Shown piece by piece: positions 1 through 64,000 of a stretch of 64,000 nt of DNA. The notes beneath the pieces are model-generated. The model saw only the letters and a program-made list of their open reading frames with translations. It made no database searches and was not told the origin of the DNA. Positions within the stretch are counted from its first letter, which is position 1. Each line of letters begins with the position of its first letter. The stretch comes from Firmicutes bacterium ADurb.Bin193. GTDB lineage: Bacteria; Bacillota; Clostridia; Monoglobales; Firm-18. The stretch spans positions 62,001-126,000 of the forward strand of contig MWCQ01000001.1 in assembly GCA_002070105.1 (NCBI GenBank), given 5' to 3'. Position numbers and translations under genes: made by a program.

Positions 1-2119
1 TTCGCACCGAACGCCCCGTAAGCGCCGAAATGAGGGCGGTTGCTATGGTAATACCCGCGGAAGGACCGTCCTTCGGTGTTGCGCCGTCGGGCACATGAAT
101 ATGAATGTCCTTTTCCTTGTAAAATTCCCTGTCAATACCCAGCTGTCCCGCAACGGAGCGGATATAGCTTATAGCCGCCTTTGCGGACTCCTTCATTACA
201 TCACCGAGTGAGCCCGTTAATACAATCTCACCCTTGCCGTCCATTATATTGACCTCTATCTGAAGGGTGTCGCCGCCGAAAGCAGTCCATGCAAGACCCG
301 TAGCAACTCCGACCTCGTCGTTGTCCTTTATAAGATCGTATGAGTATATTCTCTTGCCGAGGAACATATCGAGGTTTGCCGCATTTACCGTTATCCTCTT
401 CGCACCTTCTTCTATAATCATTCTTGCCGATTTGCGGCATATCGTCGCAATCTGTCTTTCAAGGTTTCTTACGCCGGATTCTTTGGTATAATAGTTTACT
501 ATTCCGTAAATTGCGTTCTCGTCTATTTTAAGCGCGCCGGACGATATTCCGTGGAGCCTTTTCTGTTTCGGAATTATATATCTTTGCGCAATCTGCACCT
601 TTTCATAGTCCGTATAGCCCGAAAGGGTTATTACCTCCATTCTGTCCTGAAGCGGCCTCGGAATCGAATCAAGCGAGTTTGCGGTTGTTATAAACAAAAT
701 CTCCGAAAGGTCAAACGGAATTTCTATATAGTGATCCGAAAAGGCAAAGTTCTGTTCGCTGTCCAAAACCTCAAGCATTGCGGACGAAGGGTCGCCGCGA
801 AAATCATTGCTCATCTTGTCAATCTCGTCAAGAAGTATCATTGCGTTTTTACTTTTTGCCATGCGTACCGCATTTATAATCCTTCCCGGCATAGCGCCGA
901 TATAGGTTTTTCTATGCCCTCTGATTTCCGCTTCGTCGCGAATACCGCCAAGTGACAGGCGGGCATAATTCTTTCCGAGCGCTGTTGCGATACTTTTCGC
1001 AATGGAGGTTTTACCCACGCCCGGCGGACCGACAAGGCACAGAATCGGACCTTTAATGTCCTTTGCAAGCTGGCGGACGGCAAGGAACTCCAGTATACGC
1101 TCCTTAACCTTAAAAAGCCCGTAATGGTCTCTGTCAAGAATCCTTTTTGCCCTTTCTATATTAAATCTTTCCTTCGTGTAAATATTCCAGGGAAGCGACA
1201 GAACGGTGTCAAGATATGTCCTTAAAAGTGCTCCGTCGCTCATGCCCGCAGGCATTTTCGCAAGACGGTCAACATCCGCCAAAAGTTTTGATGCGGACTC
1301 CTTCGGAATACCCGATTTTGCGATTTTCCGCTTATACTCCTTAACCTCGGCCGAAATTCCGTCCCTGTCGCCAAGCTCGTTTTGAATAATCTTAACCTGT
1401 TCGCGCAGGTAGTACTCCCTTTGGTTTTTGTCAATCTGCTCTTTTACCTTTTCGGCTATATCCTTTTCAAGGCGAACAATCTCCATCTCACGGTGCATAA
1501 TCACAATAAGTTTTTCTACTCTTTTTTCAATCACCGTTTCTTCGAGAATAGCCATTTTATCCTCAAGATTGACAAATACATTTGCGGCGATAAGGTCCGC
1601 AATCTCGCCGGGATTTTTTATATTCATAACGGATATTATCGTTTCCCTCGGAGTTTTGGACATTATCTGAAGGTATTCGTCAAAAATCTCCTTGGCGTTT
1701 CGTGTCATCGCCTCAAGAGTCGGGGTTATTTCGGGCGTTATGTTCGGGTACTGCCTGATTTCGCCCGACATATATTTTCCGCTGTCCGTAAGCTTTAAAA
1801 GCTTACCCCTGTTAAGCCCCTCGACCAAAACCCTTATACTTCCGCCGGGAAGCTTTAATAGCTGTTTAACCTTTGCAACCGTGCCGAAGGAATACAGATC
1901 ATTAAACGAAGGCTCATCCTTTTGGGCATCCATCTGGGCAACAAGGAATATTTTTTGATCTCCTATCATTGCCGCCTCAAGCGCGGCAACGCTTTTTTCC
2001 CTTCCCACATCAAAATGCAATACCATATACGGAAAAACGCAAAGCCCCCGAAGCGGCAATACGGGAAGTGTTATTTTTTTAGTTCTTAAACCGATTTTCT
2101 TTTTTTCACTCTCGCTCAA
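1..2119 (-). CDS. lonA: ATP-dependent protease LonA (C-terminus cut by window edge)
   Basis: Cytoplasmic AAA+ serine protease that degrades misfolded and regulatory proteins. About 706 codons are present; the family is usually 770-810 residues, so the last 70-100 residues lie outside the window. Order seen: N-terminal substrate domain (roughly residues 10-205), Walker [10 protein letters not shown] near residue 362, Walker [11 protein letters not shown], then the protease domain with PKDGPSAG, whose Ser is the nucleophile; the partner Lys is beyond the edge. I chose the TTG at 2119 because GGGGTG lies about 9 nt upstream, while the ATG at 2135 reaches a stop after ten codons. It follows lonB on the same strand, as in Bacillus, but has its own sigma-A-type promoter. 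Confidence 0.96.
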
Positions 2120-2151
2120 CCGGACTACACCCCATTTTTAATATTCTATTT

Positions 2152-2180
2152 ATTATATACTCTTTTATTAGATTTTTCAA
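2152..2180 (-). promoter_or_regulatory. sigma-A-type promoter of lonA
   Basis: On the minus strand, TTGAAA (2180-2175), a 17-nt spacer and TATAAT (2157-2152) lie about 33 nt upstream of the lonA TTG start. This lets lonA be transcribed apart from lonB. No CIRCE-like inverted repeat was seen here. Confidence 0.7.
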
Positions 2181-2248
2181 CCCTTTTTTTGAAGAGAAAG
2201 GCTTGCGCTCGGGCAAGAGTTTTATATGATTACTTTATACTTTATTTG

Positions 2249-2276
2249 GTAATCGCTGATTTAATGCAGCGATTAC
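2249..2276 (-). terminator. hairpin at the end of lonB
   Basis: A 10-bp perfect inverted repeat (GTAATCGCTG / CAGCGATTAC) with an 8-nt loop sits at the lonB stop codon. No T-run follows on the minus strand, so it may be a weak terminator or an mRNA-stabilising hairpin. Confidence 0.4.
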
Positions 2277-3943
2277 TAAATACTCGTCGCCGCAATAATT
2301 TTCGTATCGTGCGGCAAGGACGCGAAATGTTCTTTTTTGTCCGATTTAATGCCGAACACGGTTTCAAAAACCTCAAATATATTTTCTACCGAAACAACCT
2401 CTATATCCATTTTTGAAAAAAGCTCGCGGTAATTCTCCTTGGGTATAATAACCTTTTTAATCCCCGCGTTTATCGCCGCCTCAACCTTTGCGACAACCCC
2501 GCCCACAGGGCGAACCGTTCCCTGAATGGCTATCTCGCCCGTCATGGCTATCTGCGAATCAATTGGAACACCGTATACCGCTGAATACACGCCGCAGGCT
2601 ATCGCCACTCCCGCAGACGGGCCGTCGATGGGCGCACTTCCGGGGAAGTTTATATGAATATCATATTGCAAAAAGTCAATTCCGTAGTACCGCTTCAAAA
2701 CCGTTAGCATATTTTCCACAGAGGACTTTGCGCTGCTTTTTCTTGTCAGTCTTTGCGCGTGGTTTACCAATTCCTCGTTTTCGATAATTCCGGTAATGAC
2801 AAGTTTTCCGCTTCCTGCCGTAGCGTTTACCTCAATATCCATAACCGTTCCGAAGGATGCGCCGTAAACAGCAAGACCGTTCACAAAGCCGATTGCGCTT
2901 CCCTTTTCCACCTTCTTTTCGATTTTCGGGTTGTACTGACCGAATTCTATAACCCACTCAATGTCTTTGGTCTGGATTTTTGTTCTATGCTCATAGATTG
3001 CGACACTGCTTGCGATTTGAACCATGCTTACCGCATCGCGCCCGCTGTGCGCATACCGCGCAATAAGCGAAAGTCCTTCGCTATCTATTGAAACACCGCC
3101 CTTTTGTGCGGCGTTTTTTGCAATCGTTTTTATTTCCTCGTTGGTAAGAGGCTTGAAAAATATTTCTATACACCTTGACCTTATAGCAGGGGGAATCTCA
3201 TCAGGCGTCTTGGTTGTCGCGCCCACAAGCCTGAAATCCGCAGGAAGTCCGTTTTGGAATATGTCATGGATGTGTGGAGGAATGTTGCTGTCATAAGCGC
3301 TGTAATACGCGCTTTCGAAAAACACGCATCTGTCCTCCAAAACCTTCAAAAGTTTATTCATCTGAATGGGGTGAAGCTCGCCTATCTCGTCTATAAAGAG
3401 CATTCCTCCGTGCGCCTTTGTCACCGCGCCCGCCTTGGGCTGGGGAACGCCCGCAGGGCCGTATGAGCCCGCACCCTGATAAATGGGGTCATGCACCGTC
3501 CCTATAAGCGGGTCCGCAATCCCGCGCTCGTCAAACCTAAGGGTTGTCGCGTCAATCTCGATATACTTCGCACCGCTTGTAAAGGGCGACATCGGGTTTT
3601 TCTTCGCCTCCTCAAGCACAACCCTTGCCGCGGCGGTCTTTCCCACTCCCGGAGGGCCGTATATTATGACATGCTGTGGATTTGGGCTGCAAATCGCCGC
3701 ACGGAGTGCCTTAAGCCCCTGCTTTTGCCCGATTATTTCATCAAGACTGCTTGGGCGCGTAACCTCGGACAAAGGCTTTGTAAGATGTACCTGCCTGAGC
3801 CTTTGAAGCTTTAAAAGCTCCTTTTTCGATTCCTGCTCAAGCGACCTTCGGGAGCTTGTCTGCCCTTTTAGCATATTCAAAAAATAAATGCCGATTATTA
3901 CAGAGAATACAAACTGGATTATGAACAAAGCAACCATAAGCAT
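2276..3943 (-). CDS. lonB: ATP-dependent protease LonB (sporulation-type, membrane-anchored)
   Basis: 555 residues, the usual LonB length. An N-terminal membrane helix (about residues 3-23) is followed by an AAA+ domain with Walker [11 protein letters not shown] near residue 95 and Walker B GGMLFIDEIGE, and a C-terminal Lon protease domain with IDGPSAG (catalytic Ser) and the downstream KKVIIPKEN segment. It lacks the long N-terminal substrate domain of LonA, which separates the two families. In Bacillus subtilis LonB is made in the forespore and its gene lies directly upstream of lonA, as here. The start ATG follows an AGGAAGGG ribosome site. Confidence 0.93.
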   Translation of the reverse strand: MLMVALFIIQFVFSVIIGIYFLNMLKGQTSSRRSLEQESKKELLKLQRLRQVHLTKPLSEVTRPSSLDEIIGQKQGLKALRAAICSPNPQHVIIYGPPGVGKTAAARVVLEEAKKNPMSPFTSGAKYIEIDATTLRFDERGIADPLIGTVHDPIYQGAGSYGPAGVPQPKAGAVTKAHGGMLFIDEIGELHPIQMNKLLKVLEDRCVFFESAYYSAYDSNIPPHIHDIFQNGLPADFRLVGATTKTPDEIPPAIRSRCIEIFFKPLTNEEIKTIAKNAAQKGGVSIDSEGLSLIARYAHSGRDAVSMVQIASSVAIYEHRTKIQTKDIEWVIEFGQYNPKIEKKVEKGSAIGFVNGLAVYGASFGTVMDIEVNATAGSGKLVITGIIENEELVNHAQRLTRKSSAKSSVENMLTVLKRYYGIDFLQYDIHINFPGSAPIDGPSAGVAIACGVYSAVYGVPIDSQIAMTGEIAIQGTVRPVGGVVAKVEAAINAGIKKVIIPKENYRELFSKMDIEVVSVENIFEVFETVFGIKSDKKEHFASLPHDTKIIAATSI

Positions 3944-4050
3944 ATTAAACCCTTCCTTTCCTTTGACAATATTATTTCAATAATTGGGAATAAAATTCCG
4001 AGATTAGCGAAAAATATTGGTACAATTGTCGCGTAAAGGGAGTCTGATAT

Positions 4051-4710
4051 ATGAAGAAGTTAAACAGAAAAGGTTTTTTAATATTATTTGCAGTAATTAT
4101 TTTGTTGTTTGCAGGGATTACATTTCAGTACTCGGCAGTGCCTACGCTTTCAAGGTACGGCTCGCGCGGTCCCGAAGTACGCGAAATTCAGACAAGGCTG
4201 AAAAAATGGGGATATAAAATAACCGCAATAGACGGGATATACGGTCCCAATACCAGAAGTGCCGTAATACAGTTTCAGCGAAACAACGGGCTTAAGCCCG
4301 ACGGAATTGCAGGGCCGGCAACACTCGGGGCGATGGGAATATCGTCAAGAAGCAGTTATGACAACAATGTTCAGCTTCTTGCAAGGATAATAAGCGCGGA
4401 ATCAAGGGGAGAACCCTACGCGGGTCAGGTAGCGGTAGGCGCCGTGGTTTTGAACAGGGTTAAGCACCCGTCATTTCCGAACACAATATCGGGTGTAATC
4501 TACCAGCCCGGGGCATTTACCGCTATTACCGACGGTCAGTTTAACGCCCAGGTGGTTTCCTCCGCATATAATGCGGCAAGGGATGCCTTAAACGGGTGGG
4601 ATCCGTCCAATGGGGCGATTTATTACTACAACCCCGCCAAAACCACCAACAAATGGATATACTCCCGCCCCGTTGTCGCAAGAATAGGTAAGCATGTTTT
4701 TGCAAAATAG
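4051..4710 (+). CDS. sleB: spore cortex-lytic enzyme SleB
   Basis: 219 residues: an N-terminal signal or anchor helix (about 9-28), a PG_binding_1 domain (about 34-95, with YGPNTRSAVIQFQ), and a SleB/CwlJ hydrolase_2 domain (about 107-219, with ARIISAESRGEPYAGQVAVG). In spore formers this exported lytic transglycosylase degrades the muramic-lactam cortex during germination. The Glu in ISAESRG matches the catalytic Glu of the family. It usually works with YpeB, but no ypeB-like gene follows; a terminator closes the gene at once. No convincing sigma-G -10 was found upstream. Confidence 0.92.
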   Translation: MKKLNRKGFLILFAVIILLFAGITFQYSAVPTLSRYGSRGPEVREIQTRLKKWGYKITAIDGIYGPNTRSAVIQFQRNNGLKPDGIAGPATLGAMGISSRSSYDNNVQLLARIISAESRGEPYAGQVAVGAVVLNRVKHPSFPNTISGVIYQPGAFTAITDGQFNAQVVSSAYNAARDALNGWDPSNGAIYYYNPAKTTNKWIYSRPVVARIGKHVFAK

Positions 4711-4740
4711 AATCGTCATAAACAGGCCATAACAAGCGCA

Positions 4741-4776
4741 AGCGCCATAAGGATTACCCCTATGGCGCTATTTTTT
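4741..4776 (+). terminator. terminator after sleB
   Basis: Stem AGCGCCATA / TATGGCGCT with an 11-nt loop is followed by ATTTTTT. A typical intrinsic terminator 30 nt after the sleB stop. Confidence 0.85.
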
Positions 4777-4843
4777 AACTTATTGGAAATTGCGTAAGTA
4801 TGCGCAATTTCACGCTTCGGCGAAAATGAATTTCGCCTTCGCA

Positions 4844-4900
4844 TACGCTCGCACGGCAAGCGGATGCGTTAGGGAAAACGCTTCGCGCCCGAACGCTTTA
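4844..4900 (-). repeat. dispersed intergenic repeat, copy A
   Basis: Read on the minus strand this stretch runs AAAGCGTTCGGGCG, then AGC, TTCCC, AAC, CATCCGCT and CGAGCG in the same order and nearly the same spacing as 58795-58849 on the plus strand. No reading frame of note. The 4711-4988 gap otherwise holds the sleB terminator, small hairpins and a possible promoter for the next gene. Confidence 0.6.
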
Positions 4901-4988
4901 TTTTATTTTTCTCTTTATTTTTTTTAATAATGTGATATAATGTGATATAACAAATGCAATTAGGGATTCTTTAGGAGTGTAATGATAA

Positions 4989-5288
4989 ATGAAAACTGAA
5001 TTAAAGAATAAAGGTTTTCTGTATCCAATAATTGCAACTATCTTGGTATGTGTTTCAATAACAATATATTGCATTATAAACGGTGAGCCTTGGACTTACC
5101 CTATGATGTACGACCCTTTATTCTTCTTGCAGGCAGGTCAAATATTTAGTGCAATAATTTTAGCCGTCATTCTTGCACTCATAAAACCCACAAGAAAAAA
5201 TGGGCTTTGGTTTATAATTCCTTTAATACTAATAGCATTTGCGTTTCTATATGATATTATTGTACATATAGTATATCCTTGCTGTTAG
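4989..5288 (+). CDS. small three-helix membrane protein of unknown function
   Basis: 99 residues that I do not recognise. Three hydrophobic stretches (about 11-30, 46-64 and 73-96) separated by short loops make it an integral membrane protein; the third ends in a Cys-Cys pair at the C-terminus. GGAGTG about 9 nt upstream of the ATG supports the start. The upstream DNA is very AT-rich with a doubled AATGTGATAT motif (4927-4947) that contains a TATAAT. It is flanked by sleB and nadE on the same strand but separated from both, so context gives no function. Confidence 0.6.
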   Translation: MKTELKNKGFLYPIIATILVCVSITIYCIINGEPWTYPMMYDPLFFLQAGQIFSAIILAVILALIKPTRKNGLWFIIPLILIAFAFLYDIIVHIVYPCC

Positions 5289-5388
5289 TGGCGGCTTGAG
5301 CTCCAAATAAGCATAACCGAAAACTGACAAAATTCAATTTTCCTATATATTACATAACACCACAAACCTGTTTACTGGAGTGATTGTT

Positions 5389-7308
5389 TTGGATAAAAAC
5401 TACGGATTTGTAAAGGTTGCCGCGGCGGTTCCGCTTTGCGCGGTCGCAGACACGCGCCACAACTGCACCGAAATTGCGGAACTTATCAAAAAGGCGTATG
5501 CCGAAGGTGCGCATGCGGTTGTATTTCCCGAGCTTTGCGTTACGGGGTACAGCTGCGGCGACTTGTTCTTCTCAAAAACATTGCAGGACGGCGCATATAA
5601 AGGCATTTCATATATATTAGACGAAACGAAAAACCTTGACATAGTAAGCATTGTCGGGCTTCCCGTTTTTGACGGTGTTCACCTGTTAAACTGTGCGGCA
5701 GTGCTTTTAAAGGGCAAAATTTTGGGCATTGTACCCAAAACATACATCCCCAATTACGGCGAGTTTTACGAGGGGCGTTGGTTTGCCCCCGCCGACAAGG
5801 CTTCAAAAACAGAAATCGAACTTTGCGGACAGACCGTACCCATAACAAGCAATTTAATCTTCGACTTCGGCGACATGAAGATAGCTGTTGAGATATGCGA
5901 GGATATGTGGGCTTCGACGCCGCCCTCGGCACTGCACGCCATAAGCGGTGCAAACCTTATCTTTAATCTTTCCGCAACAAACGCCGTTATCGGCAAAAGC
6001 GGTTACAGAAAATTGCTTGTAAAGCAAAGAAGCTTTACATCACATTGCGGATATGTTTTTGTGTCTGCGGGTGCGGGCGAGTCAACCACCGATACTCTTT
6101 ATTCCTCCCATGTTTTAATAGGCGAGAACGGTGCTGTTTTAACGGACGAAACGCCTATGACCTTTGAGAGCAAAATATTTTACAGCGAGATTGATTTACA
6201 AAGGCTTGAGGCGGACAGAAAAAAGAATACCGGCTTTTGTTCGGTTTTGAAGCCGGCATCGGAATATAAAACGGTTAAGGCGGATTTTAACGGCACTCCC
6301 ATTACCTCTCTTTCGCGAGACTTTTCACGCTTTCCCTTCGTGCCCGGCTTAAAGTCGGACAAGGACACGCGAATGAGTGAGATATACGATATTCTTGCCA
6401 TGTCCCTTGCTAAGCGCCTAAGGCATACGGGCATAAAGTCGCCTGTTTTGGGAATATCGGGCGGGCTTGATTCAACCCTTGCGCTTTTGGTTGCGGTAAG
6501 ATCCATGGATATTTTAAAACTTGAAAGAAAAAACATTATTGCCGTAACAATGCCCGGCTTCGGCACAACCGACAGAACCCTTGAAAACGCAAAGCGGCTT
6601 ATAGCCCATCTTGGCGCAACCTTGCGGGAGATAAGTATAAAGGACGCTTGCATACAGCATTTTAAGGATATAGGGCATGACATTAACAATACCGATATAA
6701 TCTATGAAAACTCGCAGGCGCGAGAGAGAACGCAGATTTTAATGGATATAGCCAACCAGTCAAACGGTATTGTTGTCGGCACGGGTGACCTTTCGGAGCT
6801 TGCGCTCGGCTGGGCGACCTATGCGGGCGACCATATTTCAATGTATGCGGTTAACTGCGGCGTGCCCAAAACGCTTGTGCGCCATTTGGTTTCATGGATA
6901 GGCGAGAGCGTTTTGGAGGGTGAGGTTAAAAAGATTATTGCGGACATACTTGATACACCTATTTCGCCGGAGCTTCTTCCCGCGGGGGAAAACGGAAAAA
7001 TCGCACAGAAAACAGAGGAGATTTTGGGCGATTATGTCCTTCACGATTTCTTTTTATATTATTTTATGCGGTTCGGGTTTACTCCGCAAAAGATACTGTT
7101 TATAGCGAAAAAGGCGTTTCTTGGCGAATATGACGAGATTTACATTAAAAATTGCCTTAAAACCTTTTTCACACGGTTTTTCAACAATCAGTTCAAGCGC
7201 TCATGCATGCCCGACGGCCCGAAGATAGGCTCCGTAAGCCTTTCGCCCCGTGCCGACTGGCGTATGCCCTCCGATGCCGAAGCAAGGCTTTGGCTTGAGG
7301 AGTTGTAA
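5389..7308 (+). CDS. nadE: glutamine-dependent NAD+ synthetase
   Basis: About 639 residues. The N-terminal nitrilase-like glutaminase domain (about 5-270) carries the Glu in FPELCVTGYSCGD, the Lys in PKTYIPNYGEFYE and the nucleophilic Cys in AVEICEDMW. The C-terminal synthetase domain has the PP-loop GISGGLDSTLALL near residue 360 and VVGTGDLSELALGWATYAGD. It amidates deamido-NAD+ using glutamine, the last step of NAD synthesis. Start: a GTG at 5380 lies inside the GGAGTGA ribosome site, so the TTG at 5389, with proper spacing, is more likely. It is monocistronic and ends at a bidirectional terminator. Confidence 0.95.
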   Translation: MDKNYGFVKVAAAVPLCAVADTRHNCTEIAELIKKAYAEGAHAVVFPELCVTGYSCGDLFFSKTLQDGAYKGISYILDETKNLDIVSIVGLPVFDGVHLLNCAAVLLKGKILGIVPKTYIPNYGEFYEGRWFAPADKASKTEIELCGQTVPITSNLIFDFGDMKIAVEICEDMWASTPPSALHAISGANLIFNLSATNAVIGKSGYRKLLVKQRSFTSHCGYVFVSAGAGESTTDTLYSSHVLIGENGAVLTDETPMTFESKIFYSEIDLQRLEADRKKNTGFCSVLKPASEYKTVKADFNGTPITSLSRDFSRFPFVPGLKSDKDTRMSEIYDILAMSLAKRLRHTGIKSPVLGISGGLDSTLALLVAVRSMDILKLERKNIIAVTMPGFGTTDRTLENAKRLIAHLGATLREISIKDACIQHFKDIGHDINNTDIIYENSQARERTQILMDIANQSNGIVVGTGDLSELALGWATYAGDHISMYAVNCGVPKTLVRHLVSWIGESVLEGEVKKIIADILDTPISPELLPAGENGKIAQKTEEILGDYVLHDFFLYYFMRFGFTPQKILFIAKKAFLGEYDEIYIKNCLKTFFTRFFNNQFKRSCMPDGPKIGSVSLSPRADWRMPSDAEARLWLEEL

Positions 7309-7336
7309 ATTTAAGTCACTATATCATTTTATTGAA

Positions 7337-7375
7337 AAAACCCGTCCCATGCCTTATCGGCTTTGGACGGGTTTT
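7337..7375. terminator. bidirectional terminator between nadE and korC
   Basis: Perfect 11-bp stem AAAACCCGTCC / GGACGGGTTTT between convergent genes, with a T-run on each strand. It can end both nadE and the long minus-strand operon. Confidence 0.9.
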
Positions 7376-7386
7376 GTGGTTTATCT

Positions 7387-7923
7387 TCAGCCTATGTAAT
7401 TGTATCCTGCTTCTATCGCCTTCATGTTAACCTCGATAAGCTCCTTTTTTGAAGGAGGAACGCTTTTTTCAACCGCTTTTCTCACCGTTTCCATAGTGGC
7501 GAATTTCGAAACTGCAATCAGCTTTCCGAAAATTATCATATTCGCAAGCTTGGGAATTTCCATATCGCTTGCCATTTGCGTTGCGGGAATGGGATAAAAG
7601 TTTATGTCGTCCCTATCGGGCTTTATGCTTATCAGCGAGCTGTCCGCTATGATGTTCCCGCCGGTCAAAACCGTTTTTTCAAACTTTGTAAACGAGGGAA
7701 GGTTCATCGCAACAAGGTCGGTCGGGTTGTTTACGATGGGCGAGCCGACGGGACTGTCGGATATAATAACATGGCAGTTTGCCGTTCCGCCCCTCATTTC
7801 GGGGCCGTAGGACGGAAGCCACGAAACCTCCATATCGCCCATAAGCCCCGCATACGCCGCGACCTTTCCAGAAAACAATATTCCCTGCCCGCCGAAGCCG
7901 GCAAATAAAATCTCATAAGTCAT
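7387..7923 (-). CDS. korC: 2-oxoacid:ferredoxin oxidoreductase, gamma subunit
   Basis: 178 residues with the gamma-domain signature MTYEILFAGFGGQGILFSG at the N-terminus. Together with korA, korB and korD it forms a complex that oxidatively decarboxylates a 2-oxoacid to an acyl-CoA and reduces ferredoxin. The frame extends upstream to 7998, but the ATG at 7923 has GGAGA 7 nt upstream and starts the conserved fold. It is the last gene of the operon, 52 nt after korB. Whether the substrate is 2-oxoglutarate or a branched-chain 2-oxoacid cannot be read from the sequence. Confidence 0.93.
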   Translation of the reverse strand: MTYEILFAGFGGQGILFSGKVAAYAGLMGDMEVSWLPSYGPEMRGGTANCHVIISDSPVGSPIVNNPTDLVAMNLPSFTKFEKTVLTGGNIIADSSLISIKPDRDDINFYPIPATQMASDMEIPKLANMIIFGKLIAVSKFATMETVRKAVEKSVPPSKKELIEVNMKAIEAGYNYIG

Positions 7924-7975
7924 AGCAATTCTCCGTTCCGCCGCCGTATGCGGCATAAATCTTATAGCAATATAA

Positions 7976-8728
7976 TTAAGCCTTTTGCTCGGCATCAATA
8001 TCCTTATATGTTCCGAGCGGGTAATGGGGAATCATATTTTCCCTAAGCCAATCCAAAGCCTCAACCGGCGAAAGGCCCCAGTTTGTCGGACAGGTCGACA
8101 AAACCTCGACAAGCGAAAAGCCTTTTTTGTCAATCTGGTTTTGGAACGCCTTTTTGATTGCCCTCTTTGTGTCGTTTATGTTTTTAATGCTGTCAACACT
8201 GCACCTTTTTATATACGACGGGCCTTCAAGGGTTGAAAGCATTTCGGACATTCTTATGGGATAGCCCTGCGCCTCGACCTTACGCCCGTAAGGCGAGGTT
8301 TGGGTAACCTGACCCACAAGTGTTGTTGGCGCCATCTGCCCGCCCGTCATTCCGTATATCGCGTTGTTAATAAAAATAATCGTTATATTTTCGCCCCTTG
8401 CGGCGGCGTGTACCGTTTCGGCGGTTCCGATAGCGGCAAGGTCGCCGTCACCCTGGTATGTGAAAACAATGTTTTCGGGGTTGGCTCTTTTTATACCAGT
8501 TGCCACGGCGGGCGCTCTTCCGTGCGCGGCCTCCTGCATATCGCAGTTAAAATAGTTGTATGCAAAAACGGCACAGCCGACGGGAGCGACACCGATTGTG
8601 CTGCCCTCTATCCCAAGCTCGTCTATAACCTCCGCAACAAGGCGATGGACAATTCCGTGAGTACAGCCGGGACAGTAGTGAAGCGGCACATCGCTAAGTG
8701 CCTTCGGTTTTTGAAATACGATTGCCAT
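7976..8728 (-). CDS. korB: 2-oxoacid:ferredoxin oxidoreductase, beta (TPP-binding) subunit
   Basis: 250 residues. The CPGCTHG segment near residue 20 is the Cys motif of these beta subunits, and GDGDLAAIGTAETVHAA followed by IIFINN is the thiamine-diphosphate/Mg2+ site. The ATG at 8728 overlaps the korA stop in a TGATG arrangement and has GGAGGT 8 nt upstream, so translation is coupled to korA; the in-frame GTG one codon earlier is too close to the ribosome site. Annotation pipelines often call this arrangement VorA/KorB. Confidence 0.93.
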   Translation of the reverse strand: MAIVFQKPKALSDVPLHYCPGCTHGIVHRLVAEVIDELGIEGSTIGVAPVGCAVFAYNYFNCDMQEAAHGRAPAVATGIKRANPENIVFTYQGDGDLAAIGTAETVHAAARGENITIIFINNAIYGMTGGQMAPTTLVGQVTQTSPYGRKVEAQGYPIRMSEMLSTLEGPSYIKRCSVDSIKNINDTKRAIKKAFQNQIDKKGFSLVEVLSTCPTNWGLSPVEALDWLRENMIPHYPLGTYKDIDAEQKA

Positions 8729-9789
8729 CACACATACCTCCTTATTTCGTCATAGACATCGGCAGGGATCGGGACAACTCCGCCCGTACGCCCGTAAAAA
8801 TGCACGGGGCAGGCGCCAGCGGCACTAAGCCTTACATCCTCAACCATCTGACCCATACTCATTTCAACACACAGGATTGCCTTAACCTTTTTTGCGGCGG
8901 CGGAAATCACATCGCTTGGGAAGGGCCAAAGAGTTATGGGGCGGATAAGCCCCGCCTTTATTCCGTTTTCCCTTGCCTTTTTTATAGCCGCCTTGACAAT
9001 CCTTGCGGTTGCGCCGTATGCAACGAGGATAATTTCGGCATCCTCTGTTCCCTCGGCTTCGAATCTTACCTCATTTTGTTCTATCTCAATATATTTTTTC
9101 CAGCGGTTTTTTATTAATGCCTCAAGCTCATCGGGCTGTATATACAAAGAGTTTATAATATTCGGCTTTCTCATCTTTTTTGTACCCGTCGTCGCCCATT
9201 CCTTTTCGGGGAGTTTAACCCCCGTCGTGTCGGGGAAGGCGACAGGCTCCATCATCTGACCCAACATTCCGTCGCCCATAAGCATTACGGGCATACGGTA
9301 TTTGTCCGCCAAATCAAAGGCCAAAAAGGTTGAATCGACAATCTCCTGAATGGATGACGGCGCAACAACTATCATTCGGTAGTCGCCGTGACCGCCGCCC
9401 TTTACCGCCTGAAAATAGTCGGACTGCGCGGGCTGAATCCCTCCGAGCCCAGGGCCCGCTCTTACAATATTCACGATAACGCAGGGTAAATCCGCGCCCG
9501 CTATGTATGAAATCCCCTCAGATTTCAGCGAAATACCCGGACTTGAGGACGAGGTCATCGCCCTCACTCCCGCGCCCGCCGCGCCGTAAACCATATTTAT
9601 TGCCGCAACCTCGCTTTCGGCCTGCAAAAATGTTCCGCCTATCTTCGGCATACGCCTTGCCATATAAGCCGAAATTTCGGTCTGCGGCGTTATAGGATAA
9701 CCAAAAAAGTGCCTGCAACCCGCACGGATTGCCGCCTCGGCTATCGCTTCGTTACCTTTCATTAAAACCTTGTCCATTTTTATATCCAT
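8728..9789 (-). CDS. korA: 2-oxoacid:ferredoxin oxidoreductase, alpha subunit (VorB/KorA type)
   Basis: 353 residues. GNEAIAEAAIRAGCRHFFGY and PITPQTEISAYM at the N-terminus, then TSSSSPGISLKSEGISY and GPGLGGIQPAQSDYFQ, are typical of the alpha subunit, which supplies the pyrimidine-side domain of the active site and a C-terminal transketolase-like domain. This subtype is most often labelled VorB (3-methyl-2-oxobutanoate:ferredoxin oxidoreductase) in Clostridia, although substrate use is rarely tested. Operon order is korD-korA-korB-korC, with 31 nt between korD and korA. Confidence 0.93.
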   Translation of the reverse strand: MDIKMDKVLMKGNEAIAEAAIRAGCRHFFGYPITPQTEISAYMARRMPKIGGTFLQAESEVAAINMVYGAAGAGVRAMTSSSSPGISLKSEGISYIAGADLPCVIVNIVRAGPGLGGIQPAQSDYFQAVKGGGHGDYRMIVVAPSSIQEIVDSTFLAFDLADKYRMPVMLMGDGMLGQMMEPVAFPDTTGVKLPEKEWATTGTKKMRKPNIINSLYIQPDELEALIKNRWKKYIEIEQNEVRFEAEGTEDAEIILVAYGATARIVKAAIKKARENGIKAGLIRPITLWPFPSDVISAAAKKVKAILCVEMSMGQMVEDVRLSAAGACPVHFYGRTGGVVPIPADVYDEIRRYV

Positions 9790-9820
9790 TCCTTTCGTCG
9801 GGCAACCCTGTTAAAGCCGC

Positions 9821-10036
9821 TTATTTCTCAACAGTTATAACAACATCGGGGCAAATTGTGGCACAAAAGGCACAGCCGATGCACTTTTCCATTTCTATAA
9901 CCTGTGCGGGATGAAAGCCCTTTTGGTTAAGCCTGTCTTTCGCCATTACCACTATTTTTTTCGGGCAAACGACGGTGCAAAGCTCACAACCTTTACAGGC
10001 ATTTTCGTTAAATTTCACCTTTGCCAAATCAAACAC
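9821..10036 (-). CDS. korD: 2x[4Fe-4S] ferredoxin subunit of the oxidoreductase
   Basis: 71 residues with two CxxCxxCxxxCP motifs (CKGCELCTVVCP and CIGCAFCATICP), which bind two [4Fe-4S] clusters and pass electrons from the TPP centre to ferredoxin. It directly precedes korA and overlaps the end of the upstream P-loop gene by 8 nt. A GAGGTG ribosome site supports the ATG at 10036. Confidence 0.93.
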   Translation of the reverse strand: MFDLAKVKFNENACKGCELCTVVCPKKIVVMAKDRLNQKGFHPAQVIEMEKCIGCAFCATICPDVVITVEK

Positions 10037-10673
10037 CTCTTTCCCACGGTAAAGTTAAATATAAATCAAGGGGCATCTTTTTTATATCTGTTTTAAGGTC
10101 GGCTAAAATACTTCTTATTCCAGACACAGCCAGAACGGGGATACCCGTTATTTGAGAAATCTCGTCGGCAAGCCTCTGTCCGTCCAAAATGTCCGCCGCC
10201 GTTGTTTCGCCCTTGACATTTGTATTGTTTATAATTCCGGTAACTTTAAGCCTTGACGCGCCTTCGATATCCCTCATAAGCCTTATGGTGTCTTGGGAAT
10301 TCGAGGTAAGCGGACGGCGCTTGTTTATTACAAAGTACATCTTATAGGGTTTATCTTCAAAATACTTGTGATACTGCCCCAAAGCGATTGCACCGTCGTC
10401 GTCCCCCCCTACATCTATAACTACATCGTTTTCGGATTCAAGCGCGCCGAATATTTCGGGCGGCAAGGTCGGCATATTCACATTGGTGTTGGCAAATTCG
10501 GGCGCTATAAGGCGTATACCCTCACGCACAAGCATCTTTTGCGCATCCTTTGTCCTGAAATACGGATTTACTATGTCCAAATCAATTATGATAGGGTTTG
10601 TAAGCGAAAGGGCAAGGTTAAGCGCAATTTCGGTCTTACCGCTTCCGTAATGACCGGTAATAATGTAAATCAC
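10029..10673 (-). CDS. ParA/MinD-like P-loop ATPase next to the oxidoreductase
   Basis: About 214 residues. The N-terminus has a P-loop, ITGHYGSGKTEIALNLAL, then IIIDLDIVNPYFR (a Walker-like acidic strand) and VVIDVGGDDDGAIAL. This resembles MinD/ParA-type deviant P-loop NTPases, but the loop is GHYGSGKTE rather than KGGxGKT. The frame opens at a TTG (10688), but the GTG at 10673 overlaps the preceding stop in a GTGA junction and has a G-run about 8 nt upstream, so I prefer it. The fixed position between an RseC-like gene and korD suggests a role in oxidoreductase assembly or regulation; that is inference. Confidence 0.75.
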   Translation of the reverse strand: MIYIITGHYGSGKTEIALNLALSLTNPIIIDLDIVNPYFRTKDAQKMLVREGIRLIAPEFANTNVNMPTLPPEIFGALESENDVVIDVGGDDDGAIALGQYHKYFEDKPYKMYFVINKRRPLTSNSQDTIRLMRDIEGASRLKVTGIINNTNVKGETTAADILDGQRLADEISQITGIPVLAVSGIRSILADLKTDIKKMPLDLYLTLPWERGV

Positions 10674-11077
10674 TGCCCACGCCCCCAAACCTTAGTAATA
10701 TTTGCAGTATAACGCTTTGCAAGTTTTTTGTCAAGTGAAAAAAGCACTAAAAAAGGCAGGAAAAAACCAGCCGCCGCACCCGCCCAGGCGGGAATCGTCC
10801 CGTTTGAATCCGCTGCCGCATAACCTATAATCATTAAAATCATCGGCACAACATACACTAAAAATGCCGCAAGCAAAACACTTTTGTCCGAAAGCTCGAC
10901 CGTTACCATATCGCCGACATTCGCCCCCGCGGTGTTGTTCGCGACTACGGTTTTTTGCGTCATTTCGCACCCTCCGCCGCAAGTGGCACAGTTCTCTCCG
11001 CAGGAGGTCGATCTTACAATCACCACCGAAGCAAAATTATTATCAACACTGATTACTTTTCCCGTTTTCCGCAATCT
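10670..11077 (-). CDS. SoxR-reducing-system RseC/MucC family membrane protein
   Basis: 135 residues. An N-terminal domain holds four Cys in a CGENCATCGGGC cluster (about residues 26-37), followed by two membrane helices (about 68-88 and 96-114) and a basic C-terminal tail. This is the RseC/MucC layout, linked in other bacteria to SoxR reduction and Rnf/Rsx electron-transfer complexes. The start is a TTG at 11077 with GGAGGAAT upstream, inside the 3' end of recN (about 35-nt overlap). Its placement before the ferredoxin oxidoreductase suggests a redox role. Confidence 0.8.
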   Translation of the reverse strand, partial: RLRKTGKVISVDNNFASVVIVRSTSCGENCATCGGGCEMTQKTVVANNTAGANVGDMVTVELSDKSVLLAAFLVYVVPMILMIIGYAAADSNGTIPAWAGAAAGFFLPFLVLFSLDKKLAKRYTANITKVWGRGQ

Positions 11078-12740
11078 TATATTCCTCCGCCATTTCAAGC
11101 ATTTCCTTCGCGCTGTCCATCGTCAGCTGTGTTATTTTAGCTCCGCCGATAATTCTCGCAAGCTCCGAAACCCTGTCGTCCTTCGAAAGGCGTATGACCT
11201 TTGTTTGCGTCACACTGTCGGTCATTCCTTTTTCAATAAGAAAATGCGTGTCCGCCATGCTGGCTATCTGAGCAAGGTGGGTTATGCAAAGCACCTGTCG
11301 TTTTGATGATATTTTGTTGATTTTCTGCGCGATTTTCTGCGCGGCCCTTCCGCTTACTCCCTTGTCCAACTCGTCAAATATAAGCGTGGGGACATTGTCG
11401 GTATCGGCAAGTATGCTTTTTATCGCAAGCATAATCCTTGACATCTCGCCGCCGGAGGCTATCTTTGAAAGCGGCTTGGGCGGCTCGCCCGCGTTTACAG
11501 AAATCAAAAACTCGACCCTGTCGGCGCCCGTGGGGCAAAATTCACATGGCTCTATTTCCGTCTGAAAACTAACTCTTTTCATATCAAGGTCGGAAAGCTC
11601 GAAGGTTATCTTTTCTTCAAGGAGCTTTCCCGCGGCTATCCGCTTTTGTGTTATCTCCTTTGAAAGCTCCGTCTGCTTTTGCAGGTTTTCCGAAAGCTCG
11701 TTCTCAAGCTTTTTCGAAAGCTCCTCGCTTTGCATAATCGTTTCAAGCTCTGCTTTGGCTTTTTCGTTGTATTTTAGTATCTCACCGATGTCCGCTCCGT
11801 ATTTACGCTTTAAAGAATTAATAAGGTCAAGCCTTTCTTCGATCATGTCAAGCTCGCGCGGGTTGAAATCAATACTGTCGGCAAAGGCGTGTATCCTATG
11901 TATTATATCGTCAAGCTCAAAGTTTATTTCGGTGATTTTACTTTCAAAATCCGAAAGCTCCAGATCATATCTTGCTATGCCCGAAAGGCTTGCCGAAACC
12001 CTTGAAAGCATATCGTGGACATTCTCGTCGTTGGTATATAATATCGCGCGCGAAAACTCCAAAGCCTCGGATATTTTGCTTGCCCCCGAAAGAAATTCCC
12101 GCCTGTCGGAAAGCGCCTCCTCCTCGCCCAATTTAAGATGCGCTCCCTCTATTTCATCTATTTGATACTTTAAGAGTTCAATCCTTCTTTGCTTTTCACG
12201 CTCGTTCTCATTTAATTCGCCAAGCTTCTTTTCAAGGCTTTTTGTAATGTCGTAAACCGACTTGTATTCGCAAACAAGCTCCGTTATACCCGCAAAGCTG
12301 TCCAGGTAAGCCGTGTGGCTTGAGGGGTTTAAAAGTGACTGGTTGTCCTGCTGTCCGTGAATATTTATGATAAGTTTTGACAGCTCCTTCACCATGCCCG
12401 CGGTTACCATCATTCCGTTTATGCGTGAGGTTGCGCGCCCGTCCGTATTAAGGTCGCGGTAGATAAGTATATTCCCGCCGTCAACTTCAACACCGATCTC
12501 GGACAGATAAGACAAAACGGCAGGGTCGTTTATATTAAACATAGCTTCGACAACGGCCTTGTCCGTACCGTTTCGTATAAGATCACGGCTTGTACGCTGA
12601 CCCAATACCATATTTAACGAATCAATAAGAATCGACTTTCCCGCACCGGTTTCACCCGTAAGGGCATTAAAGCCGTCGCCGAACTCAACAAAAACCTCGT
12701 CTATTACCGCAATGTTTTTAATGTGAAGGCTTACGAGCAT
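11043..12740 (-). CDS. recN: DNA repair protein RecN
   Basis: 565 residues, the family length. SMC-like: Walker A GETGAGKSILIDSLNMVLG near residue 30, a long central helical region (about 155-370), then the ABC signature KIASGGEMSRIMLA and Walker B LIFDELDKG at the C-terminal head. RecN gathers DNA ends at double-strand breaks. It starts 6 nt after argR, using a GAGGGGG ribosome site inside the argR stop region. It belongs to the conserved OLE-locus operon. Confidence 0.96.
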   Translation of the reverse strand: MLVSLHIKNIAVIDEVFVEFGDGFNALTGETGAGKSILIDSLNMVLGQRTSRDLIRNGTDKAVVEAMFNINDPAVLSYLSEIGVEVDGGNILIYRDLNTDGRATSRINGMMVTAGMVKELSKLIINIHGQQDNQSLLNPSSHTAYLDSFAGITELVCEYKSVYDITKSLEKKLGELNENEREKQRRIELLKYQIDEIEGAHLKLGEEEALSDRREFLSGASKISEALEFSRAILYTNDENVHDMLSRVSASLSGIARYDLELSDFESKITEINFELDDIIHRIHAFADSIDFNPRELDMIEERLDLINSLKRKYGADIGEILKYNEKAKAELETIMQSEELSKKLENELSENLQKQTELSKEITQKRIAAGKLLEEKITFELSDLDMKRVSFQTEIEPCEFCPTGADRVEFLISVNAGEPPKPLSKIASGGEMSRIMLAIKSILADTDNVPTLIFDELDKGVSGRAAQKIAQKINKISSKRQVLCITHLAQIASMADTHFLIEKGMTDSVTQTKVIRLSKDDRVSELARIIGGAKITQLTMDSAKEMLEMAEEYKIAENGKSNQC

Positions 12741-12746
12741 CTTAAG

Positions 12747-13205
12747 CTACCCCCTCATTTCATTGAGCCTTGAACAAATATACTTCGCATCCTCACCGCT
12801 TAGCGCAACTATCATAATCGTATCGTCGCCCGCAATGCTTCCGACTATCTCCTTAATCGACATGGAATCCACGGCGGAAGCCGCCGCCTGCGCCGCACCG
12901 CTTAAGGTTTTAATCACAACAATATTCCCCGCCGGCACGACGCTTGTAACGGAGTGTGAAAAAATTTCGCGCAGTTTTTCGCTAAAGCTGTTGCCACCGG
13001 CGCTTTCCGCTCTTTTATATGCCTGAACACCGCTCGGAAGCATAACCTTAACAAGGCGAAGGTTGTGTATATCACGCGAAACAGTCGCCTGGGTAACATT
13101 AAAGCCCTCACTTTGAAGCTTCTCTACGATTTCCTCCTGCTTTTCAATGGTTTGGTTTTCTATAATCTCAAGGATTTTTGCATGACGCCTCTTTTTACTG
13201 TCCAT
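12747..13205 (-). CDS. argR: arginine repressor ArgR/AhrC
   Basis: 152 residues. N-terminal winged helix (about 1-70, with VTQATVSRDIHNLRLVKV) and C-terminal oligomerisation domain with GSIAGDDTIMIVA, whose Asp pair binds arginine. It senses arginine and controls arginine metabolism; ARG boxes were not searched for exhaustively. The start lies 4 nt after the nadK stop, so it is translated from the operon mRNA. Confidence 0.95.
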   Translation of the reverse strand: MDSKKRRHAKILEIIENQTIEKQEEIVEKLQSEGFNVTQATVSRDIHNLRLVKVMLPSGVQAYKRAESAGGNSFSEKLREIFSHSVTSVVPAGNIVVIKTLSGAAQAAASAVDSMSIKEIVGSIAGDDTIMIVALSGEDAKYICSRLNEMRG

Positions 13206-13208
13206 TTA

Positions 13209-14048
13209 TCACACACCGTCCTGCTTTTCAAAGATTTTTTCCCTCAGCTTTTCGTAAAATGAGCTTCCGTATGCCCTTACAAGACTTATCTTTTTGCCTC
13301 CGCTTACCGACACATCTTCGTTTGCTTTAAGTTCATATCCGCACTGTCCGTCCATTGTAAGATAAGCGCCCGATTTTACCGCATCCCTCACGCTTATGCG
13401 AATATCCTTGTATACGGGAAGAATTATGCTTCGCGAATAAAGGTCGTGGGGACAGATGGGTGTCACTATCAAAACCTCAAGAACAGGGTCCGCAATCGGG
13501 CCGCCTGCCGACAGGGAATACGCCGTCGAGCCTGTGGGGGTAGAAATTATCAGCCCGTCGGCCAGAACGGAATTAACAAGTTTATCGTCTATATAAAGCG
13601 AAAATTCAAGCATCCTTGAAAAACCGCCCCTGTGAATTACCGCATCGTTAAGCGCCGTAAAGCGTTCCCCGCCGACGCTTACATCAAGGGTCATGTGCTC
13701 GGCAACCGTGTAGTTGCCCTTTAATATATCGCAAAGCGTGTCCTCCTCGGTTCTCTCGATTTCCGCAAGAAAGCCGAGGTGGCCGAGGTTAATTCCGAGC
13801 AGGGGAATACCCAAATCGCCGTATTCCCTTGCGGCGGACAGTATCGTCCCGTCTCCGCCCAAAACGACAAGCATATCGGCATCAGCAAGACCCTCACGGT
13901 CAACATACCGGACATCAATACCGTTAAGATTATACTCGCGCAGAATAAGCGCCTCTGCGCCGCTTTCTTTTATCAGTCCCGCAACACGGCCTGCTACGGA
14001 AAGATCGGAATCCTTATTCCTGTTCGGGATTATCGCTATCTTCTTCAT
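13209..14048 (-). CDS. nadK: NAD kinase
   Basis: 279 residues. Signature motifs: VLGGDGTILSAAREY near residue 62, LNDAVIHRG, and ISTPTGSTAYSLSAGGPI. It phosphorylates NAD+ to NADP+ in the cytoplasm. The frame extends upstream to 14078, but the ATG at 14048 has GGGAGGGG immediately upstream and begins the family's usual KKIAIIPN. The start overlaps the tlyA end by about 35 nt, which implies coupling. Confidence 0.95.
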   Translation of the reverse strand: MKKIAIIPNRNKDSDLSVAGRVAGLIKESGAEALILREYNLNGIDVRYVDREGLADADMLVVLGGDGTILSAAREYGDLGIPLLGINLGHLGFLAEIERTEEDTLCDILKGNYTVAEHMTLDVSVGGERFTALNDAVIHRGGFSRMLEFSLYIDDKLVNSVLADGLIISTPTGSTAYSLSAGGPIADPVLEVLIVTPICPHDLYSRSIILPVYKDIRISVRDAVKSGAYLTMDGQCGYELKANEDVSVSGGKKISLVRAYGSSFYEKLREKIFEKQDGV

Positions 14049-14838
14049 TTTGCCCCTCCCTGTGGGATTGCTCCACAACCTCTTTTATGTCAGGCTTACC
14101 GTCCTTACCGGTCTTGGAAATATACATAAGATATTCGATGTTACCCTTCGGGCCTCGTATGGGCGAATAGGTTAAGCCCTTTATTTTAAAGCCGATTTCG
14201 CGTGTAAAGTCTAAAACCTTTACAATAACATCTTCATGTATTTTTATATCCCTTACAACGCCTTTTTTGCCTACCTGCTCCCTTCCCGCCTCAAACTGAG
14301 GCTTTATTAGAGCAACAGCCTCCCCGTCCTCCTTCAAAAGCCGCCACACCACGGGAAGCACAAGTTTAAGCGATATAAATGAAACATCAATAGATGAAAA
14401 ATCAAGCCTGTCGGCAACATCGTTTTCGTCAATGTAGCGAATGTTCTTCCTTTCAAGATTGACAACCCGCTCATCGCTTCGGAGAATCCACGCAAGCTGT
14501 CCGTACCCGACATCAACGGCATATACCTTTGCCGCGCCGTTTTGCAGCATACAGTCGGTAAATCCGCCTGTGGATGCGCCCACATCCATACAAATTTTGC
14601 CCTTCAAATCTATCTTAAAGTGTGACAAAGCCTTTTCAAGCTTAAGTCCGCCGCGGCTTACATACTTTAGTGAACCGCCCCTGACCTCGACTGCGGCGCC
14701 TTCGCCCAACATTGCGCCCGCCTTGTCAGCCCTCTGGCCGCCTATATATACACAGCCCGACATAATTATGCTTCGCGCTTTTTCACGGCTCGGTGCAAAG
14801 CCGTTTTCGACAAGGTATGTGTCAAGCCGCTTTTTCAA
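14014..14838 (-). CDS. tlyA: TlyA family rRNA (cytidine-2'-O)-methyltransferase
   Basis: 274 residues. N-terminal S4 RNA-binding domain (about 1-60, KKRLDTYLVENG), then an FtsJ-like SAM methyltransferase with DVGASTGGFTDCML and VYAVDVGYGQ. TlyA methylates 16S and/or 23S rRNA; older names call it haemolysin A. The C-terminus carries an extra acidic tail (QNEEDSDNPEQE) that overlaps nadK coding. Start TTG at 14838 overlaps the dxs stop as TTGA, with GGGAG upstream. Confidence 0.93.
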   Translation of the reverse strand: MKKRLDTYLVENGFAPSREKARSIIMSGCVYIGGQRADKAGAMLGEGAAVEVRGGSLKYVSRGGLKLEKALSHFKIDLKGKICMDVGASTGGFTDCMLQNGAAKVYAVDVGYGQLAWILRSDERVVNLERKNIRYIDENDVADRLDFSSIDVSFISLKLVLPVVWRLLKEDGEAVALIKPQFEAGREQVGKKGVVRDIKIHEDVIVKVLDFTREIGFKIKGLTYSPIRGPKGNIEYLMYISKTGKDGKPDIKEVVEQSHREGQNEEDSDNPEQE

Positions 14839-16673
14839 CTGTCACACTCCCTTTTGATTATTTCCGCCACGGATTGGACATCAACACCGCATTTTTTGTA
14901 AAGCTCACGGTATGAGCCGTGGGGAATGGGACAATCCGCATAGCCGAGCCTTCTAACGGGCATACCGATGGCACATTCTATCTGACAGCCAGCCCCGCCT
15001 ATCTCAACATTATCCTCAAGGACAATCATTGCGCCAGTCTTGCTGATTGAGTTTTTTAAAGTTTCAATGTCGAGCGGCTTTACCGTTCCCAAATCAATAA
15101 TCTCAACATCCCTGCCGGAAGCCTCGGCCGCCTTTTTAGCGGTTTCGAGCATATTCCCGACCGAAACAAGGGTAATATCCTTCCCCTCTTTTATTATGCG
15201 CGCCCTTACGAATTCAAAAGGATACGCCTCCTCGTCCTGCGCCATTATCTTGTTGTATCTTATGGCGATCGGACCGTTGTGGGTGTTTATCGCATAGTCA
15301 AGCATCTGCCTTAACATATCGGGCGACGAGGGCGCCAAAATCGAAATATTGGGGATGTGCGAAAGATATGAAAGGTCATAAATGCCGTGGTGCGTTTCGC
15401 CGTCCTCTCCCACTATTCCGCTTCTGTCCAGGGCAAAAACGACATGCAGGTTCTGAAGCCCGACATCGTGAAAAATCTGATCATACGCCCGCTGTAAAAA
15501 GGTTGAATACACCGCCACGACAGGGGTTAACCCTTCAGCTGCAAGCCCTGCGCCGAAGGTTACCGCGTGAGCCTCGGCAATCCCCACATCGTAAAAGCGT
15601 TCGGGAAACTCCGAAGCAAACAAATTAAGCCCCGTACCGTCCGGCATTGCGGCGGTAATTGCGACAATGTTTTTGTTTTTGTGTGCAAGCTCCACAAGCC
15701 TTTCGCCGAAAACCTTGCTCGACTGGATATAGCTTTTGCTGCCGCCGTTTTGCTTGCCCGTATCGACATCAAAGCTTCCTATTCCGTGGTATATGTTCGG
15801 TTTATCCTCGGCAAAGGAATAGCCCTTGCCTTTTTTGGTGTATACATGAATAAGCACAGGCCCCTCAATACCCTTCGCCCTTTCCAGTACCTGCGACATC
15901 TGGTCTATGTTGTGTCCGTCGATAGGACCTAAATAAGTAAAGCCCAAATCCTCAAAAATAGAACTTTCTATAAGAAGATAACGAATACTGTCTTTGGCTT
16001 TCTGAAGCTGGCGGGCAATCGGGCCGCCTACCTTCGGAATTTTATTCAAAAAGGTGTCAATCTGCTTCTTTGCCTTAAAATACGAAGGCGCAGACCTCAA
16101 TTTATTTAGATACTTTGAAATTCCTCCCACATTTTTGGATATTGACATCTCATTATCGTTTAAGACAACAATAAAATTAGTGCGCATCCTTCCCGCATTG
16201 TTAAGCCCCTCATAAGCAAGACCGCCCGTCAGGGCGCCGTCACCTATTACCGCCACAACGGAAAATTTTTCACCGCGAAGGTCCCTTGCCCTTGCAATTC
16301 CCAAAGCGGCGGAAACAGAGGTACTGCTGTGTCCGGTGTTAAAGCAGTCGTGACTGCTTTCACAGCATTTCGGAAAACCGCTTATGCCGCCGAAAGAACG
16401 AAGTTTTGCAAATTCGTCCTTCCTTCCGGTTAGGATTTTGTGGGTATATGTCTGATGACCGACATCCCATACTATTTTATCCCGATTTGTATCAAAAACC
16501 CTGTGAAGCGCAATAGTAAGCTCTACTACGCCGAGATTGGACGCAAGATGCCCGCCGGTTTTCGAAACGCTCTCGACAAGAAATCCGCGTATTTCTCTTG
16601 CAAGCGTTTCAAGCCTTGAGGCATCAAGTTTTTTTATATCAGCCGGGGATTTTATGTTGTTAAGTATTCCCAT
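14835..16673 (-). CDS. dxs: 1-deoxy-D-xylulose-5-phosphate synthase
   Basis: 612 residues, near the family's 620. TPP-binding GDGALTGGLAYEGLNN near residue 140, the HHGIYDLSYL segment, and the C-terminal transketolase domain are all present. It condenses pyruvate with glyceraldehyde-3-phosphate, the first step of the MEP isoprenoid pathway, and so works with ispA in the same operon. Its ATG overlaps the oapA stop as TAATG. This is a fixed neighbour in OLE RNA loci. Confidence 0.97.
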   Translation of the reverse strand: MGILNNIKSPADIKKLDASRLETLAREIRGFLVESVSKTGGHLASNLGVVELTIALHRVFDTNRDKIVWDVGHQTYTHKILTGRKDEFAKLRSFGGISGFPKCCESSHDCFNTGHSSTSVSAALGIARARDLRGEKFSVVAVIGDGALTGGLAYEGLNNAGRMRTNFIVVLNDNEMSISKNVGGISKYLNKLRSAPSYFKAKKQIDTFLNKIPKVGGPIARQLQKAKDSIRYLLIESSIFEDLGFTYLGPIDGHNIDQMSQVLERAKGIEGPVLIHVYTKKGKGYSFAEDKPNIYHGIGSFDVDTGKQNGGSKSYIQSSKVFGERLVELAHKNKNIVAITAAMPDGTGLNLFASEFPERFYDVGIAEAHAVTFGAGLAAEGLTPVVAVYSTFLQRAYDQIFHDVGLQNLHVVFALDRSGIVGEDGETHHGIYDLSYLSHIPNISILAPSSPDMLRQMLDYAINTHNGPIAIRYNKIMAQDEEAYPFEFVRARIIKEGKDITLVSVGNMLETAKKAAEASGRDVEIIDLGTVKPLDIETLKNSISKTGAMIVLEDNVEIGGAGCQIECAIGMPVRRLGYADCPIPHGSYRELYKKCGVDVQSVAEIIKRECDS

Positions 16674-17278
16674 TACGCTCTCCCTCTTTTGCGGATTTTA
16701 TCAAAGTAATAGAATAAAAGCGCGACAGTGTATGTAATCCTGTTTGCGTTTTTTAAAGCCATACTCTTACCCGCCGCCTTACCGCCTATCGTAAAAGCCG
16801 CCACCAGTCCTGTCAGAATAAGCGATACTAAAACGGACTCATACCCGTAGGCGATAGCAAATCGTATTACGATTGCGGCGGTTGTCGAGCCGCTAATAAT
16901 TCCGGAAATGTCACCGACCACATCGTTGCATAGAATCGAAACCTTTTCGGCGTGTCTTATAAGCTGTATCGCATGTCTTGCTCCCTTTACCTTCCTTGCC
17001 GCCATTGAATGAAACGGCGTTTCGGTCGCGGTTGCAACGGCAAGTCCGACCATGTCAAATAATATGCCGGCAAAAACAATAAGGGCAAGAATGAAAAGAG
17101 CCGCCCCTATATGCACCTTTGGCATAGCGGAGTCGGATACAAGGGTTAACAGAACAGAAATAAAAAAAGTTAAAGCAACAATAAACACAATCCACTTATA
17201 GTTTGTTTTTCCGATTGTGTTGTTCTCTTTAATTTTTAATTTACCGAAGCCTCTGAACAAAGTAATAATCACTCCCAA
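16673..17278 (-). CDS. oapA: OLE RNA-associated membrane protein OapA
   Basis: Up to 201 residues with about four hydrophobic segments: about 29-49, 56-80, 130-165 and a last one near 180-195. Between the second and third lies a basic stretch, ARKVKGARHAIQLIRHAEKV. The fold recalls the DUF21 membrane domain of CNNM/CorB Mg2+ transporters without CBS domains, which is how OapA has been described. Identification rests on this plus its place directly after the OLE RNA and before dxs. The TTG at 17278 overlaps a GGGAG ribosome site, so translation may really begin at the TTG at 17260. Confidence 0.85.
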   Translation of the reverse strand: MGVIITLFRGFGKLKIKENNTIGKTNYKWIVFIVALTFFISVLLTLVSDSAMPKVHIGAALFILALIVFAGILFDMVGLAVATATETPFHSMAARKVKGARHAIQLIRHAEKVSILCNDVVGDISGIISGSTTAAIVIRFAIAYGYESVLVSLILTGLVAAFTIGGKAAGKSMALKNANRITYTVALLFYYFDKIRKRGRA

Positions 17279-17284
17279 AAGGCT

Positions 17285-17900
17285 TTAACAAAAAAAATAA
17301 AAACAGGCGTGGTAACGCACAGAGTAAACTTTACGGCATAGGTCCGCCCGGATTTCCCCGCAGAGTGCCGTCCCGTCGCCGGGATGGCGGTTTCCCATTA
17401 AACCCTGTGTCGCCGCGTTGCCGGCGGCGCTGGCGGATTGCCACTCAGACCGCACTGCAATCCCCTGTGCGCTTATACTACAGCCTAGGAGTTTTCCTCG
17501 ACAGTCAAATCGATTCTTGTCCTCTTTTGCAGAAATGGTTTCAAACAGCAATAACCCGCACTCATCGGCCAATGTGTGCGTGTTTGATCCGTTATTCACC
17601 ACCCCCACTCAAGGCAGGCTACACTGCCCACAGCGCTTTTTAAGCACCGCAAAACAGGTTTCATCCTAATTCGTACTCCCCACAGTCAAAACGACTGCTA
17701 AAAGCACAAGATTAGGTCTCCACGGAGTAGGGGTCAACGCCCGTATGCCATTACGGATCGCCCCACCTCCTTAACTCCCAGCACATACCCCGGACTGGGC
17801 GTCCGAAGCACGCACAAGGAACTTCATCGATGTGCCCTTTTACGGATTTTTAGGCCCGTCTTGGGAATCGACAGATCTGACTAGGATACTGCACCACGCT
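17285..17900 (-). ncRNA. ole: OLE RNA (ornate, large, extremophilic RNA)
   Basis: A ~610-nt stretch without a credible gene, much richer in G and C than ordinary intergenic DNA and full of short hairpins, for example GCCGCCGG / CCGGCGGC near 17410-17435. It is transcribed on the minus strand from its own strong promoter and ends in a T-run just before oapA. Length, position between ispA/PAP2 and oapA-dxs, and the flanking order xseAB-ispA ... dxs-tlyA-nadK-argR-recN match the known OLE locus of Bacillus halodurans and Clostridia. OLE RNA forms a membrane-bound ribonucleoprotein with OapA. The exact ends are inferred from the promoter and the oapA start. A covariance-model search was not possible here. 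Confidence 0.88.
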
Positions 17901-17906
17901 GAATTA

Positions 17907-17935
17907 ATCATAGCACAAATCGCACCTCATGTAAA
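17907..17935 (-). promoter_or_regulatory. sigma-A promoter of OLE RNA
   Basis: On the minus strand TTTACA (17935-17930), a 17-nt spacer and TATGAT (17912-17907) place the transcript start near 17900. It lies in the gap after the PAP2-like gene, so OLE RNA and oapA can be expressed apart from the upstream operon. Confidence 0.8.
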
Positions 17936-17994
17936 GAGTTATAACAAGACTGTCTTAGCATTCTTCGCCAAAGCCGAATATACATAGGCATAAA

Positions 17995-18444
17995 TTATAT
18001 TACCGCAAAGTAGCCTATAAGTATGCCGATTACGGCGCCGACGGCAACCTGCAAAGGCGTGTGACCCAAAAGCTCTTTAAGCTCTATTTCGGTAAACTCG
18101 TTGTCGGCGGTATGCCAGTTGTCAAGCATCTTGTTAAGAACCGAAGCCTGTTGCCCCGCGGCACGCCTTACCCCTGCCGCATCGTACATGATTATAACCG
18201 AAAACACAAACGCAATCGCAAATTCGGGCGAAGTAAAACCCATTACCCTCGCTATGCACACGGAAAGCGTACACACCGTCGACGAATGGGAGCTCGGCAT
18301 ACCCCCCGCCCCGAAAAAGCGACCTAAATCAAGCCGTCGCTCTGTTACAATTACCAATATAACCTTGATAATCTGTGCCGTAAACCATGAAATAACGGTT
18401 ACATTTATAATCGGATTTGAAGTGGCAATATCAAGATAACTCAA
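17995..18444 (-). CDS. divergent PAP2 family (DUF212, YuiD-like) membrane protein
   Basis: 149 residues with about four membrane helices. The motifs GGMPSSHSSTVCTLSV and MYDAAGVRRAAGQQA, with HTPLQVAVGAVIGI near the end, define the divergent PAP2 family, related to phosphatidic-acid phosphatases; the substrate is unknown, and undecaprenyl or prenyl phosphates are plausible given ispA next door. It starts 11 nt after the ispA stop and is followed by the OLE promoter. Confidence 0.9.
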   Translation of the reverse strand: MSYLDIATSNPIINVTVISWFTAQIIKVILVIVTERRLDLGRFFGAGGMPSSHSSTVCTLSVCIARVMGFTSPEFAIAFVFSVIIMYDAAGVRRAAGQQASVLNKMLDNWHTADNEFTEIELKELLGHTPLQVAVGAVIGILIGYFAVI

Positions 18445-18455
18445 TTTACAGCCCC

Positions 18456-19328
18456 CTATTTGTTTCTGAAGATCAGGTAATCCGCAAGCGATACCAAAAA
18501 CTTCGATTTGTCGCCGAACATCTGCAAAGCATTTTTAGCATTGTTCGCATACTCCACGGAAGCAAGGCGCGCGCCGTCAATCCCAAGAGAATTTACAAAG
18601 TTTTTCTTTCCGATTGCCGCATCCCGCCCCGTCTTTTTACCTATAACCTTCTCCTCGCCCTCAACATCCAAAATGTCATCCTTTATCTGAAACGCTATAC
18701 CGAGATTGGCGGCGTAAGCATCAAGCGCATCGCGCACCTTGGGGTCGGTGTTGCCCGCCGCAAGCACTCCGAGCTTAACCGAGGCTTCCAAAAGCGCGCC
18801 TGTTTTCATCTTATAAAGCGAAATAAGCTCGTCATAGGAGTCCGCACCCTTAATGTCGATTACCTGTCCGCCGACCATGCCGCTTATGCCGCTTGCCGAG
18901 GCGAGAATTTTGACAGCCTCGAGCGCCGTGTCAGCGGGGAGTCCCGCATTCGCAATCGTTTCAAAGGCATAAAATAAAAGTGCATCACCGCCCAAAAGCG
19001 CCAGCGCCTCACCGAACCGTATATGGCTTGTCGGTTTTCCCCTTCTCAAATCGTCGTCATCCATGCAGGGAAGGTCATCGTGAATCAGCGAGGATGTATG
19101 AATAAACTCCACCGCACATGCAAGCGGCATAACATCCTCCTCCCTGCCGCCCAGCATCTCGCATACTCCGAGCGCAAGCACAGGTCTTATCCTTTTGCCG
19201 CCTGCTTCAAGCGAATAGTTCACAACCTCGAAAATTGTTTTGTGATACCCCTCACCGTTTGGAGAAAGCCTTTTAAGCCATCTTTCGGCCGTCTGTGTTT
19301 TTTTACTCAGTTCGTCTGTAAAGTTCAT
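18456..19328 (-). CDS. ispA: polyprenyl synthetase (farnesyl/geranylgeranyl diphosphate synthase)
   Basis: 290 residues. First Asp-rich motif DDLPCMDDDDLRRGKPT near residue 80 and second motif KDDILDVEG near 215 are both intact. It condenses isopentenyl diphosphate with allylic diphosphates. In the same operon as dxs, so isoprenoid entry and chain extension are co-expressed. The ATG lies 5 nt after the xseB stop. Confidence 0.95.
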   Translation of the reverse strand: MNFTDELSKKTQTAERWLKRLSPNGEGYHKTIFEVVNYSLEAGGKRIRPVLALGVCEMLGGREEDVMPLACAVEFIHTSSLIHDDLPCMDDDDLRRGKPTSHIRFGEALALLGGDALLFYAFETIANAGLPADTALEAVKILASASGISGMVGGQVIDIKGADSYDELISLYKMKTGALLEASVKLGVLAAGNTDPKVRDALDAYAANLGIAFQIKDDILDVEGEEKVIGKKTGRDAAIGKKNFVNSLGIDGARLASVEYANNAKNALQMFGDKSKFLVSLADYLIFRNK

Positions 19329-19333
19329 TACCT

Positions 19334-19564
19334 TTACACTCCTTCCGGCGGATTGAATTCCTGTGTTTCGTAGGTTTCGCCATTCTTAATAAGAACGCTT
19401 ACCTTTTTTTCGGCCTCCGAAAGAAGTTCGTTGCATACCCTCGACAGCGCAATGCCTTTCTCAAAAAGCTCAAGCATTTCATTAAGCGGAAGGTCGCCTT
19501 TTTCAAGTTTGGTTACAATCTCGTCCAACTCCTGTATCGCCTTTTCAAAGCTAATCTCAGACAT
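19334..19564 (-). CDS. xseB: exodeoxyribonuclease VII small subunit
   Basis: 76 residues, all helical, with the family pattern SFEKAIQELDEIVTKLEKG and LPLNEMLELFEKGI. Forms the nuclease with XseA, which lies directly upstream. Ribosome site AGGAGT precedes the ATG. Confidence 0.94.
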   Translation of the reverse strand: MSEISFEKAIQELDEIVTKLEKGDLPLNEMLELFEKGIALSRVCNELLSEAEKKVSVLIKNGETYETQEFNPPEGV

Positions 19565-19601
19565 AATACTCCTCCTAAATCTACGAAATTCCTTGCATAT
19601 T

Positions 19602-20789
19602 CTATTGTTTTGTTTCGGCTACCTCGCATATAATGCTTCCGTCGGAAACCCTTACCGAAAGCTCGTCACCCGACTTAACCTGAGTTATCGAGCGGATAAG
19701 GCTTCCTCCCTTTTGCACCACGCTGTATCCTCTCGAAAGAACGCCCAACGGGCTTAGGGCATTAATCCCCGCGACCGCGACCGCAAGTCTTTTCGACTTT
19801 GCATCAAGCAGTGCGGTTGTAGCGTTTATAAGGCGTCTTACAGAGTTGTCGGTTCTTATTCTGTTTTGGTTAATAAGGTCCATCGGGTTTTTGATTGAGA
19901 ACCTTGACAGTATCGCTTTTTTGCCCTCGACATTTTTTTTGATGGCAAAAAGCATCCTACCGTAGCTTTGACGAATCTTATTTTTAAGCTCGGCCGCAGA
20001 GGGAACCGCAAGCTCCGCCGCCGCGGAGGGTGTCGGCGCCCGAAGGTCGGCGACAAAATCCGCAATGGTAAAGTCCGTTTCATGCCCTACCGCGCTTATT
20101 ACGGGTATTTGGGAATCCGCAATTGCACGGGCAACAGGCTCCTCGTTAAACGCCCACAGCTCCTCTATCGAGCCGCCGCCGCGCCCGACTATAAGTACAT
20201 CCGCGCTTATGCTTCCTGCGGTGTTGAAATATTTTATCGCACCCGCAATTTGCTCCGCCGCGCCCTCACCCTGAACAAGAACGGGGAAAAGAATAATTTG
20301 CGCAAGAGGATAGCGCCTTGTGGCGACATTTATAATATCGCGCACGGCGGCGCCCGTAGGAGAGGTTATAACCCCTACGGTTTTGGGGTATGGGGGTAAT
20401 TTTTTCTTTTTTGAATCGTCGAAAAGCCCCTCCGCACCAAGTTTTGCTTTAAGCTGTTCGTATGCGACATGAAGGTCGCCCACTCCGTCGGGCTGCATGG
20501 TATTTATATAAAGCTGATACTGCCCGTCACGCTCATAGACGGATACCTTTGCGGTTACAATGACCTTCATTCCGTTTTCGGGCCTGAACCGGAGTTTATC
20601 CGCACTGCTTTTGAACATAACCGCTCGTATAGAGGAGTTTTCGTCCTTTAATGTCATATAACAATGCCCTGACGAGTGAAGCTTAAAATTGGAAAGCTCG
20701 CCAGTTACGGCGACATTTGACAGCCTGATATCGTTTTCGATAATTGCCTTTATGTATCTGTTAAGCTGTGTAACGGTAACAGTCATCAT
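19602..20789 (-). CDS. xseA: exodeoxyribonuclease VII large subunit
   Basis: 395 residues. N-terminal OB fold (about 1-100, with GELSNFKLHSSGHCYMTLKD), then the catalytic domain with GVITSPTGAAVRDI, VGRGGGSIEELWAFN and AVGHETDFTIADFVAD. It degrades single-stranded DNA with XseB. Two Met codons stand at the start (20789 and 20786); either may be used. First nucleotide-metabolism gene of the conserved OLE neighbourhood. Confidence 0.96.
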   Translation of the reverse strand: MMTVTVTQLNRYIKAIIENDIRLSNVAVTGELSNFKLHSSGHCYMTLKDENSSIRAVMFKSSADKLRFRPENGMKVIVTAKVSVYERDGQYQLYINTMQPDGVGDLHVAYEQLKAKLGAEGLFDDSKKKKLPPYPKTVGVITSPTGAAVRDIINVATRRYPLAQIILFPVLVQGEGAAEQIAGAIKYFNTAGSISADVLIVGRGGGSIEELWAFNEEPVARAIADSQIPVISAVGHETDFTIADFVADLRAPTPSAAAELAVPSAAELKNKIRQSYGRMLFAIKKNVEGKKAILSRFSIKNPMDLINQNRIRTDNSVRRLINATTALLDAKSKRLAVAVAGINALSPLGVLSRGYSVVQKGGSLIRSITQVKSGDELSVRVSDGSIICEVAETKQ

Positions 20790-20836
20790 GGGACTCTCCC
20801 TTTCGTATGCTTAATCTGCTTTTACTAAATGTCTGA

Positions 20837-21499
20837 TTATCGCGCCCTTAATCCGGCAAAAAGATTTGTTAGGCTGTCGGCAATTAAAATATGCGGGAAT
20901 TGCTTAAAATCCTGCGCCGCCGTTGTTCCTGTGGTAACTGCGGCAAAATCAATGCCGGCGTTTTGAGCGGTTTTTGCATCAATTAAGCTGTCTCCGATAT
21001 ACAAAACCTTCTCCTTTTCGCTGTTCAAAGCTTTAACAGCCTTCAGTAATCCTTCAGCCGCGGGCTTTGCTTCCCTGACATCTTCGAAGCCTACTATGTA
21101 ATCAATTAAATGCCTTGATCTGTTTTTTTCAAGGACTTCAACAATCCTGTAACTGACTTTGGTTGTTACGATTGCTGTTTTAAAGCCCTCATTTTTCAGC
21201 TGTTCCAATATCAAAACGGTATCGGAAAATAAATCGGTGTTGTCCACCATTACCTCATCGGCTTTTTCCATAAAATAATGTATAAAATCCGATGACACGC
21301 TGTCGCTTTCAATCCCGGTTAGAATTCTAAAGGTTTCTTTTAGCGTCATGCCTATCGTTTTTCTTATCTCATCCGTATTTTTAGGCGCTAAGCCAAGCTT
21401 TTCAAGGGCATAATTTATGCTCTTTGCAATTCCGACCGTTGAGTCGGCAAGAGTATAATCAAAATCAAAAATGAATGTATTGTATTTAATTCGGACCAT
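20837..21499 (-). CDS. HAD-superfamily hydrolase (phosphoglycolate phosphatase/PpaX-like)
   Basis: 220 residues with all four HAD motifs: FDFDYTLADST (nucleophile Asp), IVTTKVS (Thr), the Lys in AKPAAEGLLKAV, and YIGDSLIDAKTAQNAG. A C1 cap follows motif I. The family includes phosphoglycolate phosphatase and pyrophosphatase PpaX; the substrate cannot be set from the sequence. The ribosome site AAAGGA abuts the ATG unusually closely. It sits between the TsaD-like gene and xseA in the minus-strand block. Confidence 0.85.
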   Translation of the reverse strand: MVRIKYNTFIFDFDYTLADSTVGIAKSINYALEKLGLAPKNTDEIRKTIGMTLKETFRILTGIESDSVSSDFIHYFMEKADEVMVDNTDLFSDTVLILEQLKNEGFKTAIVTTKVSYRIVEVLEKNRSRHLIDYIVGFEDVREAKPAAEGLLKAVKALNSEKEKVLYIGDSLIDAKTAQNAGIDFAAVTTGTTAAQDFKQFPHILIADSLTNLFAGLRAR

Positions 21500-21528
21500 T
21501 CCTTTCTTTGTTTGTGCACAATTTTATG

Positions 21529-22407
21529 TTAATCCCTTATTCCGAGCAATGCAATCCCCACCGCATTGTCGGAGCAAAGGCGGGGATTCCCAAAGACCGC
21601 CGTATTCCCCATATAATCCCTTATTTGTCTGTTTGACGCAACTCCGCCCACCATTACAACCCTTTCGGTACTGCAACTGCTTTTTGCGCTTTCAACCGCT
21701 TTTTTAACGGATTTTGCGATACACTCCAAAACCGCGGCCGCAATGTTTTCGGGCTTTTCGCTTATGCGAAGCGCCTTTGTTTCCGCGCCGGAAAAGTTTA
21801 TGTTTGCCCCGTTTACCGTTACGGGAAGGTCAATATCCTTGGTTTTTTTCAGGGCAAGCTCCTCAAGCGACTTTCCGCAGGGGAACTCAAGCCCTAAAAA
21901 GACACCTACCCTGTCGATAAGCTGACCCGCCGATATGTCAAGCGTCCTGCCGATTATTTTTATATCGTCGCCGTTTATGCAGAGTATTTCCGTAGTCCCG
22001 CCGGATATATGTACCGCAATAAACGGAGCTTTATCCCAGCTTTCTGCCTCCGTACCGAAAATACCCGCTTTGATATGACCCCGTTGGTGTGAAAACTCAT
22101 GATACTCACATCCCAAAGCCGCCCGTACCGCCTTCGCCGCGCAAACGCCCGCAAGGAAAACCGGCATATAGGAGCCTTCGACATCCCTCGGCCTTGAAGC
22201 AACGCTTACACACTTAACACGCGAAAGGTTCAGACCTTCGAGCAGCATTGACAGGTTTCGGTTGTGCAAAAACACGGCGTCCGACTGGCGAAGGCCGCGT
22301 CTTCCCTTCGGAACCTCAAGCATAATCCTGCCGTCATAGAGTATCTTCCCGTGTTCCGCCAAAGCAACGGAGGTGGTATAGCAGCTTGTATCAATGCCCA
22401 AATACAT
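21529..22407 (-). CDS. TsaD/Kae1-like paralogue (peptidase M22 family)
   Basis: About 293 residues, shorter than the ~340 of true TsaD. The ASKHA-type fold is visible: GIDTSCYTTSVAL at the N-terminus, HQRGH (His 107 and His 111) matching the metal-binding HxxxH of TsaD, VHISGGTTEIL, INFSGAETKAL, VVMVGGVASNRQIR and LCSDNAVGIALLG. TsaD makes the t6A37 tRNA modification with TsaB and TsaE; whether this one does is unclear. Start ATG at 22407 follows the nusB stop by 1 nt and a GGGAG site; the frame extends a few codons further upstream. Confidence 0.8.
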   Translation of the reverse strand: MYLGIDTSCYTTSVALAEHGKILYDGRIMLEVPKGRRGLRQSDAVFLHNRNLSMLLEGLNLSRVKCVSVASRPRDVEGSYMPVFLAGVCAAKAVRAALGCEYHEFSHQRGHIKAGIFGTEAESWDKAPFIAVHISGGTTEILCINGDDIKIIGRTLDISAGQLIDRVGVFLGLEFPCGKSLEELALKKTKDIDLPVTVNGANINFSGAETKALRISEKPENIAAAVLECIAKSVKKAVESAKSSCSTERVVMVGGVASNRQIRDYMGNTAVFGNPRLCSDNAVGIALLGIRD

Positions 22408-22408
22408 A

Positions 22409-22825
22409 TTATTCCCGCTCCCTTGCACCTTTTTCCTTTAATACCGATGCGAGAACGCCGTTAACAAAACTTGCGGCTTCGGGCCCCTCATAACGCTTGG
22501 CAAGAGTAACGGCCTCACTTATGGAAACGCTGTCGGGAATATCCTGCCTGTAAAGTATTTCATATACGGATAGGGTTATTATACTAAGCGAAATTTTAGT
22601 AAGGCGCTCAATCCTCCAGCCCTCCAACAGGCGGGATATAATCCCGTTTATTTCATGCTTGTTTTTGTGCGAGCCGAACAGTACATCCTCAACATATTCC
22701 CTTTCCTTTTCTTCAAGACTGTTTTCACCGTAATATATATCCAAAATATACTGAGGGGATTCCTTCTGTATTTCTATCTGATACAAAAGCTTAAACGCCA
22801 ATTCGCGGGCTTTTTTTCTTGTCAT
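22409..22825 (-). CDS. nusB: transcription antitermination factor NusB
   Basis: 138 residues, all-helical, with MTRKKARELAFKLLYQIE at the N-terminus and the conserved tail region VSISEAVTLAKRYEGPEAASFVNGVL. NusB binds boxA RNA with NusE in rRNA antitermination. The ATG at 22825 has AAGGAGA upstream; the frame opens earlier, at 22846. It heads the long minus-strand block; a TATAAT-like -10 lies upstream (near 22943-22948) with a poor -35. Confidence 0.94.
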   Translation of the reverse strand: MTRKKARELAFKLLYQIEIQKESPQYILDIYYGENSLEEKEREYVEDVLFGSHKNKHEINGIISRLLEGWRIERLTKISLSIITLSVYEILYRQDIPDSVSISEAVTLAKRYEGPEAASFVNGVLASVLKEKGARERE

Positions 22826-22989
22826 TTGTATTCTCCTTAAAATCATGGGTCGTTATAATAAATATTCTATAAAAACAAATTAAAGGTTATTCTTTTTCGG
22901 TTGCTTTATAAAACATTTACCGTATTTTTACTCAAATTACATTATAACGCAATTATGCTAAAAAATAAACCCTTTTTCGGTTAAAATAT

Positions 22990-23017
22990 TTGAATTTTTA
23001 TAAATTTGTGCTATAAT
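22990..23017 (+). promoter_or_regulatory. sigma-A-type promoter of the DUF1015 gene
   Basis: TTGAAT (22990-22995), 16-nt spacer, TATAAT (23012-23017), 35 nt before the GTG start. Confidence 0.65.
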
Positions 23018-23051
23018 AGGCGTAAATGTTTATAAAGCGGAGTGATGACAG

Positions 23052-24293
23052 GTGAGTAGTTTTAAGGATGTGGGATTTCGCCCGGCCGATATTTTGATTC
23101 CCAAGAATATCGATATGGAAAAGTGGAGTGTTGTAGCATGCGACCAATACACATCACAACCCGAATACTGGAGTAAAGTCGAAAGGTTTGTCGGCGACGC
23201 TCCCTCAACCCTTCATATAGTATTCCCCGAAATATATCTGGATAGCGGCAATTTAGCCGCGCGCACGGACAGTATTGACAAAAATATGTATAAATATTTG
23301 AATGAAGGGATTTTTAATATATATAAGGATTCCTTTATATATGTCGAGCGTACACTGTCAGACGGCAGGGTAAGGCGCGGTCTTGTCGGCGCGGTGGATT
23401 TGGAGGCGTATGATTATGAAAAAGGCTCCGTTTCGCTTGTCAGGGCTACGGAAAAAACCGTTCCCGACCGTATACCGCCGAGGGTTAAGATAAGGACTGA
23501 CGCCCCGCTTGAGCTTCCGCATGTAATGCTTTTGGTTGACGATGCAAAATTCGAGCTTATAAAGCCTCTTTCCGATTCAAAAGGTGAGCTTGACTCGGTT
23601 TATGATTTTGAGCTTATGCAGGGCGGCGGTCATATTACGGGCTATTATGTACCGCTTGAAAAATGCGCTTATATGCCGGAGGTTTTAGAAGGACTTGTAA
23701 GCGATGACGGCCTTCTTTTCGCCGTAGGGGACGGAAACCACTCGCTCGCCGCCGCAAAGGAGTGCTGGGAGGCTGTAAAAAAAGGGCTTTCCGCCGAGCA
23801 AATCGAAAATCACACCGCAAGGTTTGCATTGGCCGAGGTTGTCAACATTCACGACAGCGCACTGGTATTTGAGCCTATACACCGTGTTTTGTTCGGTTGC
23901 AACCCTCAAAATGTAATTGAGGAATTTTCAAAATATAACGAAGGTCTTTCTTTAAGCGGCGGCAACTCACAAAAAATCGGCTATACCTACGGCGGTAAAC
24001 GAGGCTCATTGGATGTTACAACACCCAAAAACGGGCTTGTGCTTGCCGTTTTGCAGGACTTTCTTGACGAATACTGCATAAAAAACAATATAAAAATCGA
24101 CTACATTCATGGCGAGGATGTTGTAATGTCCCTTTCCGAAGAAAAAAACAGCCTGGGCTTTCTGCTTCCCGTTCTTGAAAAAAGCAGTCTTCTTCCTTTT
24201 ATATCATCAAACGGCGTTCTTCCCCGAAAAGCATTCTCAATGGGGAATGCGAACGAAAAACGCTTTTATTTGGAATGTCGAAAAATAAAATGA
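23052..24293 (+). CDS. DUF1015 family protein
   Basis: 413 residues, typical for DUF1015. Conserved blocks: a FRPADILIP start, VVACDQYTSQPEYW, and FAVGDGNHSLAAAKECWE (about residues 222-240), the family hallmark. The molecular function is not established in this family as a whole. It starts with GTG behind GGAGTGA. Monocistronic, between the nusB promoter region (divergent) and spoVT. No signal peptide or membrane segment; likely cytoplasmic. Confidence 0.85.
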   Translation: MSSFKDVGFRPADILIPKNIDMEKWSVVACDQYTSQPEYWSKVERFVGDAPSTLHIVFPEIYLDSGNLAARTDSIDKNMYKYLNEGIFNIYKDSFIYVERTLSDGRVRRGLVGAVDLEAYDYEKGSVSLVRATEKTVPDRIPPRVKIRTDAPLELPHVMLLVDDAKFELIKPLSDSKGELDSVYDFELMQGGGHITGYYVPLEKCAYMPEVLEGLVSDDGLLFAVGDGNHSLAAAKECWEAVKKGLSAEQIENHTARFALAEVVNIHDSALVFEPIHRVLFGCNPQNVIEEFSKYNEGLSLSGGNSQKIGYTYGGKRGSLDVTTPKNGLVLAVLQDFLDEYCIKNNIKIDYIHGEDVVMSLSEEKNSLGFLLPVLEKSSLLPFISSNGVLPRKAFSMGNANEKRFYLECRKIK

Positions 24294-24314
24294 GGAATCT
24301 TTAGAGAATTTGAT

Positions 24315-24344
24315 ACATAATTCCTTTCCGTTATTACCATACTA
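24315..24344 (+). promoter_or_regulatory. sigma-G-like promoter of spoVT
   Basis: ACATA (24315-24319), 18-nt spacer, CATACTA (24338-24344). The -10 fits the sigma-F/sigma-G consensus CATnnTA; the -35 has A instead of the usual G. spoVT is sigma-G dependent in Bacillus subtilis, which supports the reading. Confidence 0.55.
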
Positions 24345-24377
24345 ATCGTGTAAATTAAATATACGGAGGTAATCTAA

Positions 24378-24923
24378 TTGAAGGCTACAGGAATTGTTCG
24401 AAGAATAGATGATTTAGGCCGAGTGGTAATACCGAAGGAAATCAGAAGAACCATGAGAATCCGAGAGGGCGACCCGTTGGAAATATATACAGACAGAGAT
24501 GGTGAGGTTATATTCAAAAAATATTCTCCGATAGGAGAACTTGGAAATTTCGCACTGCAATATGCGGAAACGCTTGCCAAGACTTCGGGACACCCAATCG
24601 CAATAACCGATAAGGATAATGTTATAGCCGTATCGGGCGTTTCAAAAAAAGAGTTTGTTGAAAAGAAGATTTCGCCTGAGCTTGAAAAGGTTATGGAGGA
24701 CAAATCCGCCTATGCCGCAAAAGCCGGAGAGCAAACCCGAATACCCATAATCGACGGGATTGATAAGTATATCGCCAGCATAGTTTATCCGATTATTGCG
24801 GAAGGCGATTCAATTGGCTCGGTAGTCTTTTTGTCGGAAAACGGCGCCGCGCCCGTCGGGGAGGTTGAGGAAAAACTTGCGCAGGCGGCATCAAGCTTTT
24901 TAGGCAAGCAAATGGAGCAATAG
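24378..24923 (+). CDS. spoVT: stage V sporulation regulator SpoVT
   Basis: 181 residues. AbrB-type DNA-binding domain at 1-52 (KATGIVRRIDDLGRVVIPKE, then RTMRIREGDPLEIY) joined to a GAF-like C-terminal domain, the SpoVT layout. It modulates forespore sigma-G-dependent gene expression. The start is TTG behind GGAGGT. Monocistronic, ended by a strong hairpin. Confidence 0.93.
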   Translation: MKATGIVRRIDDLGRVVIPKEIRRTMRIREGDPLEIYTDRDGEVIFKKYSPIGELGNFALQYAETLAKTSGHPIAITDKDNVIAVSGVSKKEFVEKKISPELEKVMEDKSAYAAKAGEQTRIPIIDGIDKYIASIVYPIIAEGDSIGSVVFLSENGAAPVGEVEEKLAQAASSFLGKQMEQ

Positions 24924-24951
24924 GTATTAAACATGGATTTATCATCAGTAA

Positions 24952-24990
24952 TAAAGCGTTCGGAAAGGCACTACACATCCGAACGCTTTA
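24952..24990. terminator. terminator between spoVT and tgl
   Basis: Perfect 13-bp stem TAAAGCGTTCGGA / TCCGAACGCTTTA with a 13-nt loop between convergent genes. Its arm shares AAAGCGTTCGG with the dispersed repeats at 4844 and 58795. Confidence 0.85.
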
Positions 24991-24997
24991 ATAATAA

Positions 24998-25759
24998 TTA
25001 ATTATACCTTCTGTATATTCCGTAGAGATGGCTGTAATTCGGATTAGCCGCAGTTTCCATAAAATATGCTTCCTCGTCGGCGTCCTCTCTACGGTTGTTG
25101 TTAAGCGCTCTTATAAATACCTCAACCGTATATACGCCTATTCCGTGACCGTAATACTTGCCGTCCGAAAGGTCAATAAGATTTTCGCCCCTCCATTCGG
25201 GCGTGACCGGGTTTACATCGGGGTTTACCACATACCTTCTGTCGCCGGGAAGGTACGCCCTCGGCCTTATCATATAACCTATTTCCTTTAGGTTTCTGTC
25301 GATATAATGCCAGTTCATCAGGTGAATAAAGCTGAACACGCTGTCAAAAAGCTCCTTGCCGTAAACCTTTGCAAGCGCGCCGTAATACACAATAATCATT
25401 GCGGTCGCGCACTCGGTTGCATACTCCCTTCCGTTTGTATATATGTCTATAACGGCATCGTAGGGGCTTACGCTCTCGTTAAGCATAAAGCCGCCCTCTC
25501 TTGTTTTTCTCCAGTAGTAAGGGTTACACCTCGACTCCCTGAAAACCGCAAAATCCATATTGCTTCTGTAAAGCGCCCACGCCGAATTTACAATTTCAGT
25601 CCGAAGGTTAACCTCAAATTCAAGCTCCTCCCGCGAGCCGAAGCGGTATGTTCCTTCCGCCGCCGACATTCCGCTTATTATTTTTCTTTCAATACTGTTT
25701 TCGGGATACCCGACCATTAATTCATTCGTATCAGCCTGCATTCTTCCTATTGTTATCAT
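24998..25759 (-). CDS. tgl: protein-glutamine gamma-glutamyltransferase (spore coat transglutaminase)
   Basis: 253 residues, close to the 245 of Bacillus subtilis Tgl. The catalytic Cys lies in ATECATAMIIVYYGAL (Cys117), the Glu in EWRGENLI (Glu192) and the His in YYGHGIGV (His205); all three match the Bacillus enzyme. Tgl makes isopeptide bonds between coat proteins such as GerQ. Its start overlaps the end of the upstream unknown gene by 4 nt (ATGA), so the two are translationally coupled. Confidence 0.93.
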   Translation of the reverse strand: MITIGRMQADTNELMVGYPENSIERKIISGMSAAEGTYRFGSREELEFEVNLRTEIVNSAWALYRSNMDFAVFRESRCNPYYWRKTREGGFMLNESVSPYDAVIDIYTNGREYATECATAMIIVYYGALAKVYGKELFDSVFSFIHLMNWHYIDRNLKEIGYMIRPRAYLPGDRRYVVNPDVNPVTPEWRGENLIDLSDGKYYGHGIGVYTVEVFIRALNNNRREDADEEAYFMETAANPNYSHLYGIYRRYN

Positions 25760-26655
25760 CTTAAATACCTTCTGGCTTCCTCAAGCTGTGCTTCTATCGG
25801 CTGTTTCATAAATTTTTCCCAATCCGTCCTGCTCCTCTTAAAGAGCCTTCCCGAAAAATCGGCTAGCGTGGTTTGCGCCTCTTTGTCCAGAGAATCAAAT
25901 TCCGGTATTTGGTCAGTTTTTGCTATATCACTTTTACAGAGATATTTCGACTTTACATCTATATCAAACGGGTTAGGCCTGCTTGAATACAAAAAATTTT
26001 CACCCGTGAAGCGAATATATGGATAGTTTTCTTTAATCCACTGAAACATTTTTTTGTACTCCGCCTTTTTGCCTGACACATCTTCATGTATGTTCAAAAG
26101 CTCGCGCGCAAGCCGGACATTCTTCTCATTTTTCGAAAGAAGATACCCCGCCGTTATCACAAGCGCCTCAATGTTGCGGGAGCGGAAGAACACCCATACC
26201 AAATCGTGTATATACCCGCCCTTTGCATTGCGTGAAAAAATGATTTTTGCAACGGTCGGAAGGATTTTTGAATTATGGAATTTATTTATAAGCAGTGATG
26301 CCGCATCGTCGATTATTGTGTCAAATTCATCGCAAAGTCCGTCGTCCTCCGAACCCGATGTCAAAATCCACTCAAGTGTGCCTTCTATATCGGCAAGGGT
26401 AGGCTCCTTCCTTTTCTTTATGCTTTCGCATATTGTAACGGCCCTGTTGTTTTTCGGGCTTAGATGTTCCGATAAATCAAACTCTTTAATAACAGGGATA
26501 AGAATATATAAGGTAGCAAAGCCAAGCCTTGCATCATTTATCAGAGCAACCGCCCTGTCCTTTTGCGTTTTGCACATTTCACGAAAAGTATTAATACACT
26601 CCTCCGTGCCGTATCGTTTTCTTATGTCTTCAAGTAAATTGTTTCTCCCTCTCAA
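25756..26655 (-). CDS. unknown helical protein coupled to tgl
   Basis: 299 residues that I do not recognise. No signal peptide or membrane segment; mostly predicted helix in short paired blocks, which suggests HEAT-like or TPR-like repeats (about 85-215). The C-terminal third is richer in charged residues (KSRTDWEKFMKQPIEAQLEE-like composition). It overlaps tgl by 4 nt and shares its promoter region, where a sigma-G/F-like CATACTA is seen, so a sporulation role such as coat assembly is a reasonable guess but unproven. Confidence 0.6.
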   Translation of the reverse strand: MRGRNNLLEDIRKRYGTEECINTFREMCKTQKDRAVALINDARLGFATLYILIPVIKEFDLSEHLSPKNNRAVTICESIKKRKEPTLADIEGTLEWILTSGSEDDGLCDEFDTIIDDAASLLINKFHNSKILPTVAKIIFSRNAKGGYIHDLVWVFFRSRNIEALVITAGYLLSKNEKNVRLARELLNIHEDVSGKKAEYKKMFQWIKENYPYIRFTGENFLYSSRPNPFDIDVKSKYLCKSDIAKTDQIPEFDSLDKEAQTTLADFSGRLFKRSRTDWEKFMKQPIEAQLEEARRYLR

Positions 26656-26737
26656 AAAATAATTACCCTCCTTTTAATAGGCTGTTATATAATACTAAAA
26701 ATCCGGGGAATTTGTGAGATTTACCGATTTAACACTT

Positions 26738-26767
26738 TAGTATGTAAGATATAAAAAATTCACATAT
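26738..26767 (-). promoter_or_regulatory. possible forespore-type promoter of the tgl operon
   Basis: On the minus strand CATACTA (26744-26738) stands 83 nt before the first gene. The -35 region (TATAT/ATATG at 18-19 nt) is a poor match to GHATR, so this is tentative. The rest of the 26656-26922 gap is AT-rich and holds nothing else I can name. Confidence 0.35.
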
Positions 26768-26922
26768 AAAAACGGAAAAATTCAATAAAAATTTTCAATT
26801 TTAGAATTGAAATAATGTCAAATAATTGATGTAATTAATAGCAAAATTTAAATATATTGCAAAATTCAGTAAAAATGTTTGGTTTTGTTATTTCTAAAGA
26901 AAATTTATAAGGAGGAATTACA

Positions 26923-28524
26923 TTGAGTAGAAAGAAAAAAAACATTTTATTACTGACTGTGACTTTTTGCATGATTTTTTCATTGGCTGCGGTTGATGTA
27001 AATGCTGCACCGAGCACAGAGCGATATGTTGATATTAATATGTTGAGTCCCAATGAAGCATCCCCGGGTGATGTTGTTACCGTGGAGTTAAACATTGACA
27101 GCACAGCAAATATTAATGCATTAAGTTATACTTTTCATTTTAACCCCGAATTATTTGAAATCAATGAAACGACGGTGGATTCGGTCTGGTATGATGACGC
27201 CGTTAACGGCAGAACAGCATTATGGGATTGTTTAAAGGCACCCCATATCGGTTTTAATGCCGAAGCAGGAACAATAAGCGTATACGCCGGAGCATTAGAC
27301 GAGGGAGATGCCCCTGAATACAATGAACCTTATGCGATAATAGGAAAATTCCATTTAAAGGTTAAAATGTATGCTCCGTCGGGTTACTCTCGATTCACTT
27401 TATCCGATGCCCTTACATTGGATGCCGGTGCGGACAGCCCCGCAAGTATGTCTGTTACTCCCAATGACTGTATGGTTTACGGGTATTGTATCTTGACAAT
27501 AGTCAATACGCCGAAAGGTTCGATATCATTGAATCCCGCTCCCGTAGACGGCGACAAATATCTTGAAGGTACCGAAGTAACGCTGACTGCGGTACCTAAC
27601 GAAAGATATCGGTTTGTAAGGTTTACGGGCGATTTGGGAGAATACAACCCAACGCAAAACCCCTTAACTATTTCAATATACGACCATATAACAATAGGCG
27701 CCACCTTTGAGCTTATTTCGCCGGAGCAATACGCCTTTACGATAGGCGATACGACAAACGGCTCGATAATGTTGAATCCTGCTCCCCAAAACGGCAAATA
27801 TTTTGAAGAAACCGTTGTAACGGCAACCGCGATACCGAATTACGGTTATAGTTTTGTAAGGTTTACGGGTGCGTCCGAATCAACGGTTAATCCCATACAA
27901 ATTACAATTGACGGCGATAAAATATTGGGTGCAATATTTGAGGCAATTCCCACCCATACCGTTACATATAACCTAAACGGCGGCAGCGGAACGCCGCCCG
28001 CACAGGCCCCGGTTATGGAAGGCGCCGGATTTACCGTAGCAGGGTCGGGGAATATGATCGCACCTTTGGGCAAACGGTTTAAGGAATGGAATACGCAAGA
28101 AAACGGAAGCGGAACATCGTATGCACCCGGTGCCATAATTACAATGGGAACATCGGATATAACTCTTTATGCATTATGGGAGGATATCCCCACTCTCTAC
28201 GCCGATTATGTAATTGATATATCATCCGCCGCATATAGCGACGCTACCCAAAGTATAGGCTTATCCGTTACCATATACAATATAAGATCAAAGTCGGCAA
28301 ACGCTTTTCTCAGCTTTGCCGTGTACACCTCAAACAACAAACTTTTAAAAGTAAAAAGCAGAAATATTGACATTCAGGATACACAAAGCCCGACATTGAC
28401 GGATAGTATTGCGTTATCAGCCGTTCCCGAAGACGGATATATTATAAAGGTGTTTTTATGGGACAGCATGACCGGTATTACTCCCCTTGCTGCGGGGGAC
28501 TCGGTAAATATGGGCAATAATTAA
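26923..28524 (+). CDS. secreted surface protein: cohesin-like domain, InlB-type repeats, C-terminal module
   Basis: 533 residues. Signal peptide about 1-28 (AAVDVNAA). A cohesin-like beta domain follows (about 34-180, NMLSPNEASPGDVVTVEL). Next are two bacterial-repeat units with GSISLNPAPVDG and GSIMLNPAPQNG, each ending in a YRFVRFTG or YSFVRFTG motif (about 188-340), and an InlB B-repeat (about 344-425, VTYNLNGGSGTPPAQAP). The last ~100 residues (from YADYVIDISSAAYS) match the end of the next gene. The start is TTG behind GGAGG. No LPXTG or SLH anchor. It is probably a cell-surface or secreted adhesion-type protein. Confidence 0.8.
   Translation: MSRKKKNILLLTVTFCMIFSLAAVDVNAAPSTERYVDINMLSPNEASPGDVVTVELNIDSTANINALSYTFHFNPELFEINETTVDSVWYDDAVNGRTALWDCLKAPHIGFNAEAGTISVYAGALDEGDAPEYNEPYAIIGKFHLKVKMYAPSGYSRFTLSDALTLDAGADSPASMSVTPNDCMVYGYCILTIVNTPKGSISLNPAPVDGDKYLEGTEVTLTAVPNERYRFVRFTGDLGEYNPTQNPLTISIYDHITIGATFELISPEQYAFTIGDTTNGSIMLNPAPQNGKYFEETVVTATAIPNYGYSFVRFTGASESTVNPIQITIDGDKILGAIFEAIPTHTVTYNLNGGSGTPPAQAPVMEGAGFTVAGSGNMIAPLGKRFKEWNTQENGSGTSYAPGAIITMGTSDITLYALWEDIPTLYADYVIDISSAAYSDATQSIGLSVTIYNIRSKSANAFLSFAVYTSNNKLLKVKSRNIDIQDTQSPTLTDSIALSAVPEDGYIIKVFLWDSMTGITPLAAGDSVNMGNN
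28339..28464 (+). repeat. 126-bp coding direct repeat, copy 1
   Basis: Encodes the core of the shared C-terminal module. Almost identical to 31166-31291, with only a handful of differences, far closer than the rest of the two genes. Confidence 0.85.
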
Positions 28525-28556
28525 GGCTTATATAACTATTACAAGCTTGAATATAG

Positions 28557-28597
28557 CATATAATTATCCCCCGGCTATGTCGGGGGATAATTATATG
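28557..28597 (+). terminator. hairpin terminator after the cohesin-like gene
   Basis: Perfect 17-bp inverted repeat (CATAATTATCCCCCG-type arm, 28557-28573 and 28581-28597) with a 7-nt loop. There is no immediate T-run; a T7 run lies about 16 nt on. Confidence 0.65.
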
Positions 28598-28668
28598 TCA
28601 AAAAAGCCCAATTGTTTTTTTATACTTTCAAGTAAACCATTCCTCCCTCCAATGTGAAAAAATATTTG

Positions 28669-28697
28669 TTGACAGTTGGTTTTTTTTGGAGTATAGT
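28669..28697 (+). promoter_or_regulatory. consensus sigma-A promoter of the BspA-like gene
   Basis: TTGACA (28669-28674), 17-nt spacer, TATAGT (28692-28697), about 85 nt before the start codon. Confidence 0.8.
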
Positions 28698-28783
28698 ATG
28701 AATAAGGTAATTTTTTTCATATTCTGGATTTTTTAGGTTAGTAATAAATAAGTCAAAAAGTGATAAGGAGGGCAGTGGGCGCG

Positions 28784-31351
28784 ATGAAAAAAGTACTAAG
28801 TTTTACTCTTTTAGCGGCAATGTTTTTTACCTTGACAACAGTTCCTGATACAGTTTTTGCGACAACCGAAGTAACTGTAACCGATTTGTCCGACTTCCAG
28901 TCCGATCATCCGTATGAAAACAACGAAGACACGACATGGGTTTATACGCACCCCGAGGACTGCGAAATACTTGAAATTACATTTTCCCTAAAAACCGATA
29001 CTGAACAGGACTTTGATTTTATCTACATAATGGATGAGAACGACAACAATATAGAAGGCAGTCCGTTTCACGGGAATCAGCTTTCGGGGGCGACTAAATC
29101 GGTTAACGGAAGAACCGTAAAAATACGGCTTACAAGCGATGAATCATTTAATGAATACGGCTTTGAGGTTACAAGTATCCTGATTGTATCGTCAACAGGG
29201 CCTATAACAAATTTACGGGTAACCAGAATCACAAGAAGCAGCGTTACTTTTTCCTTTCCGAGTCCCGAAAATGCAACAAACATTGAATTACAGGTTTCGC
29301 AAGACGGCGGAGCTATATGGGAAAGCGCCGAAACAACCGAATTATTAAACTCCTCTTCTACCACCGCCACGGTAGACGGCCTTGAATTTGAAACGGAATA
29401 TAAGTTCCGTCTCGTTGTAACCGGCGGCGAAAGAGAAGGCATATCCAATGTTGTTGAAGTAAAAACACTCGGCGAGATTAGCCCCGAATCGGATTTTGAT
29501 TTTGACCCTGCGGCACAAATGATAATGGAATATTTAGGTAGCGACGCCGAAGTTACGATACCAAAAACCATTGAAGGAGTCACGGTCACAGCCATTGCCA
29601 ACGACGCATTTTACAATTGCGACACTCTGTTTACTGTAAACATACCCGACAGCATAACATACATTGGCGATTGGGCGTTTGAAGATTGCAACAACCTTAC
29701 CGCGGTAACCATACCGAACAGCGTTACGGAAACCGGCGAAGGAGTGTTTTACAATTGCACAAGCCTTAATTCGATAACCATACCGGACAGCATTTCAACC
29801 ATCAGCGACTTGATGTTTTACAATTGCGCCGGCCTAACCTCTGTATCCATACCCGACAGCGTCACATACATTGGCGAAGAGGCATTTTACGGTTGCAGCA
29901 GCCTTAATTCAATAATCATACCGAACAGCGTTATAGAAATTGATTATTTGGCATTTTACGGTTGTAACAGCCTAACCTCGGTAACCATACCCGAAAGCGT
30001 TACGGACATTGGCGATGAAGCGTTTTCATATTGCACGAGTCTAACCGCGATAAATGTCGATAGTAACAATCCGGAATATTCAAGCGATGACGGCGTACTG
30101 TTTGACAAGCCGAAAGAGGTGTTAATAACATATCCCGCAGGTAAAAGCGGCGCATATATAATTCCCGACAGCGTTACAGATATTGCCGAAGAAGCGTTTT
30201 TCTCCTGCGACAGCCTGACCTCGATAACCATACCGAACGGGATTACAGCCATCAATAATTGGATGTTTTCATATTGCATAAGTCTCACCGCGATAAATGT
30301 CGTTAGCGACAATCCGGAATATTCAAGTCAGGACGGCATACTGTTTAACAAGTCGGGGGAGATGTTATTAATATTTCCCACAGGTAAAAGCGGCGCATAT
30401 ACCATTCCGGACAGCGTTACGGATATTGGTGAAGGAGCGTTTTACAATTGCACCAAACTGATCTCGGTAACCATACCGGACAGCATTACATCCATCAGCG
30501 AATATGCGTTTGAAGGTTGCCGCAGCCTGACTTCACTAACCATACCGGACAGCATTACGGAAATTTGCGAAGGAGCATTTGTGAATTGCTACGGTTTGAC
30601 CTCGGTAACCATACCCGACAGCGTTACATACATTGGCGAAGCAGCGTTTTACAATTGCTGCAAGCTTAATTCGGTAACCATCCCGACCAGCATTACATTC
30701 TTTGACGATTATGTGTTTGCGGAATGTGACAGTATGACCACTATAACCATCCCGAACACCGTTACATATATCGGCTTCTATGCGTTCGGCAGTTGCGACG
30801 GCCTGACCTCTGTAACAATTCCCAAAAGCGTTTCATACATTGACGATTATGCATTTGAATATTGCAGCAGTCTGACATCTGTAACCATACTAAGCAATAT
30901 TACGGATATTGGCTACGATGTGTTTAACAAGTGTCCCGACGACCTAATCATATACGGTTATGCAGGCTCGGATGCCGAAGCCTATGCATACGATTTTGAC
31001 ATTCTGTTTATAGCCATCAGCGATGCCTATGATTTTCTAATCGACATATCATCAGCAGTATATAACGCAGATACCCAAAGCATAGATTTGTCCGTAATCA
31101 TAAATAATATAAATTCGAAACCGGCAAACGCCTATCTTAGTGTGGCTGTGCATGACTCCAAAAACAAACTTTTGAAAGTTAAAAGCAGAAATATTGAGAT
31201 TCAGGATACACAAAGTCCGACATTTACGGATAGTATTGCGTTATCAGCCGTTCCCGAAGACGGATATATTATAAAAGTGTTTTTATGGGACGGAATGGAT
31301 AATATTACTCCCATTGCTGCGGTGGATTCGTTAAATATTAACAACAATTGA
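28784..31351 (+). CDS. BspA-type leucine-rich-repeat surface protein
   Basis: 855 residues. Signal peptide about 1-26 (ending PDTVFA). A CUB-like domain (about 38-140) opens with SDHPYENNEDTTWVY and has DFIYIMDENDNNIEGSPF; a fibronectin type III domain follows (about 142-235). Then come about sixteen BspA/LRR_5 repeats of ~23 residues (about 260-735, consensus AFYNCxxLTSVTIPDSVTYIG). Two longer units (SNNPEYSSDDGVLF) interrupt the array. The last ~100 residues repeat the C-terminal module of the previous gene. Such proteins bind host or matrix ligands in other bacteria. The ATG at 28784 sits 12 nt after AAGGAGGG; a GTG three codons earlier is the alternative. Confidence 0.85.
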   Translation: MKKVLSFTLLAAMFFTLTTVPDTVFATTEVTVTDLSDFQSDHPYENNEDTTWVYTHPEDCEILEITFSLKTDTEQDFDFIYIMDENDNNIEGSPFHGNQLSGATKSVNGRTVKIRLTSDESFNEYGFEVTSILIVSSTGPITNLRVTRITRSSVTFSFPSPENATNIELQVSQDGGAIWESAETTELLNSSSTTATVDGLEFETEYKFRLVVTGGEREGISNVVEVKTLGEISPESDFDFDPAAQMIMEYLGSDAEVTIPKTIEGVTVTAIANDAFYNCDTLFTVNIPDSITYIGDWAFEDCNNLTAVTIPNSVTETGEGVFYNCTSLNSITIPDSISTISDLMFYNCAGLTSVSIPDSVTYIGEEAFYGCSSLNSIIIPNSVIEIDYLAFYGCNSLTSVTIPESVTDIGDEAFSYCTSLTAINVDSNNPEYSSDDGVLFDKPKEVLITYPAGKSGAYIIPDSVTDIAEEAFFSCDSLTSITIPNGITAINNWMFSYCISLTAINVVSDNPEYSSQDGILFNKSGEMLLIFPTGKSGAYTIPDSVTDIGEGAFYNCTKLISVTIPDSITSISEYAFEGCRSLTSLTIPDSITEICEGAFVNCYGLTSVTIPDSVTYIGEAAFYNCCKLNSVTIPTSITFFDDYVFAECDSMTTITIPNTVTYIGFYAFGSCDGLTSVTIPKSVSYIDDYAFEYCSSLTSVTILSNITDIGYDVFNKCPDDLIIYGYAGSDAEAYAYDFDILFIAISDAYDFLIDISSAVYNADTQSIDLSVIINNINSKPANAYLSVAVHDSKNKLLKVKSRNIEIQDTQSPTFTDSIALSAVPEDGYIIKVFLWDGMDNITPIAAVDSLNINNN
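31166..31291 (+). repeat. 126-bp coding direct repeat, copy 2
   Basis: Second copy, 2.8 kb from the first and in the same orientation, at the 3' end of the BspA-like gene. Suggests recent duplication or gene conversion. Confidence 0.85.
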
Positions 31352-31379
31352 GGATTATGTGACTTTTAGAGTATAATTA

Positions 31380-31416
31380 AAAGACGGAGTATCCGCTCCG
31401 TCCTTTAGTTTTTTTA
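31380..31416 (+). terminator. terminator after the BspA-like gene
   Basis: Stem GACGGAG / CTCCGTC with a 6-nt loop, extended by A/T pairs and followed by a T7 run. Confidence 0.85.
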
Positions 31417-31461
31417 ATATAATTATTTTATATTAATTCCGGTTTGAAAACCGAATTTGTA

Positions 31462-33885
31462 TTAAATAAATAACGACATATCGGATTCTTCAGCGTGTGC
31501 AAGCATTGCCGCCGCGCCGCCCTGCTTGACGCCGTCTATAAGCTCCTCCGGCTTTATTCCCATAACATCCATACTCATGGTGCAGGCGACAAGCTCCACA
31601 CCGTTTTCCATTGACATCTTTATAAGGCTTTCAAGGTCAGTAACATTTTTACTCTTCATAACATATCTTATCATCTTGGCGCCCATTCCGCCCATATTCA
31701 TTTTGGATAGAGCCAGCTTTTTAGCACCTCTGGGCATCATTGCGCCGAACATCCTGCTTAAAAAATCCTTTTTAACCGAAACCCTTTCGCTTCGCCTTAT
31801 AATGTTAAGCCCCCAGAAGGTGAAAAACATCGAAACCTGCCTTCCCATTGAAGCCGCAGCGTTAGCTATTATAAACGAGGCAATCGCCTTGTCAAGGTCG
31901 CCCGAAAAGATTATGATATTCTTTTTATTCTTCGCCCCGCATCCGTTTTGCACTCCGCCTCCCTTTTTCAATGTCGCCTTAAACACGCCTTTTTCGGAGG
32001 TTATTCCGCCGAAGGTGTTGCCCGTCCTCCTGCACCACGCCTCAACATCTGCGGAAAATGCGGGGTCGGTCGACTTAATTTCTATAACCGCACCGTCGGG
32101 CGCCTTCAAAACCGCCTCCGCAAGCTTCATGATAGGACCGGGGCATTGAAGACCGCAGGCGTTTACCTCAATCGTTTCGGAAGCGGTGGGAAGCATTGTT
32201 TCGCTGTTTATATTAACATCGGTTTTAACGGGGGCGTCCTTGCCGAAAATACTGTTGTAAAGCCTGTATCCGCCCGAAAGGTTGTAACATTGAAAGCCCT
32301 TTTGTGACAATATTCTGCATGCCAGATAGCCTCTAAGGCCAACCTGACAGGTGATGTAATATGTGTTTGACCTATCAAACTCACCAAGCCTTTGTCTTAT
32401 GTCGTCAAGAGGAATGTTTATAAAATTCGGGATATGCCCGTTTTCATACTCCATAGCCGTGCGCACATCCAAAAACACGGCGTTTTCATTTTTCATAAGA
32501 GCGTCTATGTCGTGCCAGTGGATTAGCTTAACCTTGCCGGTAAGCGCGTTTTCGGCCACATACCCCGCCATATTCACAGGGTCCTTTGCCGAGGAATAGG
32601 GCGGTGCGTAGGCGAGCTCAAGGCGCGTAAGGTCATAAACCGTCATACCCGCACGAATGGCGGTTGCGATAACATCAATCCGCTTGTCAACGCCGTCATA
32701 GCCCACAATCTGCGCGCCGAGAATTTTCCCGTCCTTCTTTTCAAAAACCAGCTTAACCGACATATTGACCGCTCCGGGGTAATACGAGGCGTGAGAAGCC
32801 GAATAGGTAAAGGATTTTTCATAATCGAGGTCCAGGCTTTTGGCGGTTTTCTCGTTTATTCCCGTAGAGGCAACCGTAAGGTCGAAGCACTTTAAAATGC
32901 CCGTACCCTGCGTTCCCTCATAAGTGCTTTTAATTCCGCATATATCGTCCGCCGCTATGCGCCCCTGCTTGTTCGCAGGGCCCGCAAGCGGAACATACCC
33001 CTTGCGCCCGCTTACAAAATCAACAACCTCAACCGCATCCCCCACTGCATAAATGTCGTCATCGGATGTTTTCATACTACTGTTTACGACTATTGCGCCT
33101 TTTTCGTTTACCTCAAGCCCCGCATTGCGCGCAAGTATGCTTTCGGGGCGCACTCCGACCGACATTACCGCCATGTCGCAGTATATCTCGCCGCTTCCCA
33201 GGGTTAGCTTAAGGCCACCTTCCGTTTTGCTAACGGCTCTAACACCGTCATTCAGGATAAGCCTTACGCCCTTTTGGCGTATGTGGTTGTGGACATCCGC
33301 CGCCATGTCAAAATCAAGCGGGGCAATAACATGGTCCGCAAATTCGATAATCGTAACCTCAAGCCCTGCCTTGAAAAGGTTTTCGGCGACCTCAACTCCG
33401 ATATATCCGCCGCCGATAACCGCCACGCTTTTAGGCTTATTTTCGGTAATGTAATCCTTAATTCTGTAAGTATCTGGAATATTCCTTAGGGTAAAAATCT
33501 TATCGCTTTTGGCGCCCTCAATGGGGAGAATCTGCGGCTCCGCACCCGGCGACAGAATAAGCTTGTCATAGCTTTCGCTGTAAACCTTGCCGCTTTTCAG
33601 GTCGGAAACCTCTACCCTTTTGTTTTCGCGGTCTATGGATATAACCTCGCTTTCGGTCCGTACATCCACATTAAACCGCCTGTGAAAACTTTGCGGCGTT
33701 TGAAGGGTAAGCGATGATTTTTCCGTTATCTCGCCTCCGATGTAATAGGGAAGCCCGCAATTCGCAAAGCTGATATGCTCCCCGCGCTCAAACATAATTA
33801 TTTCGGCATTCTCGTCAAGCCGCCTAAGCCTTGCCGCCGCCGAGGCTCCGCCAGCAACGCCGCCGACAATAAGGATTTTACTCAT
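31462..33885 (-). CDS. CoA-disulfide-reductase-like / rhodanese / TusA / DsrE fusion
   Basis: 807 residues with four domains. 1-450: FAD/NAD(P)H disulfide oxidoreductase with GGVAGGASAAARLRR and Cys43 in SFANCGLPYYIGG, as in CoA disulfide reductase. 455-545: rhodanese with active Cys513 in YYITCQVGLRG. 570-640: TusA-like domain with CGLQCPGP (Cys577, Cys581). 655-807: DsrE/DsrF-like domain. The whole is a known fusion in anaerobic Bacillota and should move sulfane sulfur (persulfide) between thiols and reduce CoA persulfide or disulfide. No membrane segment. Monocistronic, with a palindromic regulator site upstream. Confidence 0.92.
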   Translation of the reverse strand: MSKILIVGGVAGGASAAARLRRLDENAEIIMFERGEHISFANCGLPYYIGGEITEKSSLTLQTPQSFHRRFNVDVRTESEVISIDRENKRVEVSDLKSGKVYSESYDKLILSPGAEPQILPIEGAKSDKIFTLRNIPDTYRIKDYITENKPKSVAVIGGGYIGVEVAENLFKAGLEVTIIEFADHVIAPLDFDMAADVHNHIRQKGVRLILNDGVRAVSKTEGGLKLTLGSGEIYCDMAVMSVGVRPESILARNAGLEVNEKGAIVVNSSMKTSDDDIYAVGDAVEVVDFVSGRKGYVPLAGPANKQGRIAADDICGIKSTYEGTQGTGILKCFDLTVASTGINEKTAKSLDLDYEKSFTYSASHASYYPGAVNMSVKLVFEKKDGKILGAQIVGYDGVDKRIDVIATAIRAGMTVYDLTRLELAYAPPYSSAKDPVNMAGYVAENALTGKVKLIHWHDIDALMKNENAVFLDVRTAMEYENGHIPNFINIPLDDIRQRLGEFDRSNTYYITCQVGLRGYLACRILSQKGFQCYNLSGGYRLYNSIFGKDAPVKTDVNINSETMLPTASETIEVNACGLQCPGPIMKLAEAVLKAPDGAVIEIKSTDPAFSADVEAWCRRTGNTFGGITSEKGVFKATLKKGGGVQNGCGAKNKKNIIIFSGDLDKAIASFIIANAAASMGRQVSMFFTFWGLNIIRRSERVSVKKDFLSRMFGAMMPRGAKKLALSKMNMGGMGAKMIRYVMKSKNVTDLESLIKMSMENGVELVACTMSMDVMGIKPEELIDGVKQGGAAAMLAHAEESDMSLFI

Positions 33886-33931
33886 AAAAGCCCGTCCCCC
33901 ATATATTTGTAATCAAATTATACTCAGGATT

Positions 33932-33974
33932 ATTATACCAAAAAAACCATTAAAAATTATGTGACTATGTCACA
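33932..33974 (-). promoter_or_regulatory. promoter of the sulfur-transfer fusion with CRP/FNR-type operator
   Basis: The perfect palindrome TGTGAC-TAT-GTCACA (33960-33974) lies 22 nt upstream of TATAAT (33937-33932, minus strand). If transcription starts 7 nt after the -10, the palindrome is centred at about -42, the class II activator position of CRP/FNR proteins, and there is no good -35. A second TATAAT at 33922-33917 is possible. Confidence 0.6.
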
Positions 33975-34053
33975 CTTGTGTTGTTTTGACATTAAACTAT
34001 ATGATGAAAATATGCTTTAAAGGATAAAATATGCGCCTGAAAAAGGGCGCATA

Positions 34054-34710
34054 TCAGTCCACGCATATATAATCCTTAATTTTCTCGAATCTTCCGGTTG
34101 AAATTCCCTTGATTTTCATTATATCCTCTATTTTTTCAAAGCCTCCGTTTTCGTTCCTGTATGTAATAATTCTGTCGGCATAAGCCTCGCCGATACCATT
34201 AAGTGTCATAAGTTCTGCGCGGGAGGCGGTATTTATGTTAACTATGGCGTTTTTCTTTACGCCCGAAGTGGTTGCCTTCGGCGCATACTTTTTGCTCTCG
34301 GACTTGGAGGGTATATAGAGCTCCGCCCCGTCGGCAAGCCTTTCGGCAAGGTTAATTCCTTCGACATAAGCATTTTTTGTTAAACCGCCCGCCGCCGTTA
34401 CTGCGTCGTTTACCCTGCTGCCTTTTTCAAGCTCGTACAATCCGGGGGAGGCAACCTCTCCTTTAATATGCACGAGTATCTTGGGCATAACCACAGTGGG
34501 CGTCGGGGCGGGAGTGATTACCCCTGCCGTTTGCTTTGAATATTCCTTTTGCTCACCCGAATTTCCCTTTTTAATAAATATGCTTCCGAGTACAATCAGC
34601 ATAACAACGCAAACCACCAACACAACAACAGCTAAACTGCCGATATTTTTCAAATCGACAACCTCAAAAAACTTGTCCAAAAAGGTAGTGCGCCTTAATT
34701 TTTGCTTCAT
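34054..34710 (-). CDS. comEA: ComEA-family DNA-binding protein (SLBB plus helix-hairpin-helix)
   Basis: 218 residues. A single membrane helix near 22-45 (LAVVVLVVCVVMLIVLGSIF), a Pro/Thr linker (ITPAPTPTVVMP), an SLBB domain (about 78-135, ILVHIKGEVASPGLYEL), then two helix-hairpin-helix motifs (NINTASRAELMTLNGIGEAYADRII and IEDIMKIKGISTGRFEKI). This is the layout of the DNA receptor ComEA in transformation. The ATG at 34710 has GGGAG upstream; the frame reaches back to 34782. No comEC follows: the CoA-disulfide-type gene is next. Confidence 0.9.
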   Translation of the reverse strand: MKQKLRRTTFLDKFFEVVDLKNIGSLAVVVLVVCVVMLIVLGSIFIKKGNSGEQKEYSKQTAGVITPAPTPTVVMPKILVHIKGEVASPGLYELEKGSRVNDAVTAAGGLTKNAYVEGINLAERLADGAELYIPSKSESKKYAPKATTSGVKKNAIVNINTASRAELMTLNGIGEAYADRIITYRNENGGFEKIEDIMKIKGISTGRFEKIKDYICVD

Positions 34711-34859
34711 TTTATTCTCCCACCTTACCGAATATGGTCGAATTATCGGTTGTTTTGTAAATATATGCCTATAATATATCACACTTTATATGTTAGTTCA
34801 AGGGGTTTTGAATGAATAACAACTTTTACATAAAGAAAAAATTTAATTGTTCAAAACCC

Positions 34860-34888
34860 TTGACATGCAAGTCTTTGTAGTCTATAAT
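34860..34888 (+). promoter_or_regulatory. sigma-A promoter of tRNA-Pro
   Basis: Consensus TTGACA (34860-34865), 17-nt spacer, TATAAT (34883-34888), 21 nt before the mature tRNA. Confidence 0.85.
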
Positions 34889-34909
34889 AAATTTTGCGGC
34901 TATATGTAT

Positions 34910-34986
34910 CTGGGTGTGGCGCAGTTTGGTAGCGTGCTTGAATGGGGTTCAAGAGGCCGGGAGTTCGAGTCTCCCCACTCAGACCA
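34910..34986 (+). tRNA. tRNA-Pro (anticodon GGG)
   Basis: 77 nt, full cloverleaf: acceptor CTGGGTG / CACTCAG (one G-U pair), anticodon stem CTTGA / TCAAG with loop ATGGGGT, anticodon GGG at 34944-34946, T-loop GTTCGAGTC, discriminator A and encoded CCA. Reads Pro codons CCC and CCU. Solitary, with its own promoter and terminator. Confidence 0.95.
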
Positions 34987-35030
34987 AAACGAAAAGCCTT
35001 ATGCGACAGCATAGGGCTTTTCGTTTTGTA
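34986..35030 (+). terminator. terminator after tRNA-Pro
   Basis: Long stem AAAACGAAAAGCC ... GGCTTTTCGTTTT, with inner ATGC / GCAT and a T-rich tail. Confidence 0.85.
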
Positions 35031-35092
35031 TTCTTATTTTTTCTTTCTTCTTTCTTATTTTTTCTTTCTTCTTTCTTCTTTTTTCTTTAAAC
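35031..35092 (+). repeat. pyrimidine-rich tandem repeat
   Basis: About 60 nt almost entirely T and C on the plus strand, made of imperfect repeats of TTTCTTTCTTCTTTCTTATT. No gene. It lies between the tRNA terminator and the convergent ykuS-like gene. Confidence 0.7.
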
Positions 35093-35124
35093 ATGCTTTT
35101 CTCAAAACGAAATAAATATGTCAA

Positions 35125-35383
35125 TCACGGCAGATTGTTTATCCTGTTTTCCACTTCCGACGGGGTAAGACCTGACGCCCTTATAACCTTTCCCTCGGTA
35201 AGCGTATCTTCCATTCCCAAAAAATCCTCGTTCACTCCGGATATAACGACTGCGTCACAGCTTGTTATTTCAGCAACATTTGAGTCAATACCGTAGCTTA
35301 GATTTATTACATCGAATCCTCTTTCGGTCAGATATTCTTTAATCGGTGTCAGATTTGGCTCTATGCCGATTTTTTTTACTCAT
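35125..35383 (-). pseudogene. YkuS-like (UPF0180) gene frameshifted in an A8 run
   Basis: The ATG at 35383 follows a good GGAGG site (7-nt spacing) but its frame (ATG AGT AAA AAA AAT) stops after 14 codons. One base later the next frame reads KIGIEPNLTPIKEYLTERG, then GFDVINLSYGIDSN, CDAVVISG and GMEDTLTEGKVIRASGLTP, and ends at TGA 35127-35125. About 85 residues, the size of YkuS. Dropping one A from the eight-A run joins start and body. So the gene is either broken, mis-sequenced at a homopolymer, or expressed by slippage. YkuS function is unknown. Confidence 0.7.
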
Positions 35384-35422
35384 TTTATTACCTCCGTATA
35401 ATTTTTTATAAACATTCTTCTT

Positions 35423-36307
35423 TTACGAATCCGTTATTGTGCCTCCGTTGACATGCAAAACCTGCCCCGTTACATACGCCGAATCATCAGAGGCGAGATA
35501 GACATAAGCCGGAGCTATTTCGAACGGCTGAGCCGCCCGTCCGAGCGGGACATCCTGTCCGAATTTGGCGACATCCTCCTTGCTGAAGCTTGAGGTTATA
35601 AGCGGCGTCCATACAGGGCCGGGCGCAACAGCGTTGACGCGTATGCCGCTTTTCGCCAGTGACAGCGCCAAAGAGCGGGTTAGTGATACAATTGCCCCTT
35701 TGGTTGCGGAATAGTCAATAAGGGTTGGCTGACCTTTGTATGCCGTAACCGAGCTTGTGTTTATAATTGAATCGCCCGATTTCATGTAAGGCAATGCCGC
35801 CTTGGTCATTAAAAAATAACTTAAAATATTTGTATCAAATGTGTTTGTAAGCTGCTTAGCCGTTATATCCTCTATGCTGTTTTGAGGGAACTGCACTGCG
35901 ATATTGTTTACCAGAATGTCAATGTGGCCGAATTCCCGAATAGTTTGGTCAATTACCCGTTGTGCCGCCTGCTCCTCCTTCAGGTTGCATTTAATTGTAA
36001 TACACCGTCTTCCCAACGCTTCGACCATAAAAGCAGTCTGTGTTGCATCCTCCTGCTCACTGAAGAAGGGGATAACAATGTCAGCGCCTTCCTTAGCATA
36101 GGCAACCGCCACGGCCTGCCCTATGCCGCTGTCACCGCCTGTAATTATGGCAACCCTTCCGCTTAATTTCCCCGATGCCTTATATGCCGGATTGTCGGTA
36201 ATCGGCATTGGGTTCATCATCTGCTGTGAGCCAGGCTGTAGCTCCTGATGCTGTTCGGGAAACGCTGTGGGGATATTGACCTGTGCGTTTTGATAGGTCT
36301 TATTCAT
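35423..36307 (-). CDS. short-chain dehydrogenase/reductase (YghA/YhdF-type)
   Basis: 294 residues. A ~45-residue N-terminal extension (PTAFPEQHQELQPGSQQMM) typical of the YghA/general-stress SDR group precedes the Rossmann fold: nucleotide site ITGGDSGIGQAVA, NNIA, and catalytic Ser with YSATK (Tyr-x-x-x-Lys). C-terminal SDR end GQVLHVNGG. In Bacillus relatives are general-stress proteins; the substrate is unknown. Monocistronic. Confidence 0.9.
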   Translation of the reverse strand: MNKTYQNAQVNIPTAFPEQHQELQPGSQQMMNPMPITDNPAYKASGKLSGRVAIITGGDSGIGQAVAVAYAKEGADIVIPFFSEQEDATQTAFMVEALGRRCITIKCNLKEEQAAQRVIDQTIREFGHIDILVNNIAVQFPQNSIEDITAKQLTNTFDTNILSYFLMTKAALPYMKSGDSIINTSSVTAYKGQPTLIDYSATKGAIVSLTRSLALSLAKSGIRVNAVAPGPVWTPLITSSFSKEDVAKFGQDVPLGRAAQPFEIAPAYVYLASDDSAYVTGQVLHVNGGTITDS

Positions 36308-36384
36308 TTTTTACACATCCTTTTAATTGGAATCCTATTTATTATCCCCGAATTTAAAAAATTAAACACGCAGGCAAAAAAATT

Positions 36385-36415
36385 TCGAATGTAGTGCGTG
36401 ACGACCCCGGCACGC
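36385..36415 (-). repeat. GC-rich intergenic repeat (copy 1)
   Basis: Contains GACGACCCCGGCACGCCG within otherwise AT-rich DNA. Read on the minus strand it resembles 38107-38151 and 58200-58228. Confidence 0.5.
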
Positions 36416-36436
36416 CGAACACCATTAAAAACAGAT

Positions 36437-36467
36437 AAAAAAACACCATTCATAAGAATGATGTTTT
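36437..36467 (-). terminator. terminator of the interrupted surface-protein gene
   Basis: On the minus strand AAAACATCATTC / GAATGGTGTTTT with a 4-nt loop (one G-T pair), followed by more T. It lies just after the 36481 stop. Confidence 0.7.
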
Positions 36468-36480
36468 AATAAAATTAACC

Positions 36481-36768
36481 TTACGGTTTGCTTTTGGAAA
36501 CACTTGTTATTATGGGCTGTAGCATATTGCCTTTTAACAAAAATACTTTCATGCTTCTTACAGAACCGTCGATTACGATACTGTCGAAAAAATCCTCGGT
36601 ATTATTTGAGTCAATATTTTTTTCGACACATTTTGAATTTATTAAAATATTTTTGCTGTCGTATAATGCAACAATCATTCGTACATTTTGAGTTTCGTTT
36701 GAAATGTTTTTAACCCGTGTACTTACATTTATTCCTCCTATGTCGGGTAACAAATTATTATAACCGTC
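36481..36768 (-). pseudogene. C-terminal module cut off by an in-frame TGA
   Basis: Directly after the TGA at 36771-36769, the same frame stays open for 95 codons (DGYNNLLPDIGGINVSTRV to the stop at 36481). It matches the shared C-terminal module of the two plus-strand surface genes: VALYDSKNILINSK aligns with AVHDSKNKLLKVKSR, and RSMKVFLLKGNMLQPI with YIIKVFLWDGMDNITPI. It is thus the missing end of the upstream gene. An internal TTG (36753) with GGAGG-like bases only downstream gives little support for separate translation. Confidence 0.65.
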
Positions 36769-38031
36769 TCAAGAATCGAATATCTTTATATCGTCCACAA
36801 TAAAATCTTCATTTATACTTGTATTCGGATCGTATATTGACAAAACTTTAAACCCATAATCGGTAGTGCTGTTGTCACTTTGCAGTCTTATCACAAACTT
36901 ATTACCGGGTACGGTTACAGTCTTACCTGCCAGGAAATTCCCTGTAAACGGGCTGCCCTTTATATTATTGCCGTCTTTATCCATAATGAATATATAATCA
37001 TAACCCGTTTCCACAAATGTATTCGAAGAGAAAGTAATTGATATCGGTCCGGATGAATTGTCACTTTCGTACATCCATTCGATATTGCAATTATTTGAAT
37101 ACGGATGGGCAGATTCCATATATGGCGAGGGTTCAAAGCTTACGGTATAAGTATTTGCCGTTATATTATCCGGCGCAAAGAGATTTATAACAGTATTCTC
37201 TTCAAGTGATGTCGCGTTTTGAATTTCCAAATTCACACCGTCATTGTCAACAGCGGCGGTAATCTTCGGAACGCTTTTCGTTCCGAAGGGAAGCAATACC
37301 GTATAAGCCGTGGCTTTTTTGTTGAATACGGGCGATAGAGTTCCCGCCGACACAGTAAGACTTGACAGCATCGGCAAAACAGACACAATAATATTTGTTG
37401 ATTTGTCATTTATGCTTGCGGTAATTGTTGCATCACCATATCCCTTAGCCGTAATCAGACCTGTTTTCGAATCAACCTCCAAAACCGACGGATTACTTGA
37501 GCTGTATGCAACGGCGTCGGTAACATCAATGCTGTAGCCGTCCGCCGTTTTTGCGGTTATTGTCAGTTGATAACTTTCATTCAGACTCAATGTACATTTT
37601 TTTATATTCGATAAAAGCTCGGAAACTTCTAACGGTATGGGTGTTATATCCGTTATCCTAAATCCGTAATAAGTTACATTATCATCAGTAACCAGCCTTA
37701 TGTTAAATGTATGGTCGGGGACCACAACCGTTTTGCTGGCAAGAGATGTCCCTGAAAAAGGGCTTCCGGGAATGTTTTTACCTTTACTGTCGGTAATATA
37801 AATTTCATCATAGAGACTTTCCGTTTTTGTATCGTCAGAAAATGCAATCTGCAGTTTGCCTATAAAATCAGGTTCTGTATAAGTCCAGGTTTTATCCGTA
37901 TTATTTTCATAGGGATGATCCGACTCTATGCTTATTACATCATTCATATTTATCGTGTATACGGATATCTGAGAAAAAGCAAATAAGCCAAATGTAGAGG
38001 CAATTAACAAATATAATAAAAATTTCTTCAA
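36769..38031 (-). CDS. secreted protein with two CUB-like domains, Big2 and cadherin-like beta domain (interrupted)
   Basis: 420 residues before a TGA. Signal peptide about 1-25. CUB-like domain 1 (about 33-135) opens with ESDHPYENNTDKTWTY; a Big2-like Ig fold follows (about 142-220, SSSNPSVLEVDSKTGLITA), then a cadherin-like beta sandwich (about 222-310, AYTVLLPFGTK). CUB-like domain 2 (about 312-405) opens with ESAHPYSNNCNIEWMY. It ends IVDDIKIFDS-TGA, while its sister genes continue into a C-terminal module that is still present downstream in frame. Read through, it would be about 516 residues. Confidence 0.8.
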   Translation of the reverse strand: MKKFLLYLLIASTFGLFAFSQISVYTINMNDVISIESDHPYENNTDKTWTYTEPDFIGKLQIAFSDDTKTESLYDEIYITDSKGKNIPGSPFSGTSLASKTVVVPDHTFNIRLVTDDNVTYYGFRITDITPIPLEVSELLSNIKKCTLSLNESYQLTITAKTADGYSIDVTDAVAYSSSNPSVLEVDSKTGLITAKGYGDATITASINDKSTNIIVSVLPMLSSLTVSAGTLSPVFNKKATAYTVLLPFGTKSVPKITAAVDNDGVNLEIQNATSLEENTVINLFAPDNITANTYTVSFEPSPYMESAHPYSNNCNIEWMYESDNSSGPISITFSSNTFVETGYDYIFIMDKDGNNIKGSPFTGNFLAGKTVTVPGNKFVIRLQSDNSTTDYGFKVLSIYDPNTSINEDFIVDDIKIFDS

Positions 38032-38106
38032 TATAAGTATATACCCCCTTATATGTTATTATATTTATCATTAATTTTGTCTTGACATATTCGGTTGCAG
38101 AAAAGC

Positions 38107-38151
38107 GTAGGGCGTGTTCACAATCGGCACGCCGGGTTCGTCGTGCCCTAC
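38107..38151. repeat. REP-like palindromic element (copy 2)
   Basis: 45 nt with inverted ends GTAGGGC / GCCCTAC and a core CGGCACGCCGGGTTCGTCG. The core matches 58200-58228. Confidence 0.6.
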
Positions 38152-38341
38152 AAATATATGTCCATCTGTTTAATGAGTGGCTTTGATGAAAATTGTCGGA
38201 TTTTGTCATATTATACCTCTATTTTACTATAATGTCAATATCAAGTTATAAAAATCGCAATGCACCGAAGCCGCAATCATTGTTTTTTCGCATTAAGATT
38301 CTTCGCTTCGCTCGGAATGACAGGCTTGACGGAACATTCGC

Positions 38342-38371
38342 TTGACATACCGATATACAGTTTAATATAAT
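38342..38371 (+). promoter_or_regulatory. sigma-A-type promoter of larEBC
   Basis: TTGACA (38342-38347), 18-nt spacer, TATAAT (38366-38371), 53 nt before the larE ATG. Confidence 0.7.
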
Positions 38372-38423
38372 ATACATAATACCGCATTTTAACTTTACAG
38401 GGCGGCGCAAAGGGAGCATATTT

Positions 38424-39227
38424 ATGGACGCACATACAAAATTAGATGTATTAAAAGAATATTTAACGGAACTTAAAAGCGTCGCCGTTGCGTTTTCGGG
38501 CGGGGTTGACTCGACATTTTTGCTGAAAATTGCGCACGACACACTCGGTGATAATGCGGTTGCGGTGACTGCCCGCTCATGCTCCTTCCCCGAAAGAGAG
38601 TTAAATGAGGCAAAGGAATTTTGTACCCTAAATAATATTCGGCATATAATTTTCGATTCGGAGGAGCTTGAAATCGAAGGCTTTTCAGAAAATCCTCCCG
38701 AACGGTGTTATCTTTGCAAAACTGAGCTTTTTACGAAAATTAAGGAAATTGCCGAACAAAACGGTCTTCTGGCTGTTGTCGAAGGCTCCAACACGGACGA
38801 TACGGGGGATTACAGGCCCGGTCTTCGGGCTGTTGCGGAGCTTGGTATTAAAAGCCCTCTGCGCCATGCGGGGCTTTGTAAGGAGGATATTCGCCTTCTG
38901 TCAAAGGAACTCGGTCTTCCCACATGGAAAAAGCAGTCGTTTGCTTGCCTTGCATCACGATTTGTCTACGGCGAATCGATTACAGAGGAAAAACTTAAAA
39001 TGGTCGACCGGGCGGAGCAGCTTCTTCTTGATTTGGGGTTTTCACAGGTTCGCGTTCGTATTCACGGCAATCTTGCGCGCATTGAAATTTCACCGAATGA
39101 ATTTGATAAAATTATTCAACCGATCTGTCGTGATACTGTATACAAAGGGCTTAAAAAGCTTGGTTTTGCTTATATTTCGCTTGATTTGGCGGGATATAGG
39201 ACAGGTAGCATGAACGAGGTTTTATAA
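38424..39227 (+). CDS. larE: LarE, sulfur insertase for the nickel-pincer cofactor
   Basis: 267 residues. PP-loop AFSGGVDSTFLLKIAH near 23-38 adenylates the carboxylates of the pyridinium dicarboxylate precursor. Cys175 in SFACLASRFVYGE is the sulfur-donating position of LarE. Cys95 and Cys98 (ERCYLCKTE) give a further CxxC. Lactobacillus plantarum LarE has only the single Cys and is consumed; three-Cys LarE proteins have been reported to carry a [4Fe-4S] cluster and act catalytically, so this one is probably of that type. First gene of larEBC; GGGAG ribosome site. Confidence 0.93.
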   Translation: MDAHTKLDVLKEYLTELKSVAVAFSGGVDSTFLLKIAHDTLGDNAVAVTARSCSFPERELNEAKEFCTLNNIRHIIFDSEELEIEGFSENPPERCYLCKTELFTKIKEIAEQNGLLAVVEGSNTDDTGDYRPGLRAVAELGIKSPLRHAGLCKEDIRLLSKELGLPTWKKQSFACLASRFVYGESITEEKLKMVDRAEQLLLDLGFSQVRVRIHGNLARIEISPNEFDKIIQPICRDTVYKGLKKLGFAYISLDLAGYRTGSMNEVL

Positions 39228-39239
39228 AAGGAGCTTAAA

Positions 39240-39998
39240 ATGGACAGATCAGAGCTTTTGAAACTGCTTTACTCCGTTAAAAGCGGAGAGGTCACGCCCG
39301 AATGGGTGACCGAAAAACTGAAAACGGCTCCGTTTGAGGATTTGGGATTTGCCAAGGTTGACCATCACCGCGCCCTTCGCAAGGGCGTGGGCGAGGTTAT
39401 ATTCGGGCAGAGTAAAACCCACGAACAGATTTTGGGTATTGTAAAAGCCATGGTTAAAAGCGGTGCATCCGATATTATTGTCACTAAACTTTCGGCGGAA
39501 GCGGCGGAGGTAATCTCAAAAGAATTTGAGCTTATATATCATCCTCTTCCTCTCTTTGGCATTGTAAACCCCGACAGCAGTAAACAAAAGTACGGCTCGG
39601 TTGTTGTCGTGTCGGGCGGAACAAGCGATATGCCCGTTGCCGAGGAGGCCGCGCTTACCGCGGAGACCTTGGGGAGCAAAGTCACAAGAGTATATGATGC
39701 GGGCGTTGCGGGGCTTCACAGGCTGCTTGCGCATCTTGACGAGTTTTCGTCCGCAAGGGCGATTGTTGCCGTTGCGGGAATGGAGGGCGCGCTTGCGAGC
39801 GTTGTGGGCGGGCTTGCGGAATGTCCCGTAATCGCCGTCCCCACAAGCGTCGGCTATGGAGCAAGTTTCGGCGGCATATCCGCGCTTTTATCCATGCTAA
39901 ACTCATGTGCGAACGGGGTCGGGGTTGTTAATATAGACAACGGCTTCGGTGCGGGGTATCTTGCACATATTATTAATAAAACGGGAGAGGTAGTATGA
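39240..39998 (+). CDS. larB: LarB, pyridinium-3,5-biscarboxylate synthase
   Basis: 252 residues. N-terminal LarB region (DLGFAKVDHHRALRKGVGEV) and a PurE-like C-terminal domain (VVVVSGGTSDMPVAEEAALTAE, then VAVAGMEGALASVVGGL). LarB carboxylates and hydrolyses nicotinic acid adenine dinucleotide, the first step of the cofactor path. It starts 12 nt after larE and overlaps larC by 4 nt. Confidence 0.94.
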   Translation: MDRSELLKLLYSVKSGEVTPEWVTEKLKTAPFEDLGFAKVDHHRALRKGVGEVIFGQSKTHEQILGIVKAMVKSGASDIIVTKLSAEAAEVISKEFELIYHPLPLFGIVNPDSSKQKYGSVVVVSGGTSDMPVAEEAALTAETLGSKVTRVYDAGVAGLHRLLAHLDEFSSARAIVAVAGMEGALASVVGGLAECPVIAVPTSVGYGASFGGISALLSMLNSCANGVGVVNIDNGFGAGYLAHIINKTGEVV

Positions 39999-41203
39999 GA
40001 ACACTTCATCTTGAATGTCGCATGGGTGCGGCGGGCGATATGCTTTGCGCGGCTTTATATGAGCTTTGTCCCGACAAGGAAGGTTTTTTGTCAGCGATGA
40101 ATTCGCTTGGACTTAAAGGTGTTAAGGTATCGGCGGTGTCCGAGGAAAAATGCGGCATTGTCGGCACAAGAATAGTCGTGACCGTAGGCGGGCATGAGGA
40201 GGAAAGCCTTGACTACTCCCACTCGCATGAAGGCAAACACAGTCATTCTCATACACACTCATCCTTTGACGATATATGCTGTTTAATCCAAGGCCTTAGC
40301 CTTCCGAAGAAGGTCGGGGAAAATGCGATCGGCATTTACACTCTATTGGCGCAGGCCGAGGCCGGTGTTCACGGCAAGGATGCGGGCTCTGTCCACTTCC
40401 ATGAGGTCGGTGCGCTTGACGCGGTTGCGGACATTGTCGGGTTTTGCCTGCTTGTCGATATGCTGGGCTACCCCGAAATTACCGCCTCGCCCGTTCATAC
40501 GGGTTCCGGTCATGTTCATACCTCCCACGGCGTTTTGCCTGTTCCCGCACCCGCGACGGCACGCCTTCTAATCGGAATACCCACATATTCCGACGGTACG
40601 GTCGGGGAGCTTTGCACTCCCACGGGCGCGGCGGTTTTGAAATACTTTGCTTCGGATTTTCGCGCCATGCCCGCTATGGTGACCGAAAAAATCGGATACG
40701 GCATGGGCAAAAAGAATTTTGAAAGCGCAAATTGCGTAAGGGCTTTTTGGGGCAGGAGATTTGAAAAACAGACAAAAGATATGATTGCGGAACTTAGATG
40801 CAACATTGACGATATGACGCCCGAGGCAATAGCCTTTGCAACCGAAACGCTTATGCAAAGCGGTGTAAAGGATGTATATGTCCAGCCCGTTTTTATGAAG
40901 AAAAACCGCCCCGCGTTTGTAATTGTCTGCCTGTGCGACGAAGCGGACTGTGAAAGGATTGCGGGGCTTCTTTTAAAGCACACGACCACAACGGGGGTCA
41001 GAAAATTTGTGTGCGAAAGGTATGTTATGGACAGAAAAACCGAAGAAATAAATACATCATTGGGCAAAATCCGCATAAAGCGCTCAACGGGGTACGGCGT
41101 TTCAAAGTCAAAGCCCGAATACGACGATGTCGCGCGTGCGGCAAGGGATAAAAGCCTCTCATTTGAGGAGGCATGCAGGATAATAAGCAAAGAAATCGGA
41201 TAG
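39995..41203 (+). CDS. larC: LarC, nickel insertase (LarC1 and LarC2 in one frame)
   Basis: 402 residues in one uninterrupted frame. N-terminal part with ECRMGAAGDMLCAALYEL, a His-rich loop (about 67-88, SHSHEGKHSHSHTHSS) and FHEVGALDAVADIVG; the C-terminal LarC2 domain starts near 250 (ELRCNIDDMTPEAIAF). In Lactobacillus plantarum larC1 and larC2 need a programmed frameshift; none is needed here. It inserts nickel using CTP. It overlaps larB as ATGA. Confidence 0.93.
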   Translation: MRTLHLECRMGAAGDMLCAALYELCPDKEGFLSAMNSLGLKGVKVSAVSEEKCGIVGTRIVVTVGGHEEESLDYSHSHEGKHSHSHTHSSFDDICCLIQGLSLPKKVGENAIGIYTLLAQAEAGVHGKDAGSVHFHEVGALDAVADIVGFCLLVDMLGYPEITASPVHTGSGHVHTSHGVLPVPAPATARLLIGIPTYSDGTVGELCTPTGAAVLKYFASDFRAMPAMVTEKIGYGMGKKNFESANCVRAFWGRRFEKQTKDMIAELRCNIDDMTPEAIAFATETLMQSGVKDVYVQPVFMKKNRPAFVIVCLCDEADCERIAGLLLKHTTTTGVRKFVCERYVMDRKTEEINTSLGKIRIKRSTGYGVSKSKPEYDDVARAARDKSLSFEEACRIISKEIG

Positions 41204-41218
41204 TTTTAACGAACATAC

Positions 41219-41256
41219 AAAAAAAGTGTATTGCAAAATGCAACACACTTTTTTTG
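41219..41256 (+). terminator. terminator after larC
   Basis: Stem AAAAAGTGTATTGC / GCAACACACTTTTTTT (one bulge), AAAAT loop. Its AT-rich arms make it usable on both strands, so it may also end the convergent SLH gene. Confidence 0.8.
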
Positions 41257-41266
41257 ATTTCTTTTG

Positions 41267-43561
41267 TTATTCCTGAACAATCAAAACTCTTACAAGCCCT
41301 CCGTTTGTAAGCGGTCTGTCGATAAAGGGTCTTGCGAATTGTATCTTGAATGAATCAATATCGTCCAATGAAATCTTGGTATATTTGAAATCCTTGTAAA
41401 GGTAGATCTGAACATCGCTCGCAAGCTTATAGCTTTCCTTTCCGATTTTCACCCGTTGTGCGTCTATTGCGGAAAACGCTCCGTTTGTCACCACCTCGGC
41501 AAGCGGCAGAAGGCTGACAAGAGAATTGTTTTGGATGTTAACCATAACCGCATCACCCTCTTTGGGGCTGAATACCTTACTTTGACTGTATGACTTTTCT
41601 GTTCCGTCAATCAAAAGTTTATAGGTGGAACTTGTCCTCATATCCTTTGCCTCGGCGCTTCTTCCCGTTACAATGCCGTATTTGTATGCGCCGTGGGTAA
41701 CATTGTTAAGGACAATAAACTGAATATCTCCAAAAACCGAATCAGTCTCGGCGTGTACCACATGTGCTTCATTCAGGCTGGGTATGGTTATGTCGGACAG
41801 GTTTATTATTTTAGCGACCGCCTCGCCCGACTCGTCTATTGCGGGGGAATACAAAAGGTCAACTATCTTAGCATCTTTTGCAAACCAGTACCTGCCGATT
41901 CTGTTTGCATCGAAATCAATTTTTCCGCTTATTTTCTGAGCCGTAAGAATTCTCGGAATCAAAATTCCGTCCGTGAATTTATATTCGATAACCCGCCCGC
42001 GATAGCTTCGGTAGTCACGGTCCGTCCTAAACTCCTGAACAATACCCGATATGGTAAATGCCTTCAGATAATTTTCCATTATGCCGGTATCCTCGTTTTT
42101 GCGTTCGAACGACGAGAGGATAATACCATAAGATGTAAGGTCGGCGGATGTCATATTCACCGCGCTTACAACTCTTCCGTCGCGCCCCAAAAGCAGAGTC
42201 ATATAATCGTTTATCTTATACGAGCCTGGATACTCGCCCAGTAGCTTAACTGCGTTTTGCGTTTCGATATCGTACTCTACGCCCGACAGCACTATTTTAG
42301 AAACGCCGGCTTTGTTCGGAAGCGCCTTTTCATAAACGCCCGACACCTTGTCACAGTATGAATACAGTATGTTTGACACGCTGTTATAGTACACGACATC
42401 ATACGCTTTAATCTGTGTAAGGCTTGACTCGTATCCGTCACGGATAACCCTAAGCGAAGCGGGGTCGGTAAACGGATAGCCGCCCACCGAGGTTTCGTTC
42501 CCCTTAAAGTCCGCAGTTATAACAAACGGTCCGAGCATCTCAAAGTCTTTGATAACGGCATAGTCATAGCCGCCGTCATCCGAAAAGTACACAGCCATTG
42601 TCATACCCGTTTCCACTTTTGAGCTTACATCGGCAAAGGTCCTTTTCGCGCCCTGATAATAAACTATGGAGTTATCGCCTATTTTCATGGATGATGCCAC
42701 GCCGTTTTCCGTGTACGCCATTTCATTGCCGACAACGCTTTGGACAATAATCTCCTTACCCTTTTGGCTGATGGGTATAACATTAACCGCCTTCTGGTCG
42801 CGGTTTAAGACAAGTTTAACCTTTTTGGTGACATAGCTTTTAACTATATCGTTTAAAACCTTGTAGGATCCGATGGTCGTGCTTACCTCATCGGAAAGAA
42901 GGTTTTTGTTTTCGCTGTTCGTCGCAAGGACAATACACTCGTTTGTGATGGTATATTTCATTTTCTCAATAAGTTTGGTGTTTGTCTGAGCAACATCGGT
43001 AAGAAGCGCCCTGTCGAGGATTACTGCCATATCCGCCCTTGTAATGCCGTCATAGTCGCCATAGCTCATCCCTTGGGTCAGGGAAAGCTCCGCCGCCTTT
43101 GCGGTATACGCTTCTGGCCAGTTGTCGCCGAGCACCTGGTTCGAATAACCGAGAAGCCGAAGAACAACTGTAACAGCCTCGGCAAAAGAAAGCCTCTTTT
43201 CGGGAATGTAAGTTCCGTCGGGGTAGCCCAAAATAAGGTTGTTTTTGGCCGCAACCGTTATGTAGCCGCTCGCCCAATAGCTCCCGTCCATATCCGAATA
43301 AAGGCTTGTGCCGTAGCTTGCCGCCGCCTCGCCCTCCTTCCCCGAAACTACCGTGGCTATCTTCGCCATCTCCGCGCGGGTAAGCCCGGCGTCGGGGTCG
43401 AACACTCCCTCGCCCTTTCCGCTCAAGACCCCGTAATCCGAAAGCCTGTCCACAGCCTCGGCATAGTAGCTTTTCGGGTCAATATCGGAAAAAGCCGCAA
43501 AGGCAACCGCCTGTAAAAAAACTGCCATAGCAAGGATAAACGCCGTTAATTTTCTTCTCAT
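41267..43561 (-). CDS. S-layer homology (SLH) domain surface protein
   Basis: 764 residues. Signal peptide about 1-22 (QAVAFA). Three SLH domains fill about 22-190; repeats start FSDIDPKSYYAEAVDRLSD, YSDMDGSYWASGYITVAAK and DNWPEAYTAKAAELSL, each followed by ITRAE- or LSFAE-type segments. These bind pyruvylated cell-wall polymer. The remaining ~570 residues form a beta-rich region with no domain I can name. Such a layout fits an S-layer or outer-surface protein. Ribosome site GAGGTGATG. Confidence 0.88.
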   Translation of the reverse strand: MRRKLTAFILAMAVFLQAVAFAAFSDIDPKSYYAEAVDRLSDYGVLSGKGEGVFDPDAGLTRAEMAKIATVVSGKEGEAAASYGTSLYSDMDGSYWASGYITVAAKNNLILGYPDGTYIPEKRLSFAEAVTVVLRLLGYSNQVLGDNWPEAYTAKAAELSLTQGMSYGDYDGITRADMAVILDRALLTDVAQTNTKLIEKMKYTITNECIVLATNSENKNLLSDEVSTTIGSYKVLNDIVKSYVTKKVKLVLNRDQKAVNVIPISQKGKEIIVQSVVGNEMAYTENGVASSMKIGDNSIVYYQGAKRTFADVSSKVETGMTMAVYFSDDGGYDYAVIKDFEMLGPFVITADFKGNETSVGGYPFTDPASLRVIRDGYESSLTQIKAYDVVYYNSVSNILYSYCDKVSGVYEKALPNKAGVSKIVLSGVEYDIETQNAVKLLGEYPGSYKINDYMTLLLGRDGRVVSAVNMTSADLTSYGIILSSFERKNEDTGIMENYLKAFTISGIVQEFRTDRDYRSYRGRVIEYKFTDGILIPRILTAQKISGKIDFDANRIGRYWFAKDAKIVDLLYSPAIDESGEAVAKIINLSDITIPSLNEAHVVHAETDSVFGDIQFIVLNNVTHGAYKYGIVTGRSAEAKDMRTSSTYKLLIDGTEKSYSQSKVFSPKEGDAVMVNIQNNSLVSLLPLAEVVTNGAFSAIDAQRVKIGKESYKLASDVQIYLYKDFKYTKISLDDIDSFKIQFARPFIDRPLTNGGLVRVLIVQE

Positions 43562-43581
43562 CTGCCATCACCTCATACAGT

Positions 43582-44760
43582 TTATTCAAATCTCAAAGCA
43601 TCAATCGGGTCAAGCTTTGATGCCTTGTTTGCGGGGTACCAGCCGAAAAATACTCCTATGGTGATAGAGAAGCCTGCGGACAAAATCATTACCCCCGCGG
43701 TCGCCACAGCCTCCAAATTGATTGCCCGTCCCACTAGATAGGTGCCGACAATTCCAAGCAGTATACCTATTATTCCTCCCAGACAGCTTACAACTATCGA
43801 TTCTATTAAAAACTGGGTCATTATGCTCCTTCTTCTTGCCCCTATCGCTTTTCTTATTCCTATTTCGCGGGTACGCTCGGTTACGGAAACAAGCATGATA
43901 TTCATTATGCCTATACCGCCGACCAAAAGCGAAATACCCGCAATTCCGCCGAGCATCAGGGACATCGTTTCCGTCATTGTCTCGACATTTTCAAGCATTT
44001 CCGCCTGATTCATAACCCGATATGCGTTTTCGTTTCGCAAAAGCTTTAACAAAAGCTCCTCAAGCTTATCCGTCGCCTTCTCCGAAACCTCAGCGCTTAC
44101 GGCCTGAAATGAATATGTCCGTATTATTGCGTTTCTAAGCAGCCTCTGAGCCGTTGTGTAAGGAATTATTATCCTGTCGTCCTGCGACCCCTGAGCTATC
44201 GTAGATGTTTTTGCCTCCAAAACACCCACAACGGTAAAGACCTGATTTGACACCTTAAGTATCTGCCCTATGGGGTCTTCGCCGGGGAAATAGTGGTTTT
44301 GAATATACTTCCCTATGACGACAACCTTTCTCCTCGTAATACAATCCTGTTCCGAAATAAACCTTCCAAACTCTACCGTTGCATTGTGTATTGACGAATA
44401 ATGCTGATTTGAGCCTATAAGATTTGTGGATTCGTTAACGGTACCCACCTTAATTCTGGGATTTCCGGTTATGGTCGGCGCAACGCATATAAAATAATCG
44501 GGGTTGTCGGCGACAAGTTTTTGCATATCGTTAATATCAAGATTTCTCGTCGAGTTTCGACCGGTTAAGGTTACGCTTATCATATTTGTTCCCATGTTCT
44601 CCATTTGCGCTTTAATTCTTGCCGTTGTCGCCTGAACGATGCTTACCATTATAATTACCGCCGCAACACCTATAATAATTCCGAGCATTGTAAGAAACGA
44701 GCGCATTTTATTGCTTGTTACGCTTTGAATTGCCATTTTTACGGCCTGAGATATATTCAT
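43582..44760 (-). CDS. MacB-type ABC transporter permease
   Basis: 392 residues. An N-terminal helix (about 18-42), a large extracytoplasmic MacB_PCD domain (about 45-240), then three helices (about 275-300, 325-350 and 360-380) of the FtsX fold, with [20 protein letters not shown] and RKAIGARR between them. The subunit pairs with the ATPase whose end it overlaps by 4 nt. Together with the adaptor gene upstream it forms a MacAB-like exporter; substrate unknown (peptides or antibiotics are usual). Confidence 0.92.
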
Positions 44761-45440
44761 GCGTACTTCACCTCGCAGTCGGAGAAAATTTTGCCGTCAT
44801 GAATACTTATCATTCTCTTGGCATTTTTGGCAATCTCCTTGTCATGCGTGATTAAAACCACGGTATTGCCCTCCTGATGGATTTCCCGCAGCATCTGCAT
44901 AATTTCCTCACCCGTCTTGCTGTCGAGAGCACCCGTCGGTTCGTCCGCAAGGATAAGCGAGGGCTTGTTAACAAGGGCCCGCGCAATCGCAACACGCTGT
45001 TGCTGACCGCCCGAAAGCTGATTCGGACGGTGATGCTCTCTGCCCTCAAGCCCCACCTTCTTTAATGCTTCTTTTGCAAGATGTCGTCTTTCATTTTTGG
45101 CAAGTCCGGCATATATCAGCGGAAGCTCGACATTTTCAAGCACGGTAAGCCTTCCGAGAAGATTATAGCTTTGGAATATAAACCCGACTTTTCTGTTTCG
45201 TATCTCGGCAAGCTGGTCGTCACGCATCTGGCTGACCTCGGTACCGTCTATGTAATACTTACCTTCCGTCGGTGTATCAAGACAGCCTATCATATTCATA
45301 AGAGTTGATTTTCCGCTCCCCGAAGGTCCCACAATGGACACAAACTCATTTGCGCCTATATGCAGGCTGACACCGTCGAGAGCGCGGACCTCATTATCTC
45401 CCATGTTGTATATCTTATACATGTTTTCTATCCTGATCAT
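44757..45440 (-). CDS. MacB/LolD-type ABC transporter ATP-binding protein
   Basis: 227 residues. Walker [10 protein letters not shown] near 40, signature [15 protein letters not shown], Walker [13 protein letters not shown] and the switch His in VLITHD. The ATPase half of the exporter. It overlaps the permease as ATGA and follows the adaptor by 18 nt. Confidence 0.95.
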
Positions 45441-45458
45441 TATATTCTCCTATCCGTA

Positions 45459-47522
45459 TCATCGGCGATTATTCTGACCGCCGAAATTGCCGCCCCCACC
45501 CTGTGTTCTGATAACCGGGGCGCCTCCCATTCCCTGCATTCTGAAATTCTGATTGTTATTTCTTGATCCGGAAGACGGAGTTGACGGAATAAATATCTCG
45601 TCGCCCTCTTTAAGTCCCCGTTTAATCTCAATATTGTCGGTATTCGAAAGACCTATCTGAACCCTTATGCGTTTGTAGCCCTCCGGCAAATCTGAGTTTA
45701 CCATGTTTGTGCCGCCACGGCTTTGCGTGTTGCCGCTGTTTTGAGGCGTAACAGATTGTGCGGGTGCGCCTTCGTTGGTTTGAGGCGTTGCGGTCGGTGC
45801 GGGTGTATTTCCGCCGCCCTGTGAGTCGCCGCCGGTTCGCCTCTGGTTATTCTCGCTGCCTTGTGCATTGCTTGGACGATTTGCTCTCTGACCGCTTTCG
45901 CCGCTCTGCGCAAAGCTTGGGCGATTTACTCTCTGACCGCTTTCGCCGCGCTGTGAATCACCGCCAGGTCGTCTCTGGCTGTTTTCGCCGCCCTGCGCAT
46001 TGCTTGGGCTATTTCCTCTTTGACCGCTTTCGCCGCGCTGTGAATCACCGCCAGGTCGTCTCTGTTCCGGTCCCGATAAATCTTCCTCAACATAATCCGA
46101 CCTTACGATTACATAGCCATAGCCGTTTCTGATGCCCGTAACTGCCGACACAGGTACGACAAGAGTGTCCTTTGACTCCTCAACAATAATTTCGGCGTTG
46201 ACATTCATTCCCGATATAAGATTCCCCGGATCGGAGATGGTAAGTTCAACCTCATATGTCGTAACGCCGTTTTGCGATGTTCCCTCATTCGCAACCTTGG
46301 TAACCTGTCCGACGAATTTCTCATTCGGAAGGGCATCTGCGGTAATATCGGCAAGAAGTCCTACCTTAACCTTTGATATTTCAAGCTCATCTACATCAAG
46401 GTTGAATACCATTTTCGAGGTATCCGCAATCGTCATAAGATTCGAATCCCTGTCGCCCGCGCTGTTTCCTATCGTATCTCCCGCCTTTGCTTTTTTCGAT
46501 AATACAATGCCGTCAATGGGGGAGGTAATGTTGTATTTCTCAAGCTCCTTACTTGATGATTCAAGCGAAAGCTTTGCGTCTTGCAATTCGAGAATTGCCT
46601 TTCGGTAACTCTCGGTATAATCCGTGCCGTCAATCTCAAAAAGCAGATCGCCCTTGTTTACATACTGGTTGTTCTTTACATAGACCTTGATGACCTTTCC
46701 CGAAACCTTCGGTATTACAGGGGTTGAATCGCCGTTTTCAACGGTTCCCGAAACAGGCGATTTCACATCACCCTGCGAGGTATGTACGGTTGCGCCCACG
46801 CTTGTTCCGGGCGCAAGAGAACCGGGGTTTTGAACCGATATTTCAACCTTATAAAGCGAGCTTCCGTCCTGCGAGCCTGACGGAGTATTTGATTTATATG
46901 TAACCTTCCCCTTCATTGTTGTCATATAAAGCGCGCTTGTTACTGTTACTGGGTCGCCCTCATTTATTTTGGAAATTTGCCCCGCATTGAAAGGTATGGT
47001 TGCAACCATATTTGTTTTATCTATTATGGTGGCTATTCTGTCCGCCCTGACGCTTTCATCAACCTTAACATTAAAATCGGTAAGCACGCCGCTTGCGGGC
47101 GCCTTAACTTTAAGATTTGCAATATTTTCTTTAATTGTATTGACATTAAGCTGGGCCTTTTCGACATTGTTATGCTGTTTTTGAATACTGTTGCTCGCAT
47201 CGGTGGAATCAATCCTGTAAAGGACATCGCCTTGTCTTACGGTATCTCCTTCGTTAAAATTAGATTCGATTATTTCACCTTTAACCAAAGCGACAATGTC
47301 AAACCTCGCCACAGGCTCAACGGTTCCCGAACCGCTTATCGTAACGGCAAGGTCATCCCTTCTGACAATCGAAGGAGTAAAGGTTGCCGATGCGACTTTG
47401 CTGTCTTTGCCAAACCCGAAAAACGCATACGCACCGACCGAAAGAGCCAATACAATTACAGCCGAAATAACTATTTTCTTTTTCCTGCTCATCTTTTTAA
47501 GCCTTAACATCATTTTTTTCAT
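45459..47522 (-). CDS. MacA-like membrane-fusion/adaptor protein with duplicated adaptor core
   Basis: 687 residues. N-terminal membrane helix (about 16-36). Two consecutive lipoyl/HlyD-type units: one near 60-250 (VKGEIIESNFNEGDTVRQGDVL, then KVKAPASGVLTDF) and one near 265-470 (VSGKVIKVYVKNNQYVNKGDLL, then ITSPIDGIVLSKKA). A ~130-residue low-complexity linker follows (Gln, Arg, Gly, Ser and Asn, repeated RRPGGDSQRGESGQR), then a final membrane-proximal beta domain and a Gly/Asn-rich tail. ATG at 47522 has GAGGT upstream; the frame opens at 47573. First gene of the macA-macB set. Confidence 0.88.
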   Translation of the reverse strand: MKKMMLRLKKMSRKKKIVISAVIVLALSVGAYAFFGFGKDSKVASATFTPSIVRRDDLAVTISGSGTVEPVARFDIVALVKGEIIESNFNEGDTVRQGDVLYRIDSTDASNSIQKQHNNVEKAQLNVNTIKENIANLKVKAPASGVLTDFNVKVDESVRADRIATIIDKTNMVATIPFNAGQISKINEGDPVTVTSALYMTTMKGKVTYKSNTPSGSQDGSSLYKVEISVQNPGSLAPGTSVGATVHTSQGDVKSPVSGTVENGDSTPVIPKVSGKVIKVYVKNNQYVNKGDLLFEIDGTDYTESYRKAILELQDAKLSLESSSKELEKYNITSPIDGIVLSKKAKAGDTIGNSAGDRDSNLMTIADTSKMVFNLDVDELEISKVKVGLLADITADALPNEKFVGQVTKVANEGTSQNGVTTYEVELTISDPGNLISGMNVNAEIIVEESKDTLVVPVSAVTGIRNGYGYVIVRSDYVEEDLSGPEQRRPGGDSQRGESGQRGNSPSNAQGGENSQRRPGGDSQRGESGQRVNRPSFAQSGESGQRANRPSNAQGSENNQRRTGGDSQGGGNTPAPTATPQTNEGAPAQSVTPQNSGNTQSRGGTNMVNSDLPEGYKRIRVQIGLSNTDNIEIKRGLKEGDEIFIPSTPSSGSRNNNQNFRMQGMGGAPVIRTQGGGGNFGGQNNRR
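45830..46075 (-). repeat. in-gene tandem repeat in the MacA-like linker
   Basis: Units of about 45 and 42 nt recur; the block TGACCGCTTTCGCCGCGCTG occurs at 45934 and 46021 (87 nt apart) with a close variant at 45889. All lengths are multiples of three, so copy number can vary without frameshift. Confidence 0.8.
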
Positions 47523-47725
47523 GCTTCTACCTCGCTTTGCTTTGTTTTTATGATTAATACAATTATGAAACAAATCAAACTATTCCCATTTTACGCTGTA
47601 TATAACATTATACAATTATATTAGCAAATAAATATGAACAATATGTGAATTTAGAATAATATTATGAAGAAAATGTGATTTTTGCATTTTGCGAATTTTG
47701 CATTTAGGTATAAGTTATTTATGCC

Positions 47726-47754
47726 TTGAAAGATTAGGCGTTTTTTGCTATAAT
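47726..47754 (+). promoter_or_regulatory. sigma-A-type promoter of the DacF-like gene
   Basis: TTGAAA (47726-47731), 17-nt spacer, TATAAT (47749-47754), 39 nt before the ATG. Confidence 0.75.
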
Positions 47755-47792
47755 AATAGTAAATACCAATATTTTCGACAGGGGATGCGGGT

Positions 47793-49100
47793 ATGTATAA
47801 AAGGGTTATTATCTGTATTGCAATATTATTTGTTTCAGCATTTTTCGCTTTGCCCGTCTTAGCGGATTCGCCCGACATTAAAGCCTCATCGGCTATCCTC
47901 GCCGCGGCGGACGGTGAGCAGATTATTTTTGACAAAAACCCGGATGAAAAAGTTTATCCCTCAGGTCTTACAAAACTTATGACCGCGCTTGTCGCCTATG
48001 AAACCTGCGGAACCGAAGAGATTATTACAGTTCCGGAGAATATAAAAGATTTTATAACGCCCTATGAGCCGTCGCTCGACCTGAAGCCCGGCGAGCATAT
48101 AAAGTCCGGCGACCTTATAAACGCAATTATCGCAAGCGCTCCCAACGATGCGGCAATTACCCTTGCGATCCACTGCGGCGGGAGTATCGAAGGCTTTGTT
48201 AGTATGATGAACGAGCGGTGCGAAACGCTGGGTCTTACCCAAACCCGTTTTGTAAATCCCACGGGTATCCATAACGAACATCAGTACACAACGGCAAGGG
48301 ATTTGCTTAAACTTTACAAAGCTTTATGCGCCGTTCCGCTTATTAGAAAGGCTGTCGAAAGCACCAATATAAAAATAAGTGCAACGGACAAAAGCAGTGC
48401 GCGCACGCTGTGGACAAGCAACAGCCTGATTTCGAAATATTACAACACAAACTACATATACCCCTATGCGAAGGGAGGCAAGGCGTCGGCTTCAACCGCA
48501 GGCGGATACTCCGTAATTTCCCATGCCTCGAAGGGAAACGGAAAGCTTATATGTATTGTTTTAAACAGCATACTCGATGAAAATGTTAATTATTCCTTTT
48601 TGGATTCGGCAAACCTTTTCGAATACGGCTTTAACAGCTTTGATTCAAAGGAAATAGTCCGTCAGGGCTCAATCATGCGTGAGGTAAGAATCAAAAACGC
48701 CATGGGAACCGACCGTATTCTTCTTATAGCGGGGAACACGCTTAAATGCTTTATACAAAAAGGTGACTCGACAGAAAGCGTAACTCTTTCAAAGAAAATT
48801 CCCGAATATATTTTTGCGCCTGTCGAAAAGGGCGATGTTATCGGTACAATGGAGTACTCCTACCTCGGCAGGAATGTTGGGACGGTTTTGATGACCGCAG
48901 GCGACACCGTTAAGGTTAACCCGATAAAATATGTCGGTAACAGCATTTTATGGTTTTTGAACCTGCCTTCTGTAAAGGCTGTTTTAATTATACTGTTTTT
49001 GGCGGTGGCTGTTTATGCCGGTATAGTAATAGCCATCATAAGAAAGGCAAGCAAAACCAAAAGACGCAGACCGAAAAAGCAAAAAAGCGACAGTCTCTAA
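47793..49100 (+). CDS. D-alanyl-D-alanine carboxypeptidase-like protein with degenerate active site
   Basis: 435 residues. Signal peptide about 1-25, peptidase S11 domain about 28-280, a C-terminal beta domain, a membrane helix near 397-418 and a basic tail. The overall fold and many conserved blocks match DacF/PBP5 (RFVNPTGIH, TTARDLLKLYKAL). The usual SxxK reads Y-P-S-G-L-T-K: the nucleophile position (58) is Gly, with Ser one residue early. SxN reads SAPND with a Pro inserted, and KTG reads KGG (227-229). All three motifs deviate, so activity is doubtful. GGGGA ribosome site; its stop overlaps the end of the convergent DUF624-like gene. Confidence 0.85.
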   Translation: MYKRVIICIAILFVSAFFALPVLADSPDIKASSAILAAADGEQIIFDKNPDEKVYPSGLTKLMTALVAYETCGTEEIITVPENIKDFITPYEPSLDLKPGEHIKSGDLINAIIASAPNDAAITLAIHCGGSIEGFVSMMNERCETLGLTQTRFVNPTGIHNEHQYTTARDLLKLYKALCAVPLIRKAVESTNIKISATDKSSARTLWTSNSLISKYYNTNYIYPYAKGGKASASTAGGYSVISHASKGNGKLICIVLNSILDENVNYSFLDSANLFEYGFNSFDSKEIVRQGSIMREVRIKNAMGTDRILLIAGNTLKCFIQKGDSTESVTLSKKIPEYIFAPVEKGDVIGTMEYSYLGRNVGTVLMTAGDTVKVNPIKYVGNSILWFLNLPSVKAVLIILFLAVAVYAGIVIAIIRKASKTKRRRPKKQKSDSL

Positions 49101-49927
49101 GCCTCCGTGTTATCCGTTTTTTGGGGCATCATATATTTTTCGATAACGGGTGCGGTAATAAAGCTAACCGTAAAGCAAATGGCTGCGGGAAGAATAAAAA
49201 AGCTTAAAATAAGCCCGATTTGGGATATAAAGCCGAACGCAAGCGAAGAAGCGACAAGCATCAGTAAAACAACCCCGATATTGCGCGGCAGCTTGATAAC
49301 CGTAAAAATAAACGAGTTTTTCAAAATCTGGTTAAGCTTCATATCAAAGGTAATTATAATCTGATATATATAAAAATGCATTATAAAATATACCGCACTG
49401 ATAATTAAAATAATCGTTCTTCCGATAATACCCGTGGCGATAAGTATATTGTCCGCGCCTTCAAGGCCGCTAATTCTTGTGTAGACGGAGAAGAGATACC
49501 AAAGAGTAAAAAATATTATAGAATCCATAACCAATAGAACAAGCGACTGCTTTATATTTTTCAGGATATGCTCAAAAAAATCGCTTGCGCCCCATGAGTG
49601 CCGGTCCCTCGCAAAGTTTCGAAGCACATAGGTAAACCCCGCCATAACGGGCGAAAAGCCTACTACCGAAAGATATAAAAGGCATGCGGTGTAATACATA
49701 AACTGTGCCACCGCATCGGTATTCCCCTCGTTGTCGAGCGGATAAAACATTATGAGTACAGCAATAAGGGGCAACGAACAAACGACAAAAAGCATGTTCA
49801 GCCTTAGAATCTTCCAAAACCTTGAGGTGAATATCCTCACAAAAGTTGAAAAATCAGGCTTATACTCCTCCTTTTTGACTCCCTTGCCCGGTTTTGTGTA
49901 GTCGAAGAAACCGAAAAATCCCGCCAT
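49097..49927 (-). CDS. DUF624 (YesL-like) membrane protein
   Basis: 276 residues with about six membrane helices after a soluble start (MAGFFGFFDYTKPGKGV). The pattern FWKILRLNMLFVVCSLPLI and the later IYQIIITFDMKLNQILKNSF are typical of the YesL/DUF624 family, found in sugar-transport clusters in Bacillus; function unknown. The ATG at 49927 has GGAGGA upstream; the frame extends to 49957. It overlaps the 3' end of the DacF-like gene by 4 nt, tail to tail. Confidence 0.8.
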   Translation of the reverse strand: MAGFFGFFDYTKPGKGVKKEEYKPDFSTFVRIFTSRFWKILRLNMLFVVCSLPLIAVLIMFYPLDNEGNTDAVAQFMYYTACLLYLSVVGFSPVMAGFTYVLRNFARDRHSWGASDFFEHILKNIKQSLVLLVMDSIIFFTLWYLFSVYTRISGLEGADNILIATGIIGRTIILIISAVYFIMHFYIYQIIITFDMKLNQILKNSFIFTVIKLPRNIGVVLLMLVASSLAFGFISQIGLILSFFILPAAICFTVSFITAPVIEKYMMPQKTDNTEA

Positions 49928-49983
49928 AATCAATCCTCCATTGCACCATAATACCATATAATACTTAAATCGTCAATTAGCGG

Positions 49984-50012
49984 TTGAATTACCGTGGCGT
50001 TTGATGTATAAT
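49984..50012 (+). promoter_or_regulatory. sigma-A-type promoter of prmA
   Basis: TTGAAT (49984-49989), 17-nt spacer, TATAAT (50007-50012), 47 nt before the TTG start. Confidence 0.7.
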
Positions 50013-50058
50013 ACTTTTAAGAGCAGTAAGGCATACGGTATCGGGGAGGACTATTGTT

Positions 50059-51048
50059 TTGGAATGGATAAAAGCTTCCGTTTCCACCGCTTCAAAAGGG
50101 ATTGAGCCTCTTACGGGGCGGCTTTACGGAATAGGGATTACGGGCGTTGAGATTGAAGATACCGAGGATTATAAACGCTTTTTGGAGCAACACAAACAAT
50201 ACTGGGATTATATAGACGAAGGTCTTTTAGATAAGAAAAATGATGTTAGGGTCATTTTTTATGTAAGCAAAAACGCCTTCGGGCTTGAAACGCTTGTATT
50301 GGCAAGGGAAACCATAGCCGCACTGAAAGAGCTGGACACTAACGGCGAATTCGGAAGCCTTGAAATATCCCTCGAAAGCATTAATGAGGAGGACTGGGCG
50401 GAAAACTGGAAGAAATACTTTAAAACGATGCCCGTCGGAGAGAAAATCCTAATCAGACCTGAATGGGAACAGGCCGCCGATGGCGGCGGCAGAACCGTCT
50501 TTGTCGTAAACCCCGGTATGACTTTCGGCACGGGTACCCACGAAAGCACAAGAATGTGTATTTGTGCTCTTGAAACATATATTAAGGAAGGAACAAGGGT
50601 TTTGGATCTGGGGTGCGGAAGCGGTATTCTTTCCGTCATTTCGCTTTTACTCGGCGCAAAAAGCGCTGTCGCGGTCGATATAGACCCCAACTGTGAAAAG
50701 GTCGCATACGAAAACGCCTTGCGAAACGGCATAAAAAAAGACGATTATACCGTCTATTCGGGTAATATTATAACCGATGATGAGCTAAAATCAAAAATCG
50801 GCGGCGGTTTTGACATTGTTGTCGCAAATATTGTTGCGGATGTTATAATCGCTATTGCCCCCGATATAAAGCAATATCTAAAAAATGACGGCGTTTTTAT
50901 ATGTTCGGGCATTATTGATTTTCGCGAGGCACAAACGGCAAAGGCTCTTTTGGACAGCGGGCTTGAAATAATAAATATCCGCCGTGAGGGAGAATGGTCC
51001 GCGATAGCCGCGAAGCTGTGTCAGGAGCTGAAATCCTCTTCAAGCTGA
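50059..51048 (+). CDS. prmA: ribosomal protein L11 methyltransferase PrmA
   Basis: 329 residues. An N-terminal substrate domain, then the SAM fold with NPGMTFGTGTHESTRMC, VLDLGCGSGILSV and VVANIVADVI (the NPPF-like motif position). It trimethylates ribosomal protein L11. Start TTG at 50059 with GGGGAGGA 8 nt upstream. Its 3' end overlaps the end of the convergent BofC-like gene by about 28 nt. Confidence 0.95.
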   Translation: MEWIKASVSTASKGIEPLTGRLYGIGITGVEIEDTEDYKRFLEQHKQYWDYIDEGLLDKKNDVRVIFYVSKNAFGLETLVLARETIAALKELDTNGEFGSLEISLESINEEDWAENWKKYFKTMPVGEKILIRPEWEQAADGGGRTVFVVNPGMTFGTGTHESTRMCICALETYIKEGTRVLDLGCGSGILSVISLLLGAKSAVAVDIDPNCEKVAYENALRNGIKKDDYTVYSGNIITDDELKSKIGGGFDIVVANIVADVIIAIAPDIKQYLKNDGVFICSGIIDFREAQTAKALLDSGLEIINIRREGEWSAIAAKLCQELKSSSS

Positions 51049-51350
51049 ATAAGCTCTCCGGGCGAATCAACCGTAATGCCCTCCTGGAAGCGGAGCCTGT
51101 CTTGCTTTCGCAGGGTTTCGACATCAATGTTCAGCACCTTTTGGGGAATGTCCGACCCTTCCTCAAACACGGTAATCATATTGTTGTATTCCTTAACTAT
51201 AAACCGTGTCTGAGTCGGTACCGTTTCCTGCCGCAGCGTCAGCATCTGCTGATAGTACATTCCCGCATAGAAAACGCCGGCGGAATACAGTATAAAAAGC
51301 AGGGACAGGCAAATTACGGTTGCAACCTTATTTTTGCGTGTATCAAACAT
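51021..51350 (-). CDS. membrane protein with BofC C-terminal-like domain
   Basis: 109 residues. An N-terminal membrane helix (about 11-32), then a short domain reading FIVKEYNNMITVFEEG, LNIDVETLRKQDRLRFQEGI and ending LIQLEEDFSS. This resembles the BofC C-terminal domain of Clostridia; in Bacillus BofC controls SpoIVB in the pro-sigma-K checkpoint. The match is by eye and short, so the function is only suggested. It overlaps prmA tail to tail and is divergent from the penicillin-binding protein gene. Confidence 0.65.
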   Translation of the reverse strand: MFDTRKNKVATVICLSLLFILYSAGVFYAGMYYQQMLTLRQETVPTQTRFIVKEYNNMITVFEEGSDIPQKVLNIDVETLRKQDRLRFQEGITVDSPGELIQLEEDFSS

Positions 51351-51488
51351 TATACTATTCCCCTTTCGTATAAATTTAATATATTATTTCACAATGCGGA
51401 CAAATTTATTCGTTTTTTGAGTGTTTTTTCGAAAAAAATGTGGTATTATAAATGTAATAAATGCGAAAACCTATCTGGGAGTGTGGTT

Positions 51489-53657
51489 ATGTCTAAATCG
51501 GTTAAATTATTTATAAAAATATTTGTCGGGACAACGCTTATCGGCATAATTATAGGTATGGGAATACTTGCGGGTGCGCTTTTAGGCTTTATTGACACCA
51601 CCTCGGACCTGAATATAGACGAGCTTTCGCTGAATGCAACCTCCTTTATTTACTATACCGACTCCAAAACGGGCGAGCCAAAAGAATATGAACGCCTGTA
51701 CGGTGAGGAAAACCGCGTGTGGTGCGACATTACCGATACCCCCGAATATTTCCGTCAGGCGTTTATCGCGATTGAGGACGAGCGGTTTTATAAACACTCG
51801 GGCTTTGATATAAAAAGCACCTCAAAGGCTGTTTTCGATTATGTCCTGAGGCGAAACGGGCGCGGTGCGAGCACCATAACCCAACAACTTGTAAAAAATC
51901 TTACGGGCGACAAGGATATTACTCCGACCCGTAAGATTCAGGAGATTGTCCGCGCGATAAATCTTGAAAAAAAGCTTTCAAAGGAACAGATTCTTGAGCT
52001 TTACATGAACACGATTTATTTAAGTCAGGGCTGTTACGGCGTGGGAAGCGCGGCGGATTTTTATTTTGAAAAGGATGTGTCCGAGCTTACCCTTGCGGAG
52101 TGCGCCGCAATTGCGGGGATTACGCAGTACCCCTCAAAATATGACCCTATTATAAATCCGAAAAACAACAAGGAAAAGCAGGAGCTGATTTTAGGCAAAA
52201 TGCTTGAGCTCGGATATATAGACAAACAAACATACGAAAGCGCCGTGGCGGAGCCTCTTGTTTTTGTGGGAAAAACAAGGGAGGTTGCAAGCCGACAGTC
52301 ATATTTTGCGGATCAGGTAATAAGCGATGTGCTCCGCGATTTGCAGAATATAAAGGGCTATTCCGAAGCGGTTGCCGCAAAAATGCTCTATACGGGCGGG
52401 CTTCGGATTTATTCAACGGTTGACCCCGTTGTTCAGGGGATTATCGACAAGGTTTACGCCGACCCGAAAAGCTTTCAGACGCCGCCCAAGGGTATTAATC
52501 CCGAATCGGCGATGGTAGTTTTAGACCCTGTTACGGGCGGAATAAAAGGCATAGCGGGGGGCAAGGGCGAAAAAACGGCAAACAGAACCTTAAACCGCGC
52601 AACGCAATCATACAGACAGCCCGGCTCGGCAATTAAGCCCGTGGCGGTATATGCCCCCGCAATCGAAAACAACCTTATAACACCAGCAACTGTTTTTGAG
52701 GACAAAAGCCTAACCTTCGGCTCATGGTCGCCGAAAAATTATTACAGCGGCTTCAAAGGACCCGTAACAATGTCATACGCCATTGAACAATCAATAAACA
52801 CAATTCCCGTTCAGATTATGGAAAGAATGAGTCCCTCCGTATCCGTCAGCTTTATGACCAACAACTTGGGGATTACAACCCTAAGCTCAAATGATTTAAA
52901 CCTTGCCATTGCTTTGGGCGGTGTAACAAAAGGAATTTCGCCGCTTGAGCTTACGGCGGCTTACGCACCCTTTGCAAACCGCGGTATTTATACAAAGCCT
53001 ATGAGCTATACAAAGGTTTTGGACGACAAGGGCAAGGTAATTCTTGAAAACAAGAAGGTCAGCAAAAAGGCAATGTCGGAACAGACCGCAACCATTATGG
53101 CATATATGTTAAAAGGCGCGGTCGACTTCGGAACGGGCGCATCCGCCAAATTTAACCCCGCCTACTCAACCGCGGGAAAGACAGGGACAACGGACAACGA
53201 TGTCGACAGGTGGTTTGTCGGCTTTACTCCCTACTATGTTGCGGGAGTGTGGGTTGGGTGTGACAATCCCCGCTCAATGAGCTTTTTCAGCGGAAATCCG
53301 TGTATCCCCGTCTGGAAAAGGGTTATGCAGGAGGTCCACAGCGCAAAAGGCCTTCCCTCAAAGGGATTCGGGGTAAGCTCCGGCGTTGTTGAAGCCACAT
53401 TCTGCACCTTCGGAGGAGGTATTCCGAATGATTTGTGTCCCTCGGTGAAAACTGCCTACTTCAAGTCTGGGAGCGAGCCTACCGAAATATGCACACTTCA
53501 TGTTCCTGAGGAGAATACCGAAGAAAACCCTGCCGAGGGTGAGGAAGGCGTTGAAGACACCGAACCTAATGCCCCGAGCGCAGCCCCCTCTTCCTCTCCT
53601 CCCGCAAATACACCCGCACCGTCAACACCCGTGGATTTGGGAGAACCCAATGTATAA
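51489..53657 (+). CDS. class A penicillin-binding protein (transglycosylase/transpeptidase)
   Basis: 722 residues. Membrane helix about 9-33; GT51 domain about 80-250 with AIEDERFYKHSGFD (catalytic Glu) and GRGASTITQQLVKNL; transpeptidase domain with SxxK in QPGSAIKPVAVY, SxN in EQSINTIPVQ and KTG in STAGKTGTTDN. A Pro/Ser/Ala-rich tail ends the protein. It polymerises and cross-links peptidoglycan at the outer face of the membrane. The frame runs open further upstream, but the ATG at 51489, with GGGAG in front of the membrane helix, is the start. Confidence 0.95.
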   Translation: MSKSVKLFIKIFVGTTLIGIIIGMGILAGALLGFIDTTSDLNIDELSLNATSFIYYTDSKTGEPKEYERLYGEENRVWCDITDTPEYFRQAFIAIEDERFYKHSGFDIKSTSKAVFDYVLRRNGRGASTITQQLVKNLTGDKDITPTRKIQEIVRAINLEKKLSKEQILELYMNTIYLSQGCYGVGSAADFYFEKDVSELTLAECAAIAGITQYPSKYDPIINPKNNKEKQELILGKMLELGYIDKQTYESAVAEPLVFVGKTREVASRQSYFADQVISDVLRDLQNIKGYSEAVAAKMLYTGGLRIYSTVDPVVQGIIDKVYADPKSFQTPPKGINPESAMVVLDPVTGGIKGIAGGKGEKTANRTLNRATQSYRQPGSAIKPVAVYAPAIENNLITPATVFEDKSLTFGSWSPKNYYSGFKGPVTMSYAIEQSINTIPVQIMERMSPSVSVSFMTNNLGITTLSSNDLNLAIALGGVTKGISPLELTAAYAPFANRGIYTKPMSYTKVLDDKGKVILENKKVSKKAMSEQTATIMAYMLKGAVDFGTGASAKFNPAYSTAGKTGTTDNDVDRWFVGFTPYYVAGVWVGCDNPRSMSFFSGNPCIPVWKRVMQEVHSAKGLPSKGFGVSSGVVEATFCTFGGGIPNDLCPSVKTAYFKSGSEPTEICTLHVPEENTEENPAEGEEGVEDTEPNAPSAAPSSSPPANTPAPSTPVDLGEPNV

Positions 53658-53763
53658 ACATAGTATAAGCATAATCAACATATAGCCCATACTCTTTCAC
53701 CTTCGTATTTTTCGTTGCATATTATGTTAATGCAAAGATATACGGAGAGGATTGATACTAACA

Positions 53764-55017
53764 ATGGGTAAAATGATAATAGAGGGCGGCAAGCGGCTTG
53801 AGGGACTTGTAAGAATCCACGGCTCGAAAAACGCGGTCCTACCAATTCTTGCGGCAACGGTGCTGAACGGCGGAAAGAATGTCATCAGCGACTGCCCTAA
53901 ACTTAAGGACGTGTATTCATCAATAGAAATTCTCAAAGGTTTGGGATGTGGCGTAAAATGGGAAGGCAGCACCGTAATAGTAGATTCAAGCAGCGTTTCG
54001 ACTCACTACATACCCGAAGCCTTAATGAGAGAAATGCGTTCGTCGATTATTTTTTTGGGGGCTATTATTGCAAGGTGCAGAAAAGCAACAATTTCGATGC
54101 CCGGCGGGTGCGAGCTCGGTCCGCGCCCCATTGACCTTCACCTGAAGGCATTTCGTCAGCTTGGAATATCCGTTGATGAGTCGCACGGATACATAAGCTG
54201 TAATGTCGATAAGATTAACTGTGACGACATTCATCTTAGCTTTCCCAGTGTCGGTGCGACGGAAAATATTATGCTTGTGGCAACGCTTGCAAAGGGTACG
54301 ACAACAATAATAAACGCAGCGAAGGAGCCTGAAATCGTTGATCTTCAGGACTATCTCAACGCAGCGGGCGCAAAAATAAGCGGAGCGGGCAGTGCCGTTA
54401 TCACAATCCGAGGTGTTGAGAATCTTCACGATGTCAAACACACGGTTATTTCCGACAGGATTGTTGCCGCATCCTATCTTTCCGCGGCGGCCATAACCGG
54501 CGGAACGATAACGGTTACAAATGCTATCCCCTCGCATATCCAGCCGATTACCTCCGTTTTGAAGGACTGCGGCTGTGACATAGCCTGCAAGGACGATACC
54601 ATTACGATTGAGGCACCGCCCAGACCCCGACCGATTGATTTTATAAGGACCCTTCCTCACCCCGGCTTTCCTACCGATGCTCAGGCGCCTATCATGTCGG
54701 TTCTTTCGGTGGCGACAGGAACAAGCATTATTGCGGAGAATATGTTTGAAAACCGATTCAAGCATGTTGCCGAGCTTAACAGAATGGGCGCCGATATAAA
54801 GGTGGACGGGCGGCTTGCGGTTATTCGCGGCGTTACACGCCTTTCGGGTGCAAAAATAGCCGCTACGGACCTTCGCGGTGCGGCTGCGCTTGTCATAGCG
54901 GGGCTTAATGCGGATGGTGTTACACAGGTTGACGGTCTTAATCACCTCGACAGAGGGTATGAGTCCTTCGATGAAGGTCTTGCCATGCTTGGCGCAAATA
55001 TAAAAAGGATGGGTTAG
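53764..55017 (+). CDS. murA: UDP-N-acetylglucosamine 1-carboxyvinyltransferase
   Basis: About 417 residues. EPSP-synthase-like fold with the start MIIEGGKRLEGLVRIHGSKN and active-site Cys116 in MPGGCELGPRPIDLH, the residue alkylated by fosfomycin. First committed step of peptidoglycan synthesis. The start is uncertain: the TTG at 53752 is very close to GGAGAGGA, while the ATG at 53764 is rather far (about 14 nt) but fits the family start. First gene of murA-divIB-DUF881-sbp. Confidence 0.95.
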   Translation: MGKMIIEGGKRLEGLVRIHGSKNAVLPILAATVLNGGKNVISDCPKLKDVYSSIEILKGLGCGVKWEGSTVIVDSSSVSTHYIPEALMREMRSSIIFLGAIIARCRKATISMPGGCELGPRPIDLHLKAFRQLGISVDESHGYISCNVDKINCDDIHLSFPSVGATENIMLVATLAKGTTTIINAAKEPEIVDLQDYLNAAGAKISGAGSAVITIRGVENLHDVKHTVISDRIVAASYLSAAAITGGTITVTNAIPSHIQPITSVLKDCGCDIACKDDTITIEAPPRPRPIDFIRTLPHPGFPTDAQAPIMSVLSVATGTSIIAENMFENRFKHVAELNRMGADIKVDGRLAVIRGVTRLSGAKIAATDLRGAAALVIAGLNADGVTQVDGLNHLDRGYESFDEGLAMLGANIKRMG

Positions 55018-55020
55018 CAA

Positions 55021-55815
55021 ATGGACTACATAAGCAAAACTACCTATGACGGAAGGAATGTCAGGGTTAAGGATTACAAAAAAAGAATACGGCGCAACCG
55101 CAGGAGAAGAAAAATTCTGTTTTTCTCCTTTGTTTTGCTGTGCGTAATTATGTTTTTTCGTTTAACCCCCTTTTTTAACATCAAACACATAACCTGTACA
55201 GGAAACATTAAGGTATCGGTCGAAGAAATCATATCGGTTTCCACAATAGGCTATAATTACAATCTGTTTAAAACGAGCATAAGTAAAGCGGAAAAGCTTA
55301 TAAAAACAATTCCGTATGTCAGCGATGTAAAGGTTAAACGGAAATTCCCCAACAAAATCGAAATTAATGTCACCGAATCGGAAATATGCGGTTATATTCC
55401 TCTTTCGGGCGGCTATATATATATTGATAAAAACTGCAAGATGCTTGAATATCGCGATACTCCTCCCGAACAAATCGTTCCCGTAGTTGAAAATACAGGT
55501 GTCTTAACCTTTGAAAGCGGGAGACAGCTTGTTGCGGACGATGAGGACAAGGTTAAGTCGCTAACCGCGGTATTTAACGCTTTGATATCCAACTCGGTTT
55601 TGGAAAAAACAGCGGTGATTGATGTTTTATCTGTAGGCAGGATTAAGTTTTTATACAATAACAGCCTTGAAATCATTGTCGGCGACATAAAGGATATCGA
55701 TTATAAGATAAGCTTTGCTTTAAGGGCGATTAAGGAGCGTATCGGCGAAAACACAAGGGGAACCCTGGATGTAAGCGACCCTAAAACAGGAACGATATTA
55801 AGCGAAAGAAATTAA
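55021..55815 (+). CDS. divIB: cell division protein DivIB/FtsQ
   Basis: 264 residues. A basic cytoplasmic start (KKRIRRNRRRRK), one membrane helix (about 35-55), a POTRA domain (about 58-128, FNIKHITCTGNIKVSVEEI) and a beta domain with AVIDVLSVGRIKFLY. Part of the divisome with FtsL and FtsB homologues. It starts 3 nt after murA. Confidence 0.92.
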   Translation: MDYISKTTYDGRNVRVKDYKKRIRRNRRRRKILFFSFVLLCVIMFFRLTPFFNIKHITCTGNIKVSVEEIISVSTIGYNYNLFKTSISKAEKLIKTIPYVSDVKVKRKFPNKIEINVTESEICGYIPLSGGYIYIDKNCKMLEYRDTPPEQIVPVVENTGVLTFESGRQLVADDEDKVKSLTAVFNALISNSVLEKTAVIDVLSVGRIKFLYNNSLEIIVGDIKDIDYKISFALRAIKERIGENTRGTLDVSDPKTGTILSERN

Positions 55816-55837
55816 TTAAAGAAGGGATAAATGCCTT

Positions 55838-56581
55838 ATGAAAATGACACATGCTCAAATTGCGATCGGCTCTATATGTCTTATTATGGCATTCGCGATT
55901 ACCCTGCAAATAAGAAGCGTAAGCCACAACCGCCTTGTCAACAACTCCGAGATGGCGCGCGCCGCCGACCTTCAACAGCAACTTCGGCTCGAACGGACGA
56001 AAAACGATGACCTTCAAAAGCAGGTTTTGCAGTATAAGGACGAGCTTAACGAGTTCAAAGCAGAGGCGGCAAACAGCAGTGACTATGCTAAATTCCTGAC
56101 TAAACAGCTTGAACGCGCCGAGCTTCTTGCCGGACTTACTCCCGTTGAGGGAAGCGGTTTAATTGTTACGCTTCGGGACAGCAAGTCGCCTGGGGCAATA
56201 AATGCGGACCCTAATTTGTATGTGGTTCACGACACGGACATACTCTGGCTTATAAACGAGCTTCGTGACGCGGGCGCGGAGGCAATCCAGCTTAACGGAG
56301 AAAGGGTTGTGTCTACCTCGGAAATACGCTGTGCGGGCTCAACCGTCAGCATCAACAACAACAGATACTCCGCCCCCTTTGAAATTGTTGCGATAGGCGA
56401 CTCCGCCAACATGGAAAACGCTCTTTTAATGCGTGACGGGGTTTATGACACGCTTCGCGGATACGGCATCGAAATTACCATCAAAAAATCAAGCAAGGTT
56501 TCCGTAAACGCGTACAACGGAACAATTATCTTCAAGCATGCTACCCCTGTTTTGGCAGAGCAAAAGGAGGCTTCACAATGA
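55838..56581 (+). CDS. DUF881 family protein (YlxW/YlxX-like)
   Basis: 247 residues. N-terminal membrane helix (about 5-25), a coiled coil (about 35-80, LQQQLRLERTKNDDLQKQVL), then the DUF881 domain with GLTPVEGSGLIVTLRDS and LINELRDAGAEAIQLNGERV. Always found near division genes in Bacillota; function not established. It overlaps sbp by 4 nt. Confidence 0.9.
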   Translation: MKMTHAQIAIGSICLIMAFAITLQIRSVSHNRLVNNSEMARAADLQQQLRLERTKNDDLQKQVLQYKDELNEFKAEAANSSDYAKFLTKQLERAELLAGLTPVEGSGLIVTLRDSKSPGAINADPNLYVVHDTDILWLINELRDAGAEAIQLNGERVVSTSEIRCAGSTVSINNNRYSAPFEIVAIGDSANMENALLMRDGVYDTLRGYGIEITIKKSSKVSVNAYNGTIIFKHATPVLAEQKEASQ

Positions 56582-56937
56582 TTATTATTATAACGGCGCT
56601 TGTTATCGGAATTGCTTTGGGTCTGCTTATGCCGTCCGGGATTCCCGCAAATATGACCCCTTATATCGCCATTGCGATACTGGCAGGGCTCGATTCTGTT
56701 TTCGGCGGGTTTGCGGCGACGATAAACAACAATTTCAAAATGAAGGTGTTTTTAACCGGATTTTTCGGAAACGCGCTTTTGGCAATGGCGCTCACCTTTA
56801 TCGGAAAGCTTCTTGATGTTGACATTTACCTTGCCGCAATCATAGTATTCGGTACAAGACTGTTTCAGAATTTTGCCGTTATCCGTCGGTTTTTGTTGAA
56901 TAGGCACACTAATGATTTTGTACAAAAAAAATCTTGA
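56578..56937 (+). CDS. sbp: small basic protein Sbp (DUF1290)
   Basis: 119 residues with about three membrane helices and the family pattern IALGLLMPSGIPANMTPYIAIAILAGLDSVFGG. Conserved in the dcw region of Bacillota; role unknown. It starts as ATGA overlap with the DUF881 gene. Confidence 0.9.
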   Translation: MIIIITALVIGIALGLLMPSGIPANMTPYIAIAILAGLDSVFGGFAATINNNFKMKVFLTGFFGNALLAMALTFIGKLLDVDIYLAAIIVFGTRLFQNFAVIRRFLLNRHTNDFVQKKS

Positions 56938-56955
56938 TATTTTTTCATTATTTCC

Positions 56956-56984
56956 TTTACAAACAGGAGAAAGTTTTATATAAT
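56956..56984 (+). promoter_or_regulatory. sigma-A promoter of ftsZ
   Basis: TTTACA (56956-56961), 17-nt spacer, TATAAT (56979-56984), about 50 nt before the start. Gives ftsZ its own transcription. Confidence 0.75.
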
Positions 56985-57039
56985 GTAATAATAATGAAAG
57001 ATTAAATATTTTTACTTTTTACATAAGGAGGACATGTCC

Positions 57040-58101
57040 GTGATAGAATTTGAAACAGAACACGAGCAGGTTGCCAGAATTAAAGTGGTCGGTGTCGGCG
57101 GCGGCGGAAATAACGCTGTCAACAGGATGATTGAAGCGGGTCTTAAATCAATTGATTTTATTGCTATAAACACGGACAAGCAGGCTTTGAAAGGATCAAA
57201 CGCGCAAAGCATTATTCAGATAGGCGAAAAATTAACGCGCGGTCTCGGCGCGGGGGCAGACCCCGAAATCGGCAAAAAGGCCGCCGAAGAAAGCCGTGAG
57301 GACATTGCTCAGTCGCTTAGTGGCGCCGATATGGTTTTTGTAACCGCGGGAATGGGCGGCGGAACCGGCACGGGTGCGGCTCCGATTGTTGCAAGCGTCG
57401 CAAGGGAGCTTGGCATACTTACGGTTGCAATCGTTACAAAGCCTTTTACCTTTGAGGGCAGAAAGCGTATGGTTCAGGCCGAAAACGGTATATGTGAGCT
57501 TAAGGAAATGACGGACGCGCTTGTGGTTATACCCAACGACAAGCTTTTGGAAGAGGATTTGGGCATAATGGATGCATTCAGGCGCGCCGACGATGTTTTA
57601 AAGCACGGCGTTCAGGGTATATCCGAGCTTATAGTTGTTCCGGGGCTTATCAATCTTGATTTTGCCGATGTAAAGAGGGTTATGAAAAATACAGGCTACG
57701 CACACATGGGCGTCGGGCGCGCCTCCGGCAAAAACAGGGCCGAGGAAGCTACCCGAATGGCTATCAACAGTCCGCTTCTCGAAACCTCGATTGCGGGCGC
57801 AAAGGGTATTTTGCTCAATGTTTCGGGCGGCGCTACAATGGGTATGCTTGAAATCGGCAGGGCGAATGAGATTGTCCAGGAGCTTGCCGACATTGATGCG
57901 GAATTTATCTTCGGCGCTTCGATAAAAGAATCAATGGGCGACGAAATAGAGGTTACCGTTGTTGCGACAGGCTTCGAAAACGAAAACTCCTCCTATCGGC
58001 CGATTTTGGCGGCGGTCGGAGAAACCGCAGGCGCGGAAAAACGAAGTATGCCCGATGTTTTTGAAGACGATTTGGATGTACCGCCGTTTTTAAGAAAGTA
58101 G
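57040..58101 (+). CDS. ftsZ: cell division GTPase FtsZ
   Basis: 353 residues. Tubulin fold with [20 protein letters not shown], the signature [12 protein letters not shown] and a C-terminal peptide [11 protein letters not shown], which recruits partners such as SepF. GGAGG at 57027-57031 is only 2 nt from the ATG at 57034 but 8 nt from the in-frame GTG at 57040, so GTG is the likelier start. Polymerises to the Z ring. No ftsA lies upstream; sbp comes directly before. No spoIIGA-sigE follows. Confidence 0.96.
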
Positions 58102-58125
58102 TACATATAAAACATAAACTGACAA

Positions 58126-58167
58126 CCGTAAAGGGAGGGCTTTTGCCATCCCTTTTTTGGCAAACGG
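58126..58167 (+). terminator. terminator after ftsZ
   Basis: AAAGGGA / TCCCTTT with a 13-nt loop and T-run; flanking CCGT / ACGG and TTTGCC / GGCAAA give alternative pairings. Confidence 0.7.
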
Positions 58168-58199
58168 TAACATATCAATATCACACCTGTTAATACAAC

Positions 58200-58228
58200 A
58201 GCGGCACGCCGGGGCCGTCGTACCCTAC
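58200..58228 (+). repeat. GC-rich intergenic repeat (copy 3)
   Basis: CGGCACGCCGGGGCCGTCGT followed by ACCCTAC; matches the core and right end of the palindromic element at 38107-38151. Confidence 0.55.
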
Positions 58229-58268
58229 ATCAATTTCTTTCTATGCTTTGAATCTATTAAAAATAATT

Positions 58269-58619
58269 TTATTCCGTCTTTAACCTACCTTTGCTCTCAA
58301 CCCTATGGTTTTTGAAATAATTCTCAATAAATCCACAAAAAGAAAAAAGCGGTACACACAGGAAAAACCACAAAACCGAATAGGGAAGGCAAATCTGTCC
58401 CAAAAGGTTAAAGCGGATGTTGGAGTAATCCCATACCCTCCAGCCGAGCAGTATATTTACTACACAACCCACGACAAGCTCGACAGTCGTTATAACCCCC
58501 GCACCAGCAAGACATTTTACAAGCAGGTTTTTCCCAAGCCTTCTGTTAAGCTCGTATATTATTAATAAACAAAACCCTCCGGTAAGCGCCATTGTCCAGT
58601 GGGTATATCCTCGCCACAA
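58269..58619 (-). CDS. CmpB-type putative ABC transporter membrane protein, N-terminus damaged
   Basis: 116 residues from a TTG, with about three membrane helices and the family pattern RGYTHWTMALTGG and WDYSNIRFNLLGQICLPYS. Relatives carry another ~20 residues in front. Those residues are encoded upstream in the same frame (AEIYLIGAGGYTALELLWRG) but have no start codon; an ATG at 58669 lies one base out of frame. So a 1-nt deletion near the start, or a sequencing error, is likely. Function unknown despite the family name. Monocistronic, convergent with ftsZ. Confidence 0.7.
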   Translation of the reverse strand: MWRGYTHWTMALTGGFCLLIIYELNRRLGKNLLVKCLAGAGVITTVELVVGCVVNILLGWRVWDYSNIRFNLLGQICLPYSVLWFFLCVPLFSFCGFIENYFKNHRVESKGRLKTE

Positions 58620-58794
58620 AAGTTCCAGGGCGGTATAGCCGCCCGCCCCGATCAGATATATTTCAGCATTCCTCTTTATCTTGAATCAATCCCTCTTTAA
58701 GCAATTTGTCAGTAATAGCATTTACAGTTTTGGAAATAAAATTCCAACGCAGTGCAAAAATTGTTCAAGGTTTGCGCAGTTTACTATAAATAAA

Positions 58795-58849
58795 AAAGCG
58801 TTCGGGCGGTAGCACCTTCCCGAACACATCCGCTCTTTGTACGAGCGCA
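58795..58849 (+). repeat. dispersed intergenic repeat, copy B
   Basis: Partner of the minus-strand repeat at 4844-4900; blocks AAAGCGTTCGGGCG, TTCCC, CATCCGCT and CGAGCG occur in the same order. Confidence 0.6.
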
Positions 58850-58875
58850 ATCACAAAAATTAAATCTGCACAAAA

Positions 58876-58914
58876 AAAGAGGCACAAGCGTTATATAAAA
58901 CGCCCTGCCTCTAT
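58876..58914 (-). terminator. terminator of the PfkB-family kinase gene
   Basis: On the minus strand AGAGGCA / TGCCTCT with inner GCGTT / AACGC, followed by TTTTTTT. Confidence 0.85.
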
Positions 58915-58926
58915 TTTATAGATCCG

Positions 58927-59862
58927 TTAAAGCTGAACAACCCGACACCCGTCGGCATAACCCAAAAGTTCTATAAGCGAGGGAACATCGTTACCTTCCT
59001 TTGTAATTTTCGCGCTTGCGCAGGATGCTCCTACGATAAGCTGACGGGGAAAGTCCATCTTTTTAAGATAGGCATGGCACATTCCCGCAAGGAAGGCATC
59101 CCCCGCCCCCACCGTCGACCCGACGGTCACATCCGGCGGGATAACCTTATACGCCGCATCTTTAGATACGCCTATCGCTCCCCTAACTCCGAGCGTAACC
59201 ACAACATACGGGATTGAATGCTTTTCGATAATCTTCTTTGCCTCGTCTACGATTCTGTCCTCCGAAAGCCCGCTTTCGCCGAGCATTTCTTCAAACTCCT
59301 TAAGGTTCGGCTTTATACAGTAGGGCAAAGCCTTAAGGCTTTCACGAAGCACGGCGCCTCCGCAGTCCAAAAACACCGGTTTGTTGTACTTTCCCGCTAT
59401 GACGGCAAGGTCGTAATAAACCCTGATAGGCATCTTGGGAAGAATGCTTCCGCTTATTACGACAATGTCTGCCGTTGGTAGCTTTTCCTTATATTTCTCC
59501 ATGAAAAGGTCAAAATCCTCATCCGAAACAGGATCGCCCGATTCGTTAAGTTCGGTAACGCTGCCCTCTGACAAGTCCATTACCTTTACATTAAGGCGTG
59601 TACTGAAGTTTTTGGCATGGATAAACTCATGGTTTATACCCTCTTCGTTTAGCTTTGATATTAAGATATCCCCCGTTGTTCCGCCCACAAAGCCGAGGGC
59701 GCAGGTATCCTGCCCCAAAAGTCGTACAACCCTTGAAACATTTATTCCCTTGCTTCCCGCATTATGCATAACCCTGCGCGCACGGTTAACGACATTTTTC
59801 TCAAATCTTTTGAGTATGTAGGTTTTATCCACCGACGGATTTATCGTAACGGTTAAAATCAT
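58927..59862 (-). CDS. PfkB-family sugar kinase (1-phosphofructokinase / tagatose-6-phosphate kinase)
   Basis: 311 residues. The start ILTVTINPSVDKTYIL, GSKGINVSRVVRLLG, GFVGGTTGD and the C-terminal GSTVGAGDAFLAGMCHAYL (catalytic Asp) define the FruK/LacC branch of PfkB. It phosphorylates fructose-1-phosphate or tagatose-6-phosphate; no PTS or lac genes lie beside it to choose. Monocistronic, divergent from the SRP RNA. Confidence 0.9.
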   Translation of the reverse strand: MILTVTINPSVDKTYILKRFEKNVVNRARRVMHNAGSKGINVSRVVRLLGQDTCALGFVGGTTGDILISKLNEEGINHEFIHAKNFSTRLNVKVMDLSEGSVTELNESGDPVSDEDFDLFMEKYKEKLPTADIVVISGSILPKMPIRVYYDLAVIAGKYNKPVFLDCGGAVLRESLKALPYCIKPNLKEFEEMLGESGLSEDRIVDEAKKIIEKHSIPYVVVTLGVRGAIGVSKDAAYKVIPPDVTVGSTVGAGDAFLAGMCHAYLKKMDFPRQLIVGASCASAKITKEGNDVPSLIELLGYADGCRVVQL

Positions 59863-59954
59863 ACCGCGCCCTCCTTTACGAGATTATGCGTTGGTGATTT
59901 TTTGATAATTATACAATACTTTTAGTAAAAAAGCAAACTTTTTAAAATAACTCC

Positions 59955-59983
59955 TTGAACTTGGGGCGAAAGTATATTATAAT
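59955..59983 (+). promoter_or_regulatory. sigma-A promoter of the SRP RNA
   Basis: TTGAAC (59955-59960), 17-nt spacer, TATAAT (59978-59983), 7 nt before the RNA 5' end. Confidence 0.85.
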
Positions 59984-59989
59984 ATTTGT

Positions 59990-60262
59990 ATACCGCACTA
60001 ATCGGGGAATTAGCGGCGCCCTGTACCCATAATCCGCTATAATGGGGATGAATGCTCTTTTGAGGCAAATATATTGTAGGGTCTGACCCAAAATTCAAGG
60101 CGTTGAGAGCTTGGTCCTGTGCAACAAGGGGCTGTGAACCTCGTCAGGTCGGGAACGAAGCAGCGATAAGCGGTTTTACTTGTGTGCCGCAGGGGCGCCG
60201 GGCTTGAGTTTTGGTTTTGGATATCGCTTATGGTTATTTGTCGAGATTGAGCTGTGCGGTAT
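59990..60262 (+). ncRNA. ffs: signal recognition particle RNA, large bacterial type
   Basis: About 273 nt. The conserved SRP54-binding loop GTCAGGTCGGGAACGAAGCA lies at about 60143-60162. The Alu-type half reads GGGGAATTAGCGGCGCCCTG with TGTACC, as in Bacillus scRNA, and the 3' half has GTGCCGCAGGGGCGCCGGGC. The ends pair as ATACCGCAC (59990-59998) and GTGCGGTAT (60254-60262), followed by a T-rich run. It scaffolds Ffh (and HBsu) for membrane targeting. It sits directly before dnaX, a common place. Confidence 0.95.
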
Positions 60263-60290
60263 ATTTTTATTTGTTTGCGGAGGTCATATT

Positions 60291-62003
60291 ATGGCTTACC
60301 AGGCAATCTATCGCAAGTGGCGGCCGCTCACCTTCGAGGATGTTGTGGGTCAGCCTCATATTACCGAAACAATTAAAACAGAGCTTGTCACGGGGAAGGT
60401 GGCTCATGCCTACCTTTTTTGCGGTACGCGCGGAACAGGCAAGACAACCGTTGCCAAGATTCTAAGCCGCGCGGTAAACTGCGAAACTCCCCTTGCAAAC
60501 GGCAACCCCTGTAATACCTGCTCAAGCTGTAAGGGTATATTAAACGGAACAATTACCGATGTAATAGAAATTGATGCCGCCTCCAACAACGGCGTTGACA
60601 ACATTCGCGAGCTTCGCGACGATATTGTCTACACCCCTTCAACCGTAAAATACAAGGTATATATCGTGGACGAGGTTCACATGCTTTCGGGCGGTGCGTT
60701 TAACGCTCTTTTGAAAACCCTTGAGGAGCCTCCCGCACACGCCATTTTTATTCTTGCGACGACTGAGCCGCATAAAATTCCCCAAACCGTTCGCTCGCGC
60801 TGTCAAAGGTTTGACTTCAGAAGAATTTCAAGCCGTCTTATAGCCGGAAGAATCGGCGAGATAGCAAGAAAGGACGGTATAAAAATATCGCAGGATGCCA
60901 TTGCCCTCGTCGCAAGGCTTGGGGATGGCTCAATGCGCGATGCTCTCGGAATTTTGGACCTGTGCTCCGGCATAAGTGGCGAAATTTCGGTAGCAGATAT
61001 CGAAAATGTCGCGGGCGTTGTAAACTGTGATGTTGTACGGGGCGTTGCCTCGTGCCTTATTAACTCCGATGCTTCGGGCGCAATACGGTATGCAAATACA
61101 GCAATATCGGCGGGGCGTGATGTGGGAAGCCTGTCCGAGGAGCTTTTGGGCTTTTTAAGGGAGCTTTTAATCTGCCGCATATCTCCTTCAAGTGCCGAAA
61201 TTCTTGATAAATCCGAGGAGGATTTGGCTGACATAAAAGGTCTTTGCGAAAAGACCGATGAGGAAATGCTTATTCACGCAATAAAGGCTTTATCCGATGC
61301 GATTTCTGCGGGCAGGTGGGCGACAAACCCAAGGCTTGTGTTGGAAACCGCTTTTATTAAAATTTGTATGCCTCATATTGACCCCTCGACCGAGGCGTTT
61401 GCGGCAAGGCTTAAAAGGCTTGAGTCCGCTATTTTTACGGGTGCGGCTATCCCTTCCGATGTGGCTTTTCAAAGTACGGAAATTCCAAAGCAAAGTACGG
61501 CAAAACCTCTTTCTGCCGCTGACAAAAGCGATAAAGATAAAACGAATTTATCGGAGGAAACAGCCAAGCCCGGTGAACCTGCAAAAAGCGGCAGCGAAAA
61601 GGGCGAAATTCCAAAAGCCTCTTCCTCTGCTTCGAACAATAAACCGCAAACAGAACCGGCCGCCGAAGAATTGCCCTTGGACGGCGGTGAAGAAAATACT
61701 GATTGGGAGAGTATAAAAGCCGAAATAGCGGGGCAGGACCCTGCGGGCGCGGCGCTTCTTTCCGATTCGAAAAGCATGATACGGGGCGACTCCTTTTACA
61801 TAATTTTTAACAGCGATGCGCTTCGCGACTGTGCAAAGCAAAATCAGCTTCTTGTTAAGCTTATTAAAGCTTCGGCAAAGGGGCTTACATTAAGGTTTGT
61901 AACACAGGATGAGCTTAGCTCAAAAAAGCAACCCAAATCCGACCCGCTTGACGAAATTCTTGCGAGGAAAAACGAGCTTGGCGATCAACTGACTGTGTTT
62001 TAG
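60291..62003 (+). CDS. dnaX: DNA polymerase III subunit gamma/tau
   Basis: 570 residues. AAA+ clamp-loader ATPase: Walker A CGTRGTGKTTVAKIL near 42, zinc-binding Cys cluster (CETPLANGNPCNTCSSC), Walker B VYIVDEVHMLS, sensor LATTEPHKIPQTVRSRCQRF. Domain III follows to about 365, then a Lys/Ser/Pro-rich linker and a C-terminal tau-like region (about 490-560). The frame is open upstream through the SRP RNA, but the ATG at 60291 with GGAGG is the start. No slippery heptamer for a gamma form was found. Confidence 0.96.
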   Translation: MAYQAIYRKWRPLTFEDVVGQPHITETIKTELVTGKVAHAYLFCGTRGTGKTTVAKILSRAVNCETPLANGNPCNTCSSCKGILNGTITDVIEIDAASNNGVDNIRELRDDIVYTPSTVKYKVYIVDEVHMLSGGAFNALLKTLEEPPAHAIFILATTEPHKIPQTVRSRCQRFDFRRISSRLIAGRIGEIARKDGIKISQDAIALVARLGDGSMRDALGILDLCSGISGEISVADIENVAGVVNCDVVRGVASCLINSDASGAIRYANTAISAGRDVGSLSEELLGFLRELLICRISPSSAEILDKSEEDLADIKGLCEKTDEEMLIHAIKALSDAISAGRWATNPRLVLETAFIKICMPHIDPSTEAFAARLKRLESAIFTGAAIPSDVAFQSTEIPKQSTAKPLSAADKSDKDKTNLSEETAKPGEPAKSGSEKGEIPKASSSASNNKPQTEPAAEELPLDGGEENTDWESIKAEIAGQDPAGAALLSDSKSMIRGDSFYIIFNSDALRDCAKQNQLLVKLIKASAKGLTLRFVTQDELSSKKQPKSDPLDEILARKNELGDQLTVF

Positions 62004-62042
62004 GTAATATAAAGCAATATATGTTTTTAGGAGGACAGCGAA

Positions 62043-62390
62043 ATGTCAAAAAACAGATTCGGCGGTATGGGCATGGGCGGCGCAAATATGGGCAATATGT
62101 TAAAGCAGGCCCAGAAAATGCAACAGGATATGGCGCGTCTTCAGGCCGAGCTTGAGGAGCGTACTGTCGATGCATCATCGGGCGGAGGCGCGGTTTCCGT
62201 CACCGTAAGCGGAAAAAAGGAAATCAAGGCAATTAAAATCAATCCCGATGTAATAGATGCCGACGATGTGGAAATGCTTGAGGATTTGATTATAGCCGCG
62301 GTAAACGAGGCTATGACAAAGGTCGATGAAATGATGGCAAAGGAAATGGGCAAAATAACTGGCGGGCTTAATATTCCCGGGCTTTTTTAA
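62043..62390 (+). CDS. ybaB: YbaB/EbfC family nucleoid-associated protein
   Basis: 115 residues: a Gly/Met-rich start (FGGMGMGGANMGNML), helix KQAQKMQQDMARLQAELEER, then GGGAVSVTVSGKKEIKAIKI and a C-terminal helix. Binds DNA as a dimer; always between dnaX and recR in bacteria. GGAGGA ribosome site. Confidence 0.95.
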   Translation: MSKNRFGGMGMGGANMGNMLKQAQKMQQDMARLQAELEERTVDASSGGGAVSVTVSGKKEIKAIKINPDVIDADDVEMLEDLIIAAVNEAMTKVDEMMAKEMGKITGGLNIPGLF

Positions 62391-62444
62391 GCAACCTGAT
62401 AATCAGCCATAAACACACAATCCGAAAGGTAAGCGATTTTATAT

Positions 62445-63044
62445 ATGGATTATTACATTCCTCCCCTTGCAAGGCTTATTGAGCAGTTTGAAAAGCTCCC
62501 CGGAATAGGGCATAAAACCGCACGGCGGCTTGCCTTTTATGTCCTCCGGTCGCCCGAAGGCGAGGCAGAGAAATTTGCCGATGCGATTTTAAGCGCAAAA
62601 CAGCTTATAAAATATTGCAGGGTTTGCCAAAACATTACCGATACAGAAATTTGCTCCATCTGCGAAAGCGACAGGCGCGACAGGAGCATTATATGCGTTA
62701 TGGAAAACCCGAAGGATGTTGTTTCGCTTGAAAAAACCGGGGAGTACCACGGGCTTTATCATGTTCTCCACGGCGCAATTTCGCCTATGGACGGGGTCGG
62801 GCCCGAGGATATTAAAATCCCCGAGCTTTTGTCCCGCCTAAAAGACAACACGGTATCGGAGGTTATTATGGCGACAAACCCGAACATTGAGGGCGAGGCA
62901 ACGGCAATGTATATATCGAGGCTTATAAAACCGCTTGGTATAAGGGTTACGCGGATTGCGCACGGCGTTCCTGTCGGCGGGGATTTGGAATACGCCGACG
63001 AGGTAACTCTTTCAAGGGCAATCGAGGGACGGCGGGAGATGTAG
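62445..63044 (+). CDS. recR: recombination protein RecR
   Basis: 199 residues: helix-hairpin-helix [17 protein letters not shown], a zinc finger with [16 protein letters not shown], and a Toprim domain with [19 protein letters not shown] and [14 protein letters not shown]. Works with RecO and RecF in gap repair. The last gene of the dnaX-ybaB-recR cluster. Confidence 0.96.
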
Positions 63045-63051
63045 TATTACT

Positions 63052-64000
63052 ATGCACGAAACAAAACATGAAATTGAAAAAGCCGTGCTTTTCGGCGTTC
63101 ACACGGGAAGCGCGGACTATATAAACGACTGCACAGAGGAATCGCTTGAGGAGCTTGCTCTGTTGGCGGAAACCGCAGGGGCGCAGGTCATGGGCGTTGT
63201 GGTGCAAAACCGCCCAAGCCCCGACAATGCCAGATACTTCGGTGAGGGAAAAATCGAGGAAATGCGCGCTTTTTGCGAGGACAACGGCGCAGACCTTGTT
63301 ATATGCGACGACGAGCTTTCGGGGATACAGGTAAGAAACCTTGAAGAGGCGCTTGGGCTTCGGGTAATCGACAGAAGCGCACTCATTATGGATATATTCG
63401 CGGGGCGTGCAAAGACCAGAGAGGGTCAGCTTCAGGTTGAGCTTGCCCAGCTTCGTTATTTTCTTCCGCGGCTTACGGGCTCGTTTACGGGAATGTCACG
63501 ACAGGCGGGCGGCGGCGGTATCGGCGGGGCAAGGCGCGGACCCGGTGAAACCAAGCTTGAAACGGACAGGCGGCATATCAGAAGGCGTATAGAGTCCATA
63601 ACACAGCAGCTTTCCGAGGTTGTCAGAAACCGCGAAACGCAAAGAAGACAGCGTGTTAAAAACGGTATTCGACAGGTCGCAATTGTGGGGTATACAAATG
63701 CGGGCAAATCGACTCTTCTTAATTATCTGACATCGGCAGGGGTTTTAGCAGAGGACAAGCTGTTCGCAACACTTGACCCGACCGCAAGAAGGCTTACTCT
63801 TCCCGACGGCGCAAGCGCGCTTTTGATAGATACGGTAGGCTTTATCCGAAAACTTCCCCATCATCTTATAAATGCGTTTAAGTCAACGCTTGAAGAGGCA
63901 AAGTTTGCGGATGTTTTAATACATGTTGCGGACGCCTCCTCACCGCACACAAACGAAAATATTGCGGTTGTGGAGGAATTGCTTGAAAAACTCGATGCCT
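63052..64000 (+). CDS. hflX: GTPase HflX (C-terminus cut by window edge)
   Basis: 316 codons present of the ~420 usual. N-terminal HflX domain (VVQNRPSPDNARYFGEGKIEE, RSALIMDIFAGRAKTREGQ, GGGGIGGARRGPGETKLETD) and the G domain with G1 VGYTNAGKSTLLN, G3 DTVGF and FKSTLEEAKFADVLIHV; the last GTP-binding motifs fall outside. It splits stalled ribosomes under stress. The ATG lies 8 nt after recR with a rather distant GGGAG. Confidence 0.95.
   Translation, partial: MHETKHEIEKAVLFGVHTGSADYINDCTEESLEELALLAETAGAQVMGVVVQNRPSPDNARYFGEGKIEEMRAFCEDNGADLVICDDELSGIQVRNLEEALGLRVIDRSALIMDIFAGRAKTREGQLQVELAQLRYFLPRLTGSFTGMSRQAGGGGIGGARRGPGETKLETDRRHIRRRIESITQQLSEVVRNRETQRRQRVKNGIRQVAIVGYTNAGKSTLLNYLTSAGVLAEDKLFATLDPTARRLTLPDGASALLIDTVGFIRKLPHHLINAFKSTLEEAKFADVLIHVADASSPHTNENIAVVEELLEKLDA

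Follow-up and report, generated by a model that had tools for sequence, protein, structure and literature searches.

The gene at positions 47793–49100 (+ strand) of the window, the whole 64,000-nucleotide stretch of the Firmicutes bacterium ADurb.Bin193 genome that we analysed, encodes a 435-aa DacF/PBP5-like protein that appears to be a pseudo-DD-carboxypeptidase. S11 enzymes require the serine of their SxxK motif for acylation by substrate or penicillin, and DD-carboxypeptidases are textbook penicillin targets. We observed loss of the catalytic motifs, fixation of this loss in the family of the window's genome (f1) and its sister family (f5), purifying selection that extends to the dead site, a predicted fold that is intact, and active S11 paralogues in the same genomes. 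Our reading as a whole, to which we give a probability of about 0.65, is that the protein is a pseudoenzyme retained as a membrane-anchored regulator that binds peptidoglycan or a partner. Taken separately, the pseudoenzyme part is very likely and the inferred adaptor part reasonably probable.

An anchored DacF/PBP5-type protein with three altered motifs

The gene looks monocistronic in the window. Upstream lie a predicted sigma-70-type promoter (TTGAAA-17-TATAAT with an extended -10, 47726–47754; 11 of 12 consensus matches, by consensus match only) and a ribosome-binding site (AGGGGA, 47780–47785) 7 nt 5′ of the ATG, both on the + strand. The product begins with a predicted signal peptide (residues 1–24, 47793–47864; helix 2–17 in the model), followed by a Peptidase_S11 domain (PF00768, residues 24–259, 47862–48569; 135.9 bits, cut-off 27.6), a PBP5_C domain (PF07943, residues 283–374, 48639–48914; 31.3 bits, cut-off 21.2), and a C-terminal membrane helix (residues ~392–415) with a basic cytoplasmic tail (48966–49097; KASKTKRRRPKKQK). 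An AlphaFold model of the protein, built from a 41-row alignment, had a mean pLDDT of 93.5 and a pTM of 0.82, with a predicted C-terminal helix at residues 392–424 carrying the basic tail. Foldseek matched the model best to PBP6 of E. coli and to other PBP5s (probability 1.00), with TM-scores against solved PBP5 and PBP6 of ~0.8–0.88, normalised to the solved chains. Together, the profile scores, the model and the Foldseek matches point to a predicted fold of the membrane-anchored DacF/PBP5 type. Judged from the sequence, the profiles and the model, an earlier note on this DNA was right about the coordinates and frame, the S11 homology and C-terminal anchor, and the promoter and ribosome site.

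The protein resembles the DacF/DacA/PBP5–PBP6 DD-carboxypeptidases (S11, PF00768 plus PF07943) in fold, domain order, export and membrane anchoring. Unlike PBP5 and PBP6, it has a true C-terminal membrane helix with a basic tail, a feature also found in active clostridial orthologues, and it has lost the nucleophilic Ser and the KTG motif and carries an altered SxN motif. We registered the motifs by ungapped alignment with the B. subtilis and E. coli enzymes and 90 canonical relatives. SxxK, which supplies the nucleophilic Ser and the general-base Lys, aligns with G58-L59-T60-K61 (47964–47975). SxN aligns with A116-P-N118 (48138–48146), with A116 in place of Ser, the Asn kept as N118, and S115 lying one column before the motif. 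KTG aligns with K230-A231-S232 (48480–48488), K230 being the conserved Lys. These alignments bear out the claim of the earlier note that all three motifs are altered, and its reading of SxxK as GLTK (G58–K61). Two other readings were mis-registered: SxN contains no inserted Pro (SAPND), since the motif aligns without a gap, and the KGG that was assigned to KTG is the preceding K227-G228-G229. With no nucleophile and a rebuilt KTG strand, this exported, C-terminally anchored homologue would have neither serine DD-carboxypeptidase action nor the usual penicillin acylation.

Motif loss is shared across family f1 and its sister family

The genomes compared are mostly metagenome-assembled, and the survey of the class is biased towards query-like sequences. 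Family f1 was sampled in 8 genomes of 6 genera, giving 7 full-length copies (38–54% identity to the window's product); the eighth genome, G007, has only a C-terminal fragment at a contig edge. The catalytic Ser and KTG are absent from all seven full-length copies, which cover the six genera. Position 58 is G, G, G, G, N, G and G, and the KTG column reads KAS (window), KAA, KSS, KAA, KAS, KIS and KIS. The SxN column is APN in the window, N-x-N in L005 and S-x-N in the other five, and the SxxK Lys is Met in L007. All seven copies have T60, N118, K230 and S234; position 57 is S, L, S, A, F, S and S, and position 115 is S, G, G, G, G, A and A. In the two copies from f5 (L072 and L079), Ser is also gone (PGALVH and PGALTQ), with H/Q at position 61, D for N118 and R/K at position 234. 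The Ser-less copies of f1 and f5 form one clade, with a support of 98 in the larger tree and of 100/97 in the mixture-model tree described below.

By contrast, active DacF orthologues from the same order or class (e.g. L011, L024, L210, L214), which are co-linear with the window's protein over their full length including the anchor, keep SxxK, SxN and KTG. All 24 of the f4/f6 orthologues compared, from the same order, have canonical motifs and are full-length and anchor-bearing. Similarly, the other S11 genes of f1 genomes are all canonical among those read, and the window's genome carries two canonical S11 paralogues. On these alignments, the loss in f1 is more than chance, being shared by six orthologues while the f4/f6 orthologues compared, like the paralogues read, are canonical. 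The earlier note had proposed aligning S11 relatives and collecting orthologues, and had asked whether these keep the three motifs: the losses recur in the six same-family orthologues, whereas orthologues outside the clade are intact.

The catalytically dead protein is under purifying selection

For the closest Ser-less pair, L009 and L010, we obtained a dN of 0.035 and a dS of 0.741, a ratio of 0.047; the active paralogue in the same two genomes (L046/L040) gave 0.051/1.037, a ratio of 0.049. By region, dN/dS for L009/L010 was 0.041 in the S11 core, against 0–0.016 in the three former motif segments, which are short and hold few substitutions. Synonymous sites are saturated in more distant f1 pairs, making their ratios unusable. 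Between genera, identity in the S11 core is 49–61% for the pseudo-copies versus 67–79% for two active paralogues, suggesting that the core of the pseudo-copies evolves faster than that of the active paralogues, yet under clear constraint. New residues that are fixed in f1 but rare in canonical relatives include A37, G41, P50, Y69, L172, Y175, W207, S234 and S240. A ratio close to 0.05, like that of the active paralogue, together with strongly constrained dead-site segments, argues against decay. The loss is thus fixed in the clade, the protein is under purifying selection, and active paralogues exist elsewhere in the genome, as expected of a pseudoenzyme kept by selection; the earlier suggestion of a pseudo-enzyme that is not simply decaying is strongly supported by the clade-wide recurrence and by these ratios.

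The serine was probably lost at least four times in the class

A quick tree of 128 proteins, built without the motif columns, required 7 changes. A mixture-model tree of 58 rows, from which the long-branch rows had been left out, required 4 changes, all forced by well-supported branches, with a 5–95% bootstrap range of 4–4. We claim only four losses because the 7 in the larger tree include long-branch rows of unsure place (L083, L093, L095–L098). Ser is also lost in f16 (L131 and L135, G..N), in family f56 (L128, L132 and L147; A..N, E..E and A..N) and in L094. On these trees, Ser was lost in at least three more lineages of the class besides f1 and f5, and hence at least four times in all; a single origin of all Ser-less S11 proteins was rejected. 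Change counts alone give no direction, and loss rather than gain is the sensible reading because the surrounding and outgroup rows carry canonical motifs. A divergent ComEA-like neighbour is common to pseudo-copies of f5 and f16 and to active copies of f16 and f26, so orthology is supported by synteny.

Further Ser-less DacF-like proteins occur in Oscillospiraceae and other Clostridia (L093, L094 and L095–L098); L095–L098 have lost the SxxK Ser and Lys and the SxN Asn and keep KTG. Genome G057 carries a Ser-less copy cut by a contig end (L083; PGDLVK, KNG) together with an active anchored copy (L082), possibly reflecting duplication followed by loss.

Pseudo-copies lie in wall and division neighbourhoods

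In the window, wall and division genes (51501–58101, + strand) begin 2.4 kb past the pseudo-dac gene and encode, by our reading of the neighbourhood, a class A PBP (pbp1A, about 51501–53657), a MurA-type EPSP synthase family protein (53752–55017), an FtsQ-type POTRA protein (55021–55815) and FtsZ (57034–58101). On the other side are divergent genes for a MacB permease, an ATPase and a HlyD/MacA-like exporter protein (43582–47573, − strand). The HlyD-ATPase-MacB exporter is kept beside pseudo-dac in L052, and the HlyD gene in L051. The C-terminal part of the window's HlyD/MacA-like protein (45459–46100) contains Arg/Gly/Gln-rich repeats of the RRPGGDSQRGESGQR type.

Elsewhere in f1, pseudo-dac of G005 is co-oriented with mraZ-rsmH-ftsL-pbpB-murE and lies directly 5′ of this cluster, in which murE was identified solely from the start of its sequence. 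In the genus g3, the pseudo-dac stop overlaps the cdaA start by 4 nt, with cdaR following (L055, 9339–12417; L056, 7095–10176); the genes come in the same order in L065, at the edge of a contig. The overlap may mean that pseudo-dac is translationally coupled to c-di-AMP synthesis. The f5 copy L203 has an Amidase_3 gene next downstream. We found no single conserved neighbour among the f1 neighbourhoods compared, and the neighbours differ between genera, so that no single partner is indicated for the family. The neighbourhoods of the pseudo-copies are wall and division neighbourhoods, an association that may owe something to chance. SpoIVA is present in most genomes tested, making sporulation possible in these organisms.

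In f56, the degenerate gene is the last of an operon, PucR-ftsE-ftsX-M23/PcsB-(ctpA)-DAC, in all nine genomes whose flank reaches ftsEX (L206, 159–6565; L207, 8714–15201; L208, 3536–9971; L209, L213 and L223–L226). In two more genomes only ctpA is visible, at contig edges, and ctpA is absent from L209 and L213, whose branch diverges first in f56. Among the f56 copies read, the SxN Asn is lost in all, and the Ser and Lys are lost too in three. The M23 neighbour has intact HxxxD/HxH metal motifs in four of five cases, the fifth being unmatched by the pattern used. The f56 gene sits in an ftsEX operon, as expected of a regulator of FtsEX-linked hydrolases (EnvC/PcsB pathway). The window's genome differs in this respect: we found no linkage of its pseudo-dac to ftsEX, and its ftsX lies on another contig (C12).

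Discussion

Selection keeps the pseudoenzyme throughout f1, and what it keeps is the folded domain outside the membrane and its anchor. We propose that the protein serves on the outer face of the membrane as an adaptor without catalysis, with a presumably remodelled cleft that would bind a protein partner, peptidoglycan stems or both, and that it would thereby tune how the wall is hydrolysed or synthesised close to sites of division or sporulation. A binding role may be the most economical one, by analogy with the degenerate LytM proteins EnvC and DipM. The suggestion in the earlier note of peptidoglycan binding, or of a role in regulating other enzymes, is plausible, with genomic context now in its favour. 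Testable leads to partners come from FtsEX/M23/CtpA in f56 and, in g3, from CdaA/CdaR. Given that N118, K230, T60 and mostly K61 remain in f1, the protein may still bind substrate to some extent or have a weak, unorthodox activity.

A different partner, namely membrane signalling rather than wall hydrolases or synthases, would make the protein a stem-peptide sensor that reports the state of the wall, for example to CdaA/CdaR (c-di-AMP) or to the divergent MacAB-type ABC system. The cdaA overlap in g3 is consistent with such a sensor, as are the divergent HlyD-ATPase-MacB exporter in G000 and G003 and the HlyD gene in G004; however, neither arrangement is common to the whole family, and cdaA lies ~37 kb from the gene in the window's genome, so we consider this explanation unlikely. 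It is far less probable still that the protein remains an enzyme by another mechanism or another nucleophile (a shifted Ser57 or Ser115, Thr60 or Ser234). The invariance of T60, N118, K230 and S234 in f1 would fit this explanation, but T60 is just as conserved in active relatives, the SxxK Lys is replaced in L007, and f5 differs at positions 61, 118 and 234. The shifted serine that the earlier note had entertained was rejected, since columns 57 and 115 are variable and the Lys is not kept throughout.

The protein might instead be a decoy that holds beta-lactams or D-Ala-D-Ala ligands non-covalently, making use of the retained fold and the retained parts of the binding strand; we regard this as very improbable, as the glycine and threonine of KTG are replaced in all f1 copies and no drug-resistance context was seen in the neighbourhoods read. 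The missing catalytic residues could in principle reflect a decaying pseudogene or a sequencing error, but full-length frames in seven genomes of six genera, a dN/dS of ~0.05 and strong conservation of the dead-site segments refute this at the level of the clade and leave it a negligible probability.

The adaptor that we favour has its closest functional parallel in EnvC, NlpD and DipM, which are described as degenerate LytM/M23 proteins that have lost catalysis and regulate wall hydrolases (PMC10336132, PMC5533458, PMC7668044). As a works-like comparison, the proteins share a peptidoglycan peptidase fold without catalysis and, in f56, linkage to FtsEX. By contrast, the S11 fold is unrelated to that of LytM, and the regulatory role of the S11 pseudoenzyme is putative. 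We rejected Rv2911 of Mycobacterium tuberculosis, labelled an 'evolved' PBP homologue in the PDB, as a precedent: it belongs to S11 and, like the window's protein, has adaptations around the site that are specific to its clade, but keeps its motifs (STIK, SGN and KTGY) and binds PMSF covalently at its serine, and 'evolved' refers to laboratory optimisation (PMC4281109). We found no description of an S11/PBP pseudoenzyme, or of an inactive, selected branch of DD-carboxypeptidases, in the open-access literature searched, which is weak evidence as most subscription journals lie outside it; inactive LytM relatives are known regulators.

More tentatively, membrane-anchored DacF proteins of Clostridia may repeatedly have become pseudoenzyme adaptors between peptidoglycan and wall-control machines, the S11 counterpart of the degenerate LytM activators. 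Those machines might be FtsEX, the M23 hydrolase and CtpA in f56, and the products of division or c-di-AMP genes in f1. Annotating genes by S11 similarity gives too high a count of DD-carboxypeptidases and beta-lactam targets in Clostridia. Retention of a PBP5-type fold without its chemistry on at least four separate occasions implies a structural or sensing role, for the study of which ftsE-ftsX-M23-ctpA-dac offers a concrete operon, and which the active enzymes may have too.
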